Positions 1-64,000 of a stretch of 64,000 nucleotides of DNA are shown here, one piece after another. How positions within the stretch are numbered: the first letter of the stretch is position 1; every line of letters starts with the position of its first letter. A model generated the notes under the pieces. That model saw only the letters and a program-made list of their open reading frames with translations. It had not been told where the DNA came from and searched no databases. The position numbers and the translations under genes were made by a program. The stretch covers positions 62,001 to 126,000 of the forward strand of contig NZ_JAGEVF010000005.1 in assembly GCF_017581965.1 (NCBI RefSeq), given 5' to 3'. Source of the DNA: Winogradskyella pelagia. Its GTDB lineage: Bacteria > Bacteroidota > Bacteroidia > Flavobacteriales > Flavobacteriaceae.

Positions 1-323
1 GCAATAGCAGCAATACTTGCTAATGCCTCTCCTCTAAATCCTTTTGTGTGTAATTGAAATAAATCTTGAGCTTCCCTTATTTTTGAAGTAGCATGGCGCT
101 CAAAACTCAAGCGCGCATCTGTACCGCTCATACCTTTGCCGTTATCAATGACTTGGATTAGAGTTTTACCAGCATCCTTAACAATTAGCTTAATCTCTGT
201 AGCTTCAGCATCAATGGCATTTTCTAACAATTCCTTCACCACAGAAGATGGACGTTGCACCACTTCTCCTGCAGCGATTTGATTAGCAACATGGTCTGGT
301 AATAGTTGAATAATATCTGCCAT
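1..323 (-). CDS. mutL: DNA mismatch repair protein MutL, N-terminal part (runs off the window)
   Basis: Read on the minus strand from an ATG at 323, the sequence encodes the first 107 residues of MutL. The GHKL ATPase motifs are clear: the ELLENAIDA helix with the catalytic Glu at residues 31-39, DNGKGM at 60-65 and TKGFRGEAL at 93-101. MutL couples mismatch recognition by MutS to strand excision. The start codon overlaps by one base the TAA stop of the upstream small membrane-protein gene, so the two are probably co-transcribed. The C-terminal dimerisation and endonuclease region lies outside the window and cannot be judged. Confidence 0.95.
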
Positions 324-607
324 TAGCTTTGAGGGAAGAAAATTGACAAATCAAAATCTATTATAAGCAGAAAGAGAAAAATTAACACACTAACAATAAT
401 AATTACACGACGATTTACATTGTTATCTCGGTTACTTTTATAATCGTCTAACGCTGCGTTAAATTTTCCTTTAAGTCCTTTGGCAGGATTGACAGTTGTT
501 CTATAATCGTCAAACTTGTGTTTAACTTCATAAGGGCTTCCTTCTCCCTTATAATAACGCGGCTTATAGTTATACTTTTTATTCTTTCTTTGTTTTAACA
601 ATCCCAT
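323..607 (-). CDS. Small single-pass membrane protein (ribH-neighbour family, copy 2)
   Basis: A 94-residue protein with a basic N-terminus ([14 protein letters not shown]) and one hydrophobic segment at about residues 67-87 ([18 protein letters not shown]), so probably a small inner-membrane protein with its N-terminus in the cytoplasm. It resembles its upstream neighbour at 615-842 in the basic QRKxKxxxYKPRY start and the C-terminal membrane segment, so the two look like tandem paralogues. It overlaps the mutL start by one base. From memory, database entries of this type in flavobacteria are often labelled 'riboflavin synthase subunit beta'. Nothing in this sequence resembles lumazine synthase, so I regard that label as transferred from nearby ribH. 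The function is unknown. Confidence 0.75.
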
Positions 608-614
608 AAGTCTA

Positions 615-842
615 TTAATTTATATATCCCTCTAGAATATACATTGCAACAATAATTGCAATTAATAAGATGATTAGTGTTTTTAACGGTAAAGGTTTTG
701 CAACATTTTTGGTAGTCTTACCTCTAACCTCATCCCTAATTGCATCCCATCTGCTCTCCAAATCATCTTCAGGTGGCACGCCGCCTTCATTTTGATAACG
801 CGGTTTATATTTAAAACGCTTTGGCTTCCTTTGCTTAAACAA
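615..842 (-). CDS. Small single-pass membrane protein (ribH-neighbour family, copy 1)
   Basis: A 75-residue protein starting at a TTG directly preceded by an in-frame TAA, so no upstream start is possible. It has a basic N-terminus (KQRKPKRFKYKPRYQ), an acidic middle and a C-terminal hydrophobic segment at about residues 53-70 (LKTLIILLIAIIVAMYIL). It is a paralogue of the 94-residue protein at 323-607, 7 bp downstream. The pair sits between ribH and mutL. No enzymatic motif is present. Function unknown; a small membrane-anchored accessory protein is the most that can be said. Confidence 0.65.
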   Translation of the reverse strand: MFKQRKPKRFKYKPRYQNEGGVPPEDDLESRWDAIRDEVRGKTTKNVAKPLPLKTLIILLIAIIVAMYILEGYIN

Positions 843-1054
843 TTAATCGATTTTTCTACTCTAACCTCCTCAAAAGTACTTAAAATACAAGCAAAATATA
901 CCTAAGGATACCTTAAAATTATCAACAAAAAAGATGCCAAGCTTAGGTGTTTGGCCTAAATAACATTTTCAAATTGTATGGTATTATTTACAGTTACTCT
1001 TTAAAACTACCGAGTACTGAAAAACTACAATTCAATACACAATACCCAATAAAA

Positions 1055-1561
1055 TTATTTGGTCTTCTTTCTAAGGTCAGCCATTTTAATCGCAGTAATA
1101 GCAGCTTCAGTACCCTTATTACCATGTTTACCACCAGAGCGGTCTATGGATTGTTGCAAGTTGTTATCTGTAAGAACACAAAAAATAACTGGTATATCAC
1201 CTTTGAGGTTTAAATCTTTTACTCCATGAGTAACGCCTTCACAAACAAAGTCAAAATGCTTGGTTTCGCCTTGAATGACACAGCCAATAACTATTATTGC
1301 GTCTAACATACCAGATTCTGCATAAATGCTTTTACTCATTCTTGCAGCGCCATAGGTAAGCTCAAAAGTACCAGGAACATTCCAGCGCACTATATTTTCC
1401 TTTAATGCTCCACAGTCAATTAGGGCATCAAATGCGCCTTGCCATAAGCCTTCTGTAATTTGTGAATTCCACTCAGAAACAACAATCCCAAACCGAAAAT
1501 ATTTCGCATTTGGGATTGTTGCTTTATCGTAGTTAGATAGGTTTTTGTTTTCAGTAGCCAT
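1055..1561 (-). CDS. ribH: 6,7-dimethyl-8-ribityllumazine synthase
   Basis: RibH condenses 5-amino-6-ribitylamino-uracil with 3,4-dihydroxy-2-butanone 4-phosphate, the penultimate step of riboflavin synthesis, in the cytoplasm. The 168-residue protein has the typical family length and motifs: FGIVVSEWN at 24-32 (substrate binding), VPGTFEL at 62-68, and GETKHFDFV with the catalytic His at 102. The gene follows the TPR protein gene with a 1-bp gap, so both are probably transcribed from the promoter near 2350. The other rib genes are not in the window. Confidence 0.97.
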   Translation of the reverse strand: MATENKNLSNYDKATIPNAKYFRFGIVVSEWNSQITEGLWQGAFDALIDCGALKENIVRWNVPGTFELTYGAARMSKSIYAESGMLDAIIVIGCVIQGETKHFDFVCEGVTHGVKDLNLKGDIPVIFCVLTDNNLQQSIDRSGGKHGNKGTEAAITAIKMADLRKKTK

Positions 1562-1562
1562 A

Positions 1563-2327
1563 TTACATACTTGCCTCCACTTTACCTATTAATATTTTCA
1601 CAGTGCTCGCCTCTGTTGAGCTAGAAAATTCGGATTCTATACGTTTAAGATAGTCCAATGCTTTTTGATTTTCACCTAAATCAATTGCGATTTGTGCTGC
1701 CTTCATAAGGTACATTGGTGTCGTATAGTTATTATTGGATTTGTTAAAAGCCTTTTCGTAATAGTCTAGAGCGTCATTAGGTTGCTCTAATTGCGCAAAG
1801 GCATCTCCTATACCACCTAGTGCAATTGGACCTAACATTTTATCATCACTAGAAAAATCGCTTAAGTAAGTGATGGCGTTAGAATAATCCTTTAAATTAA
1901 GATAAGACATCCCTGCATAATAATTAGCCAAATTAGCCGCTGGAGTGCCGCTGTACTCACTTATAATATCTAGCATACCGTACTTACCCTCACCACCGTT
2001 CAAGGCCATTGTAAACAATGAATCAGAAGAAATACCATTAACGGCATCTTCAAAATAAGACTTAGCTTGATACATCTCATTCATCGCATCTTTGGCCTGT
2101 GGCTCTACCACAAAACGATTGTATCCTAAATAAGATAAAACTACCAAGGCAATGGCTCCAATAACACCTAAAATATAATTCTGATTTTTAACAACCCATT
2201 CTTCGGTTTTAGAAGCGCTTTCGTCTAAAGTATTAAATACCTCAGCCGTAGTTGAGTTTTCCTCAACTATTTCTTCCTTCTCCTTTTTGGTTTTCGGTTT
2301 ATAGCCTCTTTTCTTATACGTTGCCAT
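1563..2327 (-). CDS. Membrane-anchored tetratricopeptide-repeat protein
   Basis: A 254-residue protein with a Lys/Glu-rich cytoplasmic N-terminus, one membrane segment at about 51-69 (YILGVIGAIALVVLSYLGY) and a periplasmic helical region with TPR-like repeats (for example ALGGIGDAFAQLEQPNDALDYY). The layout resembles YfgM-type ancillary proteins that contact the Sec translocon or outer-membrane assembly factors, but that role is inference. A clear ribosome binding site (AAAGGAG) precedes the ATG. It is first in an operon with ribH and divergent from recF. Confidence 0.85.
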   Translation of the reverse strand: MATYKKRGYKPKTKKEKEEIVEENSTTAEVFNTLDESASKTEEWVVKNQNYILGVIGAIALVVLSYLGYNRFVVEPQAKDAMNEMYQAKSYFEDAVNGISSDSLFTMALNGGEGKYGMLDIISEYSGTPAANLANYYAGMSYLNLKDYSNAITYLSDFSSDDKMLGPIALGGIGDAFAQLEQPNDALDYYEKAFNKSNNNYTTPMYLMKAAQIAIDLGENQKALDYLKRIESEFSSSTEASTVKILIGKVEASM

Positions 2328-2349
2328 ATGTTCTCCTTTTGTGCGTGCG

Positions 2350-2357
2350 CAAAAATA
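2350..2357 (-). promoter_or_regulatory. Candidate -7 element for the TPR-ribH operon
   Basis: Minus-strand TATTTTTG, matching the Bacteroidetes TAnnTTTG consensus, lies 23 bp upstream of the TPR gene start. I see no convincing -33 TTTG, so this rests on one box. Confidence 0.4.
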
Positions 2358-2366
2358 AAATATTTA

Positions 2367-2401
2367 TTGGGATTTAAAAGCCTATTTATTTGTTATTTTT
2401 G
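2367..2401 (+). promoter_or_regulatory. Candidate recF promoter
   Basis: A -33-like TTGG at 2367-2370 is followed after 23 bp by TATTTTTG at 2394-2401, a perfect TAnnTTTG -7 box. It is about 65 bp upstream of recF and faces away from the TPR-ribH operon. Confidence 0.5.
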
Positions 2402-2465
2402 AAGAATTTTAAAGTCGATATTTCCTCTTGAAATTCACTAAAATTGGGCAAATAGCACTAATTAG

Positions 2466-3545
2466 ATGCAAATAAAAACGCTATCCTTAGTCAATTATAA
2501 AAATTTTGAAAGTCAGGATTTTGATTTCGATTCTAAAATCAACTGTTTTGTTGGAGCTAATGGAATCGGAAAAACAAATGCGTTAGATGCTATTTATCAT
2601 CTCGCCTTCGGTAAAAGTTATTTTAACCCTGTTGCGCTTCAAAACATTAAGCATGGAGAGGAATTTTTTGTGATTGATGGCCATTTTATAAAACATGATA
2701 AGCAAGAGAAAATTGTTGTGTCCCTGAAGCGTGGTCAAAAAAAAGTTATAAAGCGCAATGGCAAAGCCTATGAGAAATTCAGCGAACATATAGGCTTTAT
2801 ACCTTTGGTGATTATTTCTCCTGCCGATAGGGACTTAATTCTTGAAGGCAGTGATGTAAGACGAAAATTTATTGACAGCGTTATTTCGCAGAGTGACAAA
2901 GCCTACCTCAATACCCTTATAGCCTATAATAAAGTATTAAGCCAGCGAAATGCACTTTTAAAGTTTTTTGCTTTAAACAATACATTTAATGCAGATACTC
3001 TAGCGATTTACAATGAACAGTTACATACTTATGGGAAAGTAATTTTTGAAAAACGGAATGCCTTTCTCACTACATTTATTCCCATTTTTAAAATGAGATA
3101 CTATGCCATAAGTCAGAGTAATGAAGTCATTGACCTAACGTATAAAAGCGATTTATTTGAAGGCGAATTGAATACTTTATTACAATCTAATATTAACAAA
3201 GACAAGGCTCTTCAATATACCAGCGTTGGTACCCATAAAGATGATTTATCATTTTTAATAGAGGATTATCCAATTAAAAAGTTTGGTAGTCAAGGCCAGC
3301 AAAAATCATTTTTAATTGCCTTAAAATTGGCACAGTTCGATTTTATAAAGCAACAAAGCGGTGTGTCACCTATAATGTTGCTCGATGATATTTTTGACAA
3401 ACTTGATGAAAACAGGGTCGCTCAGATTGTAAGTCTTGTTGATAACGACCATTTTGGTCAAATTTTTATAAGTGATACGCACCCAGATCGCACTGAGGCC
3501 ATAATAAAACAAATCCACCAGTCGTATAAAATCTTTAGGTTATGA
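2466..3545 (+). CDS. recF: DNA replication and repair protein RecF
   Basis: RecF is an SMC-like ATPase that loads RecA at single-strand gaps with RecO and RecR. The 359-residue protein has the Walker A motif GANGIGKT at 30-37, an ABC-type signature GSQGQQKS starting at 274 and the Walker B region [11 protein letters not shown] at about 306-316, followed by the conserved ISDTHPDR stretch. Length is normal. The stop overlaps the start of the downstream lipoprotein gene by four bases, and a DUF721 gene follows. Confidence 0.97.
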
Positions 3546-3961
3546 AAAAAATAGTCCTTTTAATGGTTCTCATCATTTTTTCATGCTCGGAGAGTCCAGA
3601 GAATTACATTCCGCATATAGAAGGATATTGGGAAATAAAAATGGTAACATTTCCCAATGGTTTTAAAAAAGAATACACCATTAACGAAACTATAGATTTC
3701 ATCAGTGTAAATGATAGTCTCAAGGGATTTAGAAAAAAGCTCAAACCGGGTATAAACAATACTTATTATACTTCCGATAATGCAGAGGCTATTGAGCTTA
3801 GAGTTGAGAACGACAGTCTTAGAATCCTTTACTCTACCCCTTTTAATACGTGGAAAGAAACTGTTATTAGAGCTAATGAAACAGAATTAGAGATTTTAAA
3901 TGAAAATAAGGCACTATATTTATACAACAGATACAATTCCATTGAGTTAAGTATTGATTAA
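3542..3961 (+). CDS. Small lipoprotein of unknown function
   Basis: A 139-residue protein with a short signal peptide and lipobox (IIFSC, lipidated Cys at about 15), followed by a mostly beta region reading like a small lipocalin-type barrel ([14 protein letters not shown] near the start). It overlaps recF by 4 bp and precedes the DUF721 gene by 41 bp, so it is probably co-transcribed with recF. No known function is recognisable; the lipocalin idea rests only on the GxW-like start and strand-rich composition. Confidence 0.8.
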
Positions 3962-4002
3962 CACAAACCTTAAAAGTCTTAAAACGGCTTAAATCTTGAT
4001 TA

Positions 4003-4299
4003 ATGGCAAAACGAAGTAACGACAATCAATCAATAGAGGATATCCTTAAAGAATTTGTCCAAACCAACAATTTACAGTCTGGCCTAGACAAAGTCGATGT
4101 GCGAGATGCATGGATTAATCTTATGGGAAACGGCGTTAACAACTATACTACAGCCATTGAGTTAAAGAACGAGACATTATATGTTAAATTGAGTTCTAGT
4201 GTATTACGGGAAGAACTTAGTTACGGTACAGAAAAAATCATTGCTATGCTCAATGAATCCCTTGGTAAAGAATTGGTTAAAAAACTAGTATTACGCTAA
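4003..4299 (+). CDS. DUF721 (DciA-like) protein
   Basis: A 98-residue protein with the DUF721 pattern: an N-terminal helix, a central WINLMGNGVNNYT stretch, a strand pair (LKNETLYVKLSSSVLREEL) and a C-terminal NESLGKELVKKLVLR. DUF721 proteins often sit beside recF. The family includes DciA, which helps load the replicative helicase, although this protein is shorter than proteobacterial DciA. Role in replication or repair is inference from family and position. Confidence 0.85.
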   Translation: MAKRSNDNQSIEDILKEFVQTNNLQSGLDKVDVRDAWINLMGNGVNNYTTAIELKNETLYVKLSSSVLREELSYGTEKIIAMLNESLGKELVKKLVLR

Positions 4300-4340
4300 T
4301 CGCCTTCCTAAAGTTTTGTAAAATCATTGGCGTCAAACTA

Positions 4341-4382
4341 GGGTTGTCTTATCTTTATAAGACTTATGAAAACCCTTTTTTT
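4341..4382 (+). terminator. Terminator-like hairpin overlapping the start codon of the CIA30 gene
   Basis: GGGTT (4341-4345) pairs with AACCC (4371-4375). Inside it GTCTTAT (4346-4352) pairs perfectly with ATAAGAC (4357-4363) across a 4-nt loop. A run of seven T follows at 4376-4382. The ATG of the downstream gene (4366-4368) lies inside the structure. It could end the recF transcript, hide the start codon, or both. A -7-like TATCTTTA at 4350-4357 overlaps it. Confidence 0.5.
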
Positions 4383-4896
4383 CTTTTTAACATGCCTTTT
4401 CTATATGCAAGACGCCACCCTTTTTAAATTCAATAAAAACAGTAACCTCCAAAACTGGCGAATTTTAGATGATGTGGTGATGGGTGGACGTTCCAACGGT
4501 GAATTTACCGTCTCAAAAGAAGGATTCGGAAAATTTTATGGCGACATCTCGTTAGATAATAACGGAGGGTTTTCATCAGTGCGCTACTATTTTGAAACTA
4601 AGAAAACGAAACCGTTTTCAAAGTTTATTCTTAAAATAAAAGGAGATGGAAAGCGATATCAATTTAGGGTAAAAGACAAGAGTAATCAAAGGCATTCTTA
4701 CATCTACGAATTTCAAACCTCAGGCGATTGGGAAACTGTTGAAATTCCATTTGACAAAATGTACGCCTCATTTAGAGGCTATCGTTTAAATATTTCAAAT
4801 TTTGATGGAGCTCAAATGGAGGAAATCGCATTTCTTATCGGAAATAAAAAGGAAGAATCCTTTGAACTATTAATTGACACCATTTTACTAGATTAA
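4366..4896 (+). CDS. CIA30-family (NDUFAF1-like) protein
   Basis: A 176-residue protein with a hydrophobic N-terminus that could be a signal or anchor (KTLFFFLTCLFYM), followed by the CIA30 fold: WRILDDVVMGGRSNGEF at about 29-45, strands such as FSSVRYYF, and the FRGYRLNISNFDGAQMEEIAF region. CIA30/NDUFAF1 is a complex I assembly factor in mitochondria; bacterial members are carbohydrate-binding-like proteins of unclear role. Start choice: the ATG at 4366 gives a good signal-like sequence but lies in a hairpin. A weak terminator-like hairpin follows at 4920-4938. Confidence 0.85.
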   Translation: MKTLFFFLTCLFYMQDATLFKFNKNSNLQNWRILDDVVMGGRSNGEFTVSKEGFGKFYGDISLDNNGGFSSVRYYFETKKTKPFSKFILKIKGDGKRYQFRVKDKSNQRHSYIYEFQTSGDWETVEIPFDKMYASFRGYRLNISNFDGAQMEEIAFLIGNKKEESFELLIDTILLD

Positions 4897-4917
4897 AAAT
4901 TCGTCTCATATAAAATT

Positions 4918-4940
4918 AGAAAAGCGTCTTCTGCTTTTTG
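4918..4940 (+). terminator. Possible terminator after the CIA30 gene
   Basis: AAAAGC (4920-4925) pairs with GCTTTT (4933-4938) across a 7-nt loop, with one further T. The stem is short, so support is moderate. Confidence 0.4.
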
Positions 4941-4977
4941 ATTTATTTGGTATTTTTAGAACATAAATAATTCCTTA

Positions 4978-7395
4978 ATGAAATACCTTAAACTTATCCT
5001 CTCTCTCGTATTGACGATTGTAGTTTTCTATGTTTTAAATACTAAACTAGGTTCTGTCCCTCCAATTGCTAAATTTTTAAATCCTTACACAGGCATATGG
5101 CAAAACGAAACTCCAGAAAATGTTTCGGGCGAAATGACTATTTCTGGATTTGTGGAACCTGTGACCATTCATTATGATGATTTATTAATTCCACACATAT
5201 TTGCCCAAAATAATACAGATTTGTACCGAGCTCAAGGATATGTTACAGCAAAACACAGGTTATGGCAATTAGAATTTCAGACTTATGCCGCAGCTGGTCG
5301 ACTCTCAGAAATTGTGGGTGAAGGGGCAATTAATTACGATCGCCAACAGCGTAGATTAGGTATGGTTTACGGTGCAGAACAAGCGTTGGCAAAAATGAAA
5401 GGCGATTCAGAAACTATGTCTTACCTCCAAGCGTATAGCGACGGTATCAATGCCCATATTAATTCCTTAGAAGATGAAAATCTTCCGGTTGAATATAAAC
5501 TACTAGACTATAGGCCTGAGCCTTGGAATATCAAAAAAACAGCGCTACTGCTCATGTACATGACCAAAACACTTGCTAGTAGAGAACACGATTTAGAATA
5601 CACCAATGCTTTGCGAATTTTCGGTGAAGACACATTCAATAAACTCTACCCAGATTTTTTCGATATCGTTGACCCAGTAATACCAAAAGATACCGATTGG
5701 AGTTTTGTAACAGCTGAGCAAACTGCAAGACCCTTAAGCGAAATACCATTAGATACAATACCCGAAACACTGCCGAAACCTAACCCTAATAACGGTAGTA
5801 ATAATTGGGCGATATCTGGGGATAAATCTGCGACAGGAAACCCTATGCTAGCAAACGACCCTCATTTAACTCTTAACCTCCCTTCTATCTGGTATGTCAT
5901 GCAACTCAGCACACCAGAACATTCTTCTATGGGTGCTACACTGCCAGGAGCCTTAGGAATTATTTCAGGATTTAACACCCATATTGCTTGGGGAGTAACC
6001 AATGCAACGAGAGACCTTTTAGACTGGTATAAAATTGAATTTAAAGACAACAAAAGAACGCAATATAAATATGGAGATGGTTGGAAAAATACAACTATGC
6101 GTATTGAGGATATTCAGATAAAGAATGGAAAGACCATAAAGGATACAGTCCTATACACACATCATGGCCCTGTGGTTTACGACCATAATTTTAAAGGAGA
6201 CAATGCACTTTCTGGTTACGCCATGAAATGGATTGGTCTTGAGGGCGGCAATAATCAAAGCACCTTTTTAGATTTAAATCAAGCAAAAAATTACAATGAT
6301 TACCTCAATGCTATTAAACCTTATGTCGCTCCAGCACAAAATTTTGTATTTGCTTCTACAGAAGGTGATATCGCTCTATGGGTTCAAGGAAAATTTCCTA
6401 ATAAGTGGGAAGGGCAAGGCAAGTTCTTAATGGATGGGAGCAATCCAGACCATGATTGGCCAGAATTTATTCCCCAAGAATTTAACGCACACACCAAAAA
6501 CCCAAAACGTGGATTTGTGAGTTCAGCTAATCAGCATCCTGTAGATGAGCAATATCCCTTCTATGTCTTTAACGATGGCTATGACACGTATCGCAGTCGT
6601 ATAATAAATAATTTCTTTAGGTCAAAGGATAAATTCTCTGTTGAAGATTTAAAAGGCCTTCAGAATAGCACGTTTAATTTAAAAGCTTCTGAGATGCTTC
6701 CCTATATTTTGGAAACTATGGATACCTCATCCTTAACCGAAGATGAACTTAAGATTTATAATGAGATTAAAGATTGGAATTTTTACAGCAATATTGAAAA
6801 ACGAGCTCCAAGTATTTGGAGTACATGGTGGCCAAAATTATATATGAAAGTCTGGGACGAATATGAAATTGAAGATGTTGCCTTGGATAGACCCTTTGCG
6901 TATCAAACTATTTATATGTTAACCCATATGCCCAATGATGAGTTCATGGACATAAAAGAGACACCAGAAACTGAAAGTGCCCAAGATTTATTTTTAATGA
7001 CTTTTAAAGAAACAGCAAAAGAACTCATACAATGGAAAGTCGAAAATGGCGCCTATACTTACCAAAAGTATAAAGGTACTTTTGTTGGCCATTTGCTCCA
7101 AGGATTACCTGCTTTCTCTAGATTTGAACTACCTATCGGTGGTGACGGAAATACTGTTAATGCCATGTCCAAAAACCATGGGCCGTCCTGGCGAATGGTC
7201 ATAGAACTAAGCTCACCTCCTCAAGCTTACGGTATTTATCCAGGAGGTCAATCAGGAAATCCAGGAAGTATATATTACGATAACCTCATTGATGACTGGG
7301 CTGTAGGAAAATACCACAAACTAAACTTTTTGCAAACGAATGAAGCCAATGAGGGCATCATAGGGACTAAAACTATAAAACCTTCTAACCAATGA
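4978..7395 (+). CDS. Penicillin acylase family hydrolase (peptidase S45)
   Basis: An 805-residue Ntn-hydrolase precursor. The N-terminus carries a signal or membrane anchor (LKLILSLVLTIVVFYVL), consistent with a periplasmic enzyme. The alpha region (about 75-250) is followed by a spacer and the autocatalytic site GSNNWAISG, where Ser274 would become the N-terminal nucleophile of the beta chain. Family members cleave amides such as beta-lactam side chains or acyl-homoserine lactones; the natural substrate cannot be read from sequence. The stop overlaps the start of the small membrane-protein gene by 4 bp, implying coupled translation. Confidence 0.95.
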   Translation: MKYLKLILSLVLTIVVFYVLNTKLGSVPPIAKFLNPYTGIWQNETPENVSGEMTISGFVEPVTIHYDDLLIPHIFAQNNTDLYRAQGYVTAKHRLWQLEFQTYAAAGRLSEIVGEGAINYDRQQRRLGMVYGAEQALAKMKGDSETMSYLQAYSDGINAHINSLEDENLPVEYKLLDYRPEPWNIKKTALLLMYMTKTLASREHDLEYTNALRIFGEDTFNKLYPDFFDIVDPVIPKDTDWSFVTAEQTARPLSEIPLDTIPETLPKPNPNNGSNNWAISGDKSATGNPMLANDPHLTLNLPSIWYVMQLSTPEHSSMGATLPGALGIISGFNTHIAWGVTNATRDLLDWYKIEFKDNKRTQYKYGDGWKNTTMRIEDIQIKNGKTIKDTVLYTHHGPVVYDHNFKGDNALSGYAMKWIGLEGGNNQSTFLDLNQAKNYNDYLNAIKPYVAPAQNFVFASTEGDIALWVQGKFPNKWEGQGKFLMDGSNPDHDWPEFIPQEFNAHTKNPKRGFVSSANQHPVDEQYPFYVFNDGYDTYRSRIINNFFRSKDKFSVEDLKGLQNSTFNLKASEMLPYILETMDTSSLTEDELKIYNEIKDWNFYSNIEKRAPSIWSTWWPKLYMKVWDEYEIEDVALDRPFAYQTIYMLTHMPNDEFMDIKETPETESAQDLFLMTFKETAKELIQWKVENGAYTYQKYKGTFVGHLLQGLPAFSRFELPIGGDGNTVNAMSKNHGPSWRMVIELSSPPQAYGIYPGGQSGNPGSIYYDNLIDDWAVGKYHKLNFLQTNEANEGIIGTKTIKPSNQ

Positions 7396-7754
7396 ATAGA
7401 AATCTAATTAATTTCCTCACCACTTTACTATTAGCTATTTCGTTTTCTTTCTTTTTACCATGGTGGTCAGTAATGGTTGCTGCAATACTAACGGCAATTG
7501 TAGTTCCACTTAAAAAATCTGCCGTTTTCTTTGTACCATTTTTTACTATCGCGATATTTTGGATTGGGTATAGTTTTTTACTTGGTAAGGACAATGATTT
7601 TATACTAGCAAAAAAAGTCGCTAATCTTTTGTCTCTTGGTGGAAATCATTATTTATTGCTGCTCGTTACAGGAGTTATCGGAGGTCTAGCTGCTGGAATA
7701 GCTGGTGTTTTTGGTAAGCAGTTAAAAAGCTTTTCAAATACTACTGAGCAGTAG
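7392..7754 (+). CDS. Small integral membrane protein, unknown function
   Basis: A 120-residue, very hydrophobic protein with about four membrane segments (near 7-22, 24-40, 46-64 and 85-108) and a Gly-rich last segment (GVIGGLAAGIAGVFGK). It overlaps the acylase stop by 4 bp (ATGA) and converges on the TPR lipoprotein gene, with 14 bp of 3' overlap. No family recognised. Confidence 0.8.
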   Translation: MNRNLINFLTTLLLAISFSFFLPWWSVMVAAILTAIVVPLKKSAVFFVPFFTIAIFWIGYSFLLGKDNDFILAKKVANLLSLGGNHYLLLLVTGVIGGLAAGIAGVFGKQLKSFSNTTEQ

Positions 7755-8451
7755 GAGTGTTTTTAGACTCATAAGTCTCAATATACCGTAAAGCCCTTTT
7801 ATTGCGCTGATTGGACTTATAGGCCTTTTTATAATTTTCAAAAGCCATAATACTATCCCCACTTTTTAAGTAAGCATTGGCCAAACTATCAAATACGTTA
7901 TAACTATTGGGATGAAGTTTAATATTTAACTCAAACACTGCAATAGCGTCGGAGAACTTTTCATCTCTAAGATATTTATAACCTAAATTATTTATATCCC
8001 ATTCATCAATAAACGGACTTGTTGAATCTTTTTCCTTAATTGCCAAGTAGCCTTCTAAAGCATCTTCATAATTACCACCTTTTAAATGCATAGTAGGTGT
8101 TTTAAAATCAGTAGCCACCTTTAAGTAGTCGTATGTAATTTCGGATTCTTCAGTTTCTGGAATTATAGAGATATACCGTTTACCTGTTTTGGGGTGTTCT
8201 ACAAAGCGTAGTTTTTGATACATGTCCGGGACAAAAAACTCATTTTCACTCAATACTACGGGCTTCACCTCTCCACCTTTCCAATTTAAAAACAGTACAT
8301 TATCCTTATAATAGACCTCCATTAGATTATCATCATTATAAAGATATTTCCCTGAAGTTTTTCCCATAAATTCTTCAGAATACTCTATAGACTTAGAACA
8401 GTTAATACTAATTAGCATTAGAATGAAAATCAATGAAAATTTCAACTTCAT
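7741..8451 (-). CDS. TPR-containing lipoprotein
   Basis: A signal peptide (KLKFSLIFILMLISINC) with lipidated Cys at about 18, a beta-rich middle (VYYKDNVLFLNWKGGE, GKRYISIIPETEE) and C-terminal TPR motifs (ALEGYLAIKEKD, NLGYKYLRDEKFSDAIAVFE, SLANAYLKSGDSIMAFENY). This resembles accessory domains found on flavobacterial serine-hydrolase-like proteins, here without any catalytic domain. I chose the ATG at 8451 because the upstream in-frame ATG at 8487 lies within the terminator hairpin of the preceding gene and would spoil the signal peptide. Role unknown. Confidence 0.8.
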   Translation of the reverse strand: MKLKFSLIFILMLISINCSKSIEYSEEFMGKTSGKYLYNDDNLMEVYYKDNVLFLNWKGGEVKPVVLSENEFFVPDMYQKLRFVEHPKTGKRYISIIPETEESEITYDYLKVATDFKTPTMHLKGGNYEDALEGYLAIKEKDSTSPFIDEWDINNLGYKYLRDEKFSDAIAVFELNIKLHPNSYNVFDSLANAYLKSGDSIMAFENYKKAYKSNQRNKRALRYIETYESKNTPTAQ

Positions 8452-8472
8452 AATAAAAGGAATTGATGGGTT

Positions 8473-8499
8473 AAAAAAAAGTCTCACTAACAGTGAGAC
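8473..8499 (-). terminator. Rho-independent terminator of the cyclophilin-FKBP gene
   Basis: On the minus strand GTCTCAC and GTGAGAC (8499-8493 and 8487-8481) form a perfect 7-bp stem with a 5-nt loop, followed directly by eight T (8480-8473). It lies about 80 bp past the stop of the isomerase gene. Confidence 0.85.
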
Positions 8500-8577
8500 G
8501 ATTCTTTTTAAAATTTGTTACTTATGTAAACGTTGAGTAACATATTTGACTTGTCCAATAAAGGCCAATAGGGATGT

Positions 8578-9510
8578 TTATTTTACACCCATAAGCTCAA
8601 CATCAAAAACCAAAGTAGCATTCGGTGGGATTACTCCTCCTGCTCCAGCTGAACCATATGCCAAATCACTTGGTATAACCAATCTGGCTTTATCTCCAAC
8701 ATTGAGCAAACAAATACCTTCATCCCAACCTGGAATAACCTGACCAACACCTACTTGAAAATCAAGTGGTTTATTTCTTTTATAGGAAGAGTCGAAAACA
8801 GTCCCATCAGCCAATTGGCCCTTATAATGTACTGAGACCGTATTCCCCTTTTCTGCTTTTTGTCCATCTCCTTTTTGGATAATTTTGTATCTCAAGCCTG
8901 ATGCGGTTTCATCAAACCCAGCTGCTAATTTATCTAACTCAGCCTTTACAGCCTCGCGCTCCGCAGCGACGCGCTTTTCTCGAGCACCTTCAAATGTTCT
9001 AAAAGCTTCTATAGCGTTAAATGACTCTGCTGAAGCACCTTTCCTAATGATTTCAACTGCTCCAATAGTATCACCTTGTGCAACAGCATCAACCACATCC
9101 TGACCCTCAACTACATGACCAAAAACCGTGTGTTTTCCATCTAACCAAGGGGTTTCTACATGTGTTATAAAGAATTGGCTTCCATTGGTTCCGGGACCAG
9201 CATTGGCCATAGATAACTTTCCAGGAGCATCATGTTTTAAATCTGGATGAAATTCGTCATCAAATTTATATCCTGGATTTCCTGTTCCTGTGCCTTGAGG
9301 ACAACCTCCTTGAATCATAAAATCTGGTATGACCCGATGGAATTTAAGACCATCATAGTAAGGTGTGCCTTGAGGCTTAGCTGAATTTTCTAAATTCCCT
9401 TCAGCTAAAGCCACGAAATTACCTACTGTCCCTGGTGTTTTTTCATATTCTAAATTAATTAGAATATCTCCCTTTGTGGTTTTAAATTTTGCGTATAAAC
9501 CGTCTTGCAT
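8578..9510 (-). CDS. Dual-domain peptidyl-prolyl isomerase (cyclophilin-FKBP fusion)
   Basis: A 310-residue protein with two unrelated prolyl isomerase domains. Residues 1-150 are a cyclophilin with [14 protein letters not shown] at 56-69 (catalytic Arg59), NGSQFFIT and the LDGKHTVFG loop. Residues about 205-310 are an FKBP domain with [30 protein letters not shown] and [15 protein letters not shown] charged helical linker (about 160-200) joins them. No signal peptide, so cytoplasmic. The cyclophilin-then-FKBP order matches the dual immunophilins ('CFBP') described from Flavobacterium. A good promoter lies upstream and a terminator downstream, so it is monocistronic. Confidence 0.96.
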
Positions 9511-9534
9511 TGTTTTGTTTTTTATTTAAGGCTG

Positions 9535-9571
9535 CAAAGATAGGAAAGTACCTTGAAAGAAGGAAGGCAAA
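9535..9571 (-). promoter_or_regulatory. Candidate promoter of the cyclophilin-FKBP gene
   Basis: Minus-strand TATCTTTG at 9542-9535 is a perfect TAnnTTTG box 25 bp before the ATG. A TTTG at 9571-9568 could be the -33 element, although the 25-bp spacer is slightly long. Confidence 0.55.
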
Positions 9572-9596
9572 GACGGCTGTTAATGCTAGCGTTATC

Positions 9597-9614
9597 AATC
9601 TTAAAATTAAGATT
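9597..9614. repeat. Short AT-rich inverted repeat after recQ
   Basis: AATCTTAA (9597-9604) and TTAAGATT (9607-9614) form a perfect 8-bp stem with a 2-bp centre, 35 bp past the recQ stop. It may help end the recQ transcript, but no T run follows on the minus strand. Confidence 0.3.
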
Positions 9615-9648
9615 TAAAATTTTGGATCAAAACAAGGCTATCTTAAAC

Positions 9649-11850
9649 CTAATTCGCCACTTCGCTAATAAATTTGATACGGTATAGGCGTAGCTCCTCA
9701 TCTTCGTAATCTCCATCAAACTCTTCAATAGCATCTGAAATTTTATCCGTTTCTGAGTCCATAAAATAGTCATGAATTTCTTCTTGTTGGTCTTCATCTA
9801 AAATCTCATCAATCCAATAATCTATATTAAGTTTTGTACCGGAATAAACAATGGTTTCCATTTCCTTAATAAAATCTGGCATGTCCATACCTTTTGCTGA
9901 GGCTATATCATCAAGTCGTAATTTTCGATCAACATTTTGAATGATATAAAGTTTTAAGGCCGAATTAGAACCTGTCGATTTAACCACCATATCATCTGGC
10001 CTAACAATATCGTTTTCCTCGACATAATCTGAAATGAGATTCACGAAATCTTTACCGTATTTTTTAGCCTTACTCTCCCCAACACCGTGTACATTAGACA
10101 ACTCCTCTAAATTTATTGGATATTTAAGGGCCATGTCTTCAAGCGAGGGATCTTGAAATATTACAAATGGTGGGACACCCAATTTCTTAGCATTTCGTTT
10201 TCTTAAATCTTTTAGCATGGTCATCAACTTTTCATCAGCAACCGCGCCGCCCCCTTTTGCGTTTGTTATGATACCATCATCAGCAGTTTCATCATAGACG
10301 TGATCTTCAGCCATCATAAAGGACCTTGGATGTTTAATAAACTCATGCCCTTCTTCTGTGAGTCTTAAAACCCCATAAGTTTCAATATCTTTTTTAAGTA
10401 GTCCAGCGACTAAAACCTGACGAATTAAAGCCATCCAATGACGAGCGTCTTTATCTTTTCCAATACCGAAAAAAGGCTGTGTGTCTGTTTTGTGAGAAGC
10501 AATTAAAGCATTGGAATTTCCAACGATGACCTGGACTAAATCTTTAGATTTATATTTCTCGTTTGTACTTTTTACTGTATCTAAGAGCACTTTTACATCA
10601 GCCTGAGCTTCAACTTGTTTTTTGGGGTTTCTCACGTTATCATCCATATCGCCACCCTCACCAGTTTCATTGTCGAATTCTTCACCGAAATAATGAAGGA
10701 TAAACTTTCGTCTTGACACAGAGGTCTCGGCAAACGCAACCACTTCTTGTAACAACGCATGACCAATTTCCTGTTCAGCAACAGGTTTACCAGACATAAA
10801 CTTCTCTAATTTTTCAATGTCCTTATAAGCGTAATATGCCAAACAATGTCCTTCTCCGCCATCTCGCCCAGCACGACCTGTTTCTTGATAATAACTTTCT
10901 ATACTTTTAGGAATATCATGATGAATTACAAAACGAACATCGGGTTTATCAATACCCATTCCAAAGGCAATGGTCGCGACCACAACATCTACATCTTCCA
11001 TTAGAAACATATCTTGATGTTTTACCCGAGTTTTTGAATCTAAACCCGCATGATACGGAACAGCTTTAATACCGTTGACCTGAAGCACTTGTGCCAACTC
11101 TTCCACTCGCTTGCGACTCAAGCAATAAACGATACCGGATTTACCTTCATTCTGCTTAATAAATCTAATGATATCTGCATCAACATTTTTTGTTTTTGGA
11201 CGTACTTCATAAAATAAATTAGGACGGTTAAAAGACGCCTTAAAAGTTACAGCATCAGTCATCCCTAAACTTTTAAGGATATCCTCTTGCACCTTAGGTG
11301 TGGCCGTAGCAGTTAAACCTACGATTGGTATATTATCTCCAATACGCTTGATTATATGTCTCAGATTACGATACTCAGGCCTAAAATCGTGTCCCCATTC
11401 ACTAATACAATGCGCCTCATCAACAGCCATAAAGGAAATAGTGACCGATCTTAGGAATTCTACATATTCCTCTTTTGTTAACGATTCTGGTGCAACATAT
11501 AGAAGTTTAGTAATACCGTTTACAATATCATCCTTCACTCGTCTCACTTCAGTTTTGTTGAGAGAAGAATTTAAAACGTGCGCCACCCCTTCGTGATCCG
11601 AAACTGCTCTTATGGCATCAACCTGGTTTTTCATTAAGGCAATTAATGGTGAAACCACAATAGCTGTACCATCCTTTATTAAGGCAGGTAGCTGGTAACA
11701 CAGCGATTTACCACCACCAGTTGGCATAATAACAAAAGTGTTATTTCCCTCAATTACATTTTTTATAACTTCCTCTTGAAGTCCTTTAAATCCCGTAAAA
11801 CCAAAGTATTTTTTTAGTGCGGAGTGTAAGTCAATTTCTGCAATACCCAT
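9649..11850 (-). CDS. recQ: ATP-dependent DNA helicase RecQ
   Basis: A 733-residue RecQ, 3'-5' helicase of recombination and replication repair. Visible features: Walker A MPTGGGKSL at 42-50, DEAH at 144-147 followed by CISEWGHDFRPEY, helicase C-terminal motifs (YYQETGRAGRDG), an RQC region and an HRDC-like domain (about 560-640: PPFVIFQDPSLEDMA). The four-Cys zinc ligands of the usual RecQ-Ct region are not evident after 'EGHCLAYYAY'. The C-terminal 100 residues are acidic. It is divergent from kdsD. Confidence 0.96.
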   Translation of the reverse strand: MGIAEIDLHSALKKYFGFTGFKGLQEEVIKNVIEGNNTFVIMPTGGGKSLCYQLPALIKDGTAIVVSPLIALMKNQVDAIRAVSDHEGVAHVLNSSLNKTEVRRVKDDIVNGITKLLYVAPESLTKEEYVEFLRSVTISFMAVDEAHCISEWGHDFRPEYRNLRHIIKRIGDNIPIVGLTATATPKVQEDILKSLGMTDAVTFKASFNRPNLFYEVRPKTKNVDADIIRFIKQNEGKSGIVYCLSRKRVEELAQVLQVNGIKAVPYHAGLDSKTRVKHQDMFLMEDVDVVVATIAFGMGIDKPDVRFVIHHDIPKSIESYYQETGRAGRDGGEGHCLAYYAYKDIEKLEKFMSGKPVAEQEIGHALLQEVVAFAETSVSRRKFILHYFGEEFDNETGEGGDMDDNVRNPKKQVEAQADVKVLLDTVKSTNEKYKSKDLVQVIVGNSNALIASHKTDTQPFFGIGKDKDARHWMALIRQVLVAGLLKKDIETYGVLRLTEEGHEFIKHPRSFMMAEDHVYDETADDGIITNAKGGGAVADEKLMTMLKDLRKRNAKKLGVPPFVIFQDPSLEDMALKYPINLEELSNVHGVGESKAKKYGKDFVNLISDYVEENDIVRPDDMVVKSTGSNSALKLYIIQNVDRKLRLDDIASAKGMDMPDFIKEMETIVYSGTKLNIDYWIDEILDEDQQEEIHDYFMDSETDKISDAIEEFDGDYEDEELRLYRIKFISEVAN

Positions 11851-11872
11851 TAATCCCTATTAGTATTTTATA

Positions 11873-11880
11873 TACATTTG
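11873..11880 (+). promoter_or_regulatory. Candidate -7 element for kdsD
   Basis: TACATTTG at 11873-11880 matches TAnnTTTG and lies 59 bp upstream of the proposed TTG start of kdsD. Transcription from here would begin after the in-frame ATG at 11817, ruling that ATG out. No clear -33 box. Confidence 0.45.
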
Positions 11881-11939
11881 CAACAAGTTTAAAGATAACT
11901 AATTTCTTTAATTCAAAAAAACGTCTTAACCCACAAGTT

Positions 11940-12905
11940 TTGAACACAAAACAATCCATTTTAGCAATCGCTAAGAACACTATAGAATCCGAAAGTAAAG
12001 CTATACAGAATTTAGCAGAATTATTGACAGATGATTTTGCTGAGGCCGTTGAATTAATATATAATTCTAAGGGTCGCGTTATTATCACTGGCATTGGAAA
12101 AAGTGCTATTATTGCTACAAAAATTGTCGCAACTTTAAATTCTACAGGTACACCAGCTGTATTTATGCACGCTGCAGATGCCATACACGGTGATTTGGGA
12201 TTAATCTTAGATGACGATGTTGTAATCTGTATCTCTAAAAGCGGAAATACTCCCGAAATTAAAGTTTTGGTACCATTAATAAAGAACGCTAAAAATAAAA
12301 TGATAGCCATAACTGGGAATAAAGAATCATTTTTAGGACAACAAGCAGATTATGTTTTAGATGCCTATGTAGAACAAGAGGCCTGCCCTAATAATTTAGC
12401 ACCCACAACAAGTACAACCGCACAATTAGTCATTGGAGACGCTTTGGCAGTTTGTTTGTTGGATTTAAGAGGATTTAGTAGTAAAGATTTTGCAAAGTAC
12501 CATCCTGGTGGCTCATTAGGGAAAAAGCTTTATTTAAGAGTTAGTGATTTATCCTCCCAAAATATGAAACCACAAGTGCAACTGAATAATAGCATTAAGG
12601 AGGTTATTGTAGAAATCACAGAAAAAATGTTAGGCGTAACAGCTGTTGTTGACAATAGCAAAATCGTTGGAATAATTACAGACGGCGACCTAAGACGTAT
12701 GCTAAGCACAAGTAATGATATTACTTCTCTAACCGCCAAAGACATTATGAGCTCTAATCCGAGGCGCATTGACGAAGATGCCATGGCTGTGGATGCTAAA
12801 GAACTCATGGAAGAGTATGGAATTTCACAGCTGCTTGTAGAAAGCAATGGTGCATATGCTGGAGTTGTTCATCTGCATGATTTAATAAAAGAAGGTATCT
12901 TATAA
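11940..12905 (+). CDS. kdsD: Arabinose-5-phosphate isomerase (KpsF/GutQ family)
   Basis: KdsD interconverts ribulose-5-phosphate and arabinose-5-phosphate, the first step of Kdo synthesis for LPS. The 321-residue protein has an N-terminal SIS domain (GRVIITGIGKSAIIATKI, the SKSGNTPEI loop, PTTSTTAQLVIGDALA) and two C-terminal CBS domains (GIITDGDLRRML and GISQLLV). I place the start at the TTG at 11940. The upstream ATG at 11817 lies inside recQ on the other strand and adds 41 residues without family similarity. The stop shares a base with the tatC start. Confidence 0.93.
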   Translation: MNTKQSILAIAKNTIESESKAIQNLAELLTDDFAEAVELIYNSKGRVIITGIGKSAIIATKIVATLNSTGTPAVFMHAADAIHGDLGLILDDDVVICISKSGNTPEIKVLVPLIKNAKNKMIAITGNKESFLGQQADYVLDAYVEQEACPNNLAPTTSTTAQLVIGDALAVCLLDLRGFSSKDFAKYHPGGSLGKKLYLRVSDLSSQNMKPQVQLNNSIKEVIVEITEKMLGVTAVVDNSKIVGIITDGDLRRMLSTSNDITSLTAKDIMSSNPRRIDEDAMAVDAKELMEEYGISQLLVESNGAYAGVVHLHDLIKEGIL

Positions 12906-13729
12906 TGGCTACAAAGAATATTGATGAGATGTCATTCTTGGACCATCTTGAAGATTTAAGATGGCACTTGATAAGAGCTACCCTAGGTGTTCTCATAGCT
13001 GCAACTCTAGCCTTCATCTTCAAGAAATTTATTTTCGATACTATAATTTTTGGTCCTACCGAAATGGATTTTGCCACCTATAATGGTCTTTGTCAAATTT
13101 CTAAGTTGTTTGGTATAGAAGACACTACGTTTTGTGCCGACAAGTTCCCATTCGTTATTCAGAACAGAACCGTAGCCGGACAGTTTTCTGCTCACATTTG
13201 GACCTCTATTTATGCAGGTTTTATTATAGGTTTTCCCTGGGTATTGTATCAGCTGTGGGGTTTTATTAGTCCTGGCTTAAAAGAATCAGAACGTAAAAAC
13301 TCTAGAGGCTTTATTGTAGTGGCATCCTTATTATTTTTTATAGGTGTACTATTTGGCTATTACGTTGTAACGCCATTATCAATAAATTTTTTGGCCAATT
13401 ACACCATTAGTGAAAAAATCTTGAACGAATTTGATGTAAGCTCTGTCATCGCCATTGTAAGGTCATCTGCTATTGCTTCTGGTTTTGTGTTTGAGTTGCC
13501 CATAATAATTTATTTTCTGACCAAGGTTGGTTTGGTTACACCACTAATTTTGAAAAAGTACCGAAAATACGCTTTAGTCATTGTACTGATTTTAGCTGCC
13601 ATTATTACACCACCAGATATAACAAGTCAGATTATTGTAGCTATACCAATCTTATTGTTATATCAAGTGAGTATTTATATTTCAGCAATTGTTGTTAAAC
13701 GAGAAGCCAAAAGGCAATCAAAAAAATAA
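12905..13729 (+). CDS. tatC: Sec-independent protein translocase TatC
   Basis: TatC is the receptor for twin-arginine signal peptides and exports folded proteins. The 274-residue protein has the conserved start (MSFLDHLEDLRWHLIRA at 9-25), six predicted membrane segments, the GFPWVLYQLWGFISPGLKESE stretch and FELPIIIYFLTKVGLVTP. The loop between the first two segments is longer than in E. coli TatC, common in Bacteroidetes. It overlaps the kdsD stop by one base and precedes an AhpD-like gene and lptB. TatA/B are not in the window. Confidence 0.96.
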   Translation: MATKNIDEMSFLDHLEDLRWHLIRATLGVLIAATLAFIFKKFIFDTIIFGPTEMDFATYNGLCQISKLFGIEDTTFCADKFPFVIQNRTVAGQFSAHIWTSIYAGFIIGFPWVLYQLWGFISPGLKESERKNSRGFIVVASLLFFIGVLFGYYVVTPLSINFLANYTISEKILNEFDVSSVIAIVRSSAIASGFVFELPIIIYFLTKVGLVTPLILKKYRKYALVIVLILAAIITPPDITSQIIVAIPILLLYQVSIYISAIVVKREAKRQSKK

Positions 13730-13739
13730 GACTTAAAAT

Positions 13740-14087
13740 ATGTCAAATAGTGTAGAAGAGTTTAATGCTTATCGTTCCAAGATGAACGATAAGATTTTAG
13801 CCGACAATAATAAAATTGTAAAACGCATATTTAATTTAGACACCAATGCGTTCCAAGAAGGTGTCTTAGACAAAAAAACTAAAGAGCTACTCGGTCTAGT
13901 TGCCTCAACAGTGTTACGTTGTGATGATTGTGTTAAATATCACCTTGAAACCTGTTATAAGGAAGGACTTGCCAAAGCTGAAATAAGTGAGGCTTTAGCC
14001 ATTTCAACGTTAGTTGGTGGTACTATTGTGATTCCGCACTTAAGGCGTGCTCATGAGTATTGGGAGGCTTTAGAAAACCAGGGTTAA
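13740..14087 (+). CDS. Carboxymuconolactone decarboxylase / AhpD-like protein
   Basis: A 115-residue protein with the AhpD-type redox motif: CDDC (Cys61, Cys64) followed by His68 in [12 protein letters not shown], and the helical [20 protein letters not shown] region. Such proteins act as small alkylhydroperoxidases or disulfide reductants in the cytoplasm; the substrate is unknown. It lies 10 bp after tatC and 71 bp before lptB. Confidence 0.9.
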
Positions 14088-14158
14088 ATTCAACGAACAA
14101 TCGTCTAGAGAAGAGCATTTCATATGATTTTGCTATTTTTAACGTTATAAGAAAAGGC

Positions 14159-14899
14159 ATGAAGTTACGCGCAGAGCATTTAATGAAATCCTACAGCGGC
14201 CGTAAGGTGGTTAAGGACGTTTCCCTTGAAGTAAATCAGGGAGAAATTGTTGGTCTTTTAGGACCTAATGGTGCTGGCAAGACCACATCCTTTTACATGA
14301 TTGTTGGAATTATCAAACCTAATGGTGGAAATATCTATCTTGACAATACCGATATTACAAAATTCCCAATGTACAAAAGAGCCCAAAATGGCATAGGTTA
14401 TTTGGCACAAGAAGCTTCAGTATTTAGAAAACTTAGTATTGAAGATAATATTCTTAGTGTACTACAGCTTACGAAATTGAGCAAAAAAGAACAACAAGAC
14501 AAAATGGAATCTCTTATAGAGGAGTTTGGTCTAGGGCATATTAGAAAAAATCGTGGTGATTTACTTTCTGGTGGCGAAAGACGTAGAACCGAAATTGCAC
14601 GGGCTTTAGCAACCGACCCAAATTTCATTTTACTCGATGAACCCTTTGCTGGTGTAGACCCTGTTGCTGTGGAGGATATTCAGCGTATTGTTGCTAAACT
14701 TACTAAAAAGAATATCGGTATTTTAATTACGGATCATAACGTTCAAGAAACCTTGGCTATAACAGATAGAACCTATCTTATGTTTGAAGGTGGCATTCTT
14801 AAAGCAGGTGTGCCAGAAGAATTGGCCAGTGATGAAATGGTGCGTAAAGTATATTTAGGCCAAAACTTTGAACTACGTAAGAAAAAGTTAGAATTCTAA
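14159..14899 (+). CDS. lptB: LPS export ABC transporter ATP-binding protein LptB
   Basis: LptB powers LptFG, which extracts LPS from the inner membrane. The 246-residue protein has Walker A GPNGAGKT at 35-42, signature LSGGERRR at 136-143, Walker [14 protein letters not shown] and the H-loop ITDHNV. The start is the ATG at 14159, preceded by an AAGAAAAGG ribosome binding site; a longer frame from 14060 overlaps the AhpD-like gene. kdsD and lptB in one cluster link it to LPS. Its last 13 codons are part of a direct repeat that recurs 1,100 bp downstream. Confidence 0.96.
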
Positions 14900-14900
14900 T
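14858..14900 (+). repeat. Direct repeat copy 1: 3' end of lptB
   Basis: These 43 bp encode [14 protein letters not shown] and the stop of lptB and match 15958-16000 at 40 of 43 positions (mismatches at 14861, 14873 and 14887). The two copies flank the 318-codon gene exactly 1,100 bp apart. Confidence 0.9.
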
Positions 14901-14959
14901 CACAAAGAATTTTTTAATTTCTCACAGTACTTCCTAATAAATCTACCAAATTATAACAA

Positions 14960-15916
14960 ATGAGTATTAGACTTTTATTTATAGCTATTCTATGTTTATT
15001 CCTAATCAAAATTAACAAAAATCTAATCACAGTTGTAGATAAAAAAGCTTCAAAAAGCATCCCTTACGTAACCATTTCTTTCGGAAATAATGATGGTATT
15101 TATACTGACCAAAATGGAAGATTTGATTTAAGCTTAATAACATCTGACTCTATAAGATTATCCAGTCTAGGATATCAATCAAAAATCATTGCAATAAATA
15201 CAATACAAAGAGATACTATTTTTTTAAACCCTACTGATATTCAACTGAACGAAGTATTAGTTTCTAATAAGAAACAAAAATTTAAAACAAAAAAGATTAA
15301 ATCTATTAATGATAGAGATTTTTTAAACTCGTATAGAAACCCCATTGGATGTGAAATAGCGTGTCTTATAAAAAATGATTTTTCGAAAAATGATGTTCAA
15401 TTAAAATCAATAACAATTCCATCTTACAACAAAACCATGGATTTTAATGGAGCGAATAAGCAGGTTCTAAAGCGTCACGCATTTTCTACATTATACAAAG
15501 TTAACTTTTACTTCAATCTTGACGGAAAGCCTGGAGAAAGAATAACATCTGACACTTTAACAATTCAGTTTAACGAGAAAACGGATAAGTTGAAAATAAA
15601 TTTAGAGTCTCATCAAATCTATTTGCCTAAAAATGGATTATTTATATCATTATTAAATCTAGGACCTGCCAATGCTGAAGGAAAATTAATTCCGACTTCT
15701 CCGTATTATGAACAAGAGACAAAAAAGGGCAAGTTGAAATTTGTAAAACACATTAAACCGTACTTTCCTGTGAACTATTATAAAAATGAAAATTTCACAT
15801 ACATGCGAATTGCTTTTGATAATGATCTAGCATGGAAAGTTTTCAATCTAAATAATTCTAATCAAGACAAGTTTAATAATATTAGCTTGGGTTATGAATT
15901 AAAAGTATTTAATTAA
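14960..15916 (+). CDS. CarboxypepD_reg-like domain protein, apparent insert between lptB and the DUF808 gene
   Basis: A 318-residue protein with a hydrophobic N-terminal signal or anchor (RLLFIAILCLFLIK), then a carboxypeptidase-D regulatory-like beta-sandwich at about 25-95 (TVVDKKASKSIPYVTISF, YTDQNGRFDLS, SLGYQSKII, PTDIQLNEVLVSN). This is the domain that begins many TonB-dependent receptors and surface proteins of Bacteroidetes. The rest (about 100-318) is beta-rich and unrecognised. There is no TonB plug or barrel, so it is a stand-alone envelope protein. The DNA looks more AT-rich than its neighbours, and the gene is bracketed by direct repeats of the lptB end, which suggests horizontal acquisition. 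Confidence 0.8.
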   Translation: MSIRLLFIAILCLFLIKINKNLITVVDKKASKSIPYVTISFGNNDGIYTDQNGRFDLSLITSDSIRLSSLGYQSKIIAINTIQRDTIFLNPTDIQLNEVLVSNKKQKFKTKKIKSINDRDFLNSYRNPIGCEIACLIKNDFSKNDVQLKSITIPSYNKTMDFNGANKQVLKRHAFSTLYKVNFYFNLDGKPGERITSDTLTIQFNEKTDKLKINLESHQIYLPKNGLFISLLNLGPANAEGKLIPTSPYYEQETKKGKLKFVKHIKPYFPVNYYKNENFTYMRIAFDNDLAWKVFNLNNSNQDKFNNISLGYELKVFN

Positions 15917-15957
15917 TTCTATTATGATAAAGCTAGCTTAAAGTCGCCTTTTGTCTT

Positions 15958-16000
15958 GGCAAAAACTTTGAAATACGTAAGAAAAAATTAGAATTCTAAT
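15958..16000 (+). repeat. Direct repeat copy 2: relic of an lptB 3' end
   Basis: The copy translates in the lptB frame to LGKNFEIRKKKLEF and a stop, differing from the true lptB end by Q to K, L to I and one silent change. Upstream of the repeat the similarity ends. The stop codon of the convergent DUF808 gene (15996-15998) lies inside it, as it would have done next to lptB before the insertion. Confidence 0.9.
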
Positions 16001-16880
16001 TAGTTTTTGATTTCATTTTAGACCGAATAGTCTTGACACCTTTCACAAGGAGCAAAAAGGGTATCCCACCAAAAATTCCAAAAATAAAATCTCTTAAAAT
16101 ATCTGGTAAACTTCTCAAAAAATCATGCAAAAAATCGAGATAATGACTAAAAATACCTCCAGCAACCAGTAGTAAAGCTAAAGTACCAACAACCGCAAGG
16201 CTTTTAATAATCCAAGGCAAAGCTTTTATAAGACCCAATCCTAAATAATAGCTTATTCCATTGCTTCCATTAGACCTCCTAACCAATTTATAACCAATAT
16301 CATCCATCCTTACAATAAAACCAACAATACCATAGACTCCAACAGTGGCTATTAAAGCTATAAAAGAAACCACTATAATCTGAAAAGTCAAGGATTCGTT
16401 AACAACAGTTCCCAAGGCGATTATAACAATTTCTACAGATAGTATAAAATCCGTAAAAATTGCTGATTTAATTTTCTCTTTCTCAAGGTTCAATAGTTCC
16501 TCTTCCGATTTAGCTTTTTTAACAGCAATGACCTTTTGCTTTTGGTGCGGCACAATAAACTCGTAAATCTTCTCAACGCCTTCATAAGCCAAATAGAATG
16601 CACCTATAACCAGAATTACAGTGACCATCCAAGGCAAAAAAGCACTCAATAAAAATGCCAATGGAAGTATGATAATTTTATTGATCATAGAACCCTTAGA
16701 AATAGCCCATAATACCGGTAATTCTCTAGAAGCCTTGAATCCCGAGGCTTTTTCCGCATTAACCGCCAAATCATCACCAAGAATGCCTGCTGTTTTCTTA
16801 GTAGCGACTTTTGTCATAGAAGCAACATCGTCCATTATAGCAGCGATGTCATCTAATAATGCAAAAAAGCCTGAAGCCAT
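15996..16880 (-). CDS. DUF808 family membrane protein
   Basis: A 294-residue protein typical of DUF808 (YedI-like): the N-terminus ASGFFALLDDIAAIMDDVA is near-diagnostic, followed by VATKKTAGILGDDLAVNAEK and several membrane segments (around 75-105, 150-200, 215-245 and 260-285). Inner-membrane location; function unknown. Its stop codon lies within the relic lptB repeat. It precedes the convergent 318-codon gene and follows pssA by 27 bp on the same strand. Confidence 0.92.
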   Translation of the reverse strand: MASGFFALLDDIAAIMDDVASMTKVATKKTAGILGDDLAVNAEKASGFKASRELPVLWAISKGSMINKIIILPLAFLLSAFLPWMVTVILVIGAFYLAYEGVEKIYEFIVPHQKQKVIAVKKAKSEEELLNLEKEKIKSAIFTDFILSVEIVIIALGTVVNESLTFQIIVVSFIALIATVGVYGIVGFIVRMDDIGYKLVRRSNGSNGISYYLGLGLIKALPWIIKSLAVVGTLALLLVAGGIFSHYLDFLHDFLRSLPDILRDFIFGIFGGIPFLLLVKGVKTIRSKMKSKTN

Positions 16881-16907
16881 AGAAAATATCTTTATTTAAA
16901 GTTGAAG

Positions 16908-17669
16908 TTACACTATATTTTTAGAATCCAGTAATGATAATAAAACATAGAGCAATATAATTGGAGGGATTGCAGCAAATTGTAATACAATAAGTAATAC
17001 TATACTTAAAATTAAGAACACATAACGTGTGGCATTTGCCTTAAAACTCCAGTCCTTGAACTTCAAGGCAAAAAGTTTGATATTAGAATTTAATAAATAA
17101 CAACTAAGTAGCGTCACCACAATTAAAAACCATGTATTAATTATTAACCCATTCATAATATCATTATTCTGGTATTCTAAAATTAGAGGTAGGGATAATA
17201 TCAATAGCGTATTTGCTGGTACTGGTAATCCTTTGAAGTAGGTTTGTTGGTCTTCATCTAAATTAAAACGTGCTAATCTATAGGCCGAAGCAAGAGGAAT
17301 AAGTAATCCTATTAAAGCAACACTATTTAAATTCGATACAATCTGGTCCCAGCCTAATGAGTCATTCCAAGATTGAGATTTTATTAGGTTGCTATCATCA
17401 ACGGATAAGGCGATGAGTTTATACATTATTATACCAGGCACGACACCACTTGTTACTAAATCCGCCAAAGAATCAAGCTGAATGCCCAATGGACTTTGAA
17501 CCTTTAATTTCCGGGCTAATAAGCCATCAAAAAAATCAAAAAATATACCCAACACTACAAAAAATGCAGCTAAGACAAAATTACCTTCAACAGCAAATAA
17601 TAGGGCAATGCAACCAGAGAATAAATTAAGTAAAGTAACCGCGTTAGGAATATGGTGTTTTATACCCAT
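16908..17669 (-). CDS. pssA: CDP-diacylglycerol--serine O-phosphatidyltransferase
   Basis: PssA makes phosphatidylserine, the precursor of phosphatidylethanolamine. The 253-residue membrane protein contains the complete CDP-alcohol phosphatidyltransferase motif: Asp48-Gly49, Ala52-Arg53, Gly62, Asp66 and Asp70. The start NAVTLLNLFSGCIALLFA is typical of the serine-specific branch, and there are about eight membrane segments. It is divergent from the PorV-family gene and upstream of the DUF808 gene. Confidence 0.93.
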   Translation of the reverse strand: MGIKHHIPNAVTLLNLFSGCIALLFAVEGNFVLAAFFVVLGIFFDFFDGLLARKLKVQSPLGIQLDSLADLVTSGVVPGIIMYKLIALSVDDSNLIKSQSWNDSLGWDQIVSNLNSVALIGLLIPLASAYRLARFNLDEDQQTYFKGLPVPANTLLILSLPLILEYQNNDIMNGLIINTWFLIVVTLLSCYLLNSNIKLFALKFKDWSFKANATRYVFLILSIVLLIVLQFAAIPPIILLYVLLSLLDSKNIV

Positions 17670-17759
17670 AGATTTCGTTTATGTAAAAATAAAAAAGTAT
17701 TTGGGTCAAAAAACAATAAGAACCTACTTTTCAAGTTTAATAGATAGAAAAATATTGCG

Positions 17760-17767
17760 CATCTTTG
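17760..17767 (+). promoter_or_regulatory. Candidate -7 element of the PorV-family gene
   Basis: CATCTTTG at 17760-17767, one base off TAnnTTTG, with a TTTA about 20 bp upstream. The same CATCTTTG octamer occurs before the ABC-F gene (49934-49941). It ends only 9 bp before the first possible TTG start, so the leader would be very short. Confidence 0.4.
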
Positions 17768-17776
17768 TAAAAAATT

Positions 17777-18853
17777 TTGCTGTTGAAAAATTACATAGTA
17801 ATTCTCGTAGCACTTACTGCATTTACTACCCAAGCACAAACGACCAGAAAATATTCAAATGAATTCATGAATATCGGTGTAGATGCAGCTGCTTTGGGTA
17901 TGAGCAATGCTGTTGTGAGTCAAACTGCCGATGTTAACTCTGGGTACTGGAATCCTGCCGGATTGGTACATATAGAGGACAACCAATTAGCTTTGATGCA
18001 CTCTAGTTATTTTGCCAACATAGCCAACTTTAATTATATCGCATACGCTATGCCAATTGATGATCGCAGTGCCGTTGGTATCTCATTAATTCGGTTTGGT
18101 GTTGATGATATTTTAGATACTACTCAGCTCATTGATGAACAAGGCAATATCAATTATGATAGAATTAACACCTTCTCAACAGCAGATTACGGCCTAACCT
18201 TTTCATATGCTCGTAAATTACCATTAGACGGTCTCAATATTGGCTTTAACGCAAAGGTGATTCGGCGTATAATTGGAGACTTTGCCTCTGCCTGGGGATT
18301 TGGGCTAGATGCAGGAATTCAATTTGAAACTAAAAATGACTGGAAATTCGGACTAATGGTTAGAGATATCACAACGACTTACAATGCGTGGTCCATAGAC
18401 GAGTCTAAGTTTGAACAAATCAGTGGTGCTGTTGCTGGTCAAAATCAAGAACTGCCAGAAACTACAGAAATTACCATTCCCAAGATGCAATTTGGGATTT
18501 CAAAGAAATGGATTTTCAATTATGATTACTCGCTCCTAGCAGCCACTAATATGAACGTAAGGTTTATCGAAAGTAACGATATTATATCTACATCCTTTGC
18601 TAGCATCAATCCTGCTTTAGGATTCGAATTTGGTTATACGGATTTGGTGTTTCTAAGAGGTGGTTTAGGAAATTTTCAGAACGAATTACAAATTGATAAT
18701 ACACAAGATTTAACCTTTCAACCCAATTTTGGTGTTGGTTTTAAATATAAGGGTATTCAAATTGATTATGCCTTTACCGATATTGGCGATCAGAGTGCCG
18801 CTCTTTACTCCAATGTATTTTCATTAAAGTTAGACTTTAGTATTTTTAGATAA
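17777..18853 (+). CDS. PorV/PorQ-family outer-membrane protein (type IX secretion associated)
   Basis: A 358-residue outer-membrane beta-barrel of the PorV/PorQ family; PorV shuttles cargo in the Bacteroidetes type IX secretion system. A signal peptide (LKNYIVILVALTAFTTQAQ) is followed by the family signature NIGVDAAALGMSNAVVSQ and SGYWNPAGLVH, then repeated barrel strands to the terminal KLDFSIF, an aromatic end typical of outer-membrane proteins. It seems closer to the stand-alone PorV2 group than to porV itself. There is no ATG; TTG at 17777 or 17783 must serve, and 17783 gives the more compact signal peptide. Confidence 0.88.
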   Translation: MLLKNYIVILVALTAFTTQAQTTRKYSNEFMNIGVDAAALGMSNAVVSQTADVNSGYWNPAGLVHIEDNQLALMHSSYFANIANFNYIAYAMPIDDRSAVGISLIRFGVDDILDTTQLIDEQGNINYDRINTFSTADYGLTFSYARKLPLDGLNIGFNAKVIRRIIGDFASAWGFGLDAGIQFETKNDWKFGLMVRDITTTYNAWSIDESKFEQISGAVAGQNQELPETTEITIPKMQFGISKKWIFNYDYSLLAATNMNVRFIESNDIISTSFASINPALGFEFGYTDLVFLRGGLGNFQNELQIDNTQDLTFQPNFGVGFKYKGIQIDYAFTDIGDQSAALYSNVFSLKLDFSIFR

Positions 18854-18863
18854 TGTAACGCTT

Positions 18864-20024
18864 ATGAAACTAAAGATACTCAGTTCAGTTCTTGTTGTTT
18901 TATTTCAATATAGCTTTTCACAGTCTATCCAATTATCACAAGATGCTACCATATCTGTATTAACTTTTGGCCCAGGACAATCCTTAAATGATGCTTTTGG
19001 GCATAATGCCTTTCGAATAACGGATACAACTCGTGGTATAGATTTGGTATATGGTTATGGCGAATACGATTTTGAAGCACCTTTTTTTTATTTAAAGTTT
19101 GCACAAGGCAAATTAAACTATTTGCTCAGCCGCCATCGATTTAATGATATTTACCGCTATTATTCCCAAAATAATAGAACGATTAAAGAGCAGATTTTAA
19201 ATCTAAGCACTAATGACCAGCAAAAGCTCTTTAACTATTTAGAAAACAACTACAAACCAGAAAATAGACGCTATAAATACGATTTCTTTTATGATAACTG
19301 TGCCACGCGTATTCGAGATGTTGCAGAAGGTTCAATTTCAAAGGATATTATTTATAACGTTTCAGACACATTTGTTCCTAAAACCTTTAGAACATTAATT
19401 TATGAGCACGTTGATAAAAATTCCTGGGGTGGCTTAGGTATTGATTTAGCCTTAGGGTCTATAATTGATCAAGAAGCAACAGCACGAGAGCACATGTTTT
19501 TACCAAAGTATATTCACCGCTCATTTGCAAATGCAACTTTAGATTCTGAAAAAACATTAGTCAAATCAGAATCTAAATTATTTCAGGCAAAAGAAATAAA
19601 GGACCATAGGGTTTTTCTATTTAGCCCGCTAGTAATTTTAAGCCTCCTCGCCTTTTTAATTCTCTATACAACTTATAAAGATTACAAAAATAGATTACGA
19701 AGTCAATGGCTCGATGTGAGTATAGCAAGCTTTACCGGTTTTATCGGAATTATTTTAACCTTATTATGGTTTGCTACAGATCACACAACCACTGGTTATA
19801 ACTATAACTTGCTTTGGGCTTTTCCTTTTAATTTTATTTTGTTGAGGCAATTAAAAAAGTCTCAACCCAAACCTTGGGTAAAGGGTTATTTTAAATTTCT
19901 GCTGGTAATGCTTTGCCTTTTAACACTGCATTGGTTAATCGGTGTACAGGTTTTTGCCATAACACTCATTCCCCTTATTGTCGCCCTAGCAATTCGATAT
20001 ATTTATTTTTTAAGAACTCTTTAA
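18864..20024 (+). CDS. DUF4105 domain membrane protein
   Basis: A 386-residue protein with a signal peptide (KLKILSSVLVVLFQYSFS), a DUF4105 domain at about 25-190 (GPGQSLNDAFGHNAFRI, YGYGEYDFEAPFFYLKFAQG, and YDFFYDNCATRIRD with a conserved-looking Asn-Cys) and five or so C-terminal membrane helices from about 252. DUF4105 has a papain-like NlpC/P60-type look (Cys plus His), but the activity is not established. It follows the PorV-family gene by 10 bp and converges on the polysaccharide locus with a 9-bp gap. Confidence 0.88.
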   Translation: MKLKILSSVLVVLFQYSFSQSIQLSQDATISVLTFGPGQSLNDAFGHNAFRITDTTRGIDLVYGYGEYDFEAPFFYLKFAQGKLNYLLSRHRFNDIYRYYSQNNRTIKEQILNLSTNDQQKLFNYLENNYKPENRRYKYDFFYDNCATRIRDVAEGSISKDIIYNVSDTFVPKTFRTLIYEHVDKNSWGGLGIDLALGSIIDQEATAREHMFLPKYIHRSFANATLDSEKTLVKSESKLFQAKEIKDHRVFLFSPLVILSLLAFLILYTTYKDYKNRLRSQWLDVSIASFTGFIGIILTLLWFATDHTTTGYNYNLLWAFPFNFILLRQLKKSQPKPWVKGYFKFLLVMLCLLTLHWLIGVQVFAITLIPLIVALAIRYIYFLRTL

Positions 20025-20033
20025 GTCTAAGAG

Positions 20034-21428
20034 CTACTGTCCACGATAGTATAAAATAGTACTCATTGTCTTTAGAAAGATATTAATATCTAAAAAAACA
20101 CTGCGATGCTTAATATAATACAAATCATATTGTAGTTTGGTTAGGCTATCCTCTACCGAAGCACCATAACGTTCATTAACCTGCGCCCAACCTGTCAGAC
20201 CAGGTTTAATGATATGTCTGGTTTCATAAAAAGGAATAATCCGAGAGAGCTCATTAACAAAGAATGGTCGTTCTGGTCGCGGACCTATGATGCTCATCTC
20301 GCCCTTAAGAACATTAAAAAATTGCGGTATTTCATCGAGCCGCGAACGTCTTAAAAACTTGCCAAAAGGTGTTATGCGCTTATCGTTTTTCTGCGCCCAT
20401 TTTACACCATCTTTTTCAGCATCAGCAATCATAGTACGGAGCTTTAAAATTTGAAAAGGTTTACTGTTACGCCCAATACGCTCTTGCTTATAAAATAATG
20501 GCCCTTTATTACCTAAAAGATTCCCCAAATAAATAAAGGGTAATATAAATAATCCAAAAGCCAATCCGAGCAATGAAATAATAATATCAAATAGTCGGTG
20601 AAAGAAAATATAGAGTTTATTTTCATTACTTCGACTAAAGGGAAAATACTTGTAGAAATCCTTTCCCACAAACTGTATCGGAACACGTTGCAGCATCTGC
20701 TCATATACCTGAGTGTATTCTCTAATTTTAAAGCCGCGTTCCAGCAGTAACATCAAATCGTGATAAACTTCAGCAATAATGGCTTCGGCGTTAAAACTAG
20801 CTACAAGCACTTCAGATACTTGTTCTTTTTCTATGACCTCTAAAAAGTTTTTAGCCTTAAACTCTGGCAACCCTGTATATTTTATAGCATCCTCATGACT
20901 TGGTTCGCTATTGATAAATCCCACAATTTTATAGTTAGGGTCTTTTGTATCTAATGCTTTTACCAAACCTTCTAAGTTAGAAATCTCAGCAACTAACAAA
21001 ACACGTTTGTAAAATCGTGGGGACTCAATTAAATAGATGTAGCCCAAGCGCCAAACTAAAATGGAGGCTATTAAGGTTAAATAAAAATAAAGAATTTGAA
21101 TACGTTCTTCTGGTAAAAAAGGCGTAACTACGGGAGTTAACATATAAAATAGTACCACTGTAGAACAAGTAATTACAGTGTTTCTAAAGGTGGTATCGAA
21201 GCGACTAGCCCGTTTTAAGTGATACAATTCAAATACCGTCCCGAATACAATTATGTACAGTAGTAAAACTATAATTTCGGTAAGGTTATTTTGATTAATA
21301 AAAAGGTATTCATAATCAAAGAAAAGACCTAGAATATAAACCCCGAGGAGCACCATGGCCATATCCATAAGGCGCAATAGCACCTTACGTTCCGATACTT
21401 CGAAATGAATTCCTTTTTTATTAGTCAT
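20034..21428 (-). CDS. Polyprenyl-phosphate sugar-1-phosphate transferase (WcaJ type)
   Basis: A 464-residue initiating glycosyltransferase that moves sugar-1-phosphate from a UDP-sugar onto undecaprenyl phosphate. It has four or five N-terminal membrane segments (about 15-130), a Rossmann-like CoA-binding-3 domain (about 140-260), one more hydrophobic segment near 285, and a catalytic C-terminal bacterial sugar transferase domain with FYKQERIGRNSKPFQILKLR, SRLDEIPQFFNVLKGEMS and GPRPERP. It is the last gene of the polysaccharide locus. A second, minimal transferase lies at 45971-46561, so the locus has two initiators. Confidence 0.95.
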   Translation of the reverse strand: MTNKKGIHFEVSERKVLLRLMDMAMVLLGVYILGLFFDYEYLFINQNNLTEIIVLLLYIIVFGTVFELYHLKRASRFDTTFRNTVITCSTVVLFYMLTPVVTPFLPEERIQILYFYLTLIASILVWRLGYIYLIESPRFYKRVLLVAEISNLEGLVKALDTKDPNYKIVGFINSEPSHEDAIKYTGLPEFKAKNFLEVIEKEQVSEVLVASFNAEAIIAEVYHDLMLLLERGFKIREYTQVYEQMLQRVPIQFVGKDFYKYFPFSRSNENKLYIFFHRLFDIIISLLGLAFGLFILPFIYLGNLLGNKGPLFYKQERIGRNSKPFQILKLRTMIADAEKDGVKWAQKNDKRITPFGKFLRRSRLDEIPQFFNVLKGEMSIIGPRPERPFFVNELSRIIPFYETRHIIKPGLTGWAQVNERYGASVEDSLTKLQYDLYYIKHRSVFLDINIFLKTMSTILYYRGQ

Positions 21429-21483
21429 TTTAAGGGTTAACGCTCAGGTAAATATAACAAGTCCTATTCAAATTAACATATGT

Positions 21484-22491
21484 TTATAATAAAAAGTCTT
21501 GCCATTTTGGTTTAACGGCGTCCCAGTCAAATTGTTCCACTTTAGTTCTTGCGTTTGTTATAAGTCGTCTTCGTAAATCAGTATCTTTTGTCAGTTGAAT
21601 AATGGCGTTGGCCATGGCCTGAACATCATTGGATGTTACCAAAAGCCCCTCAAACTTGTCCTTAATCAGATAAGGCAAACCTCCAACGTTGGTAGAAACC
21701 ACTGGCAGGCCTAGAGCCATAGCTTCTATAACACTTACAGGTGTATTATCAATTGTAGTTGTGTTTATAAATATGTTGTGGTTCTTTGAAAGGGCTATCC
21801 ATTGTGTTTTGGTCATTAGCCCAGTAAAGTTAACTTCTAGGTTCTTTTTTTTGGCCAACTCCTTACAGGTTTGAAGTGACCCATCGTTTTCGGGACCAAC
21901 CATTGTCAATTCGGCCGAATAGCCCTTAGTCTCCAATACTTCTAATACCTTTATCGCCAAAGTGGGATTGTATATTTTTGAAAATGAGCGCACCCAAAAG
22001 AGCTTGACACACTCTATTTCCCTATCCTTAAAAGGGTAGATTTCAAGTTCAATTGAATTTGGAATATATAATACCTCCTTGTAATCATAAGACTGAAATA
22101 CATTTTTTAAGAATGGAGATGGAGCCACCAATTTCTTAGCGTATCTAAAAATTAAGGCACTCTTTTTTGGATGATGTTTTAGTCTATATTCTAGTTGACC
22201 ACCATGAAGAATAGGAATATAAGGTAAATTTAAAACCCTACACAACTGGCTAACCAAAAGCGCATAGTAAAAATTAGTAGTACTATAAGTATCAATAAGC
22301 ACAACATCAGCTTTCTTGCGTCTTCGCCAGACCGTTGCCATCATATCTAGAAGACGCAGAACCTTGTTTGATTGCCGCGATGCAATATGCACCTCACAAA
22401 ACTCTTGCAAGTAATGCCCTAGAGTATCTATTGAGGAAACCGTTCTACCTTGGGCTTGCAAGGCGTTTCCGATGTATAGGACGTTTGTCAT
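21484..22491 (-). CDS. Glycosyltransferase family 4
   Basis: A GT-B fold enzyme of 335 residues. The C-terminal nucleotide-sugar site is visible as TIDNTPVSVIEAMALGLPVV (an E-x7-E-type motif with Asp-Asn in place of the first Glu) followed by NVGG and the DKFEGLLV loop. The ATG at 22491 (MTNVLYIGNALQAQG) is preferred to the longer frame from 22500. It overlaps the 3' end of the O-antigen ligase gene by 47 bp. Acceptor and donor cannot be inferred. Confidence 0.9.
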   Translation of the reverse strand: MTNVLYIGNALQAQGRTVSSIDTLGHYLQEFCEVHIASRQSNKVLRLLDMMATVWRRRKKADVVLIDTYSTTNFYYALLVSQLCRVLNLPYIPILHGGQLEYRLKHHPKKSALIFRYAKKLVAPSPFLKNVFQSYDYKEVLYIPNSIELEIYPFKDREIECVKLFWVRSFSKIYNPTLAIKVLEVLETKGYSAELTMVGPENDGSLQTCKELAKKKNLEVNFTGLMTKTQWIALSKNHNIFINTTTIDNTPVSVIEAMALGLPVVSTNVGGLPYLIKDKFEGLLVTSNDVQAMANAIIQLTKDTDLRRRLITNARTKVEQFDWDAVKPKWQDFLL

Positions 22492-23806
22492 AGGTAACAT
22501 TTAATAAGGCCAAGCCATATATAAATCCTGGAGCGGCAATACGCATCGCTGAATGATTAATTGTAGCAAACCAAAATACAAGAAAGGCATAAAAGAATAT
22601 ATTATACGAGTTTTTCGCATACATATCTAGAGGCTTAAAAATTAAAATAAGCAAGATTATAATACCCAAAATTCCGTGCTCAGAAAGTAATCTACTCATC
22701 TCATTATGAGAGGCAACAACATCGCCTTGGGTAATTAATCTAATTTCTTTCATGCCATTGGCACCAACACCAAGGAATGGGTTATCAATAAACCCCTCTA
22801 ATTCAGAAAGAAAAATGTCCAATCGCCCAGCACTTATATCTTCTTTTTCTCGTCCTAATTTATCCTTTCCCGAATAACGTTTATCAATGAGCCCACTAGT
22901 TTGGCTTGAACTTATAGTCCATATTACAGTCCCAATTACTATTAACGAAATAAAATAGACAATAATATTGCTTTTTTGTTTAGTCTTAGATTTTATGTAG
23001 ACCATTATTAGAAAAGCCGCTATCATTAAAATTGCAGTGAGTACACCTCCTCTGCTAAATGTAACAATTCCCCTAAAAGCGATTAAACTGAATATAGCTA
23101 CATTGAGAATCTTTAAGCCGATATTCTTTGAATTTAAGAAAAACTGACTACAAAATACAAACATACCTAGGCCCAGCACAGTTGAAACCTGATTAGGACC
23201 AAACCCTCCTGAGGTTGCAAAATTTGACTCCGTACCAGTAACAATATCTTTTATGCTAGGCGTATATAAAAACAAATATGTGGTTAAAGTAACGATTGGC
23301 AATCCAACATATAGCAAAATAGTTTGGACTTGTTTCAGGGTTAACTTTTTATTATAGCAATACAAGGCTGAAATTCCGAGGCATACAGGTCCACTTAAAA
23401 CAAACGCTACATTTTTACGCAGGTTACCATCAAACCGAAGATCAATTGATGCTATAACGATTGAAGGTATTAAGAATATCAATACTAAGAAATAAGGATA
23501 GGCTTTGTTAGATAAACCACTATAAAACATACCGATTAGTAAGAATAGAATAATAAAATACTTTGAGGACTCATAAAACAAACCAGCACCTGTCATCCTG
23601 AATATCACCTCAGCACCAACTATATAACAACAAGCCATAAGAACCTTAAGTACTTTTTCATTTTTGGGTGCTGCGATAACTTGAAAGAAGAAATACCCAA
23701 TAACAGCATAGAAATATAGACTTGGAAAAATGCTCAAATAATACATCATCAAACCTAGAATGATATGAAATATAATTTGAGATATATATTTTGTTTCCGT
23801 CATCAA
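22445..23806 (-). CDS. O-antigen ligase / Wzy-type polymerase
   Basis: A 453-residue integral membrane protein with about 12 hydrophobic segments and the Wzy_C (O-antigen ligase) signature in its large periplasmic loop: SAGRLDIFLSELEGFIDNPF, LGVGANG, and SHNEMSRLLSEHGILGI, with the Arg and His expected for catalysis. Family members either polymerise undecaprenyl-linked repeats (Wzy) or ligate glycan to lipid A (WaaL) or to protein. The locus has an ABC exporter and no Wzx flippase, so a ligase role is at least as likely as polymerisation; sequence alone cannot decide. Confidence 0.9.
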   Translation of the reverse strand: MMTETKYISQIIFHIILGLMMYYLSIFPSLYFYAVIGYFFFQVIAAPKNEKVLKVLMACCYIVGAEVIFRMTGAGLFYESSKYFIILFLLIGMFYSGLSNKAYPYFLVLIFLIPSIVIASIDLRFDGNLRKNVAFVLSGPVCLGISALYCYNKKLTLKQVQTILLYVGLPIVTLTTYLFLYTPSIKDIVTGTESNFATSGGFGPNQVSTVLGLGMFVFCSQFFLNSKNIGLKILNVAIFSLIAFRGIVTFSRGGVLTAILMIAAFLIMVYIKSKTKQKSNIIVYFISLIVIGTVIWTISSSQTSGLIDKRYSGKDKLGREKEDISAGRLDIFLSELEGFIDNPFLGVGANGMKEIRLITQGDVVASHNEMSRLLSEHGILGIIILLILIFKPLDMYAKNSYNIFFYAFLVFWFATINHSAMRIAAPGFIYGLALLNVTYDKRPIHRKRLASPR

Positions 23807-23814
23807 GTAGAGGA

Positions 23815-24891
23815 TTAAACTCTATTATAGGTTTCAACCACTTTGGTTAAAACCGCATGTTCTGAATATTGATTTTTTACATGGTTTTGAAAATTCCTTG
23901 CAGTTTCTTCACGAAATAATCTGTTTTCTATAAGTTTTTGTATGGCTTTAGCAATGACCTTTGGACTATCATTATTAAGTAAAATACCATGAGAACTATT
24001 AGGAATCAATTTAGCACATTCGCCTACATTGGTACTGATAACAGATAAGCCTGCAATACCATATTCTAAGAGAGCCAATGGCAATCCTTCTGATTTTGAT
24101 ACCAGAATTCCAATTTGGCACTGGCTCATAATATTAAGAACATCGGGTCTACTTCCATAAAAATATACATACTTCCCTAGTCGAAGTTCTTCGATCATTA
24201 TAAAAACATTTTTTGAATATTTATCTTCAAAATCTTTACCCACTAAATGTAATGTCCATTCTGGATTTAAATCTATAATTTCCTGAAAAGCCTTAAGTAA
24301 ACTCATTTGGTTTTTTTGTTCTCTTAAATTTGCCATGCATAAAATGCGTTTTCCACTTTTCCCTTCTAATTTGGTTACAGAAGTTGTTTTAGGATTGAGA
24401 ACGGAGAAATTCCTGATTTGTTGAACATTCTTACAATACAGATGCTTACTAGACCAAGATTTAAGCCTGTAATTAACACAAAAAATATAAGAAAAAAAAA
24501 GCGAGCAAAATTGAAGAATGCGCTTAGGGCGCTTATCCAAAATTTCACTATTTCCGTAATGATCATGCCATATCAACTTTAATTGAGGCAATAAGATTTT
24601 TAAAATTGTTGCAATAAAGAACGATGAGGCATGAGCATGAACAATCTTAATTTTGTGCTTTAAAATGTAACGCCTTAGCTTAAAAAAGGCTTTAATATCT
24701 ATAAGTCGCCTTCGTCCTAAAAAGACATAACCGACATCCTTTTTTAAATCTCCAAGCAAAGGACCTTCTTTTCGTGTTGTGCAGAGATGACTTGTCACAT
24801 TGAATTGAGTTATTCCATTAGCATAGTTTATGGCCATACGTTCTGCACCACCAGCCTGTAATGTATCTATTATTTGCAAAACACTAAGCAT
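23815..24891 (-). CDS. Glycosyltransferase family 4
   Basis: A 358-residue GT-B enzyme. The N-terminal acceptor domain has the typical DTLQAGGAERMAINYANG turn; the donor domain has KRILCMANLREQKNQMSLL and VSKSEGLPLALLEYGIAGL with both Glu residues of the E-x7-E motif. It overlaps the next upstream gene by 8 bp. Substrates unknown. Confidence 0.93.
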   Translation of the reverse strand: MLSVLQIIDTLQAGGAERMAINYANGITQFNVTSHLCTTRKEGPLLGDLKKDVGYVFLGRRRLIDIKAFFKLRRYILKHKIKIVHAHASSFFIATILKILLPQLKLIWHDHYGNSEILDKRPKRILQFCSLFFSYIFCVNYRLKSWSSKHLYCKNVQQIRNFSVLNPKTTSVTKLEGKSGKRILCMANLREQKNQMSLLKAFQEIIDLNPEWTLHLVGKDFEDKYSKNVFIMIEELRLGKYVYFYGSRPDVLNIMSQCQIGILVSKSEGLPLALLEYGIAGLSVISTNVGECAKLIPNSSHGILLNNDSPKVIAKAIQKLIENRLFREETARNFQNHVKNQYSEHAVLTKVVETYNRV

Positions 24892-26026
24892 CTTCTAATA
24901 TTTTTTGAATTTCATTCTCTAAGCGATCAATGGTATAGTTCTGAGACCATAAAAGTGCCTTTTCTGCCATATTGTTTAAATAATCCGTTCCTTTAGCTAT
25001 TTCATTATCTATTTTAGTAATTGCAGACTCGGCATCTGAATCAATTAAAATGCCACGTTTTCCATTATCTAATATCCATGGCAGACAAGAAATTCTGGTA
25101 GAAATAGGAATGGCTCCAAAGAACATTCCTTCAGCAATGGCTTTTGGCCAGCCTTCACTTTTTGATGGCAAAATTGTAAAGTGGGCATCAACCAAGCACT
25201 CCTTTACTTTGGCTTTATTTTGATTTCCATGTATAAACACAAAAGAATCCATGTTATGATCCTTGACCTTGTTTAAGACTTTTGTCATTAAATCACCATC
25301 TCCGAACATATGAAGCTCCGCTTGGTATCCTCGTTCTCTTAATTTTAGAATTATTTCTATTGCAAGCATTGGTCTTTTACCAATCACCATGGCTCCAATA
25401 AATACAAATTTAATTTTGTTATTAAAATCTCTTGTTTTAAATGGCACCTTCTCACAATCATAATATGTTGCAGAAAGGAAAGGAGAAACATTAGGTGACT
25501 GGTTGGGCCACTCGCCATAAACCAAGAGCTTCATTCGCTTTGTGAGCACTGTATTAGATAAAATCCATTTCTGAAACCTATAACCCAGAGGCTGTTTACT
25601 AGTTGGATTCCAATTTCCAGCATATTTAGTACTTTTCGGCTTTTTTGGGAAAAATATTTGAATTACCGCTGCTATAGCAGATACATTACTAGGACAGCGT
25701 AAATGCAAATAATCTGATTGCATCATTGCTCTTGAAATTCTATAAATAATGGTCGGTAAATTAAAACACAATCTCAAAATTGAAAGTGGTGTTTTAATAT
25801 TGAACTTAGGAAGCATTACTAAATCTATGTCAGGATGGTCATAGCTTATATCTATTTTTGCCAACTGTTCAGAATCCGAGTAATTCCCAACTACAAGAAC
25901 TTTTTTAAAATGGCTGGTCCAAATATTCATTTCTGAAATATAAGGAGCATAGCCATATAATTTTCCATTCACTTTTTTGTGTTCAACAAGGGTAAAAATG
26001 GCAAGTGTATGCTCTTTATGATTCAA
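24884..26026 (-). CDS. Glycosyltransferase family 4
   Basis: A 380-residue GT-B enzyme with KFVFIGAMVIGKRPMLAIE opening the donor domain and LPSKSEGWPKAIAEGMFFG carrying the E-x7-E motif. The N-terminal half is more divergent and includes the HLRCPSN loop. It lies between two other GT4 genes, overlapping one by 8 bp and separated from the other by 9 bp. Probably adds one sugar of the repeat unit; linkage unknown. Confidence 0.92.
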   Translation of the reverse strand: MNHKEHTLAIFTLVEHKKVNGKLYGYAPYISEMNIWTSHFKKVLVVGNYSDSEQLAKIDISYDHPDIDLVMLPKFNIKTPLSILRLCFNLPTIIYRISRAMMQSDYLHLRCPSNVSAIAAVIQIFFPKKPKSTKYAGNWNPTSKQPLGYRFQKWILSNTVLTKRMKLLVYGEWPNQSPNVSPFLSATYYDCEKVPFKTRDFNNKIKFVFIGAMVIGKRPMLAIEIILKLRERGYQAELHMFGDGDLMTKVLNKVKDHNMDSFVFIHGNQNKAKVKECLVDAHFTILPSKSEGWPKAIAEGMFFGAIPISTRISCLPWILDNGKRGILIDSDAESAITKIDNEIAKGTDYLNNMAEKALLWSQNYTIDRLENEIQKILEDA

Positions 26027-26035
26027 AACTTTTGA

Positions 26036-27184
26036 TTAAGTGACGGATTTATAGAAATTCAAATTCTGATTTATTAATTTATTTGTATCAAACTCGGATA
26101 AAACATATTTCCGGGCACTAAGCCTAATGGTATCGCAAGTCTCAGCATTATTGAGTGCCCAAATTAGTTTTTTAGCAATGTCTTTGCTTTCATAAGGGTT
26201 ACACAACAACCCTGTAACCTTGTGTTCTACAAGTTCTTTACCGGGTCCAAGTTCAGAATTAATCACAAGTTTTTGCATGGCCATTGCTTCTGTAACAACT
26301 AAGCCCTGAGTCTCCATGAGCGATGGAAAAACACAAACTTCTGCCTTAGCAAATTTTTCTGATAGATCACTTAAAGAAACAGCACCTTCAAAATGAATCC
26401 GATCAGCATATTTACCTAATTGTGACAAGACTTCTTCTTTAAGAAAACTAATATAGGATTTTCCATCAGGAAAAAACCAATCCCTACCATAAATGAACAA
26501 CCTAACTTTCGGGAACTTTTGCATAACTAATGGCATGGCTTCAATTAATTTTTGAACTCCCTTTTTTTCACAAACAGTACCGGCAAATACAATTGCATGT
26601 TTCTTCATACCAACATCAATTCTCGGAGCAAATACATCTAAATTCACCGGATTTCTAATCGTAACAATGGGCTTATTATGATAGCTAAGATATTTGTTAG
26701 TGTGGATCTTCACATAGTTGGACACAGCAATGAAAGCATCAGATTTCTTAAATGATCGCTTTTCTTGATATCCTTTCCATTTTGAAATACCTCGTTGTTC
26801 TGCCTCAGAAAAAAAGTGATGACCACCATGTAACCGAATAATATATTTTACAGATTTCAGTTTCTTAATAAAAGCCAAACCCAATTCAGCAGTTTCTACT
26901 ACAGATATAGCATCTTCATTATGAATTTCCTTAAGTTTTCTATTAATAGAAGCATTATTTAAAAACCAAGTTAATCCTTTAAAAACCTTTGGTTTTAGTC
27001 TAAAGATGTTAACTCCATTATCATTCTCTTGGAGATTGGTCTTCGTATAATTATTGATACCAACTACAGTCACTTTATGGCCAGAACTATGCAGTTTTTG
27101 TCCAATGGTTTGAATAAAAGACCCTATCCCTCCGTGAGGAAAACCTTCTTTTGGATATTCAGATGTAACAAAGCAGATATGCAT
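26036..27184 (-). CDS. Glycosyltransferase family 4
   Basis: A 382-residue GT-B enzyme with a classical GT4 start (CFVTSEYPKEGFPHGGIGSF), HAIVFAGTVCEKKGVQKLIE in the donor domain and FPSLMETQGLVVTEAMAMQK as the E-x7-E motif. Its start overlaps the stop of the upstream 462-residue protein by one base, suggesting coupling. Confidence 0.94.
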   Translation of the reverse strand: MHICFVTSEYPKEGFPHGGIGSFIQTIGQKLHSSGHKVTVVGINNYTKTNLQENDNGVNIFRLKPKVFKGLTWFLNNASINRKLKEIHNEDAISVVETAELGLAFIKKLKSVKYIIRLHGGHHFFSEAEQRGISKWKGYQEKRSFKKSDAFIAVSNYVKIHTNKYLSYHNKPIVTIRNPVNLDVFAPRIDVGMKKHAIVFAGTVCEKKGVQKLIEAMPLVMQKFPKVRLFIYGRDWFFPDGKSYISFLKEEVLSQLGKYADRIHFEGAVSLSDLSEKFAKAEVCVFPSLMETQGLVVTEAMAMQKLVINSELGPGKELVEHKVTGLLCNPYESKDIAKKLIWALNNAETCDTIRLSARKYVLSEFDTNKLINQNLNFYKSVT

Positions 27185-28572
27185 TACAAAAGTGCTTTAG
27201 TAATGTTAGCAGAACTCTGATTTAAAGGGGTTAAAACTATCCTTTCCATCCATTTTTTTCGATCTAAGGCGACGTCATCAGGTCCTTCAATCACAGCTAA
27301 TACAGTCTTCAAAATCGTATTCTTGTTATTTATCCAAGCAACTGTGTCTAATCCTTTCATACTTTGAAAATGCTCATACTCATAAATAACTTTTGTGCTC
27401 CAAGCACTATCATTAGATGGATTATAATTTAAATAAATACAAGGTTTATTGAATGTTGCAAAATCTAGGGCCATTGTGGAACCTAGGTTTAATACAAGGT
27501 CACAATGATAGGCTAGATTAACTTGTATATTTATATCTTGGTACTTAGGGAAATAGCCGGTCCACCCTAATTGGGAGTCTATATTCCATAAGGGATCAAT
27601 AACCCGAATAAGGTCCTTAAATTCGTTAATTACACCATCATATCGTTCGGAAAAATCAACGGGACAGCGTCTAAAGATAATTTGAATCTTAGATGCAACA
27701 GGCTCTAGAGCTCTGGCGATATCTAACAGATATTGCGGGTCATAAGGAGAAGTGGTTACATCATCACCACTATAACAAATCCATGCCTTACTGCTATCTA
27801 AGCTATACTCATCTGCAAATTCCTGTCGTGATTTAATTCTATTATGTTCGGTATAGAATTCAAACTGTGGTGTCCCAGAAATAATTATGTCAGATTGAGG
27901 AATTTCTGGATAATATGCTCTCATTTCATTTTTCATCCATGCCGACCAAACCAAATATTTAGTTGTTCTAACGGCTAACCGTGCTTTGGGTAGATTATCC
28001 CATGAAAATATGGCTGTGACGGTTTTTATTTTAAGCTGGTCAGCTGCAATGCAAAGCGGTAATAGTCCTGGTACACGCTGGTGCGTTATTAATATTGAAT
28101 CTAGATTCATTGCACTGAGTTCTTTAGCAAAAGACTCAATATAAGATTTGGAAATTCTCGAATTTCCATGCCTTTCAATGGCAATAATTCTGTTATAGTT
28201 TTTTGATAATACAGTACCAATAAACTGAGACAATGCGTATAAAATTCTAACCTTTAGGTTATAGTCTTGTGGCCTCCAATAGGTTAATATGGTTGGATTC
28301 TTTTTAATACGACTATAAAACTTCAATCTTGCGTAGGTACTCGATTCTCGATGTAGACGCACCAACCAATGCTCTGCCTTAAGTGTAATCTGCTTAAAAT
28401 TAAATTGTAGCTTATGGATATGCCTTATCTCATCGAAGGCCTCAATGGGCAAGGTAGACCAGATTGTAACATGAGCAGATTCTTTTAATAAAGTTGGTAT
28501 TTTAGAGTATAAGTAATTCTTAATTCCTACTCCATCTGGTACAACTATAAGAACATGTTTTTTAGAAAACAT
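27184..28572 (-). CDS. Probable GT-B glycosyltransferase, surface carbohydrate biosynthesis
   Basis: A 462-residue protein with no confident family assignment. Its overall pattern is GT-B: an N-terminal Rossmann-like start (KHVLIVVPDGVGIKNYLY), a middle helix-strand region with HQRVPGLLPLCIAADQL and FSWDNLPKARLAVR, then ICYSGDDVTTSPYDPQYLL, and LVLNLGSTMALDFATFNKPC, which resembles the donor site of CDP-glycerol transferases and other polymer-synthesising GT-B enzymes. It overlaps neuC by 11 bp, so it is one candidate for the nonulosonic acid transferase. That is inference from position only. Confidence 0.7.
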   Translation of the reverse strand: MFSKKHVLIVVPDGVGIKNYLYSKIPTLLKESAHVTIWSTLPIEAFDEIRHIHKLQFNFKQITLKAEHWLVRLHRESSTYARLKFYSRIKKNPTILTYWRPQDYNLKVRILYALSQFIGTVLSKNYNRIIAIERHGNSRISKSYIESFAKELSAMNLDSILITHQRVPGLLPLCIAADQLKIKTVTAIFSWDNLPKARLAVRTTKYLVWSAWMKNEMRAYYPEIPQSDIIISGTPQFEFYTEHNRIKSRQEFADEYSLDSSKAWICYSGDDVTTSPYDPQYLLDIARALEPVASKIQIIFRRCPVDFSERYDGVINEFKDLIRVIDPLWNIDSQLGWTGYFPKYQDINIQVNLAYHCDLVLNLGSTMALDFATFNKPCIYLNYNPSNDSAWSTKVIYEYEHFQSMKGLDTVAWINNKNTILKTVLAVIEGPDDVALDRKKWMERIVLTPLNQSSANITKALL

Positions 28573-29692
28573 CCTTAAACTGTTTTTGATGATTTAAGGA
28601 CCAGATTGCGTCAGTTTCAAGACTTTTTATAAACATTTCTCTTGAGTTTCCTGCGCCAAAGGATTCTACCTTTTTTGGATCTAAAGCCTTAACTTTTTTT
28701 ATAGTCTTTAAAATATCCTTATGGCTTGGATTACAATTCAAAATACTATCTGCACTAACCCGATTGCGCTGTCTCGATCCAATATTTATTGTAGGGATAC
28801 CATAATAAGGAGCCTCTCTAACTCCCGCACTACTATTGCCAATAATAAATTGTGAGTTCTTAAGAAGGGTTAAAAAATATTCAAATCTCACTGAGGGAAA
28901 AATGCGAAATCGCTGATTTTTATTCAGCTTTAGATACGCCTTTAAAATTAACTTACTACCCAAATCATTATTTGGATAAATCACAACATAATTTAAACCA
29001 CTATCTAATAACCCTTTAACAAATTGACTTGCTTCTGCTTCTAAAGTATCTATTTCAGTTGTCACAGGATGGAACATAGCCAAACCATAAGACTTAAATG
29101 GAATTTCATAGTAGTTTAGGACCTCCTCCAATTTGGGTAAATAATCTGAAAACATAATATCAACGTCTGGTGAACCAATGGTAAATATGGAGTTTTCTAA
29201 TTCACCCATTTGAATCAATCGCTTTTTGGCCTTATCATTGGAGGTGTAGTGAATATGGCTCAATTTTGATACGGAATGTCGTATTAATTCGTCTATTGTT
29301 CCTGAAATTTCTCCGCCTTCTATATGAGCGACCAGTACATTATTTAAGCTACCAACTATTGCACCTGCAAGGGCCTCTACTCTATCTCCATGAACCACTA
29401 TTAAATCTGGATTTATGTCTTTAATATACTTTGAAAAACCATTAATAGTTTTAGCTAAAGTTAAATCCATAGTGGCTTCATCTGTATGGTTCTCGAAGGT
29501 AGTTACATGTTCAAAACCACAGCGTTCTACCTCAATAAGGGTATAACCGTATTCAGGCATGAGGTGCATTCCCGTTACAAAAATAAAGGGTTCAAAATTG
29601 GTATGATTTTCAACACCCTGTATTAAGGCCTTAATTTTGCCAAAGTCTGCCCTTGTCCCAGACAGAAATACTATTTTACGTTTTAGATTCAA
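28562..29692 (-). CDS. neuC: UDP-N-acetylglucosamine 2-epimerase, hydrolysing (NeuC family)
   Basis: NeuC converts UDP-GlcNAc to ManNAc and UDP, the first step of bacterial sialic acid synthesis. The 376-residue protein begins FLSGTRADFGKIKALI, has HGDRVEALAGAI and HIEGGEISGTIDELIRHSV, the active-site stretch of the family, and IIGNSSAGVREAPYYGIP near the end. Close relatives (LegG/NeuC2) act on a diacetamido sugar in legionaminic acid synthesis, but the extra enzymes of that route are absent here. It overlaps its neighbours on both sides. Confidence 0.92.
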   Translation of the reverse strand: MNLKRKIVFLSGTRADFGKIKALIQGVENHTNFEPFIFVTGMHLMPEYGYTLIEVERCGFEHVTTFENHTDEATMDLTLAKTINGFSKYIKDINPDLIVVHGDRVEALAGAIVGSLNNVLVAHIEGGEISGTIDELIRHSVSKLSHIHYTSNDKAKKRLIQMGELENSIFTIGSPDVDIMFSDYLPKLEEVLNYYEIPFKSYGLAMFHPVTTEIDTLEAEASQFVKGLLDSGLNYVVIYPNNDLGSKLILKAYLKLNKNQRFRIFPSVRFEYFLTLLKNSQFIIGNSSAGVREAPYYGIPTINIGSRQRNRVSADSILNCNPSHKDILKTIKKVKALDPKKVESFGAGNSREMFIKSLETDAIWSLNHQKQFKDVF

Positions 29693-30477
29693 TATTTATC
29701 TGGCTTATTTAGTAAAAACTTTATTTTAAAAAACAGTCGATTTAAGGCATAAAATAGGTCTATTATACATGCCCTAATTATACCTAAACACTCCAAGACA
29801 CCTGTTTTAATTACTTGGCCAAAGACCAAATCTTTGTGCCACAGTTGATAAGACCCAAGTAGCTCTTTTTTAAATCTGAAAAACTGCTGTTTTTTTGTCC
29901 TTTTTATATCATAGTTAAAAATAGATGGTGAAAACTCAATATCATAGCCATGTTTTAAAACTCTTAGGGTCCATTCTTTGTCTTCAAATGTTGTTATATC
30001 ATCTTTAAATCTATGTTTCTTCCAAATTTCTCTATTAAATGCTGAACCACAAAAAATGAGACCTGACTTATTGGGATCTTGTAGGACAGAAATTTCATTG
30101 ATGTAATTTTTGTAATCGTTGCTTGTGTGCAAGCAGCGTAGTCCTGCAAGATTCTCGTTGGCATTAAAGCGCCTAACAATTTCATCAAAAAAATCATGGC
30201 TAACAGGATAAGCGTGTGCACTAAAAATAACTACTATTTTATTAGTCGCATTTTCGGCCGCCGTATTGGCACTACTTCCATATCCAAAATCATTTATTGT
30301 AACAAATTTAGCATCATACTTTAAAGAAATAGCTTTACTCTTATCAGTTGATAAATTATCAATAACTATAATTTCTGAAATACATTGGTCATAACGCTCT
30401 CTAAGATTTCTTAACAGAAATTCCAGAGCATCAGCCTGATTTTTATTCCTAATGACAACAGATACTTTAGTCTCCAT
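29689..30477 (-). CDS. Glycosyltransferase family 2
   Basis: A GT-A enzyme of 262 residues with KVSVVIRNKNQADALEFLL, the IDNLSTDKS motif and GYGSSANTAAENA. It has a Trp-rich acceptor region (FEDKEWTLRVLKHGY) typical of GT2. The ATG at 30477, preceded by AAGAG, fits better than the longer frame from 30507, which would overlap the methyltransferase gene. The C-terminus has a weakly hydrophobic stretch (ALNRLFFKIKFLL). Confidence 0.9.
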   Translation of the reverse strand: METKVSVVIRNKNQADALEFLLRNLRERYDQCISEIIVIDNLSTDKSKAISLKYDAKFVTINDFGYGSSANTAAENATNKIVVIFSAHAYPVSHDFFDEIVRRFNANENLAGLRCLHTSNDYKNYINEISVLQDPNKSGLIFCGSAFNREIWKKHRFKDDITTFEDKEWTLRVLKHGYDIEFSPSIFNYDIKRTKKQQFFRFKKELLGSYQLWHKDLVFGQVIKTGVLECLGIIRACIIDLFYALNRLFFKIKFLLNKPDKY

Positions 30478-30488
30478 AGCAGCTCTTT

Positions 30489-31259
30489 CTACAATTTTGA
30501 TGCCCACTCCTTAAATTCCACCAAATTTAAATGCTGCAATCTATGCTCATTAAACACATCATATTCAAAATAAGGGTTTGACATAATTGATGAGATATTA
30601 TTAAAAAGTGGAAAGTTTGATTTTGAAATCACCCCAACTCCCCAATCAGTATCAAAGCATATGGAATACAAATCTTGTCGATGTCTATATTTATAAAAGG
30701 CTTTCCAAGTGGTTCCATTCCAAAAGATTCCAGCCGGCGAATTCTTAAAATCATAATTTTCTCGCTGATGGTATTCGGTTGGTGGATTGCAATCATGAAG
30801 CACTATAAAGCCAGTTTTATGAATATATTTGAGACTGTTTTCAATATCTCTATCCACTTGATAAGAGGTATGGAGTCCATCAATAAAAACAACATCGAAA
30901 CGAATTGAATTGTCTATTCCACTTAGTTTATTTGCATCTAATCTTGCAAAAAAATCATCAGATGTTAGTTTAAAATCAACGGGATTGGATTTAAATTCCA
31001 ATCCAGGATCTACAGAGAATTTATTAACACAATTTACTTTTTTGTAATTGGCATCAGGATTTCTAACTCCAATCTCAAGATAATTTTTAGACGCCGTAAG
31101 CTCCAATAAGGCGTTTATGATGGTAGTTCTTGAAGGACTTTTGCCCAACTCCTCACTGGATTTTAATTTACCTTCATCAAAATACGGATCCTTTAAAATG
31201 GTTCTACCGGTCCCTATAATTTGTCTTATCTTATTAATCATGCTCTTTTTAGCGCTCAC
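30489..31259 (-). CDS. Class I SAM-dependent methyltransferase (Methyltransf_24 type)
   Basis: A 256-residue protein with motif [17 protein letters not shown], an acidic strand-end FSVDPG, and [20 protein letters not shown] followed by [17 protein letters not shown]. This pattern is shared by sugar O-methyltransferases and related enzymes of surface glycan loci. Position between a GT2 gene and neuB suggests it methylates a glycan sugar, but the target is unknown. It overlaps neuB by 11 bp. Confidence 0.85.
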
Positions 31260-32307
31260 TATTATTTATATCTTCCCAAGTGAGTTGTTCGTCATTTTCA
31301 ATATCTCTAGCAGCACTTTTTCCGATAATTGAGTTAAACCTTTCCGCCAGAATTTCTCCTGTACCAGGACGCTTAACCCAAATATTTTCTTTTGTAAATG
31401 CTTCGCCTTTTTTAATGTTTTTAATACTGCATATGGTGGCAAAGGCAAAATCAATAGTCACTTGTTCTTCTTTAGCGGGTTGTTTAGTACCTCCGCGCAT
31501 TGACCAAATTTCTTGGCTACCGATTATAAGTTCTCTGCAAGCTTGCTCGTCCATGCTACAGATAATATCAGGACCTTGTCGATTCATATGATCTGTAAAA
31601 TGACGCTCCAAAATGGAAGCTCCTAAGGCTACAGCTCCCAAACAGGCATTATTATTAAGGGTATGATCACTTAATCCAAAGACATGTTCTGGAAAGGCCT
31701 TATGTAATTCCATCATTGCTCCATATCGTACCAAGTGGGTAGGTGTTGGATAAAGGTTAGTGGTATGAAGTAAGGCCAAGGGGACATGATATGAATTAAA
31801 TATCCCAACAGCCTTCCTTACACTCTCTATTGTATTCATACCTGTACTCAAAATAACCGGCTTTCCAAATTTGGCAATATGCTCTAATAGAGGATAATTA
31901 TTGCATTCTCCTGAACCAATCTTATAGGCTGGAATATTGAAATCTTTTAGACGGTTGGCTGCTGCTCTGGAAAAGGGTGTAGAAATAAAGGTCATGCCTT
32001 TGGCTTCTGAATAAGCTTTCAATTGATATTCTTCATCTTCGTTTAATGCACATCGCTCCATTATTTCATAAATAGACATCTTAGCATTTCCTGGAATCAC
32101 TGATTTGGCAGCCTTACTCATTTCATCGGCTACGATATGTGTTTGATGCTTCACCACTTCAGCCCCTGCTCGTGCCGCCGCATCAACCATTTCCTTAGCA
32201 ATGTTTAATGAGCCCTCATGATTTATACCTATTTCAGCTATAACAAGTGGTGGAAAGTCACTACCTATTTTCCGTCCCGCTATCTCTATGTAAGAATTAT
32301 TCTTCAT
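31249..32307 (-). CDS. neuB: N-acetylneuraminate synthase family protein
   Basis: NeuB condenses phosphoenolpyruvate with ManNAc (or a related hexose) to a nonulosonic acid. The 352-residue protein has the TIM-barrel start [58 protein letters not shown] and a C-terminal SAF (antifreeze-like) domain at about 290-350 ([18 protein letters not shown]). The pattern fits the sialic acid branch, although legionaminic and pseudaminic acid synthases are close relatives. It lies between the methyltransferase and neuA genes and overlaps both by 11 bp. Confidence 0.92.
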
Positions 32308-32965
32308 TATAATTATTTAGTACAAATTGCGCAAACTTTAAATCATCGTAAGTATCAATATCAACTTCTGCAAATTTATGATTTACTATTAAGGGATATG
32401 ATGCTTCATTAAAAATTATATTTTTCTTTATTAAGTGTGGCGTTGTTATGTACAACAGGCCATTCTCATAATATAATGGTTCTAAATCTTGACTGCGTTG
32501 ACCAATTTCATAATTGAAAGGCATAAATTTATCATTGCTAATTTTACCTAACTTTCTACAATTTTCACTCACAGTAAAAAGACTTTTATGTGATTTTTTA
32601 CTTAATATTTTAAAGGCTTCTTGTAGTAGAAATTTAGGGCGCAATGGATTGGTTGGCTGAAGCAAAACTACAGTTTCAACCGTATCATCCAAATCACTTA
32701 AAGCATGCTTTAAAACAGAAACCGTTGAAGCAAAATCATCGCTAAGGGCCTTAGGACGGTCTATAGTTTTTGCGCCAAATTTCACCGCAACATCCTTAAT
32801 AACCTTACTATCCGTTGAGACATATATATCATCAAAAATTGTGCTTTGATTTGCATACTCGATAGAATGAGCAATTAAAGGCTTACCGCCAAAATTAATG
32901 ATGTTCTTGTTAGGTATTCGTTTGGACCCTGCTCTTGCTGGTATTATGGCTATTGTTTGTTTCAC
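32297..32965 (-). CDS. neuA: Acylneuraminate cytidylyltransferase (CMP-sialate synthetase)
   Basis: NeuA activates the nonulosonic acid with CTP to the CMP-sugar used by transferases. The 222-residue protein has [17 protein letters not shown] at 5-21 (CTP binding), [22 protein letters not shown] and [12 protein letters not shown], with [12 protein letters not shown] near the end. neuA, neuB and neuC are split by a methyltransferase and a GT2 gene but remain in one transcription unit. The stop overlaps the neuB start. Confidence 0.94.
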
Positions 32966-33961
32966 CTAGAGTTTATATCTATAAAAAATATTGAACAAAA
33001 TTTTGGATAGTTTTGAGGTATAAGGGTACCAAAACCTATTTCTCCGTTTGGGATGAAATGGTAAATATTTTTTGAACACATCATCCTTACTTGTCTGATT
33101 TGAGTTTGCCAAATTATAATTTTGCACCTTTTCCATCCAAGGTTCAATTTGATTGCCCATGTGATATGCTCTGTTAAAATAAGTTGCTAAACGCATACCT
33201 CCTGAATTATTTATTGGTTTATCACAGTAGGTTCCTTCAGAATAATTTCCAACGAGAGTGAATGAGGGCTCTAGAGGCACAGATTCAAAAAACAGTGCCC
33301 TTCTCATACTTAAGACCTGATGTCCACTACCCATTATCGCCTTAATACCATTTGATTTTATAGTAGGCCATTTTACATTCTCCTCTTCACGTTCCCAATT
33401 AAAACTATCTAAATATCTATTCTGGTCCTCGTGATTTTCAGGAATTACCTGCGCTTTAAACTTAACCTTCCCCATTAGGATTTTTGACATCGTAGAAGAG
33501 GTCTCGTAATTATAAAACTGTCGGCACGGTATAGGGGATACAGAGGCTACATCCTTAACCTTTTCAAAAATGTCTTCAACATCATTCTGCCATCCAAGTT
33601 TGTAGAGTATATCAACATCTGAAATGGTTATTAAAGGCTCTCTACTGGCTCGTGCTGCTCCAATTAAAGCGTCTATTTTTCCTATATTATTCTTATGATA
33701 TACAACGGTATCTATTTTGTTTTCATCTAATTTAAGCTTCAAATAATCTGTAACCTCCGCACAAGAAGCATTATTTACTACCGTAATTGCACAATTAGAA
33801 TTGGTTGTGACAATTGCTGATTCCAAACATAGTTTAAAGACTTCCAAAACATTTTTATAATAACCTTCAAGCGATGGAATAAAAACTACAATAATGAGTC
33901 TGTGACTAGATTTTAATTTAAGCTTTTTAGACTTTTTCTGAGGATTCATACCTACTCTCAT
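32966..33961 (-). CDS. Glycosyltransferase family 2
   Basis: A 331-residue protein with GT-A features: RLIIVVFIPSLEGYYKNVLE, ITVVNNASCAEV, HKNNIGKIDALIGAARAS and the metal-binding ISDVDILY (D-x-D). Lys-rich N-terminus without signal. The start may be the ATG four codons in (MNPQKKSKKLK). One base separates it from neuA. Substrate unknown. Confidence 0.85.
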   Translation of the reverse strand: MRVGMNPQKKSKKLKLKSSHRLIIVVFIPSLEGYYKNVLEVFKLCLESAIVTTNSNCAITVVNNASCAEVTDYLKLKLDENKIDTVVYHKNNIGKIDALIGAARASREPLITISDVDILYKLGWQNDVEDIFEKVKDVASVSPIPCRQFYNYETSSTMSKILMGKVKFKAQVIPENHEDQNRYLDSFNWEREEENVKWPTIKSNGIKAIMGSGHQVLSMRRALFFESVPLEPSFTLVGNYSEGTYCDKPINNSGGMRLATYFNRAYHMGNQIEPWMEKVQNYNLANSNQTSKDDVFKKYLPFHPKRRNRFWYPYTSKLSKILFNIFYRYKL

Positions 33962-33971
33962 AATCCATTAT

Positions 33972-35138
33972 CTAATCTGGGTTTTGAAGCCTAAAAATAA
34001 CCTTTTTATAAAGATTTTCTATAGCTTCTCGTTTATATCTGGCCAGATAGCGTTTTCTGTTTTCTAAGGCTATAGTCTCAATTTGGTCTAATGTCAATGA
34101 CCTCAACATATTCAACATTTGTTTAAAACTTTCTTCATCATAAATATTAAACCAAAACTGATTTTGAAGGCCTGCTAACCTTTCTGGCATGGCACCAACG
34201 GAGGTCGAAATCACCAACCTTGCAGATGCCATGGCTTCCAACCCAACCAAAGGACCAGATTCGCCAATGGATGCTATGATAATGGCATCGGATGCTCTGA
34301 TCTGTTCTACAATGTCATTTTGAGAAACAAATCCCTTTAAGCTGATATTATTTGCCGCTTTACATAACACCACTAATTCTTCGTGCAAAGGGCCATTGCC
34401 TATTAGGCTTAGACTCAATCCTGATCCATAGCGTTTAAAATATTCCACCAACTCCAAAACGCCTTTTTCAGGTGCAAGTCTTCCTATAAACAGTAGTGAT
34501 TGAAATTTACAGGCAGGTTCTATGGCCAGCATTTCATTTTCTCTGAAGGTACACTGATCTATGATTTTATATTTATGGTGCTGCAAAAAAGACAATCGCT
34601 TAGCATTGGACTCTGAGTGATGTATAAAGTATGTTACCTTCTCCAACCATGATTTATGAATCCTATCCGACTCTAAAATCATACTGGATGTTCTTATAAC
34701 TACAGGTTTATCGGTAACAAAGCCATATTCTACAATCTCTTTTATAAACGTACTACTGATCTGAGCACAGAGCACCACAAGATCAGCACTATCAACCATT
34801 GCTTTTAATATTTTTACTGCACTGAATCTGTATCCAGTTTTTCGTGATACTGCATTAGAACAATAATCACTTAACAACTTATTTTTGTTGCCTCTTAAAT
34901 AACTTAGGTATGCCCAAAACCTAAACCATAAATTCTTCTGAAGGATTAATTGGTTTAACTGGGAGACCTGTTTCTTATCAACAAAACCAAACAATTGCGA
35001 ATCATCTGTGTAATTTATTGTGGATGTGATATGCACGTCATAACCATCGCTTATCAGGGTCTTGGCAATAAATCCAGTTTCCAACTCTCTACCTCCTACA
35101 TCTCCAATTGGACCAATGATGTGAACTTTACTCTTCAT
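33972..35138 (-). CDS. Glycosyltransferase family 4
   Basis: A 388-residue GT-B enzyme with IIGPIGDVGGRELETGFIAK at the acceptor side, SLLFIGRLAPEKGVLELVEY opening the donor domain, and IASIGESGPLVGLEAMASAR carrying the E-x7-E motif. It overlaps the upstream GT2 gene by 4 bp. Confidence 0.94.
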   Translation of the reverse strand: MKSKVHIIGPIGDVGGRELETGFIAKTLISDGYDVHITSTINYTDDSQLFGFVDKKQVSQLNQLILQKNLWFRFWAYLSYLRGNKNKLLSDYCSNAVSRKTGYRFSAVKILKAMVDSADLVVLCAQISSTFIKEIVEYGFVTDKPVVIRTSSMILESDRIHKSWLEKVTYFIHHSESNAKRLSFLQHHKYKIIDQCTFRENEMLAIEPACKFQSLLFIGRLAPEKGVLELVEYFKRYGSGLSLSLIGNGPLHEELVVLCKAANNISLKGFVSQNDIVEQIRASDAIIIASIGESGPLVGLEAMASARLVISTSVGAMPERLAGLQNQFWFNIYDEESFKQMLNMLRSLTLDQIETIALENRKRYLARYKREAIENLYKKVIFRLQNPD

Positions 35139-35971
35139 TTCGAAGATTTGAAGGGTTTTAGAATGAAAGCAATAATACCCAAAATTACGGTTGTGATTTT
35201 CCTAAATAGAGGAAATTTTTCTATAACCTTAAGATATCTAAATCGATTATTGGTACTAATAAAGTGATTGAATATATAACGGTCATCTTCATTGTTATAG
35301 ACTCTTGGAAAATACGCTTTTAGAACCTCATTTCTTTCTTTGTAAATCTTTTCTAAATTGTCCTTTTGGGTTGAAACACCATCAACATCAAAAACAGTAA
35401 TGGTTTCCGGTAGTTTTAAATAAGATTCATCATTTAGACCCAAAACCTTAAGGAAGAAAGCCCAATCTGAAACAATCTTAAAGCGCTCATTATATTTACC
35501 ATACTTTTGAAAAAGGTCTCTTTTTATAAACGTAGAAGGGTGCGAAACCGCATTACCTACCAAATACGAAAACGTCATTTTTTCCGGATGCTCCCTCAAC
35601 CTTTTACCATTGGGTTCATCAAAAATGATATGACCAGACAGAACCGAATAATCTTCTGCAAAATAGGGATTTACTTTATCAAGAACTTCAGGGTTTTCCA
35701 ATGTATCACCACTATTTAAAAACAATAGGTATTTGCCTGAAGCCTTATCAATACCTTTGTTCATGGCATTATAGATGCCGCTATCTGCCTCAGAAAGATA
35801 GGATAATTGAGGATAATTGAAAGATTTTACAATGTCCGAACTATGATCTGAAGAGTTCCCATCGATAACAATATGCTCAAAATCCCTCCAGGATTGAGAA
35901 GCTATACTTTCCATGGTCTTTTTGAGGCCAATGGCATTGTTGTAATTGATGGTTATAATTGAAAGCTTCAT
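35135..35971 (-). CDS. Glycosyltransferase family 2
   Basis: A 278-residue GT-A enzyme with a textbook start (LSIITINYNNAIGLKKTMES), the IDGNSSDHS donor motif, SEADSGIYNAMNKGIDKASG and LFLNSGDT. It is similar to WcaA/WcaE-type colanic acid transferases. A C-terminal hydrophobic stretch (VILGIIAFILKPF) could attach it to the membrane. A 65-bp gap separates it from the next upstream gene. Confidence 0.94.
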   Translation of the reverse strand: MKLSIITINYNNAIGLKKTMESIASQSWRDFEHIVIDGNSSDHSSDIVKSFNYPQLSYLSEADSGIYNAMNKGIDKASGKYLLFLNSGDTLENPEVLDKVNPYFAEDYSVLSGHIIFDEPNGKRLREHPEKMTFSYLVGNAVSHPSTFIKRDLFQKYGKYNERFKIVSDWAFFLKVLGLNDESYLKLPETITVFDVDGVSTQKDNLEKIYKERNEVLKAYFPRVYNNEDDRYIFNHFISTNNRFRYLKVIEKFPLFRKITTVILGIIAFILKPFKSSK

Positions 35972-36036
35972 TCTGTTTTGGTTGCGTTTTTAGATTTTCA
36001 ATATGCTAGGTTTTGCCCAAACTTATTTAGTTAAAT

Positions 36037-37305
36037 CTATTTCAAAATATCTTTAAATAGTTTCATATATGCTTTGGTCTGAACTTGCAATCCATATTTT
36101 CGGTAGGCCTCTTCCCTTATGCGCGCTCTGTTAAATGTGTGCTTAGTTTCCAAAAACTGCTTAATGGTTGCTAATAATGACTCGCTACTTATAGCTTTAG
36201 TAAGTAAGCCGTTTTCACCATCTATTACCATATCGGTAATACCTCCAACAGGAAACCCAATTACAGGTGTTCCGCAAAGTAGGGATTCTATAACCGTGTT
36301 TGGTAAATTATCCATTAATGAAGGAATGACAAACACATCTGCCGAAGCATACACCATACTCATTCTTTGCTCATCTTTTATTGCTCCCAATTCTATGGTA
36401 TTGACCATTGGTTCTATATCATCTGCTTTATTACCTACCGCACACAAAACCACATCATCGCTCTGCAACTTGGATAAAGCATGTTCTAAAAAAGCATAGC
36501 CTTTTCTGTGGTTATGGATGGAGTCTGCAACAAAAAGAATAAAGGTCTTATCCTGAGGAATGTTTAAAACTTCTCGGAAATGGACTTTATTCCTAGGTTG
36601 AAAGATGTCTGAATCGATGCCATTCGGAATTAAACTTACAGGATAATCCCTAAACAAAGGACTTTTACTTATTTCGTTGGTCATCCATTGGCACAGGCTT
36701 ACCAAATGTAAATTATTAACGTTTGATAAGGCAGCCATTTTTAAGGAAAGGTTTTTTTCTGCGATACACATTTCATTTTCAGGAATACATCGTTGTATTG
36801 GGTGTCCTGAAGCATCCATACCCAAAATGGTTTCTTTATAATGTTCTCCGCCTGTAAAAGGATTCATATCGTGCAATGTCCACACCACTGGCTTCGTATT
36901 CTTCTTAAAAAACGAAGCATAATCTAAAAATCCTGCTACCCAATGCAGATTAATAATATCTGCCTCTTTGTACAATGGTGATGTGGTTATATCGAAATCG
37001 GATTGCGGAAAACTAAACAACTCTAAACCTGCTTCCCTACTATTTAAAAACTCTTGATCTCTGAATTTTTGTGTTTTATAAATCCCTAAAAAGCGTAATG
37101 CGCTAAAGCATTTTTGCTTTAATCGTTGAAGTATGCTTTTTTTCTTTTTGGTTGGTTGAAACTGATACGTTTCCGTTAATGATTTCTCTTTATGCTTTAG
37201 AAGAACCTTAGCATCAACACCTTCTTGCAAAAGACCTTGGTGCAAGCGCAAACATGCATTTGCCGCACCACCTTTGTCGAACGTATTGACGATTAGTATG
37301 TTCAT
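36037..37305 (-). CDS. Glycosyltransferase family 4
   Basis: A 422-residue GT-B enzyme of the WcaC-like type. It starts ILIVNTFDKGGAANACLRLH, has WTLHDMNPFTGGEHY in the acceptor domain, FILFVADSIHNHRKGYAFLE in the donor domain and IPSLMDNLPNTVIESLLCG, where the first Glu of the motif is replaced by Asp. CRGC-like Cys residues (GHPIQRCIPENEMC) in the middle are shared by this subfamily. Substrate unknown. Confidence 0.94.
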   Translation of the reverse strand: MNILIVNTFDKGGAANACLRLHQGLLQEGVDAKVLLKHKEKSLTETYQFQPTKKKKSILQRLKQKCFSALRFLGIYKTQKFRDQEFLNSREAGLELFSFPQSDFDITTSPLYKEADIINLHWVAGFLDYASFFKKNTKPVVWTLHDMNPFTGGEHYKETILGMDASGHPIQRCIPENEMCIAEKNLSLKMAALSNVNNLHLVSLCQWMTNEISKSPLFRDYPVSLIPNGIDSDIFQPRNKVHFREVLNIPQDKTFILFVADSIHNHRKGYAFLEHALSKLQSDDVVLCAVGNKADDIEPMVNTIELGAIKDEQRMSMVYASADVFVIPSLMDNLPNTVIESLLCGTPVIGFPVGGITDMVIDGENGLLTKAISSESLLATIKQFLETKHTFNRARIREEAYRKYGLQVQTKAYMKLFKDILK

Positions 37306-37308
37306 ACA

Positions 37309-38274
37309 TTATTTTTTTCCATAAATGCATATTCCAGAGGACAGTCCTAAGAACTGCAATAAAATTCTATAAAGAAGATTGAAATATTCCAAAATTAGCT
37401 TTATACCTGTTCTCAACTTAAATTTTGAAAACGCCTTTATGGCATACATTATTTTTGGCGAATGTATATTAGGCCAATACACAGGATGTCCCAATCTATA
37501 GTGGTCTTTTATAAATAGTTTAATGCCGTTCTTCTCTAATAAATTAGAAAGATTACCCATCCTAAAAGCAAACAAATGTCTAGGTGGATCCAATGCAAAT
37601 GGTCTTACTGAAAGCAACTTGCTGAATGACACATTTTTAAAGTTTTCGGTATATAATTTCAAATAAAAATCCTTGACTCCTTTTTTGAATAATATTTCGA
37701 TTCCAGCATTGTTATCGGTTTCGATTATAAAAATACCGTCGTCCTTTAAGATTGAGGAAATACTTTCAATAACTTCATTTGGTTCGGTAACATGCTCAAT
37801 AACATGCCTAAAAAATACGACATCGTACTTTTCGGTATTGCTTGAAAAAAATTCGTTTAAATCCTTCTTAATTATAGATTTGAGATTCAGTTTGTTTTTT
37901 GCAAAATCCACTGATACGGAATCTTTTTCGACCAAAATTGGTGACATTCCATATTCTGAAGCTGCTTTGGAGTAATAACCCAATCCTCCACCTAAATCGA
38001 GAAAGGTTTTGCCTTTACTTTTTTCACCATTCCATTTCAATCTTTTTAAATAACCCTTTATTGATTTTGATGCACGACTCATTTGCACTTCATTAAATGA
38101 AATTGCTTTTTCTTGGTACATGCCTGTGTAATAGGTGTTCAGTTCATCTACCGAAGGTTGTGGGTGTACAAAAGCCACTTTGCATTTTGGGCATCTGTAT
38201 ATGGAGTTATCCGTTTTTTTATGTTCCAAAAGAAGCTTTGGAGTTATATTATTTTCGCACACCTTACAAATCAC
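37309..38274 (-). CDS. SAM-dependent methyltransferase with N-terminal zinc ribbon
   Basis: A 321-residue protein. Residues 1-35 form a zinc-ribbon-like CKVCEN...CPKCK with four Cys. Then comes a Methyltransf_23-type domain: FLDLGGGLGYYSKAASEYG (motif I), LVEKDS, DVVFFRHVIEHVTEPNEVI and DGIFIIETDN. This architecture is common in glycan clusters and natural-product loci, where it methylates sugars. It lies between a GT4 and the radical SAM fusion gene (10-bp gap). Confidence 0.9.
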   Translation of the reverse strand: MICKVCENNITPKLLLEHKKTDNSIYRCPKCKVAFVHPQPSVDELNTYYTGMYQEKAISFNEVQMSRASKSIKGYLKRLKWNGEKSKGKTFLDLGGGLGYYSKAASEYGMSPILVEKDSVSVDFAKNKLNLKSIIKKDLNEFFSSNTEKYDVVFFRHVIEHVTEPNEVIESISSILKDDGIFIIETDNNAGIEILFKKGVKDFYLKLYTENFKNVSFSKLLSVRPFALDPPRHLFAFRMGNLSNLLEKNGIKLFIKDHYRLGHPVYWPNIHSPKIMYAIKAFSKFKLRTGIKLILEYFNLLYRILLQFLGLSSGICIYGKK

Positions 38275-38284
38275 ACCAATACAA

Positions 38285-40438
38285 TTAGATTGTTAAACTT
38301 TCGATTGTTTTTAAATTTTCGAGCATCTCGTTGTCTTTTAAATACGCATGTATTTTACCTCCCATTGTATAATCTATGGCAATGAAATCGGTCTTTAATG
38401 TATGTGCAAAAAGTACGGAATGGAATCGCATACAGATATTTAACTTCGATTTTTTCATGGCCTCAATAATAGAATCTACAGTAGATAATTTTTTATTCAT
38501 CACCACACGCACATCGCCTTGAAAATAGGTGTCGATAAATCGTCTTGAAAAATCCCTGTCATCATTACCCACAACAAAATTATGCATATGGTGCAATTCT
38601 ATTCTATCGACATTAAGCCGCTCTGCCTCTCGCTTTATCAATTTTGCAATGCCTTGCTCCAAGGTTGTTTTTTTTTGTTCAAAAACCGATTTCTCTCCTG
38701 GAAAATACTCAAAGGTCCAATCTCTCAAAAAACAAGAAAGCACGTTCTCATTTTTTACATCAATCTGTTCACTTTGGCCTAAGACAAATCCCTTGGCAGG
38801 ATCACCAAACAATTCTGCTTCGTTTTTGTATCCAAATGCATTGTAAGCCGCAATACTATCCTTGTCTCTTAACTTAACATAGTCCGTTAAAGAAAAAATT
38901 TCCTTGACGGTTATTAGGTATTTTTCGTGTTTTAATGGTCCGATACCACATCCAAAAACGGTTGTCTTTTTACCATAGGCTTTGGCAATTTTAAATCCTA
39001 AGTAAGGCACGTACAATACCTCTAAATCCATCAACGGACCACCTCCCATAACAATCTCATCCGAACTTTTTGCATATCGTAATAAATCCAATGTTTTAGT
39101 GGATACTACTTTTGCTTTCAATTCTAATTCTTCACAAGTTCTTTCGGTTACAAATGGGTATAAACTGCCAATAACAAATTCGACTTTACTGTTGTACTCC
39201 TCTTTGTAGTAGTTTACGATTCCGCCCAAAATAGCCTTATCGCCAACGGTTTCGGTTCCATACCATCCAAGGACAAAAACCGTAAACAAGCTCGAATCGG
39301 TCTTACCTCCTTTTAATACTTTAGCGAGTTTCAATGCTCTGCCAACCGATTTTATATTCAAAATTTTAGAGTTGAATATCGCTTCCAACTCAATCTTTCG
39401 TTCTTTGTATGTTATTGGAGCATGGTAATCGTGTATGCAGCTATTGCAGTGTTCTTTAAGGATGCGTTCTTTCTCTTCAAAATTGTTCTTATAAATATCT
39501 AGGCTAGATAATTCCAAGGCATTGCCAATGATCTTGGATTTAGGAGCGCAGTAACTGATTTGACCTTTAGAACCCAAAACAATTCCATCATTATGATAAG
39601 GACAGCCTATAAGCCTATCTCCTCCTTTTAATATATTTTGAATACTTGAGTACGTTCTTTGGAAAGTTCCGTTTTTCTCATAGGTGAGTTTTAGCTTTTC
39701 AAAAAACAGAAGCAAATTGAAGGTTTCATCTGCATTAAAATTTCTAATGACCTTGCCACGATCTTGATTATATAACCTGTTTATGGTTTCCGCGATTCTA
39801 AAACGCCCATACATATTGTATTTTTTGGCGTAATACAACAAATCATCAGCATCCCAAGCGTTTATTTTAGAAATTGTACAACCGAAGGAGGTTGGTATTT
39901 TTAATTCCTGTTCCAAATAATTGAAGACCTTTATCGCTTTATCAAAATTACCCTTTACACCTCTTACCTGGTCGTGTGCCTTGCCTACTCCGTCAATAGA
40001 TACCATTGCTGAAAAATGAACTCCATTTTCGTCGCAGATGTTTTTTATTTTCTTAATTCTATTGATTACTTCTTCGTTCTCGATGGCATTGGTAATAATA
40101 CTCAATCCCTTGATGCCTGGAACTGCCTTTATAATAGAGCTATATATATCTGGTAAGTCTTCACGCAAAGTGGGTTCTCCTCCGGTAACACCAACATATT
40201 TTAATTCTGAAAACAAAGGGTCGCAAAGGACAGTCTCTAATTCTTCTGGAGTGATTTCGAGCTCTTCCTCCTGTTTCCAAATGTTGCACATGGTACATTT
40301 GGAATTGCAACTATCTATAATGTTTAAATTTAGGATACTTGGTTTTGCGTTAACATCTAAAGACTTTGCTTTATTTAGACGATAGAGGTGCCTTCCCTGT
40401 CGGTATATCGTCTTTAAACCATGTGAAACTGAACGCAT
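38285..40438 (-). CDS. Radical SAM - polysaccharide pyruvyltransferase fusion protein
   Basis: A 717-residue two-domain protein. Residues about 35-300 are radical SAM: C44-x3-C48-x2-C51 (CNSKCTMC) binds the 4Fe-4S cluster and GGEP is at 86-89. Residues about 285-355 hold further Cys (LIGCPYHNDG, ISYCAPKS, CNSCIHDYH), like a SPASM auxiliary-cluster region. From about 385 to 700 is a polysaccharide pyruvyl transferase domain: GWYGTETVGDKAILGG, EIVMGGGPLMDLEVLYVPYL, FGCGIGPLKHE and CMRFHSVLFAHT. Pyruvyltransferases add ketal-linked pyruvate to sugars from PEP. The radical SAM partner suggests a further modification, but the reaction is unknown. The frame is continuous across the join, with an AAGAGG ribosome binding site. 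Confidence 0.9.
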   Translation of the reverse strand: MRSVSHGLKTIYRQGRHLYRLNKAKSLDVNAKPSILNLNIIDSCNSKCTMCNIWKQEEELEITPEELETVLCDPLFSELKYVGVTGGEPTLREDLPDIYSSIIKAVPGIKGLSIITNAIENEEVINRIKKIKNICDENGVHFSAMVSIDGVGKAHDQVRGVKGNFDKAIKVFNYLEQELKIPTSFGCTISKINAWDADDLLYYAKKYNMYGRFRIAETINRLYNQDRGKVIRNFNADETFNLLLFFEKLKLTYEKNGTFQRTYSSIQNILKGGDRLIGCPYHNDGIVLGSKGQISYCAPKSKIIGNALELSSLDIYKNNFEEKERILKEHCNSCIHDYHAPITYKERKIELEAIFNSKILNIKSVGRALKLAKVLKGGKTDSSLFTVFVLGWYGTETVGDKAILGGIVNYYKEEYNSKVEFVIGSLYPFVTERTCEELELKAKVVSTKTLDLLRYAKSSDEIVMGGGPLMDLEVLYVPYLGFKIAKAYGKKTTVFGCGIGPLKHEKYLITVKEIFSLTDYVKLRDKDSIAAYNAFGYKNEAELFGDPAKGFVLGQSEQIDVKNENVLSCFLRDWTFEYFPGEKSVFEQKKTTLEQGIAKLIKREAERLNVDRIELHHMHNFVVGNDDRDFSRRFIDTYFQGDVRVVMNKKLSTVDSIIEAMKKSKLNICMRFHSVLFAHTLKTDFIAIDYTMGGKIHAYLKDNEMLENLKTIESLTI

Positions 40439-40527
40439 ATGCCTCTTAAATTGATTTTTTTAAATACCATTTATACTTGAATCGACCTTTGCAAAACCGT
40501 TATTTCTTTCATTTATATCCTGATTGC

Positions 40528-41322
40528 CTATATGGTAATTTCTTTTTTCTCAAATGCATCAAAATCTGAATTTGGATCTGCATTATAAATTTCGAAATTA
40601 CGACTATTTGCTTTCATCTTGAAGGACTCGTACAGTTTATATGTTCTACAATAGCTATAAAGCCGTTCCTTTGGTTGTCTTCCTGTAAATGCTGGTTTTT
40701 CTGTTATTATTCCATCTTGTTTAAGGTAAAACTCCAAAGACGGTTTGCTATGGTCATAAAAATGAAAATAGCCTTCTTTATTCTGCCAATCGTGGTCAAT
40801 ACCCAATAAATTCAATTCCTCCAATCCCATATAATAACCCAACTGAATGGCAACCATAGCAACCGTTGTAGGCGAAACAATCCTTTTTGAAAAATCTATG
40901 GGAAAGTTACCTCCATAAGCATATTGATATAGTTGGCGTGATTTAAAAACAGATTTTGCCAATTCAAAATCCTTTTGCTCTACAAAAACAATAGTGTCTT
41001 TTGGAAGCATTTCCTCAGCCCTTGCAAACCAATTTTTAAATACATTTTCTGTTATTGGCGGATGCGATGATGCAAAGATGTGAACCTGAGGATTTATGGT
41101 TTTAATATCTGGGTGTTCATGGAAATTTCCCATTGAGATCATCAAAGCATCTTTATCTAACTTTTTCAAATCTAACTTATTTATAGAAGGAGCGGACCCA
41201 AGGATGAAGCCCTTTGAATGAGAGCTAAATATATTTTTTAGCTCCGTATTTTCAGGAAATAAGACATCCTTTTTCAGCAACTTTTTCACCTTAGCTCTTA
41301 TCAACTTGAATACCTTGGTCAT
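40528..41322 (-). CDS. DUF115/MptE-like or GT42 sialyltransferase-like protein
   Basis: A 264-residue protein with GFILGSAPSINKLDLKKLDK near 34-53, then VHIFASSHPPITE, SPTTVAMVAIQLGYYMGL, LNLLGIDHDWQ and a C-terminal NFEIYNADPNSDFDAF. The order of motifs matches both DUF115 (MptE-like, also in flagellin Maf transferases of nonulosonic acids) and the CST-I/GT42 sialyltransferases, which share a GxGPSL-type start, an ALGY...GID core and an LxxxNPxS end. The locus makes a CMP-nonulosonic acid, so a transferase role is attractive, but it is inference. It overlaps wzt by 4 bp. Confidence 0.65.
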   Translation of the reverse strand: MTKVFKLIRAKVKKLLKKDVLFPENTELKNIFSSHSKGFILGSAPSINKLDLKKLDKDALMISMGNFHEHPDIKTINPQVHIFASSHPPITENVFKNWFARAEEMLPKDTIVFVEQKDFELAKSVFKSRQLYQYAYGGNFPIDFSKRIVSPTTVAMVAIQLGYYMGLEELNLLGIDHDWQNKEGYFHFYDHSKPSLEFYLKQDGIITEKPAFTGRQPKERLYSYCRTYKLYESFKMKANSRNFEIYNADPNSDFDAFEKKEITI

Positions 41323-42608
41323 AGTGTATTTTGGTTTAGGTACTTTGCATCGATTAGTGCTACATTGGTCGCTCTGTTTGCTCTATTGACGTTCCAATAG
41401 TCCCCTGAAAACACATTAAAATTTAATACATGGTGCAAAAGATCTATTTGCTTTACAACCCGTATTGCCGTTTGAACCACTACCACAACATAGTAACTGC
41501 CACCTCTTAACATGAGCTTGGGTAGTTCCAAATCAACATAAGAATCTATCGAATGGAAGGTGATTCCCATTTCATCTGAATAAAAATCGGCAATTTTATT
41601 TTCATTATTATCGTAGATCACTAAACCAAAAACTAAATCCTTATGATTTACTTTTTCATTAAATACCATGTGCAATCTAAACTTGGCGTAGTCCCCAGAA
41701 ATAAGCTCGGATACGGCATTTCCTTGCCTATTTAGTAATTCTACTTTAGAGAATCTGATTTCGCCAGTGCCTTTACGGTCAGTTCGTTCTAATAAATTAT
41801 CGGTATTGAGACTACTTTGGCGATTGATATAAAAGTTAACAGCTTCTTCAGAACTACCTTCAAAAATAGATTCACCACTCTCTAAAACGATACCTCTTGT
41901 GCATAAGTTCTTAACTGCTGCCATATTATGACTTACAAATAAAACGGTTCTTCCATCTGAGCTTGATATATCCTGCATCTTGCCTATAGCCTTTTTTTGA
42001 AACTCTACATCGCCTACGGCTAAGACCTCATCCACTACTAAAATATCTGGCTCCAAAAATGCCGCAACTGCGAAAGCTAAACGAACTCGCATCCCCGAAC
42101 TATAGCGTTTTACTGGTGTATCAATATATTTCTGGCATCCAGAAAATTCTATAATCTCTTCAAGTTTCGATTTAATCTCTGTTTTTGTCATCCCCAAAAT
42201 AGCACCGTTTAGAAAGATATTCTCACGGCCTGTCATCTCCGGATGAAATCCTGTACCAACCTCTAATAAAGAGGCGATTCTACCCTTTGTCCTAATTACC
42301 CCTGTGGTTGGGCTGGTTACCCGAGATAAAATCTTTAGTAGGGTGGATTTTCCAGCACCATTCTTCCCTATAACTCCCAAAACCTCACCGTTTTGCACTT
42401 CGAAATTGATATCCTTCAATGCCCAAACATAATTACTCTCTGAAGCTTTGCGCTGGTCATTAGTATCGCCAATCTTTAAATAAGGATCTTTCTTTCCACG
42501 CACTTTGTACCACCAGCGATTGATATCATGACTCAGCGTACCCGTTCCTACAGTACCTAAGCGATATTGCTTACTGAGATTTTCACACTTTAAGATAATA
42601 TCTGCCAT
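41319..42608 (-). CDS. wzt: Polysaccharide ABC exporter ATP-binding protein (Wzt)
   Basis: A 429-residue ATPase. Residues about 1-250 are the ABC domain with Walker A GKNGAGKST, signature YSSGMRVRLAFAVA, Walker B ILVVDEVLAVGD and the H-loop VLFVSHNMAA. Residues about 270-429 form a Wzt-C-type beta-sandwich (GTGEIRFSKVELLNRQG, VFGLVIYDNNENKIADFYSD), which in O-antigen systems recognises the capped non-reducing end of the glycan. It is 2 bp downstream of wzm. Confidence 0.95.
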   Translation of the reverse strand: MADIILKCENLSKQYRLGTVGTGTLSHDINRWWYKVRGKKDPYLKIGDTNDQRKASESNYVWALKDINFEVQNGEVLGVIGKNGAGKSTLLKILSRVTSPTTGVIRTKGRIASLLEVGTGFHPEMTGRENIFLNGAILGMTKTEIKSKLEEIIEFSGCQKYIDTPVKRYSSGMRVRLAFAVAAFLEPDILVVDEVLAVGDVEFQKKAIGKMQDISSSDGRTVLFVSHNMAAVKNLCTRGIVLESGESIFEGSSEEAVNFYINRQSSLNTDNLLERTDRKGTGEIRFSKVELLNRQGNAVSELISGDYAKFRLHMVFNEKVNHKDLVFGLVIYDNNENKIADFYSDEMGITFHSIDSYVDLELPKLMLRGGSYYVVVVVQTAIRVVKQIDLLHHVLNFNVFSGDYWNVNRANRATNVALIDAKYLNQNTL

Positions 42609-42610
42609 TT

Positions 42611-43474
42611 TTAAACCGTATCAATAAATTGTTTCTCGGTTCTGTTAAACACCACTAGACCAAGTAAAAAAATTATAACGCTTATCATCGCTGTATACCC
42701 AAAATTTGTCCATGTAAAACTTCCCGTATCTAAAAGCATTTTTCGAAACCCTTCTGTAATCTGGGTTAAAGGGTTGAGCTCCACCAATCGTGCTACTAAT
42801 GGCGGAAATTTTAATCGTGCTTCTGATAAGGGATAAGGCACTGCTGAAACGTACATTAACAACTGTACACCAAAGCCCACTAAAATTGTTAAATCTCTAT
42901 ATTTAGTGGTCATAGCAGAAATTAACATTCCTAAGCCTAGACCTAATAAGGCCATCAATAAAACATAAAGGGGAAATAAAAACACCAAACCGCTAAGAGC
43001 CACGGTACTCCCCTGCCACCAGTAAAACAGAAAAAAACCAAAAAATATAGCCAACTGTATACTGAACTTAAGCAGGTTGGAAATCGTTACGGACATAGGC
43101 ATAATCACACGCGGAAAATACACCTTCCCAAAAATAGCCTGATTTTTGGTAAAGGTATTGGAAGTTCCCGTTAGACATTCTTTAAAATAGTTCCAAGCGG
43201 TAATTCCAGCCAAATTAAATAAAAAAGGCGGGATTGAACCTGTCTGTATTTGGCCAAGATTATTAAATATAAGAGTGAATATAAGCGAAGTAAATAACGG
43301 TTGAATTAGGTACCACAGCGGCCCTAGAATAGTTTGCTTATAAAGAGTAACAATATCCCTTTTAACAAAAAGGAATAAGAGATCTTTATACCGCCATATT
43401 TCCTTAAAATTAAAATCTATTAGCTTTTGCTCTGCAGAAATTGAATAGAGCAAGTCATCATTAGTAGTTTTCAA
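42611..43474 (-). CDS. wzm: Polysaccharide ABC exporter permease (Wzm)
   Basis: A 287-residue ABC-2 type permease with about six membrane segments. The N-terminal amphipathic stretch FNFKEIWRYKDLLFLFVKRD, LGPLWYLIQPLFTSLIFTLI and NPLTQITEGFRKMLLD are typical of O-antigen/teichoic acid exporters. With Wzt it would move a completed lipid-linked chain across the inner membrane. A 197-bp AT-rich gap (43475-43671) separates it from the epimerase gene; I found no perfect TAnnTTTG box there, so whether a new transcript starts is open. Confidence 0.94.
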   Translation of the reverse strand: MKTTNDDLLYSISAEQKLIDFNFKEIWRYKDLLFLFVKRDIVTLYKQTILGPLWYLIQPLFTSLIFTLIFNNLGQIQTGSIPPFLFNLAGITAWNYFKECLTGTSNTFTKNQAIFGKVYFPRVIMPMSVTISNLLKFSIQLAIFFGFFLFYWWQGSTVALSGLVFLFPLYVLLMALLGLGLGMLISAMTTKYRDLTILVGFGVQLLMYVSAVPYPLSEARLKFPPLVARLVELNPLTQITEGFRKMLLDTGSFTWTNFGYTAMISVIIFLLGLVVFNRTEKQFIDTV

Positions 43475-43671
43475 TACAGACTAATTTTAAGCTAATATAA
43501 GAAATGAAGTCATGTCTTAAATAAAAATCAAGGATTTTAGATTTATATAAAACGTAACAAACCAGAGAATAGTCTGATAAGACTAAATTTTATCAAATAA
43601 AAATTGATATTATTTTTTTGAGTATTAAAACCTAGATACTAAACCACGAAATTAGTATTTTCATGATTTAG

Positions 43672-44652
43672 TTAGGAAGTAAAATAATCCCAAGTAATTT
43701 TGAGCCCCTCACGTACTGTAAACTGCGGTTCATAGCCCAATAGCTTATTAGCTTTGGAAATATCTGCCAGTGAATCACGCACGTCACCTTGTCTTGGTGG
43801 ACCATACACTGCTTGCAATTGAGAATTAGCAGCAACCCTCAAAGAATCCCATAAATAATTAACAGAAATACGCTCACCACAGGCTACGTTAAACACTTCA
43901 TTTTTGGCATCCTTGGAGGCAAAAAACCCTTTAATATTGGCTTGCACTGCATTGTCCACAAACGTAAAGTCTCGAGTCTGCTCACCATCACCATTAATTT
44001 TAGATGGAATATTATCCTTTAAGGCCTGCATAAACAAAGGGATTACTGCAGCATAAGCCCCATTAGGACTTTGTTTCGGCCCAAAGACATTAAAATAACG
44101 TAAGCCGATAACGTCAGTGTCATAAGTTTTGCCAAATACATCCGCATATAACTCATTAACATACTTTGTAACCGCATAAGGTGATAAAGGTTTACCAATG
44201 TTATTTTCTACTTTTGGCAGGGTTTTACTATCTCCATAGGTAGAACTAGACGCTGCATAGACCATACGCTTAACAGTTGGACTATCCTTTAATGCAATCA
44301 TCATATTTAAAAATCCTGAAATATTGACAGCATTGGTTGTTGCTGGATCATTTATAGATCTTGGTACAGAACCTAAGGCCGCTTGATGAGAAACATAATC
44401 AATACCTTCCATGGCCTGTTTGCAGGTTTCTAGATTACGGATATCGCCCTCTACTAATTCAAAAGCTGGGTTATCCATAAACTCCGTCAAATTTTCACGA
44501 TAACCATTTGAAAAATTATCAAGGACACGTACTTTTTTAGCACTGTATTTTAAAAGATATTCAACAATGTTAGAGCCTATAAAGCCTCCGCCTCCTGTTA
44601 CCAAAAAACTAAGTTGAGACAGGTCTTGGTTATGGTATTGATTTGAGAACAT
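43672..44652 (-). CDS. UDP-HexNAc 4-epimerase (WbpP/TviC type)
   Basis: A 326-residue extended-SDR enzyme. The NAD-binding motif TGGGGFIGSN is at 19-28, the catalytic YAVTK near 159-163, and YAASSSTYGDSKTLPK and VFGPKQSPNG are typical of the WbpP/TviC/Gne group that epimerises UDP-GlcNAc(A) at C4. It pairs with the dehydrogenase immediately upstream, as tviB/tviC do in Vi antigen loci, which points to UDP-GalNAcA or a similar acidic precursor. Confidence 0.92.
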   Translation of the reverse strand: MFSNQYHNQDLSQLSFLVTGGGGFIGSNIVEYLLKYSAKKVRVLDNFSNGYRENLTEFMDNPAFELVEGDIRNLETCKQAMEGIDYVSHQAALGSVPRSINDPATTNAVNISGFLNMMIALKDSPTVKRMVYAASSSTYGDSKTLPKVENNIGKPLSPYAVTKYVNELYADVFGKTYDTDVIGLRYFNVFGPKQSPNGAYAAVIPLFMQALKDNIPSKINGDGEQTRDFTFVDNAVQANIKGFFASKDAKNEVFNVACGERISVNYLWDSLRVAANSQLQAVYGPPRQGDVRDSLADISKANKLLGYEPQFTVREGLKITWDYFTS

Positions 44653-44678
44653 AAATTTATGATTATTGAAAATAGAAA

Positions 44679-45974
44679 TTATAAGCGTGCATCTACACTA
44701 TTTGAAGGCAATAAGGACTTCACGTCAAAAACAACACAGCTTTGAGCTTTTAAGTTATCCAATGACATATTTAAAAATTCGTTATGCGATACCGCTAAAA
44801 TAATAGCATCGTACTGAGGTTTCAATTCAGACAATTCGGTTTTAAGATCTAAACGATATTCATGTCTTACTTCTTCTTTAGAAGCCCAAGGATCGTGTAC
44901 ATCTACATTGACATGATATGATTGTAATTCTTTAATAATGTCTATAACTCTAGAATTTCTTATGTCCGGACAATTTTCTTTAAACGTGATGCCTAAAACC
45001 AACGCATTGGAACCTTTAATGGTAGCTCCATTATTAATCATCATTTTCACCGTTTCTGTAGCCACATAACTTCCCATACTATCGTTCATTTTCCGTCCAG
45101 CTAGGATTATTTCAGGATTATATCCAGACTCTATAGCTTTTTGGGCCAAATAGTAAGGATCTACTCCTATACAGTGACCTCCCACTAAACCTGGTGAAAA
45201 CTTTAAGAAATTCCATTTGGTTCCTGCGGCCTCTAAAACCGCCTTGGTATCTATATCTAAAAGTCTAAATATTTTAGATAGTTCATTGACAAATGCAATA
45301 TTAATATCGCGTTGAGAATTCTCAATAACTTTGGCAGCCTCCGCAACCTTAATAGAAGGTGCTAAATGGGTACCTGCTGTTATTACAGCTTTATATAGAT
45401 TATCAATGCGCTTAGCCACTTCTGGGGTAGATCCAGAAGTTACTTTTAAAATTTTTGTAACCGTATGCTTTTTATCTCCTGGATTAATGCGCTCTGGAGA
45501 ATAGCCTGCATAAAAATCGGAATTATATTCTAAGCCAGAATGCGTTTCTAAAACCGGAATACAGATTTCTTCAGTAGCTCCAGGGTAAACAGTAGACTCA
45601 TAAATAACAATATCGCCTTTATCCATAACCCTTCCAACAGTTTCACTCGCCTTAATTAATGGTGTAAACACTGGTTTATTAAGGGCATCCGTTGGTGTGG
45701 GGACAGTGACAATATAGATATTACAGGATTTCAAGGCTTCTGTATTATTAGTTACCAATAAACCTCTTTCTGCGGTTTCATCCGTTATTAAAACAGATTT
45801 TAAAGCGTCATCTTCAACCTCTAATGTCTTATCTGTACCAGAGTTTAATTCATCTATTCGCTGCTTATTGATATCGAAACCAACAACATAGAATTTTTTT
45901 GCAAATTCAACAGCAAGGGGCAAACCAACATAACCTAGACCAATAATAGCGATTCTGTCTTGTGAATGTGTCAT
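44679..45974 (-). CDS. UDP-N-acetyl sugar 6-dehydrogenase (WbpO/TviB type)
   Basis: A 431-residue nucleotide-sugar dehydrogenase that oxidises the C6 hydroxyl of a UDP-HexNAc to the uronic acid with two NAD. Visible: the N-terminal Rossmann motif IGLGYVGLPLAVEF, VYPGATEEICIPVLE, the catalytic GGHCIGVDPYYL with Cys near 266, and the C-terminal domain start LGITFKENCPDIRNSRV. Its start overlaps the stop of the small sugar transferase by 4 bp. The TviB/WbpO assignment rests on motif similarity and the adjacent epimerase. Confidence 0.93.
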   Translation of the reverse strand: MTHSQDRIAIIGLGYVGLPLAVEFAKKFYVVGFDINKQRIDELNSGTDKTLEVEDDALKSVLITDETAERGLLVTNNTEALKSCNIYIVTVPTPTDALNKPVFTPLIKASETVGRVMDKGDIVIYESTVYPGATEEICIPVLETHSGLEYNSDFYAGYSPERINPGDKKHTVTKILKVTSGSTPEVAKRIDNLYKAVITAGTHLAPSIKVAEAAKVIENSQRDINIAFVNELSKIFRLLDIDTKAVLEAAGTKWNFLKFSPGLVGGHCIGVDPYYLAQKAIESGYNPEIILAGRKMNDSMGSYVATETVKMMINNGATIKGSNALVLGITFKENCPDIRNSRVIDIIKELQSYHVNVDVHDPWASKEEVRHEYRLDLKTELSELKPQYDAIILAVSHNEFLNMSLDNLKAQSCVVFDVKSLLPSNSVDARL

Positions 45975-46561
45975 TTGTTTAAAGTAGATTTTAGAATGTA
46001 GATCAAATCTAAATAAAAACTATAATTTGAGACGTAGTTTTTATTGATTTTCACTTTATCTACCCAAATAATCGTTCTATTGTAGTGGTCTGGGTCTTTT
46101 TGCCGTTCTAATACACGCTCCTCATCCTTATATTTTAACGTCGCAGGCCCTGTTATTCCTGGCTTCACATTTAAAATAATCCGATCATCACCTTCTAATT
46201 CATCTGCGAAGCCTCGCACATCGGGTCTAGGCCCAACAAAACTCATATCACCTTTTAACACATTAAAAAGCTGGGGCCATTCATCTAATTTAGACTGCCG
46301 TAAAAACCGCCCAAGTGTTGTAGCACTCTTATCTAGATGCCCTAATAAATGTGGTTCCTCGCGCAATGTCCTTAATTTATAGATGAAAAATGGTTTGCCA
46401 TGTTGCCCAATACGTTGTTGACTAAAAATGCCGAAAGCCTTTATATCTAAAGATGCAAGTATAACCAAAACGACAATTGGAAAAAAGAGCACGGGTAATA
46501 GCAACACGGCGAGGAGTAAATCGAAAAGACGCTTAGTTTTAAGTTGAGTAGATGTTATCAA
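45971..46561 (-). CDS. Minimal sugar-1-phosphate transferase (PglC-like)
   Basis: A 196-residue monotopic phosphoglycosyltransferase with only the catalytic domain: an N-terminal membrane hairpin (LFDLLLAVLLLPVLFFPIVV), FSQQRIGQHGKPFFIYKLRT, QSKLDEWPQLFNVLKGDMSF and GPRPDVRG. It starts glycan assembly by moving sugar-1-phosphate to undecaprenyl phosphate. It is the second initiating transferase of the locus. It lies 11 bp downstream of wzc. Confidence 0.93.
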   Translation of the reverse strand: MITSTQLKTKRLFDLLLAVLLLPVLFFPIVVLVILASLDIKAFGIFSQQRIGQHGKPFFIYKLRTLREEPHLLGHLDKSATTLGRFLRQSKLDEWPQLFNVLKGDMSFVGPRPDVRGFADELEGDDRIILNVKPGITGPATLKYKDEERVLERQKDPDHYNRTIIWVDKVKINKNYVSNYSFYLDLIYILKSTLNK

Positions 46562-46572
46562 AGTATACTATT

Positions 46573-49050
46573 CTATAAACTCTGAAAAAAATCACCAATC
46601 CTTTTAAGCATGGATTTCTTGTCACGTTCGTGATAGGCATTACCATAGACACCATAACCGTAGCCATAACCGTAGCCATAACCATAGCCGTAATTATTAC
46701 TGTTTTTGTGCCTATAAAAGTTAAGAACAAAATGAATGTTCTTTAATTCTCCTTTATGGTATTTGGCGTTTACTAACTGTAACATGCCCTTTTTAGTATA
46801 ATCTAATCGAACCATAAACACCGTAGCATCAGCATATTGAACTATTTCTAAGGCATCTGTAACCAAACCTAAAGGTGGTGTATCTAAAATGATTATATCA
46901 TATTCTTTTTTGAGCTTAGTAATCAGTTCCTTTAATTCTTCACTCATCAACAATTCTGAAGGATTGGGTGGTATGGGTCCAGAAGTCACCAAATCCAAAT
47001 TTTCGATATGTGTCTGAGTTTTGATTTCAGCTAAAGATGCGTCTTCAATTAAATAATTAACAATTCCTTTCTCATTGGTTATCCCAAAATCATCAAAAAT
47101 TTTGGGTTTACGTAAATCCAGACCTAAGAGTATGGTCTTTTTACCAGACAAAGCATACACTGTAGCTATATTTATAGAGGCAAAAGTTTTTCCTTCTCCA
47201 CTTACGGATGACGTAATCATTAGCGTTTTTGCACGATCTTGAGAAGGATTTTGCTTAAAAATAAATTGTAAACTAGAACGAAGCGCCCTAAAAGATTCAG
47301 CAACTGCGGATTTTGGTTTTTCATAAGCTACCAAATTATTCTTGTAGCGGTATTTTCCAATAAGACCTAAAATCGGAATTTTGGATAATTTAACAACTTC
47401 ATCCGAGCCATGTATCGTATTATCTAGCAGATGGATGACAAAAATGAGCAAAACAGGCGAAAAGAAGCCAATCATTAAAGCCAACATATAGTTTAACGAC
47501 TTTTTAGGACCAATAGGCCCATTACCTATGTCTTTAGCTTCATCTATAACTGTAATATCAGATACATTAGCTGCCTTTACAATAGCCGCTTCACCACGTT
47601 TAGCTTGATAAATATCATAAGCCTCACGACTTATATCTAATTTACGTTGAATCTTTAAATACTCTTGTTGTTCTATGGGCAGCTCGATTAATTCTGATTC
47701 AAGCTGAGCTATTTTTTGATTAATTATTCCTAGTTGTGTTCCAATTGTCTGTTTGGTGACTCCAACGGTTTCTAACAAAACCTTTTTTTCTGTATCAATG
47801 CGTCTATCGAGTTCATTAAACAAAGTTGATCCTTCCTTTGTTGAATACTCCAGATTTTTACGCTCCACTGATAACCCAATAATATTTCTAACACTTGATA
47901 AAATATTGATTTCTTCAATCCCAACAGATGTAGGTGATACAATCTGGGAGTAATCTGTTTTAGTACTTAAGTAGTTTTCTAAATTATTTAAATAATTTAG
48001 CTTAGATTGCTCAATTAATTTGTCTTTATCGAGTCCCTTTAAACGCTCAGATAACTGAGTTATCTCCTCCTTTACATCAACGACTTTATTGATCTGCCTA
48101 AAGTCATTCATTTCACTGGTTATGGCTTTTAGGTCCGCATTAACAGCACCTAAACTACTATCAATAAATTTAATGGTATTAGTAGCATACAAGTTCTTTC
48201 TTTCCAATTCCGTTCTGCTAAGTATGGCTGAGGTTGCATTTAAAAAGTCAACGATTTTTGACTTGTTTAATCCAATTAAGGATAGTTTTAAGACTGAAGA
48301 CGCATCTCTAGAAGCCGGAGCAATGGTAATGGCATTTTTATATTGGTTGACAACCGAATCGAAATTAAGATAACGAATAAAATACTCTTCATTTGGGTTA
48401 ATGCTTACCCCAGGCTTCAATACTATAACACCACTAAAAAAAGGCAGGTTTATAGAATCCCCAAAATTAAACGTTTTATTTAAAGATTTTGGTGATATGC
48501 TCAATTGGATTTTATCTTTGGAATCATAGTTTTGGCCTACACCAGAATTAATCTCTAAATCATAAAATATCTCAAATTTTTGATTATCGAGAATTCGTAT
48601 TCCAATAGGTTGATTTAGGAGTTGCGGTTTAGTCTTATCCGTATGCATGCTAAAGGGTGCCGCCTTATAAATATCTAATAAATGGTATTTACCTTGTTTG
48701 AGATATTGTTTATAATATTCCAAAGAATCCACAACCAGTTCATTATGTGAACGAGTTTTTACCTCGGTAATTATGCTTCCTACTTTTCCTGAGACACCGC
48801 CCCAATTAAAGGAAATACTTGTGTTAGCTGTAAAAAACGGATTTTGGTCGTTATTAACCGTTATCAATGATTCTAAACGGTATATATTCTGTTTCCTCAC
48901 ATTAATAAAGTAGGCCACAATTAAAGCGATTCCAACACAAAATAATAACAACTTCCATAGGTTTAAGACTTTAAATAAAAAGCCTTTAAAGTCGAAACCA
49001 ACATGTTGCTGTTCTATATTGTCATATTCATTGTAGTCCTTGAAATCCAT
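46573..49050 (-). CDS. wzc: Polysaccharide co-polymerase / tyrosine autokinase (Wzc)
   Basis: An 825-residue BY-kinase. A first membrane segment (about 31-48) and Wzz domain are followed by a long periplasmic coiled coil (about 290-490), a second segment (YMLALMIGFFSPVLLIFVIH) and a cytoplasmic kinase: Walker A SGEGKT at 617-622, the LLGLDLRKP variant and Walker B DIIILDTPP at about 718-726. The C-terminal tail has a Tyr cluster at 787-806 consisting of seven YG units plus two more Tyr, the expected autophosphorylation region. Wzc with Wza controls chain length and export. No partner phosphatase is in the window. Confidence 0.95.
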   Translation of the reverse strand: MDFKDYNEYDNIEQQHVGFDFKGFLFKVLNLWKLLLFCVGIALIVAYFINVRKQNIYRLESLITVNNDQNPFFTANTSISFNWGGVSGKVGSIITEVKTRSHNELVVDSLEYYKQYLKQGKYHLLDIYKAAPFSMHTDKTKPQLLNQPIGIRILDNQKFEIFYDLEINSGVGQNYDSKDKIQLSISPKSLNKTFNFGDSINLPFFSGVIVLKPGVSINPNEEYFIRYLNFDSVVNQYKNAITIAPASRDASSVLKLSLIGLNKSKIVDFLNATSAILSRTELERKNLYATNTIKFIDSSLGAVNADLKAITSEMNDFRQINKVVDVKEEITQLSERLKGLDKDKLIEQSKLNYLNNLENYLSTKTDYSQIVSPTSVGIEEINILSSVRNIIGLSVERKNLEYSTKEGSTLFNELDRRIDTEKKVLLETVGVTKQTIGTQLGIINQKIAQLESELIELPIEQQEYLKIQRKLDISREAYDIYQAKRGEAAIVKAANVSDITVIDEAKDIGNGPIGPKKSLNYMLALMIGFFSPVLLIFVIHLLDNTIHGSDEVVKLSKIPILGLIGKYRYKNNLVAYEKPKSAVAESFRALRSSLQFIFKQNPSQDRAKTLMITSSVSGEGKTFASINIATVYALSGKKTILLGLDLRKPKIFDDFGITNEKGIVNYLIEDASLAEIKTQTHIENLDLVTSGPIPPNPSELLMSEELKELITKLKKEYDIIILDTPPLGLVTDALEIVQYADATVFMVRLDYTKKGMLQLVNAKYHKGELKNIHFVLNFYRHKNSNNYGYGYGYGYGYGYGVYGNAYHERDKKSMLKRIGDFFQSL
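46644..46696 (-). repeat. Tandem YG-coding repeat in the Wzc tail
   Basis: About 42 bp of near-perfect 12-bp units (plus strand CCGTAGCCATAA and variants) encode seven Tyr-Gly pairs. Third-position changes (TAC/TAT, GGC/GGT) break the repeat slightly. Confidence 0.75.
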
Positions 49051-49051
49051 T

Positions 49052-49852
49052 TTATCTTGAAGACAGAAGAATTATTGATGTTGTTATAGCTAATAAACTG
49101 GCTATCGTTGAAATAGTAGATACTAAAGTCTCACCTGTACCCAAAACCTTTTGCCTAAGCGGTTCTACATAAATTATATCATTAGGCTGAATATAATAAT
49201 AAGGTGATTTCATAATTTCAATATCTGTTAAATCTAAACGATGAATTTTCTGCCCTTGCGGATACTGCCTGATAACGGCAACATTTTTTCTATTTCCTGT
49301 CAATGGAATTTCACCTACGTTAGCTATGGCCTCAAAAATATTCACTCTATTTTTAAATACGGTTATTGTGCCTGGCGATCCTACTTCGCCATTCACGGTA
49401 AATCGTAAACCAGCCAATTTTACGGTTATAAATATATTAGCCGTTTCTTTAAATTGTTCTTCTAAGAGCCGTTCTTTTAACAGTGCTTCTATTTCTTCAG
49501 TGGTTAAACCAATAACCTTAAAACGTCCTAGCTCCGGAATTCGTATTTCACCGCGCATATCTACAGTAAACCCATCAAAATAGGCACGCTCTTCACTACT
49601 GGCATTTAGTATACCCTCGTCACTGATAGGATTGAAAATCTGAACATTATCTTGATCGAGTACTTTAAGAGTAATATTCAAAATATCATCAATTTGAATT
49701 CTATACGGTTTTTGCACTTCGGATAAATTGTAAGGAATCGTGTCATTCAGTCCGTCTTCCTTATTTTGCAAATAGATCGTATCCTTATATGGAATACAAG
49801 AAGAAACTACCACTACAGAGATTAAAACTATTGCTATTAAAAAGCGCTTCAT
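49052..49852 (-). CDS. wza: Polysaccharide export lipoprotein (Wza)
   Basis: A 266-residue outer-membrane export protein: a signal peptide with lipobox VVSSC (Cys19), a polysaccharide export domain (PYRIQIDDILNITLKVLDQD, MRGEIRIPELGRFKVIGL), a SLBB domain (LRFTVNGEVGSPGTITVFKN) and a C-terminal hydrophobic segment (LVSTISTIASLLAITTSIIL). It is the first gene of the 26-gene polysaccharide locus, behind the best promoter in the window, and 1 bp ahead of wzc. Confidence 0.95.
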   Translation of the reverse strand: MKRFLIAIVLISVVVVSSCIPYKDTIYLQNKEDGLNDTIPYNLSEVQKPYRIQIDDILNITLKVLDQDNVQIFNPISDEGILNASSEERAYFDGFTVDMRGEIRIPELGRFKVIGLTTEEIEALLKERLLEEQFKETANIFITVKLAGLRFTVNGEVGSPGTITVFKNRVNIFEAIANVGEIPLTGNRKNVAVIRQYPQGQKIHRLDLTDIEIMKSPYYYIQPNDIIYVEPLRQKVLGTGETLVSTISTIASLLAITTSIILLSSR

Positions 49853-49875
49853 TAAGGACGATAGATGATTACAGA

Positions 49876-49906
49876 CAAATATAATGTATCAACAACAATA
49901 ACAAAA
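49876..49906 (-). promoter_or_regulatory. Promoter of the polysaccharide locus
   Basis: On the minus strand TTTTG (49906-49902), an 18-bp spacer and TATATTTG (49883-49876) match the Bacteroidetes -33/-7 promoter. The -7 box ends 23 bp upstream of the wza ATG. It is back to back with the ABC-F promoter. Confidence 0.7.
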
Positions 49907-49909
49907 TAA

Positions 49910-49941
49910 TTGGTATTCTTTTTGGTTATTTGCCATCTTTG
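49910..49941 (+). promoter_or_regulatory. Candidate promoter of the ABC-F gene
   Basis: TTG at 49910-49912, a 21-bp spacer and CATCTTTG at 49934-49941 (one mismatch to TAnnTTTG). The -7 box ends 13 bp before the TTG start at 49955 and downstream of the in-frame start at 49910, so the longer frame is not translated. Confidence 0.5.
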
Positions 49942-49954
49942 CAAAAAAAGTGTC

Positions 49955-51826
49955 TTGAATTACCTCAACGCAGAACATATTTCTAAATCTTTTGGTGACC
50001 TCATTCTCTTCGAAGATTTATCTTTCAGTATTCATAAGGACCAAAAAATTGCTCTAATCGCAAAAAATGGTAGTGGAAAAACATCTATTCTCAACATTCT
50101 TTCTGGAAAGGAGCAACCAGACCATGGACAAATTGTTATTAGAAAAGGACTTCGGCTTGCTTTCTTAGATCAAGAACCAAAACTCAATAGCAGCTTAACA
50201 GTAGAAGAAACAATTAATGCCATGGATATTCCAATACTTCGTACCATCGAACACTACGAAAAGGCCTTAAAAGACCCAGATAATACTGAAGCCTATCAAA
50301 AAGCTTTTGAAGCCATGGAAAGGGATAATGCATGGGAGTTTGAGAACCAATACCAACAAATACTTTCACAACTACAACTCCATAATTTAAGTGTTAAGGT
50401 ATCTACCCTTTCTGGCGGACAAAAAAAAAGATTAGCACTTGCGCAGACCTTACTTACACAACCTGACATTCTCGTTCTAGATGAGCCCACTAATCATCTC
50501 GACTTAGAAATGATAGAATGGCTTGAGGACTATTTTTCCAAAACCGATATTACCCTATTTATGGTGACTCACGATCGCTATTTCCTAGAACGTGTTTGTA
50601 ATGAAATTTTAGAACTAGACCACGGAAAATTATATGCTTACAAAGGGAACTACTCCTACTATCTTGAAAAAAAGGAAGCACGTCTTTTGGTTGAGGCATC
50701 AGAACTGGGTAAATCCAAACAATTATATAAAAAAGAACTGGACTGGATGCGCCGCCAACCTAAAGCGAGAACTACAAAATCCAAGAGTAGGATAGACGAC
50801 TTTTCTGAAATTAAAGCCAAAGTCCATCAACGAAGAAAAGAGCATGAGGTACAATTAGAAATCAATATGGAGCGCCTAGGAAGTAAAATCATAGAATTCC
50901 ATAATGTATCTAAAGCCTTTGGCAATACAAACATACTTGATGGATTTGATTACACTTTTAGAAAAGGGGAACGCATAGGTATCATTGGCAAAAATGGTAC
51001 AGGAAAATCTACCTTTTTGAATCTTTTAACCAATAGTCTTCAACCAGACGGCGGAAAAATTGTTATCGGCGACACAGTTAAAATAGGGTATTATACCCAA
51101 AAAGGCATTAAAGTTAAACCCGGACAAAAGGTCATAGAGGTCATTAAAGCATTTGGTGACTACCTACCCTTGGCCAAAGGGCGCCAAATTAGTGCGCAAC
51201 AGTTATTAGAGCGTTTTCTATTTGACCGTAAGAAGCAGTACGACTTCGTCGAGAAACTTAGTGGAGGTGAACAGAAGCGATTATACCTCTGTACGGTACT
51301 TATTCAAAACCCAAATGTATTAATCCTTGACGAGCCAACAAACGATTTAGATATTGTTACCTTAAATGTACTAGAAAGCTTCTTACTGGATTATCCGGGT
51401 GTCCTTGTCGTTGTGTCACATGACCGCTATTTTATGGATAAAATTGTAGATCATTTGTTTGTGTTTAGAGGTCATGGTATTATTGAAGATTTTCCTGGTA
51501 ATTATTCTGATTTTAGGACTTATGATAGTAGCAAATCTGAAATTTCAGAAAAACTAGCACCAGTTACTAGCACTATTACCAAATCTGAAAATATCAACAA
51601 GGCCAACAAATTATCTTATAACGAACAAAAGGAGTTTAAAAATTTAGAGTCTAAAATTAGATCTCTAGAATTAGATAAAAAACATCTAGAACAAAAATTT
51701 ACTAATCCAGAGCTTTCACAAGATGCTATCAATACCTTGTCCCAAGAGCTACAAGAAATAATCACTGCTATTGAGACGAAAGAACTTCGTTGGTTTGAGC
51801 TTGCTGAAAAATTTGAATCGTCTTGA
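49955..51826 (+). CDS. ABC-F family ATPase (Uup-like)
   Basis: A soluble protein of 623 residues with two ABC domains and no membrane segments. Domain 1 has AKNGSGKTS, LSGGQKKRLALA and LVLDEPTNHLD; domain 2 has GKNGTGKST, LSGGEQKRLYL and LILDEPTNDLD. An inter-domain linker and a C-terminal coiled coil (about 560-620, KNLESKIRSLELDKKHLEQK) are as in Uup. ABC-F proteins act on ribosomes or DNA-linked processes, not transport. I place the start at the TTG at 49955 (NYLNAEHISKSFG), which matches the family start. Confidence 0.92.
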   Translation: MNYLNAEHISKSFGDLILFEDLSFSIHKDQKIALIAKNGSGKTSILNILSGKEQPDHGQIVIRKGLRLAFLDQEPKLNSSLTVEETINAMDIPILRTIEHYEKALKDPDNTEAYQKAFEAMERDNAWEFENQYQQILSQLQLHNLSVKVSTLSGGQKKRLALAQTLLTQPDILVLDEPTNHLDLEMIEWLEDYFSKTDITLFMVTHDRYFLERVCNEILELDHGKLYAYKGNYSYYLEKKEARLLVEASELGKSKQLYKKELDWMRRQPKARTTKSKSRIDDFSEIKAKVHQRRKEHEVQLEINMERLGSKIIEFHNVSKAFGNTNILDGFDYTFRKGERIGIIGKNGTGKSTFLNLLTNSLQPDGGKIVIGDTVKIGYYTQKGIKVKPGQKVIEVIKAFGDYLPLAKGRQISAQQLLERFLFDRKKQYDFVEKLSGGEQKRLYLCTVLIQNPNVLILDEPTNDLDIVTLNVLESFLLDYPGVLVVVSHDRYFMDKIVDHLFVFRGHGIIEDFPGNYSDFRTYDSSKSEISEKLAPVTSTITKSENINKANKLSYNEQKEFKNLESKIRSLELDKKHLEQKFTNPELSQDAINTLSQELQEIITAIETKELRWFELAEKFESS

Positions 51827-52596
51827 TTTATCAAGTTTTTTCATATTTAAGATTTATTTGGTCTGCAACCAATCATCACGGTGTGCACTCGCCTTTTGTT
51901 TTTAAGTTTGTTACTGAATGCCTCTATGACAAAAGCAACTATGAGGCATATAGCGCTATTCAATCCTACAGAAAAGAACTAATTTCAGATAAAACCACTA
52001 TTGCCATTTCTGATTTTGGAGCAGGTTCGCGAGTATTTACCTCGAATAAAAGAACCGTTTCAGACATTGCCAAACACTCAGGATCGTCTCTCAAAAAAGC
52101 AAAAATACTTTTCAGGATTACCAAATATTTTAAACCAAAATCCATTTTAGAACTTGGCACGTCTTTAGGCATAGCAACCTATGCGCTGTCAAAAGGAAAT
52201 GAGGGCAGCCACATTATGAGCATCGAAGGCTGTGCTAATCTATCGAACTTCGCCAGTAAGTGTATATCGGACTACAAAGTGAAGAACATTACCTTACAAA
52301 CTGGTACATTCGACCATAGTATTCAACAACTCAAACAACAAACTTTTAATCTTGTTTTCGTGGACGGACACCATTCTAAGGTAGCGACTCTAAAAAATTT
52401 TGAAACCTTACTCTCATATGTTGATAATGACACTATTTTTATTTTTGACGACATCTATTGGTCTAAAGAAATGACCGAAGCTTGGGAAGAAATTAAATCG
52501 CATCAAAGCGTTACGGTTTCTATTGATTGTTTTCATTTAGGCCTTGTGTTTTTTAGAAGAGAACAGGCCAAAGAACATTTTAAAATTAGAGTGTAA
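51823..52596 (+). CDS. Class I SAM-dependent methyltransferase
   Basis: A 257-residue protein with an N-terminal helical region (FIWSATNHHGVHSPFVFKFV), motif I SILELGTSLGIATYALSKG, an acidic MSIEGC strand and FNLVFVDGHHSKVATLKNFE, followed by IFIFDDIYWSKEMTEAW. The pattern is that of O-methyltransferase-like enzymes found in many flavobacteria beside housekeeping genes. Start is a TTG at 51823 overlapping the ABC-F stop by 4 bp. Substrate unknown. Confidence 0.85.
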   Translation: MIYQVFSYLRFIWSATNHHGVHSPFVFKFVTECLYDKSNYEAYSAIQSYRKELISDKTTIAISDFGAGSRVFTSNKRTVSDIAKHSGSSLKKAKILFRITKYFKPKSILELGTSLGIATYALSKGNEGSHIMSIEGCANLSNFASKCISDYKVKNITLQTGTFDHSIQQLKQQTFNLVFVDGHHSKVATLKNFETLLSYVDNDTIFIFDDIYWSKEMTEAWEEIKSHQSVTVSIDCFHLGLVFFRREQAKEHFKIRV

Positions 52597-52675
52597 CAAG
52601 GTTTTAACTTTAACGTCTTATTAACTGTAAAATCGTGTATCTTGCGAGCATGAGCTAAATACAATGTTGTAAAAT

Positions 52676-53365
52676 ATGAGTAATAACGTTATTGAAATTA
52701 GAGGAATAATCAGAGATTTTAAACTTGGGCAAGAAACCGTTCATGTCTTAAAGGGTATCGATTTAGATATTAAAAAGGGTGAATATGTGGCCATTATGGG
52801 TTCATCTGGGTCTGGAAAATCAACTTTAATGAATATACTTGGTTGTTTAGATACGGCGACTGCAGGAAATTATATACTCAATGGAAAAGACGTGAGCCAA
52901 ATGTCAGATGATGAACTCGCGGATATTAGAAACACCGAGATAGGTTTCGTTTTCCAAACGTTTAATTTATTGCCGAGAACTACAGCATTAGACAATGTGG
53001 CACTTCCTATGATTTACGCTGGCGCCTCTAAAAGTGAGCGTATTGAGCGAGCGTCTGAGGTTTTAACAGATGTAGGCTTGGCCGACCGTATGGACCACAA
53101 ACCCAATCAGCTCTCTGGTGGTCAACGTCAACGCGTTGCTGTTGGTCGAGCTTTAGTTAACAAACCTTCAATTATACTTGCAGATGAACCTACAGGGAAT
53201 TTAGACTCAAAGACGTCTTTAGAAATCATGCAACTTTTTGATGCTATCCATGCTAATGGCAATACCGTAATAATGGTTACCCACGAAGAAGATATCGCCG
53301 AACACGCTAAACGTATTATAAGACTTACTGATGGCATGGTGTCCAGTGACATTGTTAAAGAATAA
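52676..53365 (+). CDS. ABC transporter ATP-binding protein (LolD/MacB-like)
   Basis: A 229-residue ATPase with Walker [10 protein letters not shown], the [18 protein letters not shown]-loop, signature [15 protein letters not shown], Walker [13 protein letters not shown] and the H-loop [15 protein letters not shown]. It belongs to the LolD/MacB/FtsE group, which works with FtsX-like permeases in lipoprotein release or efflux. No permease gene is adjacent, so its partner is elsewhere. Confidence 0.93.
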
Positions 53366-53443
53366 AAAGTTCTAACTCCTTCTCCAAGCCTTGCCCTTTA
53401 ACATATAATTGGCACTACCCAATTAAAACCAAGCTTTATGCTC

Positions 53444-53486
53444 TATGGTTTAATCCTTACCTTTGTTATCTCAATATTAAACCATA
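53444..53486 (+). promoter_or_regulatory. Promoter within an 11-bp perfect inverted repeat, upstream of the cobalamin adenosyltransferase
   Basis: TATGGTTTAAT (53444-53454) and ATTAAACCATA (53476-53486) are exact reverse complements 21 bp apart. The spacer contains TACCTTTG (53458-53465), a perfect TAnnTTTG -7 box, with TTTATG at 53435-53440 as a possible -33. The right arm ends 4 bp before the TTG start. The layout suggests a repressor operator straddling the promoter, or a hairpin in the leader. Confidence 0.55.
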
Positions 53487-53490
53487 TGAC

Positions 53491-54066
53491 TTGAAAGTAT
53501 ATACAAAGACAGGAGACAAGGGAACCACAGCCTTATTTGGAGGGACTCGGGTTCCTAAATACCATATCAGAATTGAAAGTTACGGCACTATAGATGAACT
53601 CAATTCACATCTTGGGCTTATCCGTGATCAAGATATCGATAACCACTACAAATCGGTTATAATGGACATACAAGACCGACTTTTCACAGTCGGTGCAATT
53701 CTAGCTACCGACCCAGAAAAAGCGACTTTAAAAAGTGGTAAGGCACGTTTAAATATTCCGAAAATTTCAAGTGAGGATATTGAGAAACTAGAAAAAGAAA
53801 TGGACCTTATGGAAGAAAGCCTTCCTCCTATGACTCATTTTGTGCTTCCTGGCGGCCATCAAACCGTGTCATTCTGTCATATAGCCAGAACGGTTTGCCG
53901 CAGAGCTGAGCGATTAGCAGTACATCTTAATGAATTAGAACCCTTTCAGCCAGAGACACTAACTTATATTAACCGACTATCGGATTATTTATTTGTCTTG
54001 GCACGGAAGTTGTCTAAAGATTTAAAGGCTAAAGAAATAAAATGGATACCGAAAAAGGAGTCCTAA
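53491..54066 (+). CDS. Cob(I)yrinic acid a,c-diamide adenosyltransferase (PduO type)
   Basis: A 191-residue ATP:cob(I)alamin adenosyltransferase that makes adenosylcobalamin. Motifs: KVYTKTGDKGTTALFGGTRV (ATP binding) at the N-terminus, ESYGTIDELNSHLGLIRD, HFVLPGGHQTVSFCHIARTV with CRRAER, and YINRLSDYLFVLAR. The start is a TTG at 53491; the ATG at 53486 is in another frame and stops after two codons. It stands alone behind a strong inverted repeat. Confidence 0.93.
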   Translation: MKVYTKTGDKGTTALFGGTRVPKYHIRIESYGTIDELNSHLGLIRDQDIDNHYKSVIMDIQDRLFTVGAILATDPEKATLKSGKARLNIPKISSEDIEKLEKEMDLMEESLPPMTHFVLPGGHQTVSFCHIARTVCRRAERLAVHLNELEPFQPETLTYINRLSDYLFVLARKLSKDLKAKEIKWIPKKES

Positions 54067-54168
54067 TATATCTAAAGCCTTAATGTTGATGCCTCAAGAA
54101 TAAAATCGACAGAAAAATCATACCACACTACGTTCTTTTTATTAATGAATAATTAATTTGATTTTTTC

Positions 54169-54198
54169 TTGAATTATTCAACTAAAAAATTATTTTTG
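54169..54198 (+). promoter_or_regulatory. Candidate promoter of the DUF2795 gene
   Basis: TTG at 54169-54171, a 19-bp spacer, and TATTTTTG at 54191-54198 (perfect TAnnTTTG), 22 bp upstream of the ATG. Confidence 0.6.
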
Positions 54199-54220
54199 CA
54201 AAAATTAAAATTATACGCGA

Positions 54221-54442
54221 ATGTACTGGACATTAGAACTAGCCTCTTATTTAAGTGATGCCCCTTGGCCAGCAACCAAGGACGAACTTATAGATTATGC
54301 GATTAGAACAGGAGCACCTTTAGAGGTTGTAGAAAATCTGCAAGCCATTGAAGACGAGGGTGATTCTTACGACTCAATCGAAGAAATTTGGCCGGACTAT
54401 CCAACTGACGAAGATTACCTCTGGAATGAGGACGAATATTAA
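54221..54442 (+). CDS. DUF2795 small acidic protein
   Basis: A 73-residue, strongly acidic protein (WTLELASYLSDAPWPATKDE, the DUF2795 pattern of a short helical domain with a conserved WPATKxEL, then LEVVENLQAIEDEGDSYDSI and an Asp/Glu/Tyr-rich tail). It has its own promoter and terminator. Function unknown; the family is widespread in Bacteroidetes, often near secA. Confidence 0.9.
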   Translation: MYWTLELASYLSDAPWPATKDELIDYAIRTGAPLEVVENLQAIEDEGDSYDSIEEIWPDYPTDEDYLWNEDEY

Positions 54443-54461
54443 AATACTGTAATATCAAAAT

Positions 54462-54499
54462 AAAGTCTCTTGCGTTTATCTAACTGAGAGACTTTTTTT
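54462..54499 (+). terminator. Terminator after the DUF2795 gene
   Basis: AAAGTCTCT (54462-54470) pairs perfectly with AGAGACTTT (54487-54495) across a 16-nt loop, with further T. Confidence 0.75.
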
Positions 54500-54594
54500 A
54501 TTTTCGGATGTTTTAATCGTTCATCGCAATAATCACAAAAACGAATATATAAGTATTGAACCAAATCGTTCAATAATAACACAATACAAGACCC

Positions 54595-57500
54595 ATGGGA
54601 ATATTAGATAAGGTAATAAAGGTATTTGTTGGAGATAAATCCAAACAAGATGTCAGCGCCTTAAAGCCAATTGTAGAACAAATTAAGACTTTTGAAAAAG
54701 ATTTAGAGCGCTTATCGCACGATGAGTTAAGAGCAAAAACCGAAGCCTTTAAAGCTAAAATCGCAGAAGCAAGAGCTCCTTTCCAAGCGAGTAAGGAAGA
54801 ACTTTTGACTAAAGCTGAAGCTACCGAAGATATAGATGAACGCGAAGATCTTTACCAAGAAGCGGATAAAATTGAAGATGATATTTACGAAGTTACAGAA
54901 AAGGTACTCAATGATATTTTACCAGAAGCCTTTGCAGTAATGAAAGAAACGGCAAAGAGGTTTGTGAACAATACCTCTTTAGAGGTTACAGCAAACGCTT
55001 TTGACCGCGAGGTGTCTGGATCAAAAGACTATGTAAGTCTTGAAAACGATAAGGCGGTTTGGGCCAACTCTTGGGATGCCGCAGGTAAGCCCATTACTTG
55101 GGATATGGTCCACTACGATGTTCAGCTTATTGGTGGTATTGCCATGCACCAAGGAAAAATTGCTGAAATGCAAACTGGTGAAGGTAAAACTTTAGTTGCT
55201 ACATTACCGGTATATCTAAATGCTCTTGCAGGTAAAGGCGTTCACCTCGTAACTGTTAATGACTATTTAGCAAAGCGTGATAGTGCTTGGATGGCTCCGT
55301 TATTTGAGTTTCATGGTTTAAGCGTAGATTGTATAGATTATCACAGACCAAATTCCGATGCTCGCCGTAAAGCCTATAATGCAGACATTACTTACGGTAC
55401 AAATAACGAATTTGGTTTTGATTACCTACGTGATAACATGGCTCATGCGCCTGAAGATTTAGTGCAACGACCTCACCACTATGCTATCGTAGATGAGGTG
55501 GATTCTGTTTTGGTAGACGATGCCAGGACACCATTGATAATTTCTGGTCCTGTTCCTAAAGGTGATGAACATGAATTTGACCAATTAAAACCTAAGGTAC
55601 AAAGCATTGAAGAGGTGCAGCGTAAATACCTGGTCGGTGTTTTGGCTGAAGCTAAAAAATTAATTGCAGCTGGTGATACCAAAGAAGGCGGGTTTCAATT
55701 ATTACGCGTTTATCGTGGAATCCCAAAGAACAAAGCACTTATAAAATATTTAAGTGAAGAAGGTATTAAGCAGTTACTTCAGAAAACTGAAAACTTCTAC
55801 ATGCAAGACAACAATAGGGAAATGCCTAAAGTTGATGCCGAGCTTTACTATGTGATTGATGAGAAAAACAATCAGGTAGAATTATCTGACAAAGGTGTGG
55901 AGTTTTTATCTGGTGAAGACGACCCCAATTTCTTTGTAATGCCAGAAATGGGTACGGAAATCGCCAAAATTGAAAGTCAAGGGCTACCTCCAGAAGAAGA
56001 AGCCAACCTTAAAGAAGATTTATTTAGGGATTTTGGTATAAAATCTGAGCGTATTCATACCTTAAACCAATTGTTAAAAGCCTATGCCCTATTTGAAAAA
56101 GACGTACAGTACGTGGTCATGGATAATAAGGTAATGATTGTCGATGAGCAAACGGGACGTATAATGGACGGTCGTCGTTATTCTGACGGATTGCACCAAG
56201 CCATTGAAGCTAAAGAAAATGTAAAAATTGAAGCAGCAACCCAAACTTTTGCTACTGTAACCCTACAGAATTATTTTAGAATGTACCGCAAATTAGCCGG
56301 TATGACAGGTACTGCTGTAACGGAAGCAGGTGAATTTTGGGAAATCTACAAATTGGATGTTGTAGAAATACCAACCAATAGACCAATTGCCAGAGATGAT
56401 AAAGACGATTTAGTCTATAAAACCAAACGCGAAAAATACAATGCGGTAATTGATGAGGTTGTGAGCTTATCTAACGCTGGTAGACCAGTATTAATAGGTA
56501 CCACTAATGTTGAAATCTCAGAGCTTTTAGGAAAAATGTTGAGTATTCGTAAGATTCCACATAATGTCTTAAATGCAAAGCAACATAAAAAAGAAGCGGA
56601 AATTGTAGCTCAAGCCGGTAATTCAGGGCAGGTGACTATTGCCACAAACATGGCTGGTCGTGGTACAGACATTAAACTAAATGACGACGTTAAAGCCGCA
56701 GGAGGTTTAGCCATTGTAGGTACAGAACGTCACGATTCTAGGCGTGTAGATAGACAGTTGCGTGGTAGAGCCGGACGTCAAGGAGACCCAGGAAGTTCTC
56801 AATTCTATGTGTCCTTAGAAGATAATTTAATGCGTTTATTTGGTAGTGATCGTATTGCGAAAATGATGGACCGCATGGGATTAAAAGAAGGAGAGGTTAT
56901 TCAGCATTCCATGATTTCCAAGTCTATTGAGCGTGCCCAGAAAAAAGTTGAAGAAAACAATTTTGGTGTTCGAAAACGTTTGTTAGAATATGATGATGTA
57001 ATGAACGCACAACGTGAAGTTGTTTACAAACGTCGCAGACATGCCCTTCATGGCGAACGTCTGCATGTGGATTTGGCCAACATGATTTATGATACTTCTG
57101 AAGGTATCGCAATAACCAATAAAAATGCCAATGACTTCAAGAATTTTGAGTTTGAGTTGATTCGTTATTTTTCAATGGCGTCGCCAATAAGTGAAGAGCA
57201 ATTTGCTAAAATGAGTGACCAAGACATTGCGGGTGTTATATATAAAGAAGCATTCAAGAATTATCGCGAAAAAATGCAACGTGCTGCAGATTTGGCATAT
57301 CCAGTCATTGAAAACGTTTACAATACGCAGCGTGACAGATTTAAACGTATCGTTGTGCCATTTACGGATGGCGTTAAAAACCTTCAAGTTGTTACCGATT
57401 TAGAAAAAGCTTATGAATCTAAGGGAACGCAGCTTATCAATGATTTTGAAAAGAATATTACCCTTGCCATAGTTGATGATGCTTGGAAGACCCATCTTAG

Positions 57501-57954
57501 AAAAATGGATGAATTAAAGCAATCGGTACAATTGGCTGTTCATGAACAAAAAGACCCTCTATTAATTTATAAATTCGAAGCTTTTGAGCTGTTCAAAAGT
57601 ATGATCGACCAGGTGAATAAGGATGTTATTTCGTTCTTATTTAAGGGAGAAATTCCTCAAGAAACAGCTGATACAATACAGGAAGCCAAGAAACGCAGAG
57701 AAGAAAATTTACAAACCCAGAAAGAAGAGATTCCAAATATGGACGAACGTGCAGCTCAAAGTAGAGCTGCTGGCGCTGGTGCTTCTAGAGGACAGCAGCA
57801 AGTAGTAGAAACTATTGTTAGGGAACAACCTAAAATTGGTAGAAATGAACGCGTTACCATAAAACATGTGATGAGTGGTGAAAATAAGACCGTAAAATAT
57901 AAGCAAGCCATTCCACTTATTGAAAAAGGTGAATGGGTGCTGGTGAACGATTAG
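54595..57954 (+). CDS. secA: Protein translocase ATPase SecA
   Basis: SecA drives Sec-dependent export. The 1,119-residue protein has Walker A MQTGEGKTLVATLP, the DEVDSVLVDDARTPLIIS DEAD-type motif, an insert-bearing second part with QTGRIMDGRRYSDGLHQAIE, helicase motifs TNMAGRGTDIKL and GRAGRQGDPGSSQFYVSLED, and a helical scaffold. It is longer than E. coli SecA (901) because of inserts around residues 330-470. The C-terminus (RNERVTIKHVMSGENKTVKY) lacks the Cys-rich zinc motif that binds SecB. The 5' leader has ATTGAAC/GTTCAAT (54555-54574), a 7-bp inverted repeat with a 6-nt loop. Confidence 0.97.
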   Translation: MGILDKVIKVFVGDKSKQDVSALKPIVEQIKTFEKDLERLSHDELRAKTEAFKAKIAEARAPFQASKEELLTKAEATEDIDEREDLYQEADKIEDDIYEVTEKVLNDILPEAFAVMKETAKRFVNNTSLEVTANAFDREVSGSKDYVSLENDKAVWANSWDAAGKPITWDMVHYDVQLIGGIAMHQGKIAEMQTGEGKTLVATLPVYLNALAGKGVHLVTVNDYLAKRDSAWMAPLFEFHGLSVDCIDYHRPNSDARRKAYNADITYGTNNEFGFDYLRDNMAHAPEDLVQRPHHYAIVDEVDSVLVDDARTPLIISGPVPKGDEHEFDQLKPKVQSIEEVQRKYLVGVLAEAKKLIAAGDTKEGGFQLLRVYRGIPKNKALIKYLSEEGIKQLLQKTENFYMQDNNREMPKVDAELYYVIDEKNNQVELSDKGVEFLSGEDDPNFFVMPEMGTEIAKIESQGLPPEEEANLKEDLFRDFGIKSERIHTLNQLLKAYALFEKDVQYVVMDNKVMIVDEQTGRIMDGRRYSDGLHQAIEAKENVKIEAATQTFATVTLQNYFRMYRKLAGMTGTAVTEAGEFWEIYKLDVVEIPTNRPIARDDKDDLVYKTKREKYNAVIDEVVSLSNAGRPVLIGTTNVEISELLGKMLSIRKIPHNVLNAKQHKKEAEIVAQAGNSGQVTIATNMAGRGTDIKLNDDVKAAGGLAIVGTERHDSRRVDRQLRGRAGRQGDPGSSQFYVSLEDNLMRLFGSDRIAKMMDRMGLKEGEVIQHSMISKSIERAQKKVEENNFGVRKRLLEYDDVMNAQREVVYKRRRHALHGERLHVDLANMIYDTSEGIAITNKNANDFKNFEFELIRYFSMASPISEEQFAKMSDQDIAGVIYKEAFKNYREKMQRAADLAYPVIENVYNTQRDRFKRIVVPFTDGVKNLQVVTDLEKAYESKGTQLINDFEKNITLAIVDDAWKTHLRKMDELKQSVQLAVHEQKDPLLIYKFEAFELFKSMIDQVNKDVISFLFKGEIPQETADTIQEAKKRREENLQTQKEEIPNMDERAAQSRAAGAGASRGQQQVVETIVREQPKIGRNERVTIKHVMSGENKTVKYKQAIPLIEKGEWVLVND

Positions 57955-57990
57955 TACTTTTCGTACGCAATACAATCTTTTTTAAAAGCG

Positions 57991-58023
57991 AAAAAATCCT
58001 GATGACTAACATCAGGATTTTTT
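57991..58023 (+). terminator. Rho-independent terminator of secA
   Basis: AAAAAATCCTGATG (57991-58004) and CATCAGGATTTTTT (58010-58023) form a perfect 14-bp stem with a 5-nt loop. The A and T ends make it work in both directions. Confidence 0.9.
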
Positions 58024-58245
58024 GGTAAAGACAACGCCATCTTTAATATCTTGTAAATGGGACTAATGTTTCTTTTTAGAGATCCACATTTAAGGATTTA
58101 CTTTATGTTTCATTAATCAAGGATAATTATTTACTTCCTTTACTAATAAGACACATATATTTCATAAAAGTCACAACTACAGAGGAATTGAGATTCAAAT
58201 AGTCAATTTTTATTATCTTAACTGCACTAACTAATCTTTATAATT

Positions 58246-58659
58246 ATGAAAAATGTATTAGCAACCCTTGTTGGCTTCATTGTGGCTTCAATAACTGTTT
58301 ATATTCTGGAATCTTTAGTTGGTCACAACCTATTTCCTTTACCAGAGGGCGCCAATCCTATGGATATGGAGTGGATAAAAAACAATATGGACCAAATACC
58401 TATAGGTTCTAAAATATGTGTTGTCATTGCTCATTTCACAGGAATTGTATTTGGTATGTTGGTAGCTGCACTGATTTCTAAAAAATCGCTTGTCCCAAGT
58501 TATATTGTAGGAGGGTTAATGTTGGCTGCAACTTTCTTTAATATTGTGATGTTGCCTAAAGAATTATGGTTTACACTATCTGACGGACTTTTTGTAATTA
58601 TTGGTTTTTTTATTGGTAAACAACTAAGTAGTAAAAAGATAAAAAAAGACTCTAACTAA
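58246..58659 (+). CDS. Small membrane protein, unknown function
   Basis: A 137-residue protein with four predicted membrane segments (about 4-22, 56-78, 85-103 and 109-127), a conserved-looking polar loop after the first (LPEGANPMDMEWIKNNMDQI) and a Lys-rich C-terminus. It stands alone; the 290 bp upstream hold the secA terminator and otherwise nothing I recognise. Confidence 0.8.
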   Translation: MKNVLATLVGFIVASITVYILESLVGHNLFPLPEGANPMDMEWIKNNMDQIPIGSKICVVIAHFTGIVFGMLVAALISKKSLVPSYIVGGLMLAATFFNIVMLPKELWFTLSDGLFVIIGFFIGKQLSSKKIKKDSN

Positions 58660-58674
58660 AATAATAGGACTTGC

Positions 58675-58791
58675 TCATTTAGAATTCTTATCGGTTGTTG
58701 CTTTTTCTGAAAATTGTACAAGAGTATCTGGGCCATGAGTTTTATTGATTATACAACTTACAAATAAAACTACAACAATAGATTTTAGCAA
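58675..58791 (-). CDS. Possible 38-residue lipoprotein (tentative)
   Basis: The minus strand from a TTG at 58791 to a TGA at 58675 reads as a tiny lipoprotein: MLKSIVVVLFVSC (lipobox VSC, Cys13) followed by a hydrophilic INKTHGPDTLVQFSEKATT tail. The frame stays open further upstream (to about 58890) but without an ATG. There is no good promoter, only AAGTTTTG just before the start. It could be chance. Confidence 0.3.
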   Translation of the reverse strand: MLKSIVVVLFVSCIINKTHGPDTLVQFSEKATTDKNSK

Positions 58792-59029
58792 AACAAAACT
58801 TCTGATAATGCGAATAATATATGCTTGAGGTGCTTTGAAAGAATTAACTATGACAACACAACCAGTAAAGGTAGAGTGAAAGCAATTCTAATGCGTAAGA
58901 AAATTAGCTAAACACATTTCCTATTGAGTATATTAATAAGTTCATATCAAAGCCCTAAGAAGCAATTGTTTATTTGCTATCTTTCTAACCTTTAAAATTT
59001 ATACCTTGATTTATTAATATATTTCAATA
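58792..59029. other. Non-coding stretch upstream of the Gtr-like genes
   Basis: Together with 58660-58791 this forms a 370-bp interval without a confirmed gene. Apart from the tentative lipoprotein I see only AT-rich sequence with stop codons in all frames and no clean -33/-7 pair. A TATATTTC at about 59015-59022 resembles a -7 box. Confidence 0.5.
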
Positions 59030-60178
59030 GTGAAAACTTTTTCCATTATAAAAGAGCATAAACTATTTTCATTAATAATTTTATTATGTATTGTATCCTC
59101 ATTGAGGTCCATCTTTATGCCATTGATTGCCGATGAGAATACCTATGTTAAAATAGGATCAAATATTTTAATTGGGAAGTACTTTCTTAAAGACTACCCA
59201 TCTACCGTTACACCTGTCATCCCTTTTTTAATTGCCTTTTTTAAGACTACCGTTAATCCAATCATTGGATATACAATTCATAAGCTTTTCCATATTCTCC
59301 TTGCAGGTTTAGGCTTTAGATATTTGTACCTGTTTCTGTCTGGTCAAAACCTCAGTAAAAATGTGATATTAGCTATTGTAGCTTTAACAGCAGTTAACCC
59401 CATTGGAATCACCTTCTTTGGTAGATTATATCCCGAAGGGATTTTGATGTTCAGCTTTTGGGGTTTTATGTATTATTCAACTGCAGCAGTTAGAACAAGT
59501 CATTTTATAAAAATGCTGTTTTTCTTTATGATTTTAGTAATGACTAGATACGTTTACGCCGTGCTAGGAGTGCTTATTGTAATAAACTTTTTTAATTACT
59601 ACAAAAGCCTACCAAGAAGATCTCTATTAAAGATAGTAGTATATTGTATAATTTTTAGTTTACCAATTCTATTCTGGGCTAAATACATTTATAATATTGA
59701 GCAGATTGTAACTTCAGAAGAAGTAAGTTACTTTAAAAGGTTTAAAAGTGAGAATCCGATTATATATAATCTTAAAGCAGGACTTGGCCTTATAAAGCAT
59801 GAAGAAGTTAATAAAGTAAATGGAATTCCTGCCTTTGCGTCATTATTTGTGCCAATTGACGGCTACAGAAGTTATTTTTTAAGTATCGCACTCATTGTTG
59901 CTTTTATTGCGGGTTATATAAAAAGTAAGTTGCCGTATGGTTCAAAAATGCTCATCCTTGCTTTACTTCTTGTAATGATAGGTCTTATTTTTGCTGGAAC
60001 TGGATTTAGCAGATACTGGTTAGTTTTACTTCCAGGATTTATTTTAGGTTTTTACTATTTAATATCTAATTTAAACCACTCCGATAAATGGATTGCTTAT
60101 GCTGCTTTTATTTTGTGTTTTATCTATATTATCAATGAATTGAGACTAGATTATCTAATACTAAACAGATATCTTTAA
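59030..60178 (+). CDS. GT-C-like membrane glycosyltransferase
   Basis: A 382-residue protein with about nine membrane segments and the GT39/ArnT-like features of an acidic first periplasmic loop (MPLIADENTYVKIGSN, Asp-Glu) and a following VTPVIPFLIAFF segment. Such enzymes take a sugar from a polyprenyl-phosphate donor at the outer face of the inner membrane. It starts at a GTG (59030); the next ATG would cut into the first loop. Downstream are a GT2 and a GtrA-like gene, forming a Gtr-type set. Confidence 0.75.
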   Translation: MKTFSIIKEHKLFSLIILLCIVSSLRSIFMPLIADENTYVKIGSNILIGKYFLKDYPSTVTPVIPFLIAFFKTTVNPIIGYTIHKLFHILLAGLGFRYLYLFLSGQNLSKNVILAIVALTAVNPIGITFFGRLYPEGILMFSFWGFMYYSTAAVRTSHFIKMLFFFMILVMTRYVYAVLGVLIVINFFNYYKSLPRRSLLKIVVYCIIFSLPILFWAKYIYNIEQIVTSEEVSYFKRFKSENPIIYNLKAGLGLIKHEEVNKVNGIPAFASLFVPIDGYRSYFLSIALIVAFIAGYIKSKLPYGSKMLILALLLVMIGLIFAGTGFSRYWLVLLPGFILGFYYLISNLNHSDKWIAYAAFILCFIYIINELRLDYLILNRYL

Positions 60179-60183
60179 GGCCT

Positions 60184-61140
60184 ATGAGTACGAAGGTTAT
60201 AATCTATATGCCGGCATTAAATGAAGGCCCTACCATAAAGAAAATACTATTATCCGTTCCTAAAAGAATAGATATAATTTCTGATATTGAACTTTTAGTC
60301 ATTGATGATGGAAGCACGGACAATACAGTTTCTGAGGCTAAAGAGGCCGGAGCTACAGTTATCAGCCACAACTCTAACAAAGGAGTTGGTAGTGCATTCC
60401 ATACTGCATTAAATTATGCTTTAAAACAAGGTGCAGATATATTGGTTAGTATCGATGCCGATGGACAATTTGACGTAGACCAAATTAATAAGATGATTTC
60501 ACCTCTATTAAACAATAAGGCAGACTTTTCAATTGGAAACAGATTTAACAGCGGAAGGCCACAAGGCATGCCAAAACTTAAATATTGGGGCAATAATAGA
60601 ATTAGTAAGATTGTTAGTTTTGTGAGTAAAATTGAAATTAAAGATGCTTCCTGTGGGTTCAGAGCTTATTCTAAAGATTGTCTTTTCAATTTAAACCTAG
60701 ACGGGAGTTTTACCTATACCCACGAGGCAATTTTAGATTTGGCCAACAAAGGCTATAGAGTTGCTCAAATCCCCGTAAATGTTTTGTATTTTGAGGATAG
60801 GGTTTCGCGTGTTGCTAGTAGTTTAACACGGTATGCACTTAAAACGTCTTCAATAATTTTTAAATGTCTTAAAGACTATAAACCACTGCATTTTTTTGGT
60901 TCAATTGCCTTAGTGATTTCATTAATAGGGATAATACTTTGTGGATTTGTTCTTACCTATTGGATTTCTACTGGTAGCATAACACCCTATAAGAGCGTAG
61001 GTATATTTGGATTGGCACTAGTTGGCATGTCTCTCATCCTAGCAGTATATGCACTCATGGCCGATATGTTAGGGCGAATTAGAAATAATCAAGAAAAAAT
61101 TCTATACTTCCAAAAGAAGCAATATTTTGAAAATAATTAA
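60184..61140 (+). CDS. Polyprenyl-phosphate glycosyltransferase (GT2, GtrB/DPM1-like)
   Basis: A 318-residue GT2 enzyme with VIIYMPALNEGPTIKKILLS, VIDDGSTDNTVSEA and the metal motif SIDADGQFD (D-x-D), CGFRAYSKDC, and two C-terminal membrane segments (about 238-262 and 273-297). This layout is typical of GtrB/DPM1-type enzymes that make undecaprenyl-phosphate-linked hexose in the inner leaflet. It is 5 bp downstream of the GT-C-like gene and overlaps the GtrA-like gene by 14 bp. Confidence 0.92.
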   Translation: MSTKVIIYMPALNEGPTIKKILLSVPKRIDIISDIELLVIDDGSTDNTVSEAKEAGATVISHNSNKGVGSAFHTALNYALKQGADILVSIDADGQFDVDQINKMISPLLNNKADFSIGNRFNSGRPQGMPKLKYWGNNRISKIVSFVSKIEIKDASCGFRAYSKDCLFNLNLDGSFTYTHEAILDLANKGYRVAQIPVNVLYFEDRVSRVASSLTRYALKTSSIIFKCLKDYKPLHFFGSIALVISLIGIILCGFVLTYWISTGSITPYKSVGIFGLALVGMSLILAVYALMADMLGRIRNNQEKILYFQKKQYFENN

Positions 61141-61510
61141 AAAGAATACAATTATTCAACTTATTAAGTATGTGAAAATAAGTTTAATAAGCTATACGTA
61201 TGTATTTATAAGTCTTTTTATCCTTGTTGATTATTTTAATGTAAACGAATCCTTTTCTTTTTTAATAGTATATGGAGTACTGTATCTATTACTTTATTTT
61301 ATTCAAATGAAATACTTATTCAATACGACGCATAGCAAAAAAAAGTTAGCACGATTCATTCTAACAATACTCAGCTTTTATTTCTTAGCCAACCTCTTCT
61401 ATAATATTTGTATTTATTTAAATATTGATTATTTAGTCGCCACTGTGATAACTATTGGGATACTTGCTCCAGCAAGGTTTTTGGTCTACAAATATTTAGT
61501 TTATAATTAG
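61127..61510 (+). CDS. GtrA-like membrane protein
   Basis: A 127-residue protein with four membrane segments, as in GtrA, the proposed flippase for polyprenyl-phosphate sugars. Family-like stretches: IQLIKYVKISLISYTYVFIS and ILAPARFLVYKYLVY at the C-terminus (GtrA proteins end in a similar NFxxxKxxVF). Start is a TTG inside the GT2 gene. It converges on the M23 gene with a 4-bp gap. Confidence 0.75.
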   Translation: MKIIKKNTIIQLIKYVKISLISYTYVFISLFILVDYFNVNESFSFLIVYGVLYLLLYFIQMKYLFNTTHSKKKLARFILTILSFYFLANLFYNICIYLNIDYLVATVITIGILAPARFLVYKYLVYN

Positions 61511-61514
61511 ACGC

Positions 61515-62201
61515 TTATACCAAATCTAGAAGTAACATAGGGTCCGGACAATTGCTTTTATAAAACTCTAAATTAAGCTGATTGCTTACTCCTGGGTAAT
61601 CCCCTTTACAATCTTGAATATCCCGAATAATCTGAAAATGCAAGTGCGGTGGATAATCTCCATTTACCTCGTCAGTACCCAAGGTCGCAATTTGTTGTCC
61701 TCTCTCAATCCTCTGCCCTATTTCTTTTTCTGTAAGAGATTCTAAACTTAGATGACCATAAAGCGTATAAAATTTATAACCTTCAATTTGATGCCTTAGA
61801 ATAAGAGTTGGACCATAATCGCCATAGTTGGTGTTGTTCTTGAAACTATGGATAGTTCCTTCTAATGGTGCATAGATTGGGGTATGAGCTTCTATCCAAA
61901 TATCTAGACCAAGGTGTATATTACGCTCTTTTAATGCGTCTAACTCATTAAAATAATCACTCCGTTGATAAATGCCACGTCGTTCTAAATATCCGCCATA
62001 AGCCGCTTGGGCCCTATTTTTTTGTAAAAGATTCCAGATATGACGTCCTAAGTCTTCAGAAGAGGAAATATCAACATCTTGCAATTTTGGACTATCTAAG
62101 GACAAGTCCAATTCTATAAATTTAAAAGTTTTTGATTGAGGACCTAATATAGGAAAGACCTCAAAGCCAGAAAGCACCTTATAAAACTGATTATTGGACA
62201 T
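61515..62201 (-). CDS. M23 family (LytM-type) peptidase-like protein
   Basis: A 228-residue protein with an M23 domain at about residues 88-205: HLGLDIW (H-x3-D, first zinc ligands), IYAPLEGTIHSF, YTLYGHLSLESL and PPHLHFQI (H-x-H). Zinc ligands are complete, so peptidoglycan endopeptidase activity is possible, although I see no signal peptide or membrane anchor. The start is the ATG at 62201; the TTG at 62216 would overlap the -7 box. A cytoplasmic role on another peptide is an alternative. Confidence 0.88.
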   Translation of the reverse strand: MSNNQFYKVLSGFEVFPILGPQSKTFKFIELDLSLDSPKLQDVDISSSEDLGRHIWNLLQKNRAQAAYGGYLERRGIYQRSDYFNELDALKERNIHLGLDIWIEAHTPIYAPLEGTIHSFKNNTNYGDYGPTLILRHQIEGYKFYTLYGHLSLESLTEKEIGQRIERGQQIATLGTDEVNGDYPPHLHFQIIRDIQDCKGDYPGVSNQLNLEFYKSNCPDPMLLLDLV

Positions 62202-62213
62202 AAAAAATTTCCA

Positions 62214-62246
62214 CAAAAATAGGAATCTATTTAATGGAAACTACAA
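62214..62246 (-). promoter_or_regulatory. Candidate promoter of the M23 gene
   Basis: Minus-strand TTG (62246-62244), a 22-bp spacer, and TATTTTTG (62221-62214), a perfect TAnnTTTG box ending 12 bp before the ATG at 62201. Confidence 0.55.
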
Positions 62247-62284
62247 TAGAATGTCACTAAGACAGTGATATATTAAAATTACAA

Positions 62285-63892
62285 TTAATTCATAATAACA
62301 CTGCTGAATTTAGCATTGACCATAATAGTACGTTCTGAGTATTTATCTTCAGGGTAATTTCTTATTGTTTTTTGAGATGTTGGCTTATTGTTCAACTTTG
62401 AGCGCGTCCCCTTAAAATAAACGTTATAATCTGAATTTTTTGGCAAGTTAATTAAGGCATCACTATTTTCTAATACTAGATTTAGCGTTTTGAAGGTTTG
62501 AGCAAGATTAGATATTGTTAAATCTCCAAAACTACCATCTATTATCCCAGTATTTTTTAGAGTTTCTACGAGTATATTAGATGATTTTGAATTTAGAACT
62601 AAATTCGATGCATTCTTTATTTGAGCCTTTTCAACAAAGTTCAAATTTAAAGTACCCAAGCTCCATGTATCTATAACTAGGGGTGAGTAGGATACATTGA
62701 TGGAGGTATCGCCTCCATCAATGTGTTCTGCTACTAAAAATGAATGTGAGATGTCTCCTGTGGCATTATATAGCACAGATGAAATCTTTAGCTCACCATG
62801 CCTAACATTCATATTTAGTTTAGCTTTTTTTGGAATCTTTAATTTAATGACCTTTTTCACTTTTTCAGAATTCCCAGATCTATATCCCCTTACCCTAACC
62901 GCATCACGTCGTTCTCTGAGGTTTTTATTTCGTTTTTCATATCCTTCTGCGCGCTCAGCTTCACGTGCAGCCCTCATTGCTTCGCGTTCTGCCATCTTTG
63001 CTTGTTGTTGAGCCATCTGGGCTGCTGACTGCTCCCATTGTGCGGATTGTTTTTCCATCCGTTTAGCTAAATCCTCACCCCAAACTTCCATTTTTTCGGC
63101 CCATTCTTCTCCAAACTTCTCACCCCAAGCTTCCATTTTCTTGGCGTAATCTTCTCCAAATTTTTCACCCCATACTTCCATCTCTTTAGCCCATTCTCCT
63201 TCAAAGCGCTTGGCATATTCATCTCCCCACTTTTCCATTTTCTTTTGATAATCTGACTCTCCAAATCGTCGCGCCCAAGCCTCCATTTGTTTTTGAAGTT
63301 TTTCTCCACCTTCCTTCTCATAGCGTTTACTCCATTCAGCCAGATACTTTTCCCCCTCTTTTTGATATTTATCATAGTCAAAAGTAATTGTAGTAATACC
63401 ACTTGGTAGTTCTGGTAGCTTTGGAAATTCTGGCATCTCGGGAACTTCTGGTAGTGTTGGGAATTCAGGCATTTCTGGAATATTTGGGATGCTTGCCATA
63501 TTTGGTACCTCAGGAATATCTGCCAATTTAAATTCTAAGTCCCTTAAAAGGTCATCATAATCGGAATCAGAAAAACGTCCTATGCTACTTCCTCCTCGAG
63601 TTGAAATTATTACTTTATCATTAGAGGCATCCACATCTAATTGCCAAGCTTCTAGTGCACGTTGTAATTCTTCCTTGGATAATTCGTCACTTTCTATGTA
63701 AGCCTCTACCTCAATGACATCTCTATTCCATGTTCCAATTTCGATTTCTACATAACTAGTGTTTAAATCTATTTTAACCTCTTTGTTCACCTTTATAGAC
63801 TGCGAGGTTTTACTTAACTTCTGCTGTGCATAACCTAATGTGGTGCAAAAGCATAATACTAAAATTCTAATCGTTTTCATTGTTGTTTTCAT
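62285..63892 (-). CDS. Secreted repeat protein with DUF4097-like C-terminus
   Basis: A 535-residue protein. Residues 1-22 are a signal peptide. About 28-100 is a beta region (VEIEIGTWNRDVIEVEAYIE). Residues 126-163 are proline-rich with a Pro almost every third residue (PEMPEFPTLPEVP). About 175-290 is Trp/Glu/Lys-rich with MEVWGEKFGEDYAKK-type units of 15 residues. About 284-335 is an Ala/Gln/Arg-rich charged helix. Residues 340-535 resemble the DUF4097/adhesin-type beta-solenoid (LNMNVRHGELKISS, IDGSFGDLTISN). Likely periplasmic or surface-exposed; the function of the central part is unknown. The gene upstream ends 38 bp before it. Confidence 0.85.
   Translation of the reverse strand: MKTTMKTIRILVLCFCTTLGYAQQKLSKTSQSIKVNKEVKIDLNTSYVEIEIGTWNRDVIEVEAYIESDELSKEELQRALEAWQLDVDASNDKVIISTRGGSSIGRFSDSDYDDLLRDLEFKLADIPEVPNMASIPNIPEMPEFPTLPEVPEMPEFPKLPELPSGITTITFDYDKYQKEGEKYLAEWSKRYEKEGGEKLQKQMEAWARRFGESDYQKKMEKWGDEYAKRFEGEWAKEMEVWGEKFGEDYAKKMEAWGEKFGEEWAEKMEVWGEDLAKRMEKQSAQWEQSAAQMAQQQAKMAEREAMRAAREAERAEGYEKRNKNLRERRDAVRVRGYRSGNSEKVKKVIKLKIPKKAKLNMNVRHGELKISSVLYNATGDISHSFLVAEHIDGGDTSINVSYSPLVIDTWSLGTLNLNFVEKAQIKNASNLVLNSKSSNILVETLKNTGIIDGSFGDLTISNLAQTFKTLNLVLENSDALINLPKNSDYNVYFKGTRSKLNNKPTSQKTIRNYPEDKYSERTIMVNAKFSSVIMN
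63075..63370 (-). repeat. Tandem 15-residue Trp-rich repeats
   Basis: ME-x-WG starts recur at residues 219, 238, 253 and 268 of the secreted protein, with a 15-residue spacing in the last three; Trp occurs nine times between 187 and 286. The DNA is repetitive enough to keep long open frames in other phases. Confidence 0.7.
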
Positions 63893-63929
63893 TTAACTGT
63901 TCGTTTTTTGATTGATGATTGTGATGTAT

Positions 63930-64000
63930 TTATATAGATTCTTCTCTGAAGGCATCTTCATTAAATTCTTGCAGTTGATTCTTTAACCTCATAATGAGAT
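63930..64000 (-). CDS. C-terminal end of an upstream gene (partial)
   Basis: The minus strand is open from the window edge to a TAA at 63932-63930, encoding RLKNQLQEFNEDAFREESI. It probably is the tail of the gene preceding the secreted repeat protein; in related genomes such positions hold anti-sigma-like or small membrane proteins, but the piece here is too short to identify. Confidence 0.4.
   Translation of the reverse strand, partial: LIMRLKNQLQEFNEDAFREESI

What the first reader, a model, noticed from the sequence alone, without database searches (positions are those of the whole stretch)
38285..40438. Radical SAM enzyme fused to a polysaccharide pyruvyltransferase
One continuous 717-codon frame joins a radical SAM domain (C-x3-C-x2-C, GGEP, plus a SPASM-like Cys set) to a complete pyruvyltransferase-like domain. 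The two domain types are usually separate proteins, and I do not know of a characterised fusion. In a glycan locus this could be a two-step sugar modification, for example radical chemistry on a sugar followed by ketal formation.
Basis: partly seen in the sequence, partly recalled or inferred. Interest (0 to 1): 0.65.

Follow-up and report, generated by a model that had tools for sequence, protein, structure and literature searches.

The report
Radical enzyme fused to sugar pyruvyltransferase
One gene in a bacterial surface-sugar locus encodes a single protein with two enzyme halves, one that probably uses radical chemistry and one that probably adds a pyruvate group to a sugar; the same two-headed protein recurs in distantly related bacteria, which points to an unstudied way of decorating cell-surface sugars.

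Summary
Window 38285-40438 (minus strand) is one 717-codon frame joining a radical SAM enzyme to a PF04230 ketal-pyruvyltransferase. The extra cysteines are a four-Cys twitch-type set, not the seven of a full SPASM domain. It is no lone accident: one scan gave 48 loci with both halves, in Bacteroidota, Pseudomonadota, Planctomycetota, Cyanobacteriota, Chloroflexota and others. In 48 aligned fusions all seven cluster cysteines are invariant, and the predicted PEP-binding residues are kept in 46-47; one degenerate copy accounts for all exceptions but one. AlphaFold gives a confident two-domain model (pLDDT 93.6, pTM 0.93). In 35 of 42 main-clade loci a GT4 glycosyltransferase related to E. coli WcaC follows within three genes, and in one genome it is fused on behind. 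Best reading: a bifunctional tailoring enzyme acting on a lipid-linked polysaccharide precursor, with radical chemistry by one half, PEP-dependent pyruvylation by the other, and GT4 acting on the same intermediate. Pyruvylation is well supported by homology; the radical step's substrate and outcome are inferred only. Nothing on the fusion was found in the open-access papers searched. New variant of known enzyme kinds.

The parts
38285..40438 (-). fusion gene, 717 aa: radical SAM/twitch half (1-375) and ketal-pyruvyltransferase half (384-717)
39314..40438 (-). N-terminal half, radical SAM barrel plus twitch region (residues 1-375)
   Evidence: Pfam PF04055 residues 39-181; model aligns to SkfB Z 22.5 and BlsE Z 21.4; coordinates checked
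40286..40309 (-). C44-x3-C48-x2-C51, ligands of the SAM-binding [4Fe-4S] cluster
   Evidence: invariant in 48 of 48 aligned fusions
39437..39604 (-). C279, C297, C331, C334: twitch-type auxiliary cluster ligands
   Evidence: invariant in 48 of 48
38288..39289 (-). C-terminal half, PF04230 ketal-pyruvyltransferase (residues 384-717; Pfam match 399-690)
   Evidence: hhalign to E. coli WcaK, 321 columns, E 1.2e-13
38867..38869 (-). R524, aligned with an Arg of WcaK; by motif CsaB R148
   Evidence: 47 of 48; CsaB numbering from PMC10435577, correspondence inferred
38723..38725 (-). R572, aligned with an Arg of WcaK; by motif CsaB R207
   Evidence: 46 of 48; correspondence to CsaB inferred
38420..38428 (-). 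R671-F-H673, matches R-L-H of Pvg1p (R337, H339 by an inferred offset)
   Evidence: 47 of 48 each; profile alignment to 5ax7, E 0.11
38354..38356 (-). K695, matches K361 of Pvg1p (inferred offset)
   Evidence: 47 of 48
36037..37305 (-). GT4 glycosyltransferase (WcaC-related), the recurrent partner of the fusion
37309..38274 (-). SAM-dependent methyltransferase (zinc-ribbon-like start) between fusion and GT4; homologue at +1 in L012, L015, L020, L033
35135..35971 (-). GT2 glycosyltransferase (WcaE-related)
   Evidence: TIGR04009 E 1.1e-27, below cut-off
40528..41322 (-). 264-aa protein, weak MptE-like match (below cut-off), directly upstream; same place in L010 and L054
41319..42608 (-). Wzt-type ATPase of a polysaccharide ABC exporter (429 aa, with C-terminal extension)
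42611..43474 (-). Wzm-type permease of the same exporter
   Evidence: PF01061

Best explanation
A bifunctional glycan-tailoring enzyme. The C-terminal half transfers pyruvate from phosphoenolpyruvate onto a sugar as a ketal. The N-terminal half binds SAM on a [4Fe-4S] cluster, makes a 5'-deoxyadenosyl radical, takes a hydrogen atom from a sugar carbon of the same glycan intermediate, and uses its auxiliary cluster as electron carrier for a net oxidation (less likely an epimerisation). Both halves most likely work in the cytoplasm on a lipid-linked, still growing polysaccharide precursor that the neighbouring GT4 glycosyltransferase also uses; the product then leaves by the Wzm/Wzt exporter here, by a flippase elsewhere. 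Shown by computation: architecture, conserved residues, confident fold, recurrent GT4 partner. Inferred from homology: pyruvyl transfer. Inferred only: that the radical substrate is a sugar, the outcome, the order of steps, the lipid-linked stage.
For: Both Pfam domains over their cut-offs. Seven cluster Cys in 48 of 48 fusions; R524, R671, H673 and K695 in 47 of 48, R572 in 46 of 48. Profile alignment puts R671-x-H673 and K695 on R-x-H and K of Pvg1p (weak, E 0.11) and the same residues plus R524 and R572 on R/R/R-x-H/K of E. coli WcaK. Mutating the residues that I take to match stops or weakens P. alvei CsaB (PMC10435577, passages). AlphaFold: pLDDT 93.6, pTM 0.93; distant relative L048 88.3 and 0.86. 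GT4 homologue on the same strand within +3 in 35 of 42 clade-A loci, another GT4 in 7 of 7 clade-B loci, and GT4 fused behind the pair in G504. Order flippase-fusion-GT4 (L044) matches wzxC-wcaK-wcaL of colanic acid. Rank correlation of distances fusion-GT4 0.81 (0 of 2000 permutations) against fusion-Wzt 0.21 (257 of 2000) in 15 loci. CsaB and WcfO act on lipid-linked precursors (PMC6801904, passages). Nearest solved radical enzymes after SkfB include BlsE, which acts on a sugar acid.
Against: The fusion-GT4 correlation falls within Bacteroidota alone to 0.43 (50 of 5000; 11 loci) and is 0.33 (97 of 5000; 13 loci) outside it, so part of it is shared deep ancestry. The best structural and sequence match of the radical half is SkfB, a RiPP maturase that acts on a peptide. 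GT4 of this family also occurs without the fusion. No common sugar-nucleotide pathway was seen among the loci (read), so the substrate is not identified. Four loci with intact fusions (L031 and its near-copy L032, L043, L056) have no GT4 of this family within +3 on the same strand, nor has the tandem pair in L055.
Confidence: 0.66

Rival explanations
1. Only the pyruvyltransferase half acts on the glycan; the radical half acts on another molecule or serves as a redox/oxygen-sensing or structural part.
For: The best solved match of the radical half is a peptide-modifying enzyme, SkfB. In the family sample every strong match of either half is a fusion, so the halves cannot be told apart by co-occurrence there.
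Against: All seven Cys and GGE are invariant in 48 of 48, as for a working enzyme. More distant standalone relatives of the radical half also sit beside glycan genes: in the five loci that I chose for a test (L067, L074, L006, L076, L087, of 35 such loci) the next gene is a Pfam group-1 glycosyltransferase. In L055 the second copy keeps the seven Cys though its pyruvyltransferase half has lost the PEP residues.
Confidence: 0.17
2. The C-terminal half has the GT-B fold but is not a pyruvyltransferase (for example a glycosyltransferase or sugar epimerase).
For: Best structural matches are non-hydrolysing UDP-GlcNAc 2-epimerases (6vlb Z 20.5, 10% identity); it scores far below NCBIfam's CsaB cut-off (96.8 against 213.1 bits).
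Against: Over Pfam's PS_pyruv_trans cut-off; full-length hhalign match to WcaK with the predicted PEP residues aligned; those residues kept in 46-47 of 48.
Confidence: 0.09
3. The fusion makes the chain-terminating cap that the carbohydrate-binding end of Wzt recognises, as WbdD does for O9a (recalled), with the slot between Wzt and GT4 holding swappable cap enzymes.
For: Wzm/Wzt in 23 of 42 clade-A loci; relatives of the GT4 without the fusion sit in Wzm-Wzt-X-GT4-GT2, X being one to six other genes, in 4 of 6 regions read; WbbZ pyruvylates the chain end of Klebsiella O1 (PMC10629545, passages).
Against: Fusion distances do not follow the Wzt C-terminal part (0.12, 717 of 5000 permutations, 15 loci); 5 of 42 clade-A and 4 of 7 clade-B loci have a flippase of one cluster upstream, none of them with Wzm/Wzt. 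In Klebsiella O1 the exporter does not depend on the cap.
Confidence: 0.1
4. Assembly or gene-calling artefact joining two neighbouring genes.
For: None found.
Against: Both halves joined in 48 loci of another collection and in further assemblies; one unbroken frame here.
Confidence: 0.01

Closest known systems
WcaK, colanic acid pyruvyltransferase of E. coli K-12 (PF04230)
   Same: Full-length alignment to the C-terminal half with matching Arg, Arg, Arg-x-His and Lys; wzxC-wcaK-wcaL order parallels flippase-fusion-GT4.
   Different: 426 aa, with no room for a radical SAM domain; 18% identity; the fusion's partner GT4 is nearer WcaC (388 columns, E 8e-31) than WcaL (188 columns, E 1.3e-13).
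CsaB (P. alvei) and Pvg1p (S. pombe) ketal-pyruvyltransferases
   Same: Pyruvyltransferases of the same family; PEP residues R-x-H and K align to Pvg1p.
   Different: Far below the CsaB equivalog cut-off; CsaB has 396 aa (PMC10435577), and neither has a radical SAM domain (recalled).
BlsE, cytosylglucuronate decarboxylase
   Same: Radical SAM enzyme acting on a sugar acid; profile match to PDB 7vob E 6e-14 and structural Z 21.4.
   Different: 37.4 bits against a cut-off of 400; different extra Cys spacing as reported (PMC3715490, passages); no pyruvyltransferase half.
SkfB, sactipeptide maturase
   Same: Closest solved relative of the radical half: E 6.3e-22, Z 22.5.
   Different: Acts on a peptide (recalled; 'RiPP maturase'); no peptide substrate gene was recognised here, though none was searched for.
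Twitch radical SAM sugar enzymes HygY and NeoN
   Same: Radical SAM enzymes that epimerise sugars of aminoglycosides (HygY by its title in a reference list, NeoN by passages of PMC10991966).
   Different: They use a hydrogen-donating Cys; in the fusion no Cys outside the clusters is invariant (C135 in 34, C187 in 28 of 48). Not compared by sequence here.
Standalone twitch-like radical SAM genes near glycan genes (L057-L089 without L071, L005-L007)
   Same: About 22-32% identical to the radical half; a number of them beside GT4 genes.
   Different: No pyruvyltransferase half.

Membership tests
Radical SAM superfamily | CX3CX2C motif and PF04055 match over the curated cut-off | tested here: met
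   51.4 bits against 29.5; three Cys in 48 of 48
Radical SAM superfamily | partial TIM-barrel fold | tested here: met
   model residues 4-331 align to SkfB and 31-347 to BlsE at Z 22.5 and 21.4
Radical SAM superfamily | reductive cleavage of SAM | not testable with these tools
   needs purified protein
SPASM subfamily | seven extra Cys for two auxiliary clusters (definition recalled) | tested here: not met
   only four further invariant Cys: C279, C297, C331, C334
Twitch radical SAM enzymes | shortened SPASM region with Cys ligands for one auxiliary cluster (definition recalled) | tested here: met
   C279, C297, C331, C334 in 48 of 48; the cluster itself was not observed
PF04230 polysaccharide pyruvyl transferases | Pfam score over the curated cut-off | tested here: met
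   83.2 bits against 25.3
PF04230 polysaccharide pyruvyl transferases | PEP-binding Arg, Arg, R-x-H, Lys | tested here: met
   46-47 of 48, aligned to WcaK; R-x-H and Lys also to Pvg1p, weakly
PF04230 polysaccharide pyruvyl transferases | PEP-dependent ketal transfer | not testable with these tools
   needs assay
CsaB (TIGR03609 equivalog) | score over 213.1 bits | tested here: not met
   96.8 bits
BlsE (TIGR04466 equivalog) | score over 400 bits | tested here: not met
   37.4 bits
PTO1314 family radical SAM (TIGR03961) | score over 306.05 bits | tested here: not met
   77.1 bits

The most novel reading that the evidence does not exclude
A whole unstudied class of surface-polysaccharide tailoring: a radical SAM enzyme that does C-H chemistry directly on the lipid-linked repeat unit, at or beside the sugar that its own second half pyruvylates (possibly on the ketal itself), giving a monosaccharide not yet described. 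With its GT4 partner it forms a three-activity cassette that has moved between ABC-exporter and flippase loci over many phyla, and in one genome (G504) has become a 2290-residue protein that adds TPRs and a second, B12-binding-type radical SAM domain.
Probability: 0.42. Interest if true: 0.8.

Novelty: new variant of a known kind. Interest (0 to 1): 0.6.

Why it matters
Radical SAM enzymes are well known for cofactors, peptides and antibiotics (recalled); a widespread one welded to a surface-glycan enzyme would make radical sugar chemistry a normal tool of capsule and O-antigen building. The fusion names the reaction partner, so the question becomes testable: find the pyruvylated sugar in one of these polysaccharides and look at what else was done to it. 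Loci with the fusion come from named strains too, for example Algibacter luteus (L019), Reichenbachiella agariperforans (L029) and Pedobacter ureilyticus (L024).

Tried and rejected
Phage or mobile origin: no match in plasmids at E 1e-15, one 24% match to the radical half only in phages at E 1e-10, no relative among 71 pattern matches in IMG/VR.

Capping by Wzt recognition: not supported by distance correlations, kept as a rival.

Cys-dependent epimerase of HygY/NeoN type: the non-cluster Cys are not invariant, so judged less likely than oxidation; another hydrogen donor is not excluded.

Uronic-acid decarboxylase like BlsE: a TviB-like dehydrogenase is in the window but only 3 other loci (L035, L037, L039) show one; not pursued.

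Split pairs: in a sample of 249 genomes of the family every strong match of either half is a fusion (pyruvyl half: 4 at 337 bits or more, next 79.8; radical half: 4 at 430 or more, next 121). The genome-contig scan was seeded on the CX3CX2C region, so it could not find lone pyruvyltransferases; 74 of its 154 relatives were not returned and not read.

Pvg1p is not among the 50 structural rows shown; that is no evidence against kinship.

A weak MptE-like neighbour (40528-41322) gave no PDB relative at E 1.

Literature: three searches joining 'radical SAM' with pyruvyl terms gave 0, 0 and 3 papers; in all three papers only the passages with those words were read, and they concern other matters. 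Searches on radical SAM enzymes in glycan or sugar settings listed nothing that names such a fusion in title or abstract start; those listed papers were otherwise not opened, except PMC10991966 and PMC3715490 (passages). A review of pyruvate on glycoconjugates has no hit for 'fused', 'fusion', 'bifunctional' or 'radical' (PMC6801904, word counts). Subscription papers are not covered.
Full report
OBSERVATION. The frame at 38285-40438 on the minus strand runs from ATG to stop, 717 aa, one copy in a 3.36 Mb genome whose window is part of a 222.5 kb contig. Pfam gives Radical_SAM (39-181) and PS_pyruv_trans (399-690), both over their cut-offs. The NCBIfam matches shown (best 25 of 43) are below their cut-offs, best CsaB 96.8 of 213.1 bits and rSAM_PTO1314 77.1 of 306.05. 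So each half belongs to a broad family but, among the models shown, to no named specific one. It lies in a glycan locus: Wza-like, Wzc-like, a sugar phosphotransferase, TviB/TviC-like enzymes, Wzm and Wzt upstream; a methyltransferase, GT4, GT2 and sialic-acid-type synthesis genes downstream (the Wza, Wzm and Wzt names are partly recalled from sequence).

HOW COMMON. In 249 genomes of the family 7 match at E 1e-10; 4 are full fusions and 3 match the radical half only (frames). In 395 genomes of the phylum 4 match at E 1e-25 (G000, G176, G383, G504), each with both halves. One scan of a collection with one genome for each of 84,980 species gave 80 loci: 48 hold both halves (L010 interrupted, L036 cut by its contig) and 32 the radical half only. 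The scan was seeded on the CX3CX2C region and returned 80 of 154 relatives. By the record titles and the 48 come from Bacteroidota, Pseudomonadota (Alteromonas, Yersinia, Pseudomonas, a Zetaproteobacterium, Rhodospirillaceae), Planctomycetota, Verrucomicrobiota, Cyanobacteriota, Melainabacteria, Chloroflexota, Bacillota (Christensenella), Bdellovibrionota, Rhodothermota and SAR324; many are MAGs. On the tree of 50 rows Bacteroidota needs at least 5 changes, so transfer or old paralogy is likely; the two Alteromonas rows group (100/99) with seven rows that are mainly Flavobacteriaceae. Pyruvyltransferases without this fusion are commoner: 57 of 60 PF04230 places in 296 phylum genomes. Of the four other long frames in that list I read three (G413, G452, G380); none shows a radical SAM half by eye.

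RESIDUES. Alignment A2 holds 48 rows: the window plus 47 from 46 loci; L010, L036 and L090 were left out. C44, C48, C51, C279, C297, C331, C334 and G86-G87-E88 are invariant, 48 of 48. R524, R671, H673, K695 are kept in 47 and R572 in 46; all exceptions but one lie in the second of two tandem copies in Christensenella (L055), the other is T at 572 in L054. L090 and L036 keep all fifteen positions checked. Published work finds R148, R207 and H308 important and K328 involved in PEP binding in CsaB (PMC10435577, passages). A profile of the pyruvyl half aligns R671-F-H673 and K695 with R-L-H and K of Pvg1p, weakly (E 0.11); residue numbers R337, H339, K361 follow from an offset I inferred. Against WcaK the whole half aligns (321 columns, E 1.2e-13) with R524, R572, R671-x-H673 and K695 opposite the same residues.

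FOLD. The window protein models at pLDDT 93.6 and pTM 0.93; the distant Pseudomonas palmensis relative L048 at 88.3 and 0.86. So high a pTM for two domains suggests a defined mutual placing, but I had no coordinates or PAE. Radical half: SkfB Z 22.5 over 292 residues at 4.5 A, BlsE Z 21.4 over 286 at 3.4 A. Pyruvyl half: UDP-GlcNAc 2-epimerases, Z about 20 over about 290 residues at about 10% identity, that is, a GT-B-like fold. A shared fold shows no function.

NEIGHBOURS. Of 49 loci besides the window (L010-L056, L071, L090; near-copies such as L016/L017 and L031/L032 not removed), 42 are clade A and 7 clade B (L045-L049, L051, L053), split by the clustering and the tree. In 35 of 42 clade-A loci a homologue of window gene 36037-37305 (GT4) lies within +1 to +3 on the same strand (in L011 and L026 as two frames). 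The seven others: L090, where it is fused on; L036, whose contig ends within a further stretch; L055 with a tandem copy; and L031, L032, L043, L056. In the window it is at +2, after the methyltransferase. Of 36 members of the GT4 cluster, 34 lie at +1 or +2 (L091 repeats L038). The gap to the next gene on the same strand is 12 bases or less, overlaps included, in 40 of 47 rows (the rows include L091 and the two pieces of L010, and the next gene is not always the GT4), which suggests co-transcription. Wzm/Wzt are in 23 of 42 clade-A loci, a flippase of cluster 10 within -3 in 5, never both; clade B has another GT4 within +3 in 7 of 7 and that flippase in 4 of 7. The GT4 is a relative of WcaC (388 columns, E 8e-31).

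A THREE-PART PROTEIN. This physical link supports a shared substrate.

CO-VARIATION. Distances of the two halves correlate at 0.86 in 49 rows and 0.89-0.90 in subsets. Fusion against GT4: 0.67 in 32 loci (0 of 2000 permutations). In 15 loci with all four genes, near-copies dropped: fusion-GT4 0.81 (0 of 2000), fusion-Wzt 0.21 (257 of 2000), fusion-Wzm 0.16 (407 of 2000), control Wzt-Wzm 0.90 (0 of 2000). In 16 loci with the GT2, fusion-GT4 is 0.69 and fusion-GT2 -0.16 (1814 of 2000). The GT4 N-terminal half, in such enzymes the acceptor side (recalled), follows the fusion more than its C-terminal half: 0.83 against 0.71 in 15 loci, 0.65 against 0.44 in 28; the difference itself was not tested. 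Against this: within Bacteroidota fusion-GT4 is 0.43 (50 of 5000, 11 loci) and 0.37 (89 of 5000, 15 loci), outside it 0.33 (97 of 5000, 13 loci). So much of the strong value comes from deep divergence between groups; what is left is modest, though above fusion-Wzt in the same 11 loci (0.22, 482 of 5000), again without a test of the difference. No species tree was used.

GT4 WITHOUT FUSION. GT4 relatives at E 1e-50 are in 31 of 249 genomes, 3 of which have the clade-A fusion; G176 (clade B) has one on another contig. Of the six best-scoring regions without the fusion, four show Wzm-Wzt-X-GT4-GT2, X being one to six other genes, in two a sulfotransferase-like one by my reading; the other two show no Wzm/Wzt. 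The fusion thus sits in a slot that also holds other genes, some of them tailoring-like. Standalone radical SAM relatives are followed by a GT4 in the five loci that I chose to test.

MECHANISM. CsaB and WcfO work on lipid-linked precursors (PMC6801904, passages), WbbZ on a chain end (PMC10629545, passages). From this I infer a lipid-linked acceptor here. For the radical half, the complete auxiliary Cys set and the lack of any other invariant Cys favour oxidation over Cys-dependent epimerisation; this is inference. BlsE shows that a related radical enzyme can act on a sugar acid (PMC3715490, abstract and passages), NeoN that a radical SAM enzyme can epimerise an aminoglycoside sugar (PMC10991966, passages).

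VERDICT. The finding is real, conserved and, as far as the open-access searches reach, not described. It is a new variant built from known enzyme kinds, not a new kind of system.

Noticed in passing
   Followed up: partly
L110:3045-7742: Another giant glycan-type frame (over 1566 aa, runs off the contig) with a pyruvyltransferase match; by my reading also methyltransferase-, glycosyltransferase- and TPR-like stretches, no radical SAM half seen.
   Followed up: no
L036:4761-7155: Verrucomicrobial fusion frame runs past the pyruvyl half into about 70 residues that look to me like the start of a GT4-type domain before the contig ends; BLAST against the window and neighbour proteins gave no significant match for this tail.
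   Followed up: partly
L108:527-2923; L109:686-2695; L101:748-3057: Other pyruvyltransferase fusions, by my reading of the sequence: with an FrhB-like Fe-S protein, with a zinc-ribbon methyltransferase (like the gene next to the window fusion), and with a glycosyltransferase-like domain.
   Followed up: no
L055:5552-10092: Two fusion genes in tandem in Christensenella; the second has lost the PEP residues but keeps all seven cluster Cys.
   Followed up: partly
L010:7968-10139: The fusion frame is interrupted by an in-frame stop in this MAG; left as it is.
   Followed up: no
L112:2342-7234: A tandem repeat of a 233-aa gene and a glycosyltransferase-like gene between Wzt and GT4.
   Followed up: no
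40528-41322: 264-aa gene with a weak MptE-like match right before the fusion, also at -1 in L010 (70% identical) and L054 (28%); no PDB relative by sequence.
   Followed up: partly
20034-21428 and 45971-46561: Two sugar phosphotransferase genes, a long WcaJ-like and a short one, in one locus, together with a Wzm/Wzt exporter and a possible Wzy-like membrane protein at 22445-23806 (named by eye; no NCBIfam match).
   Followed up: no
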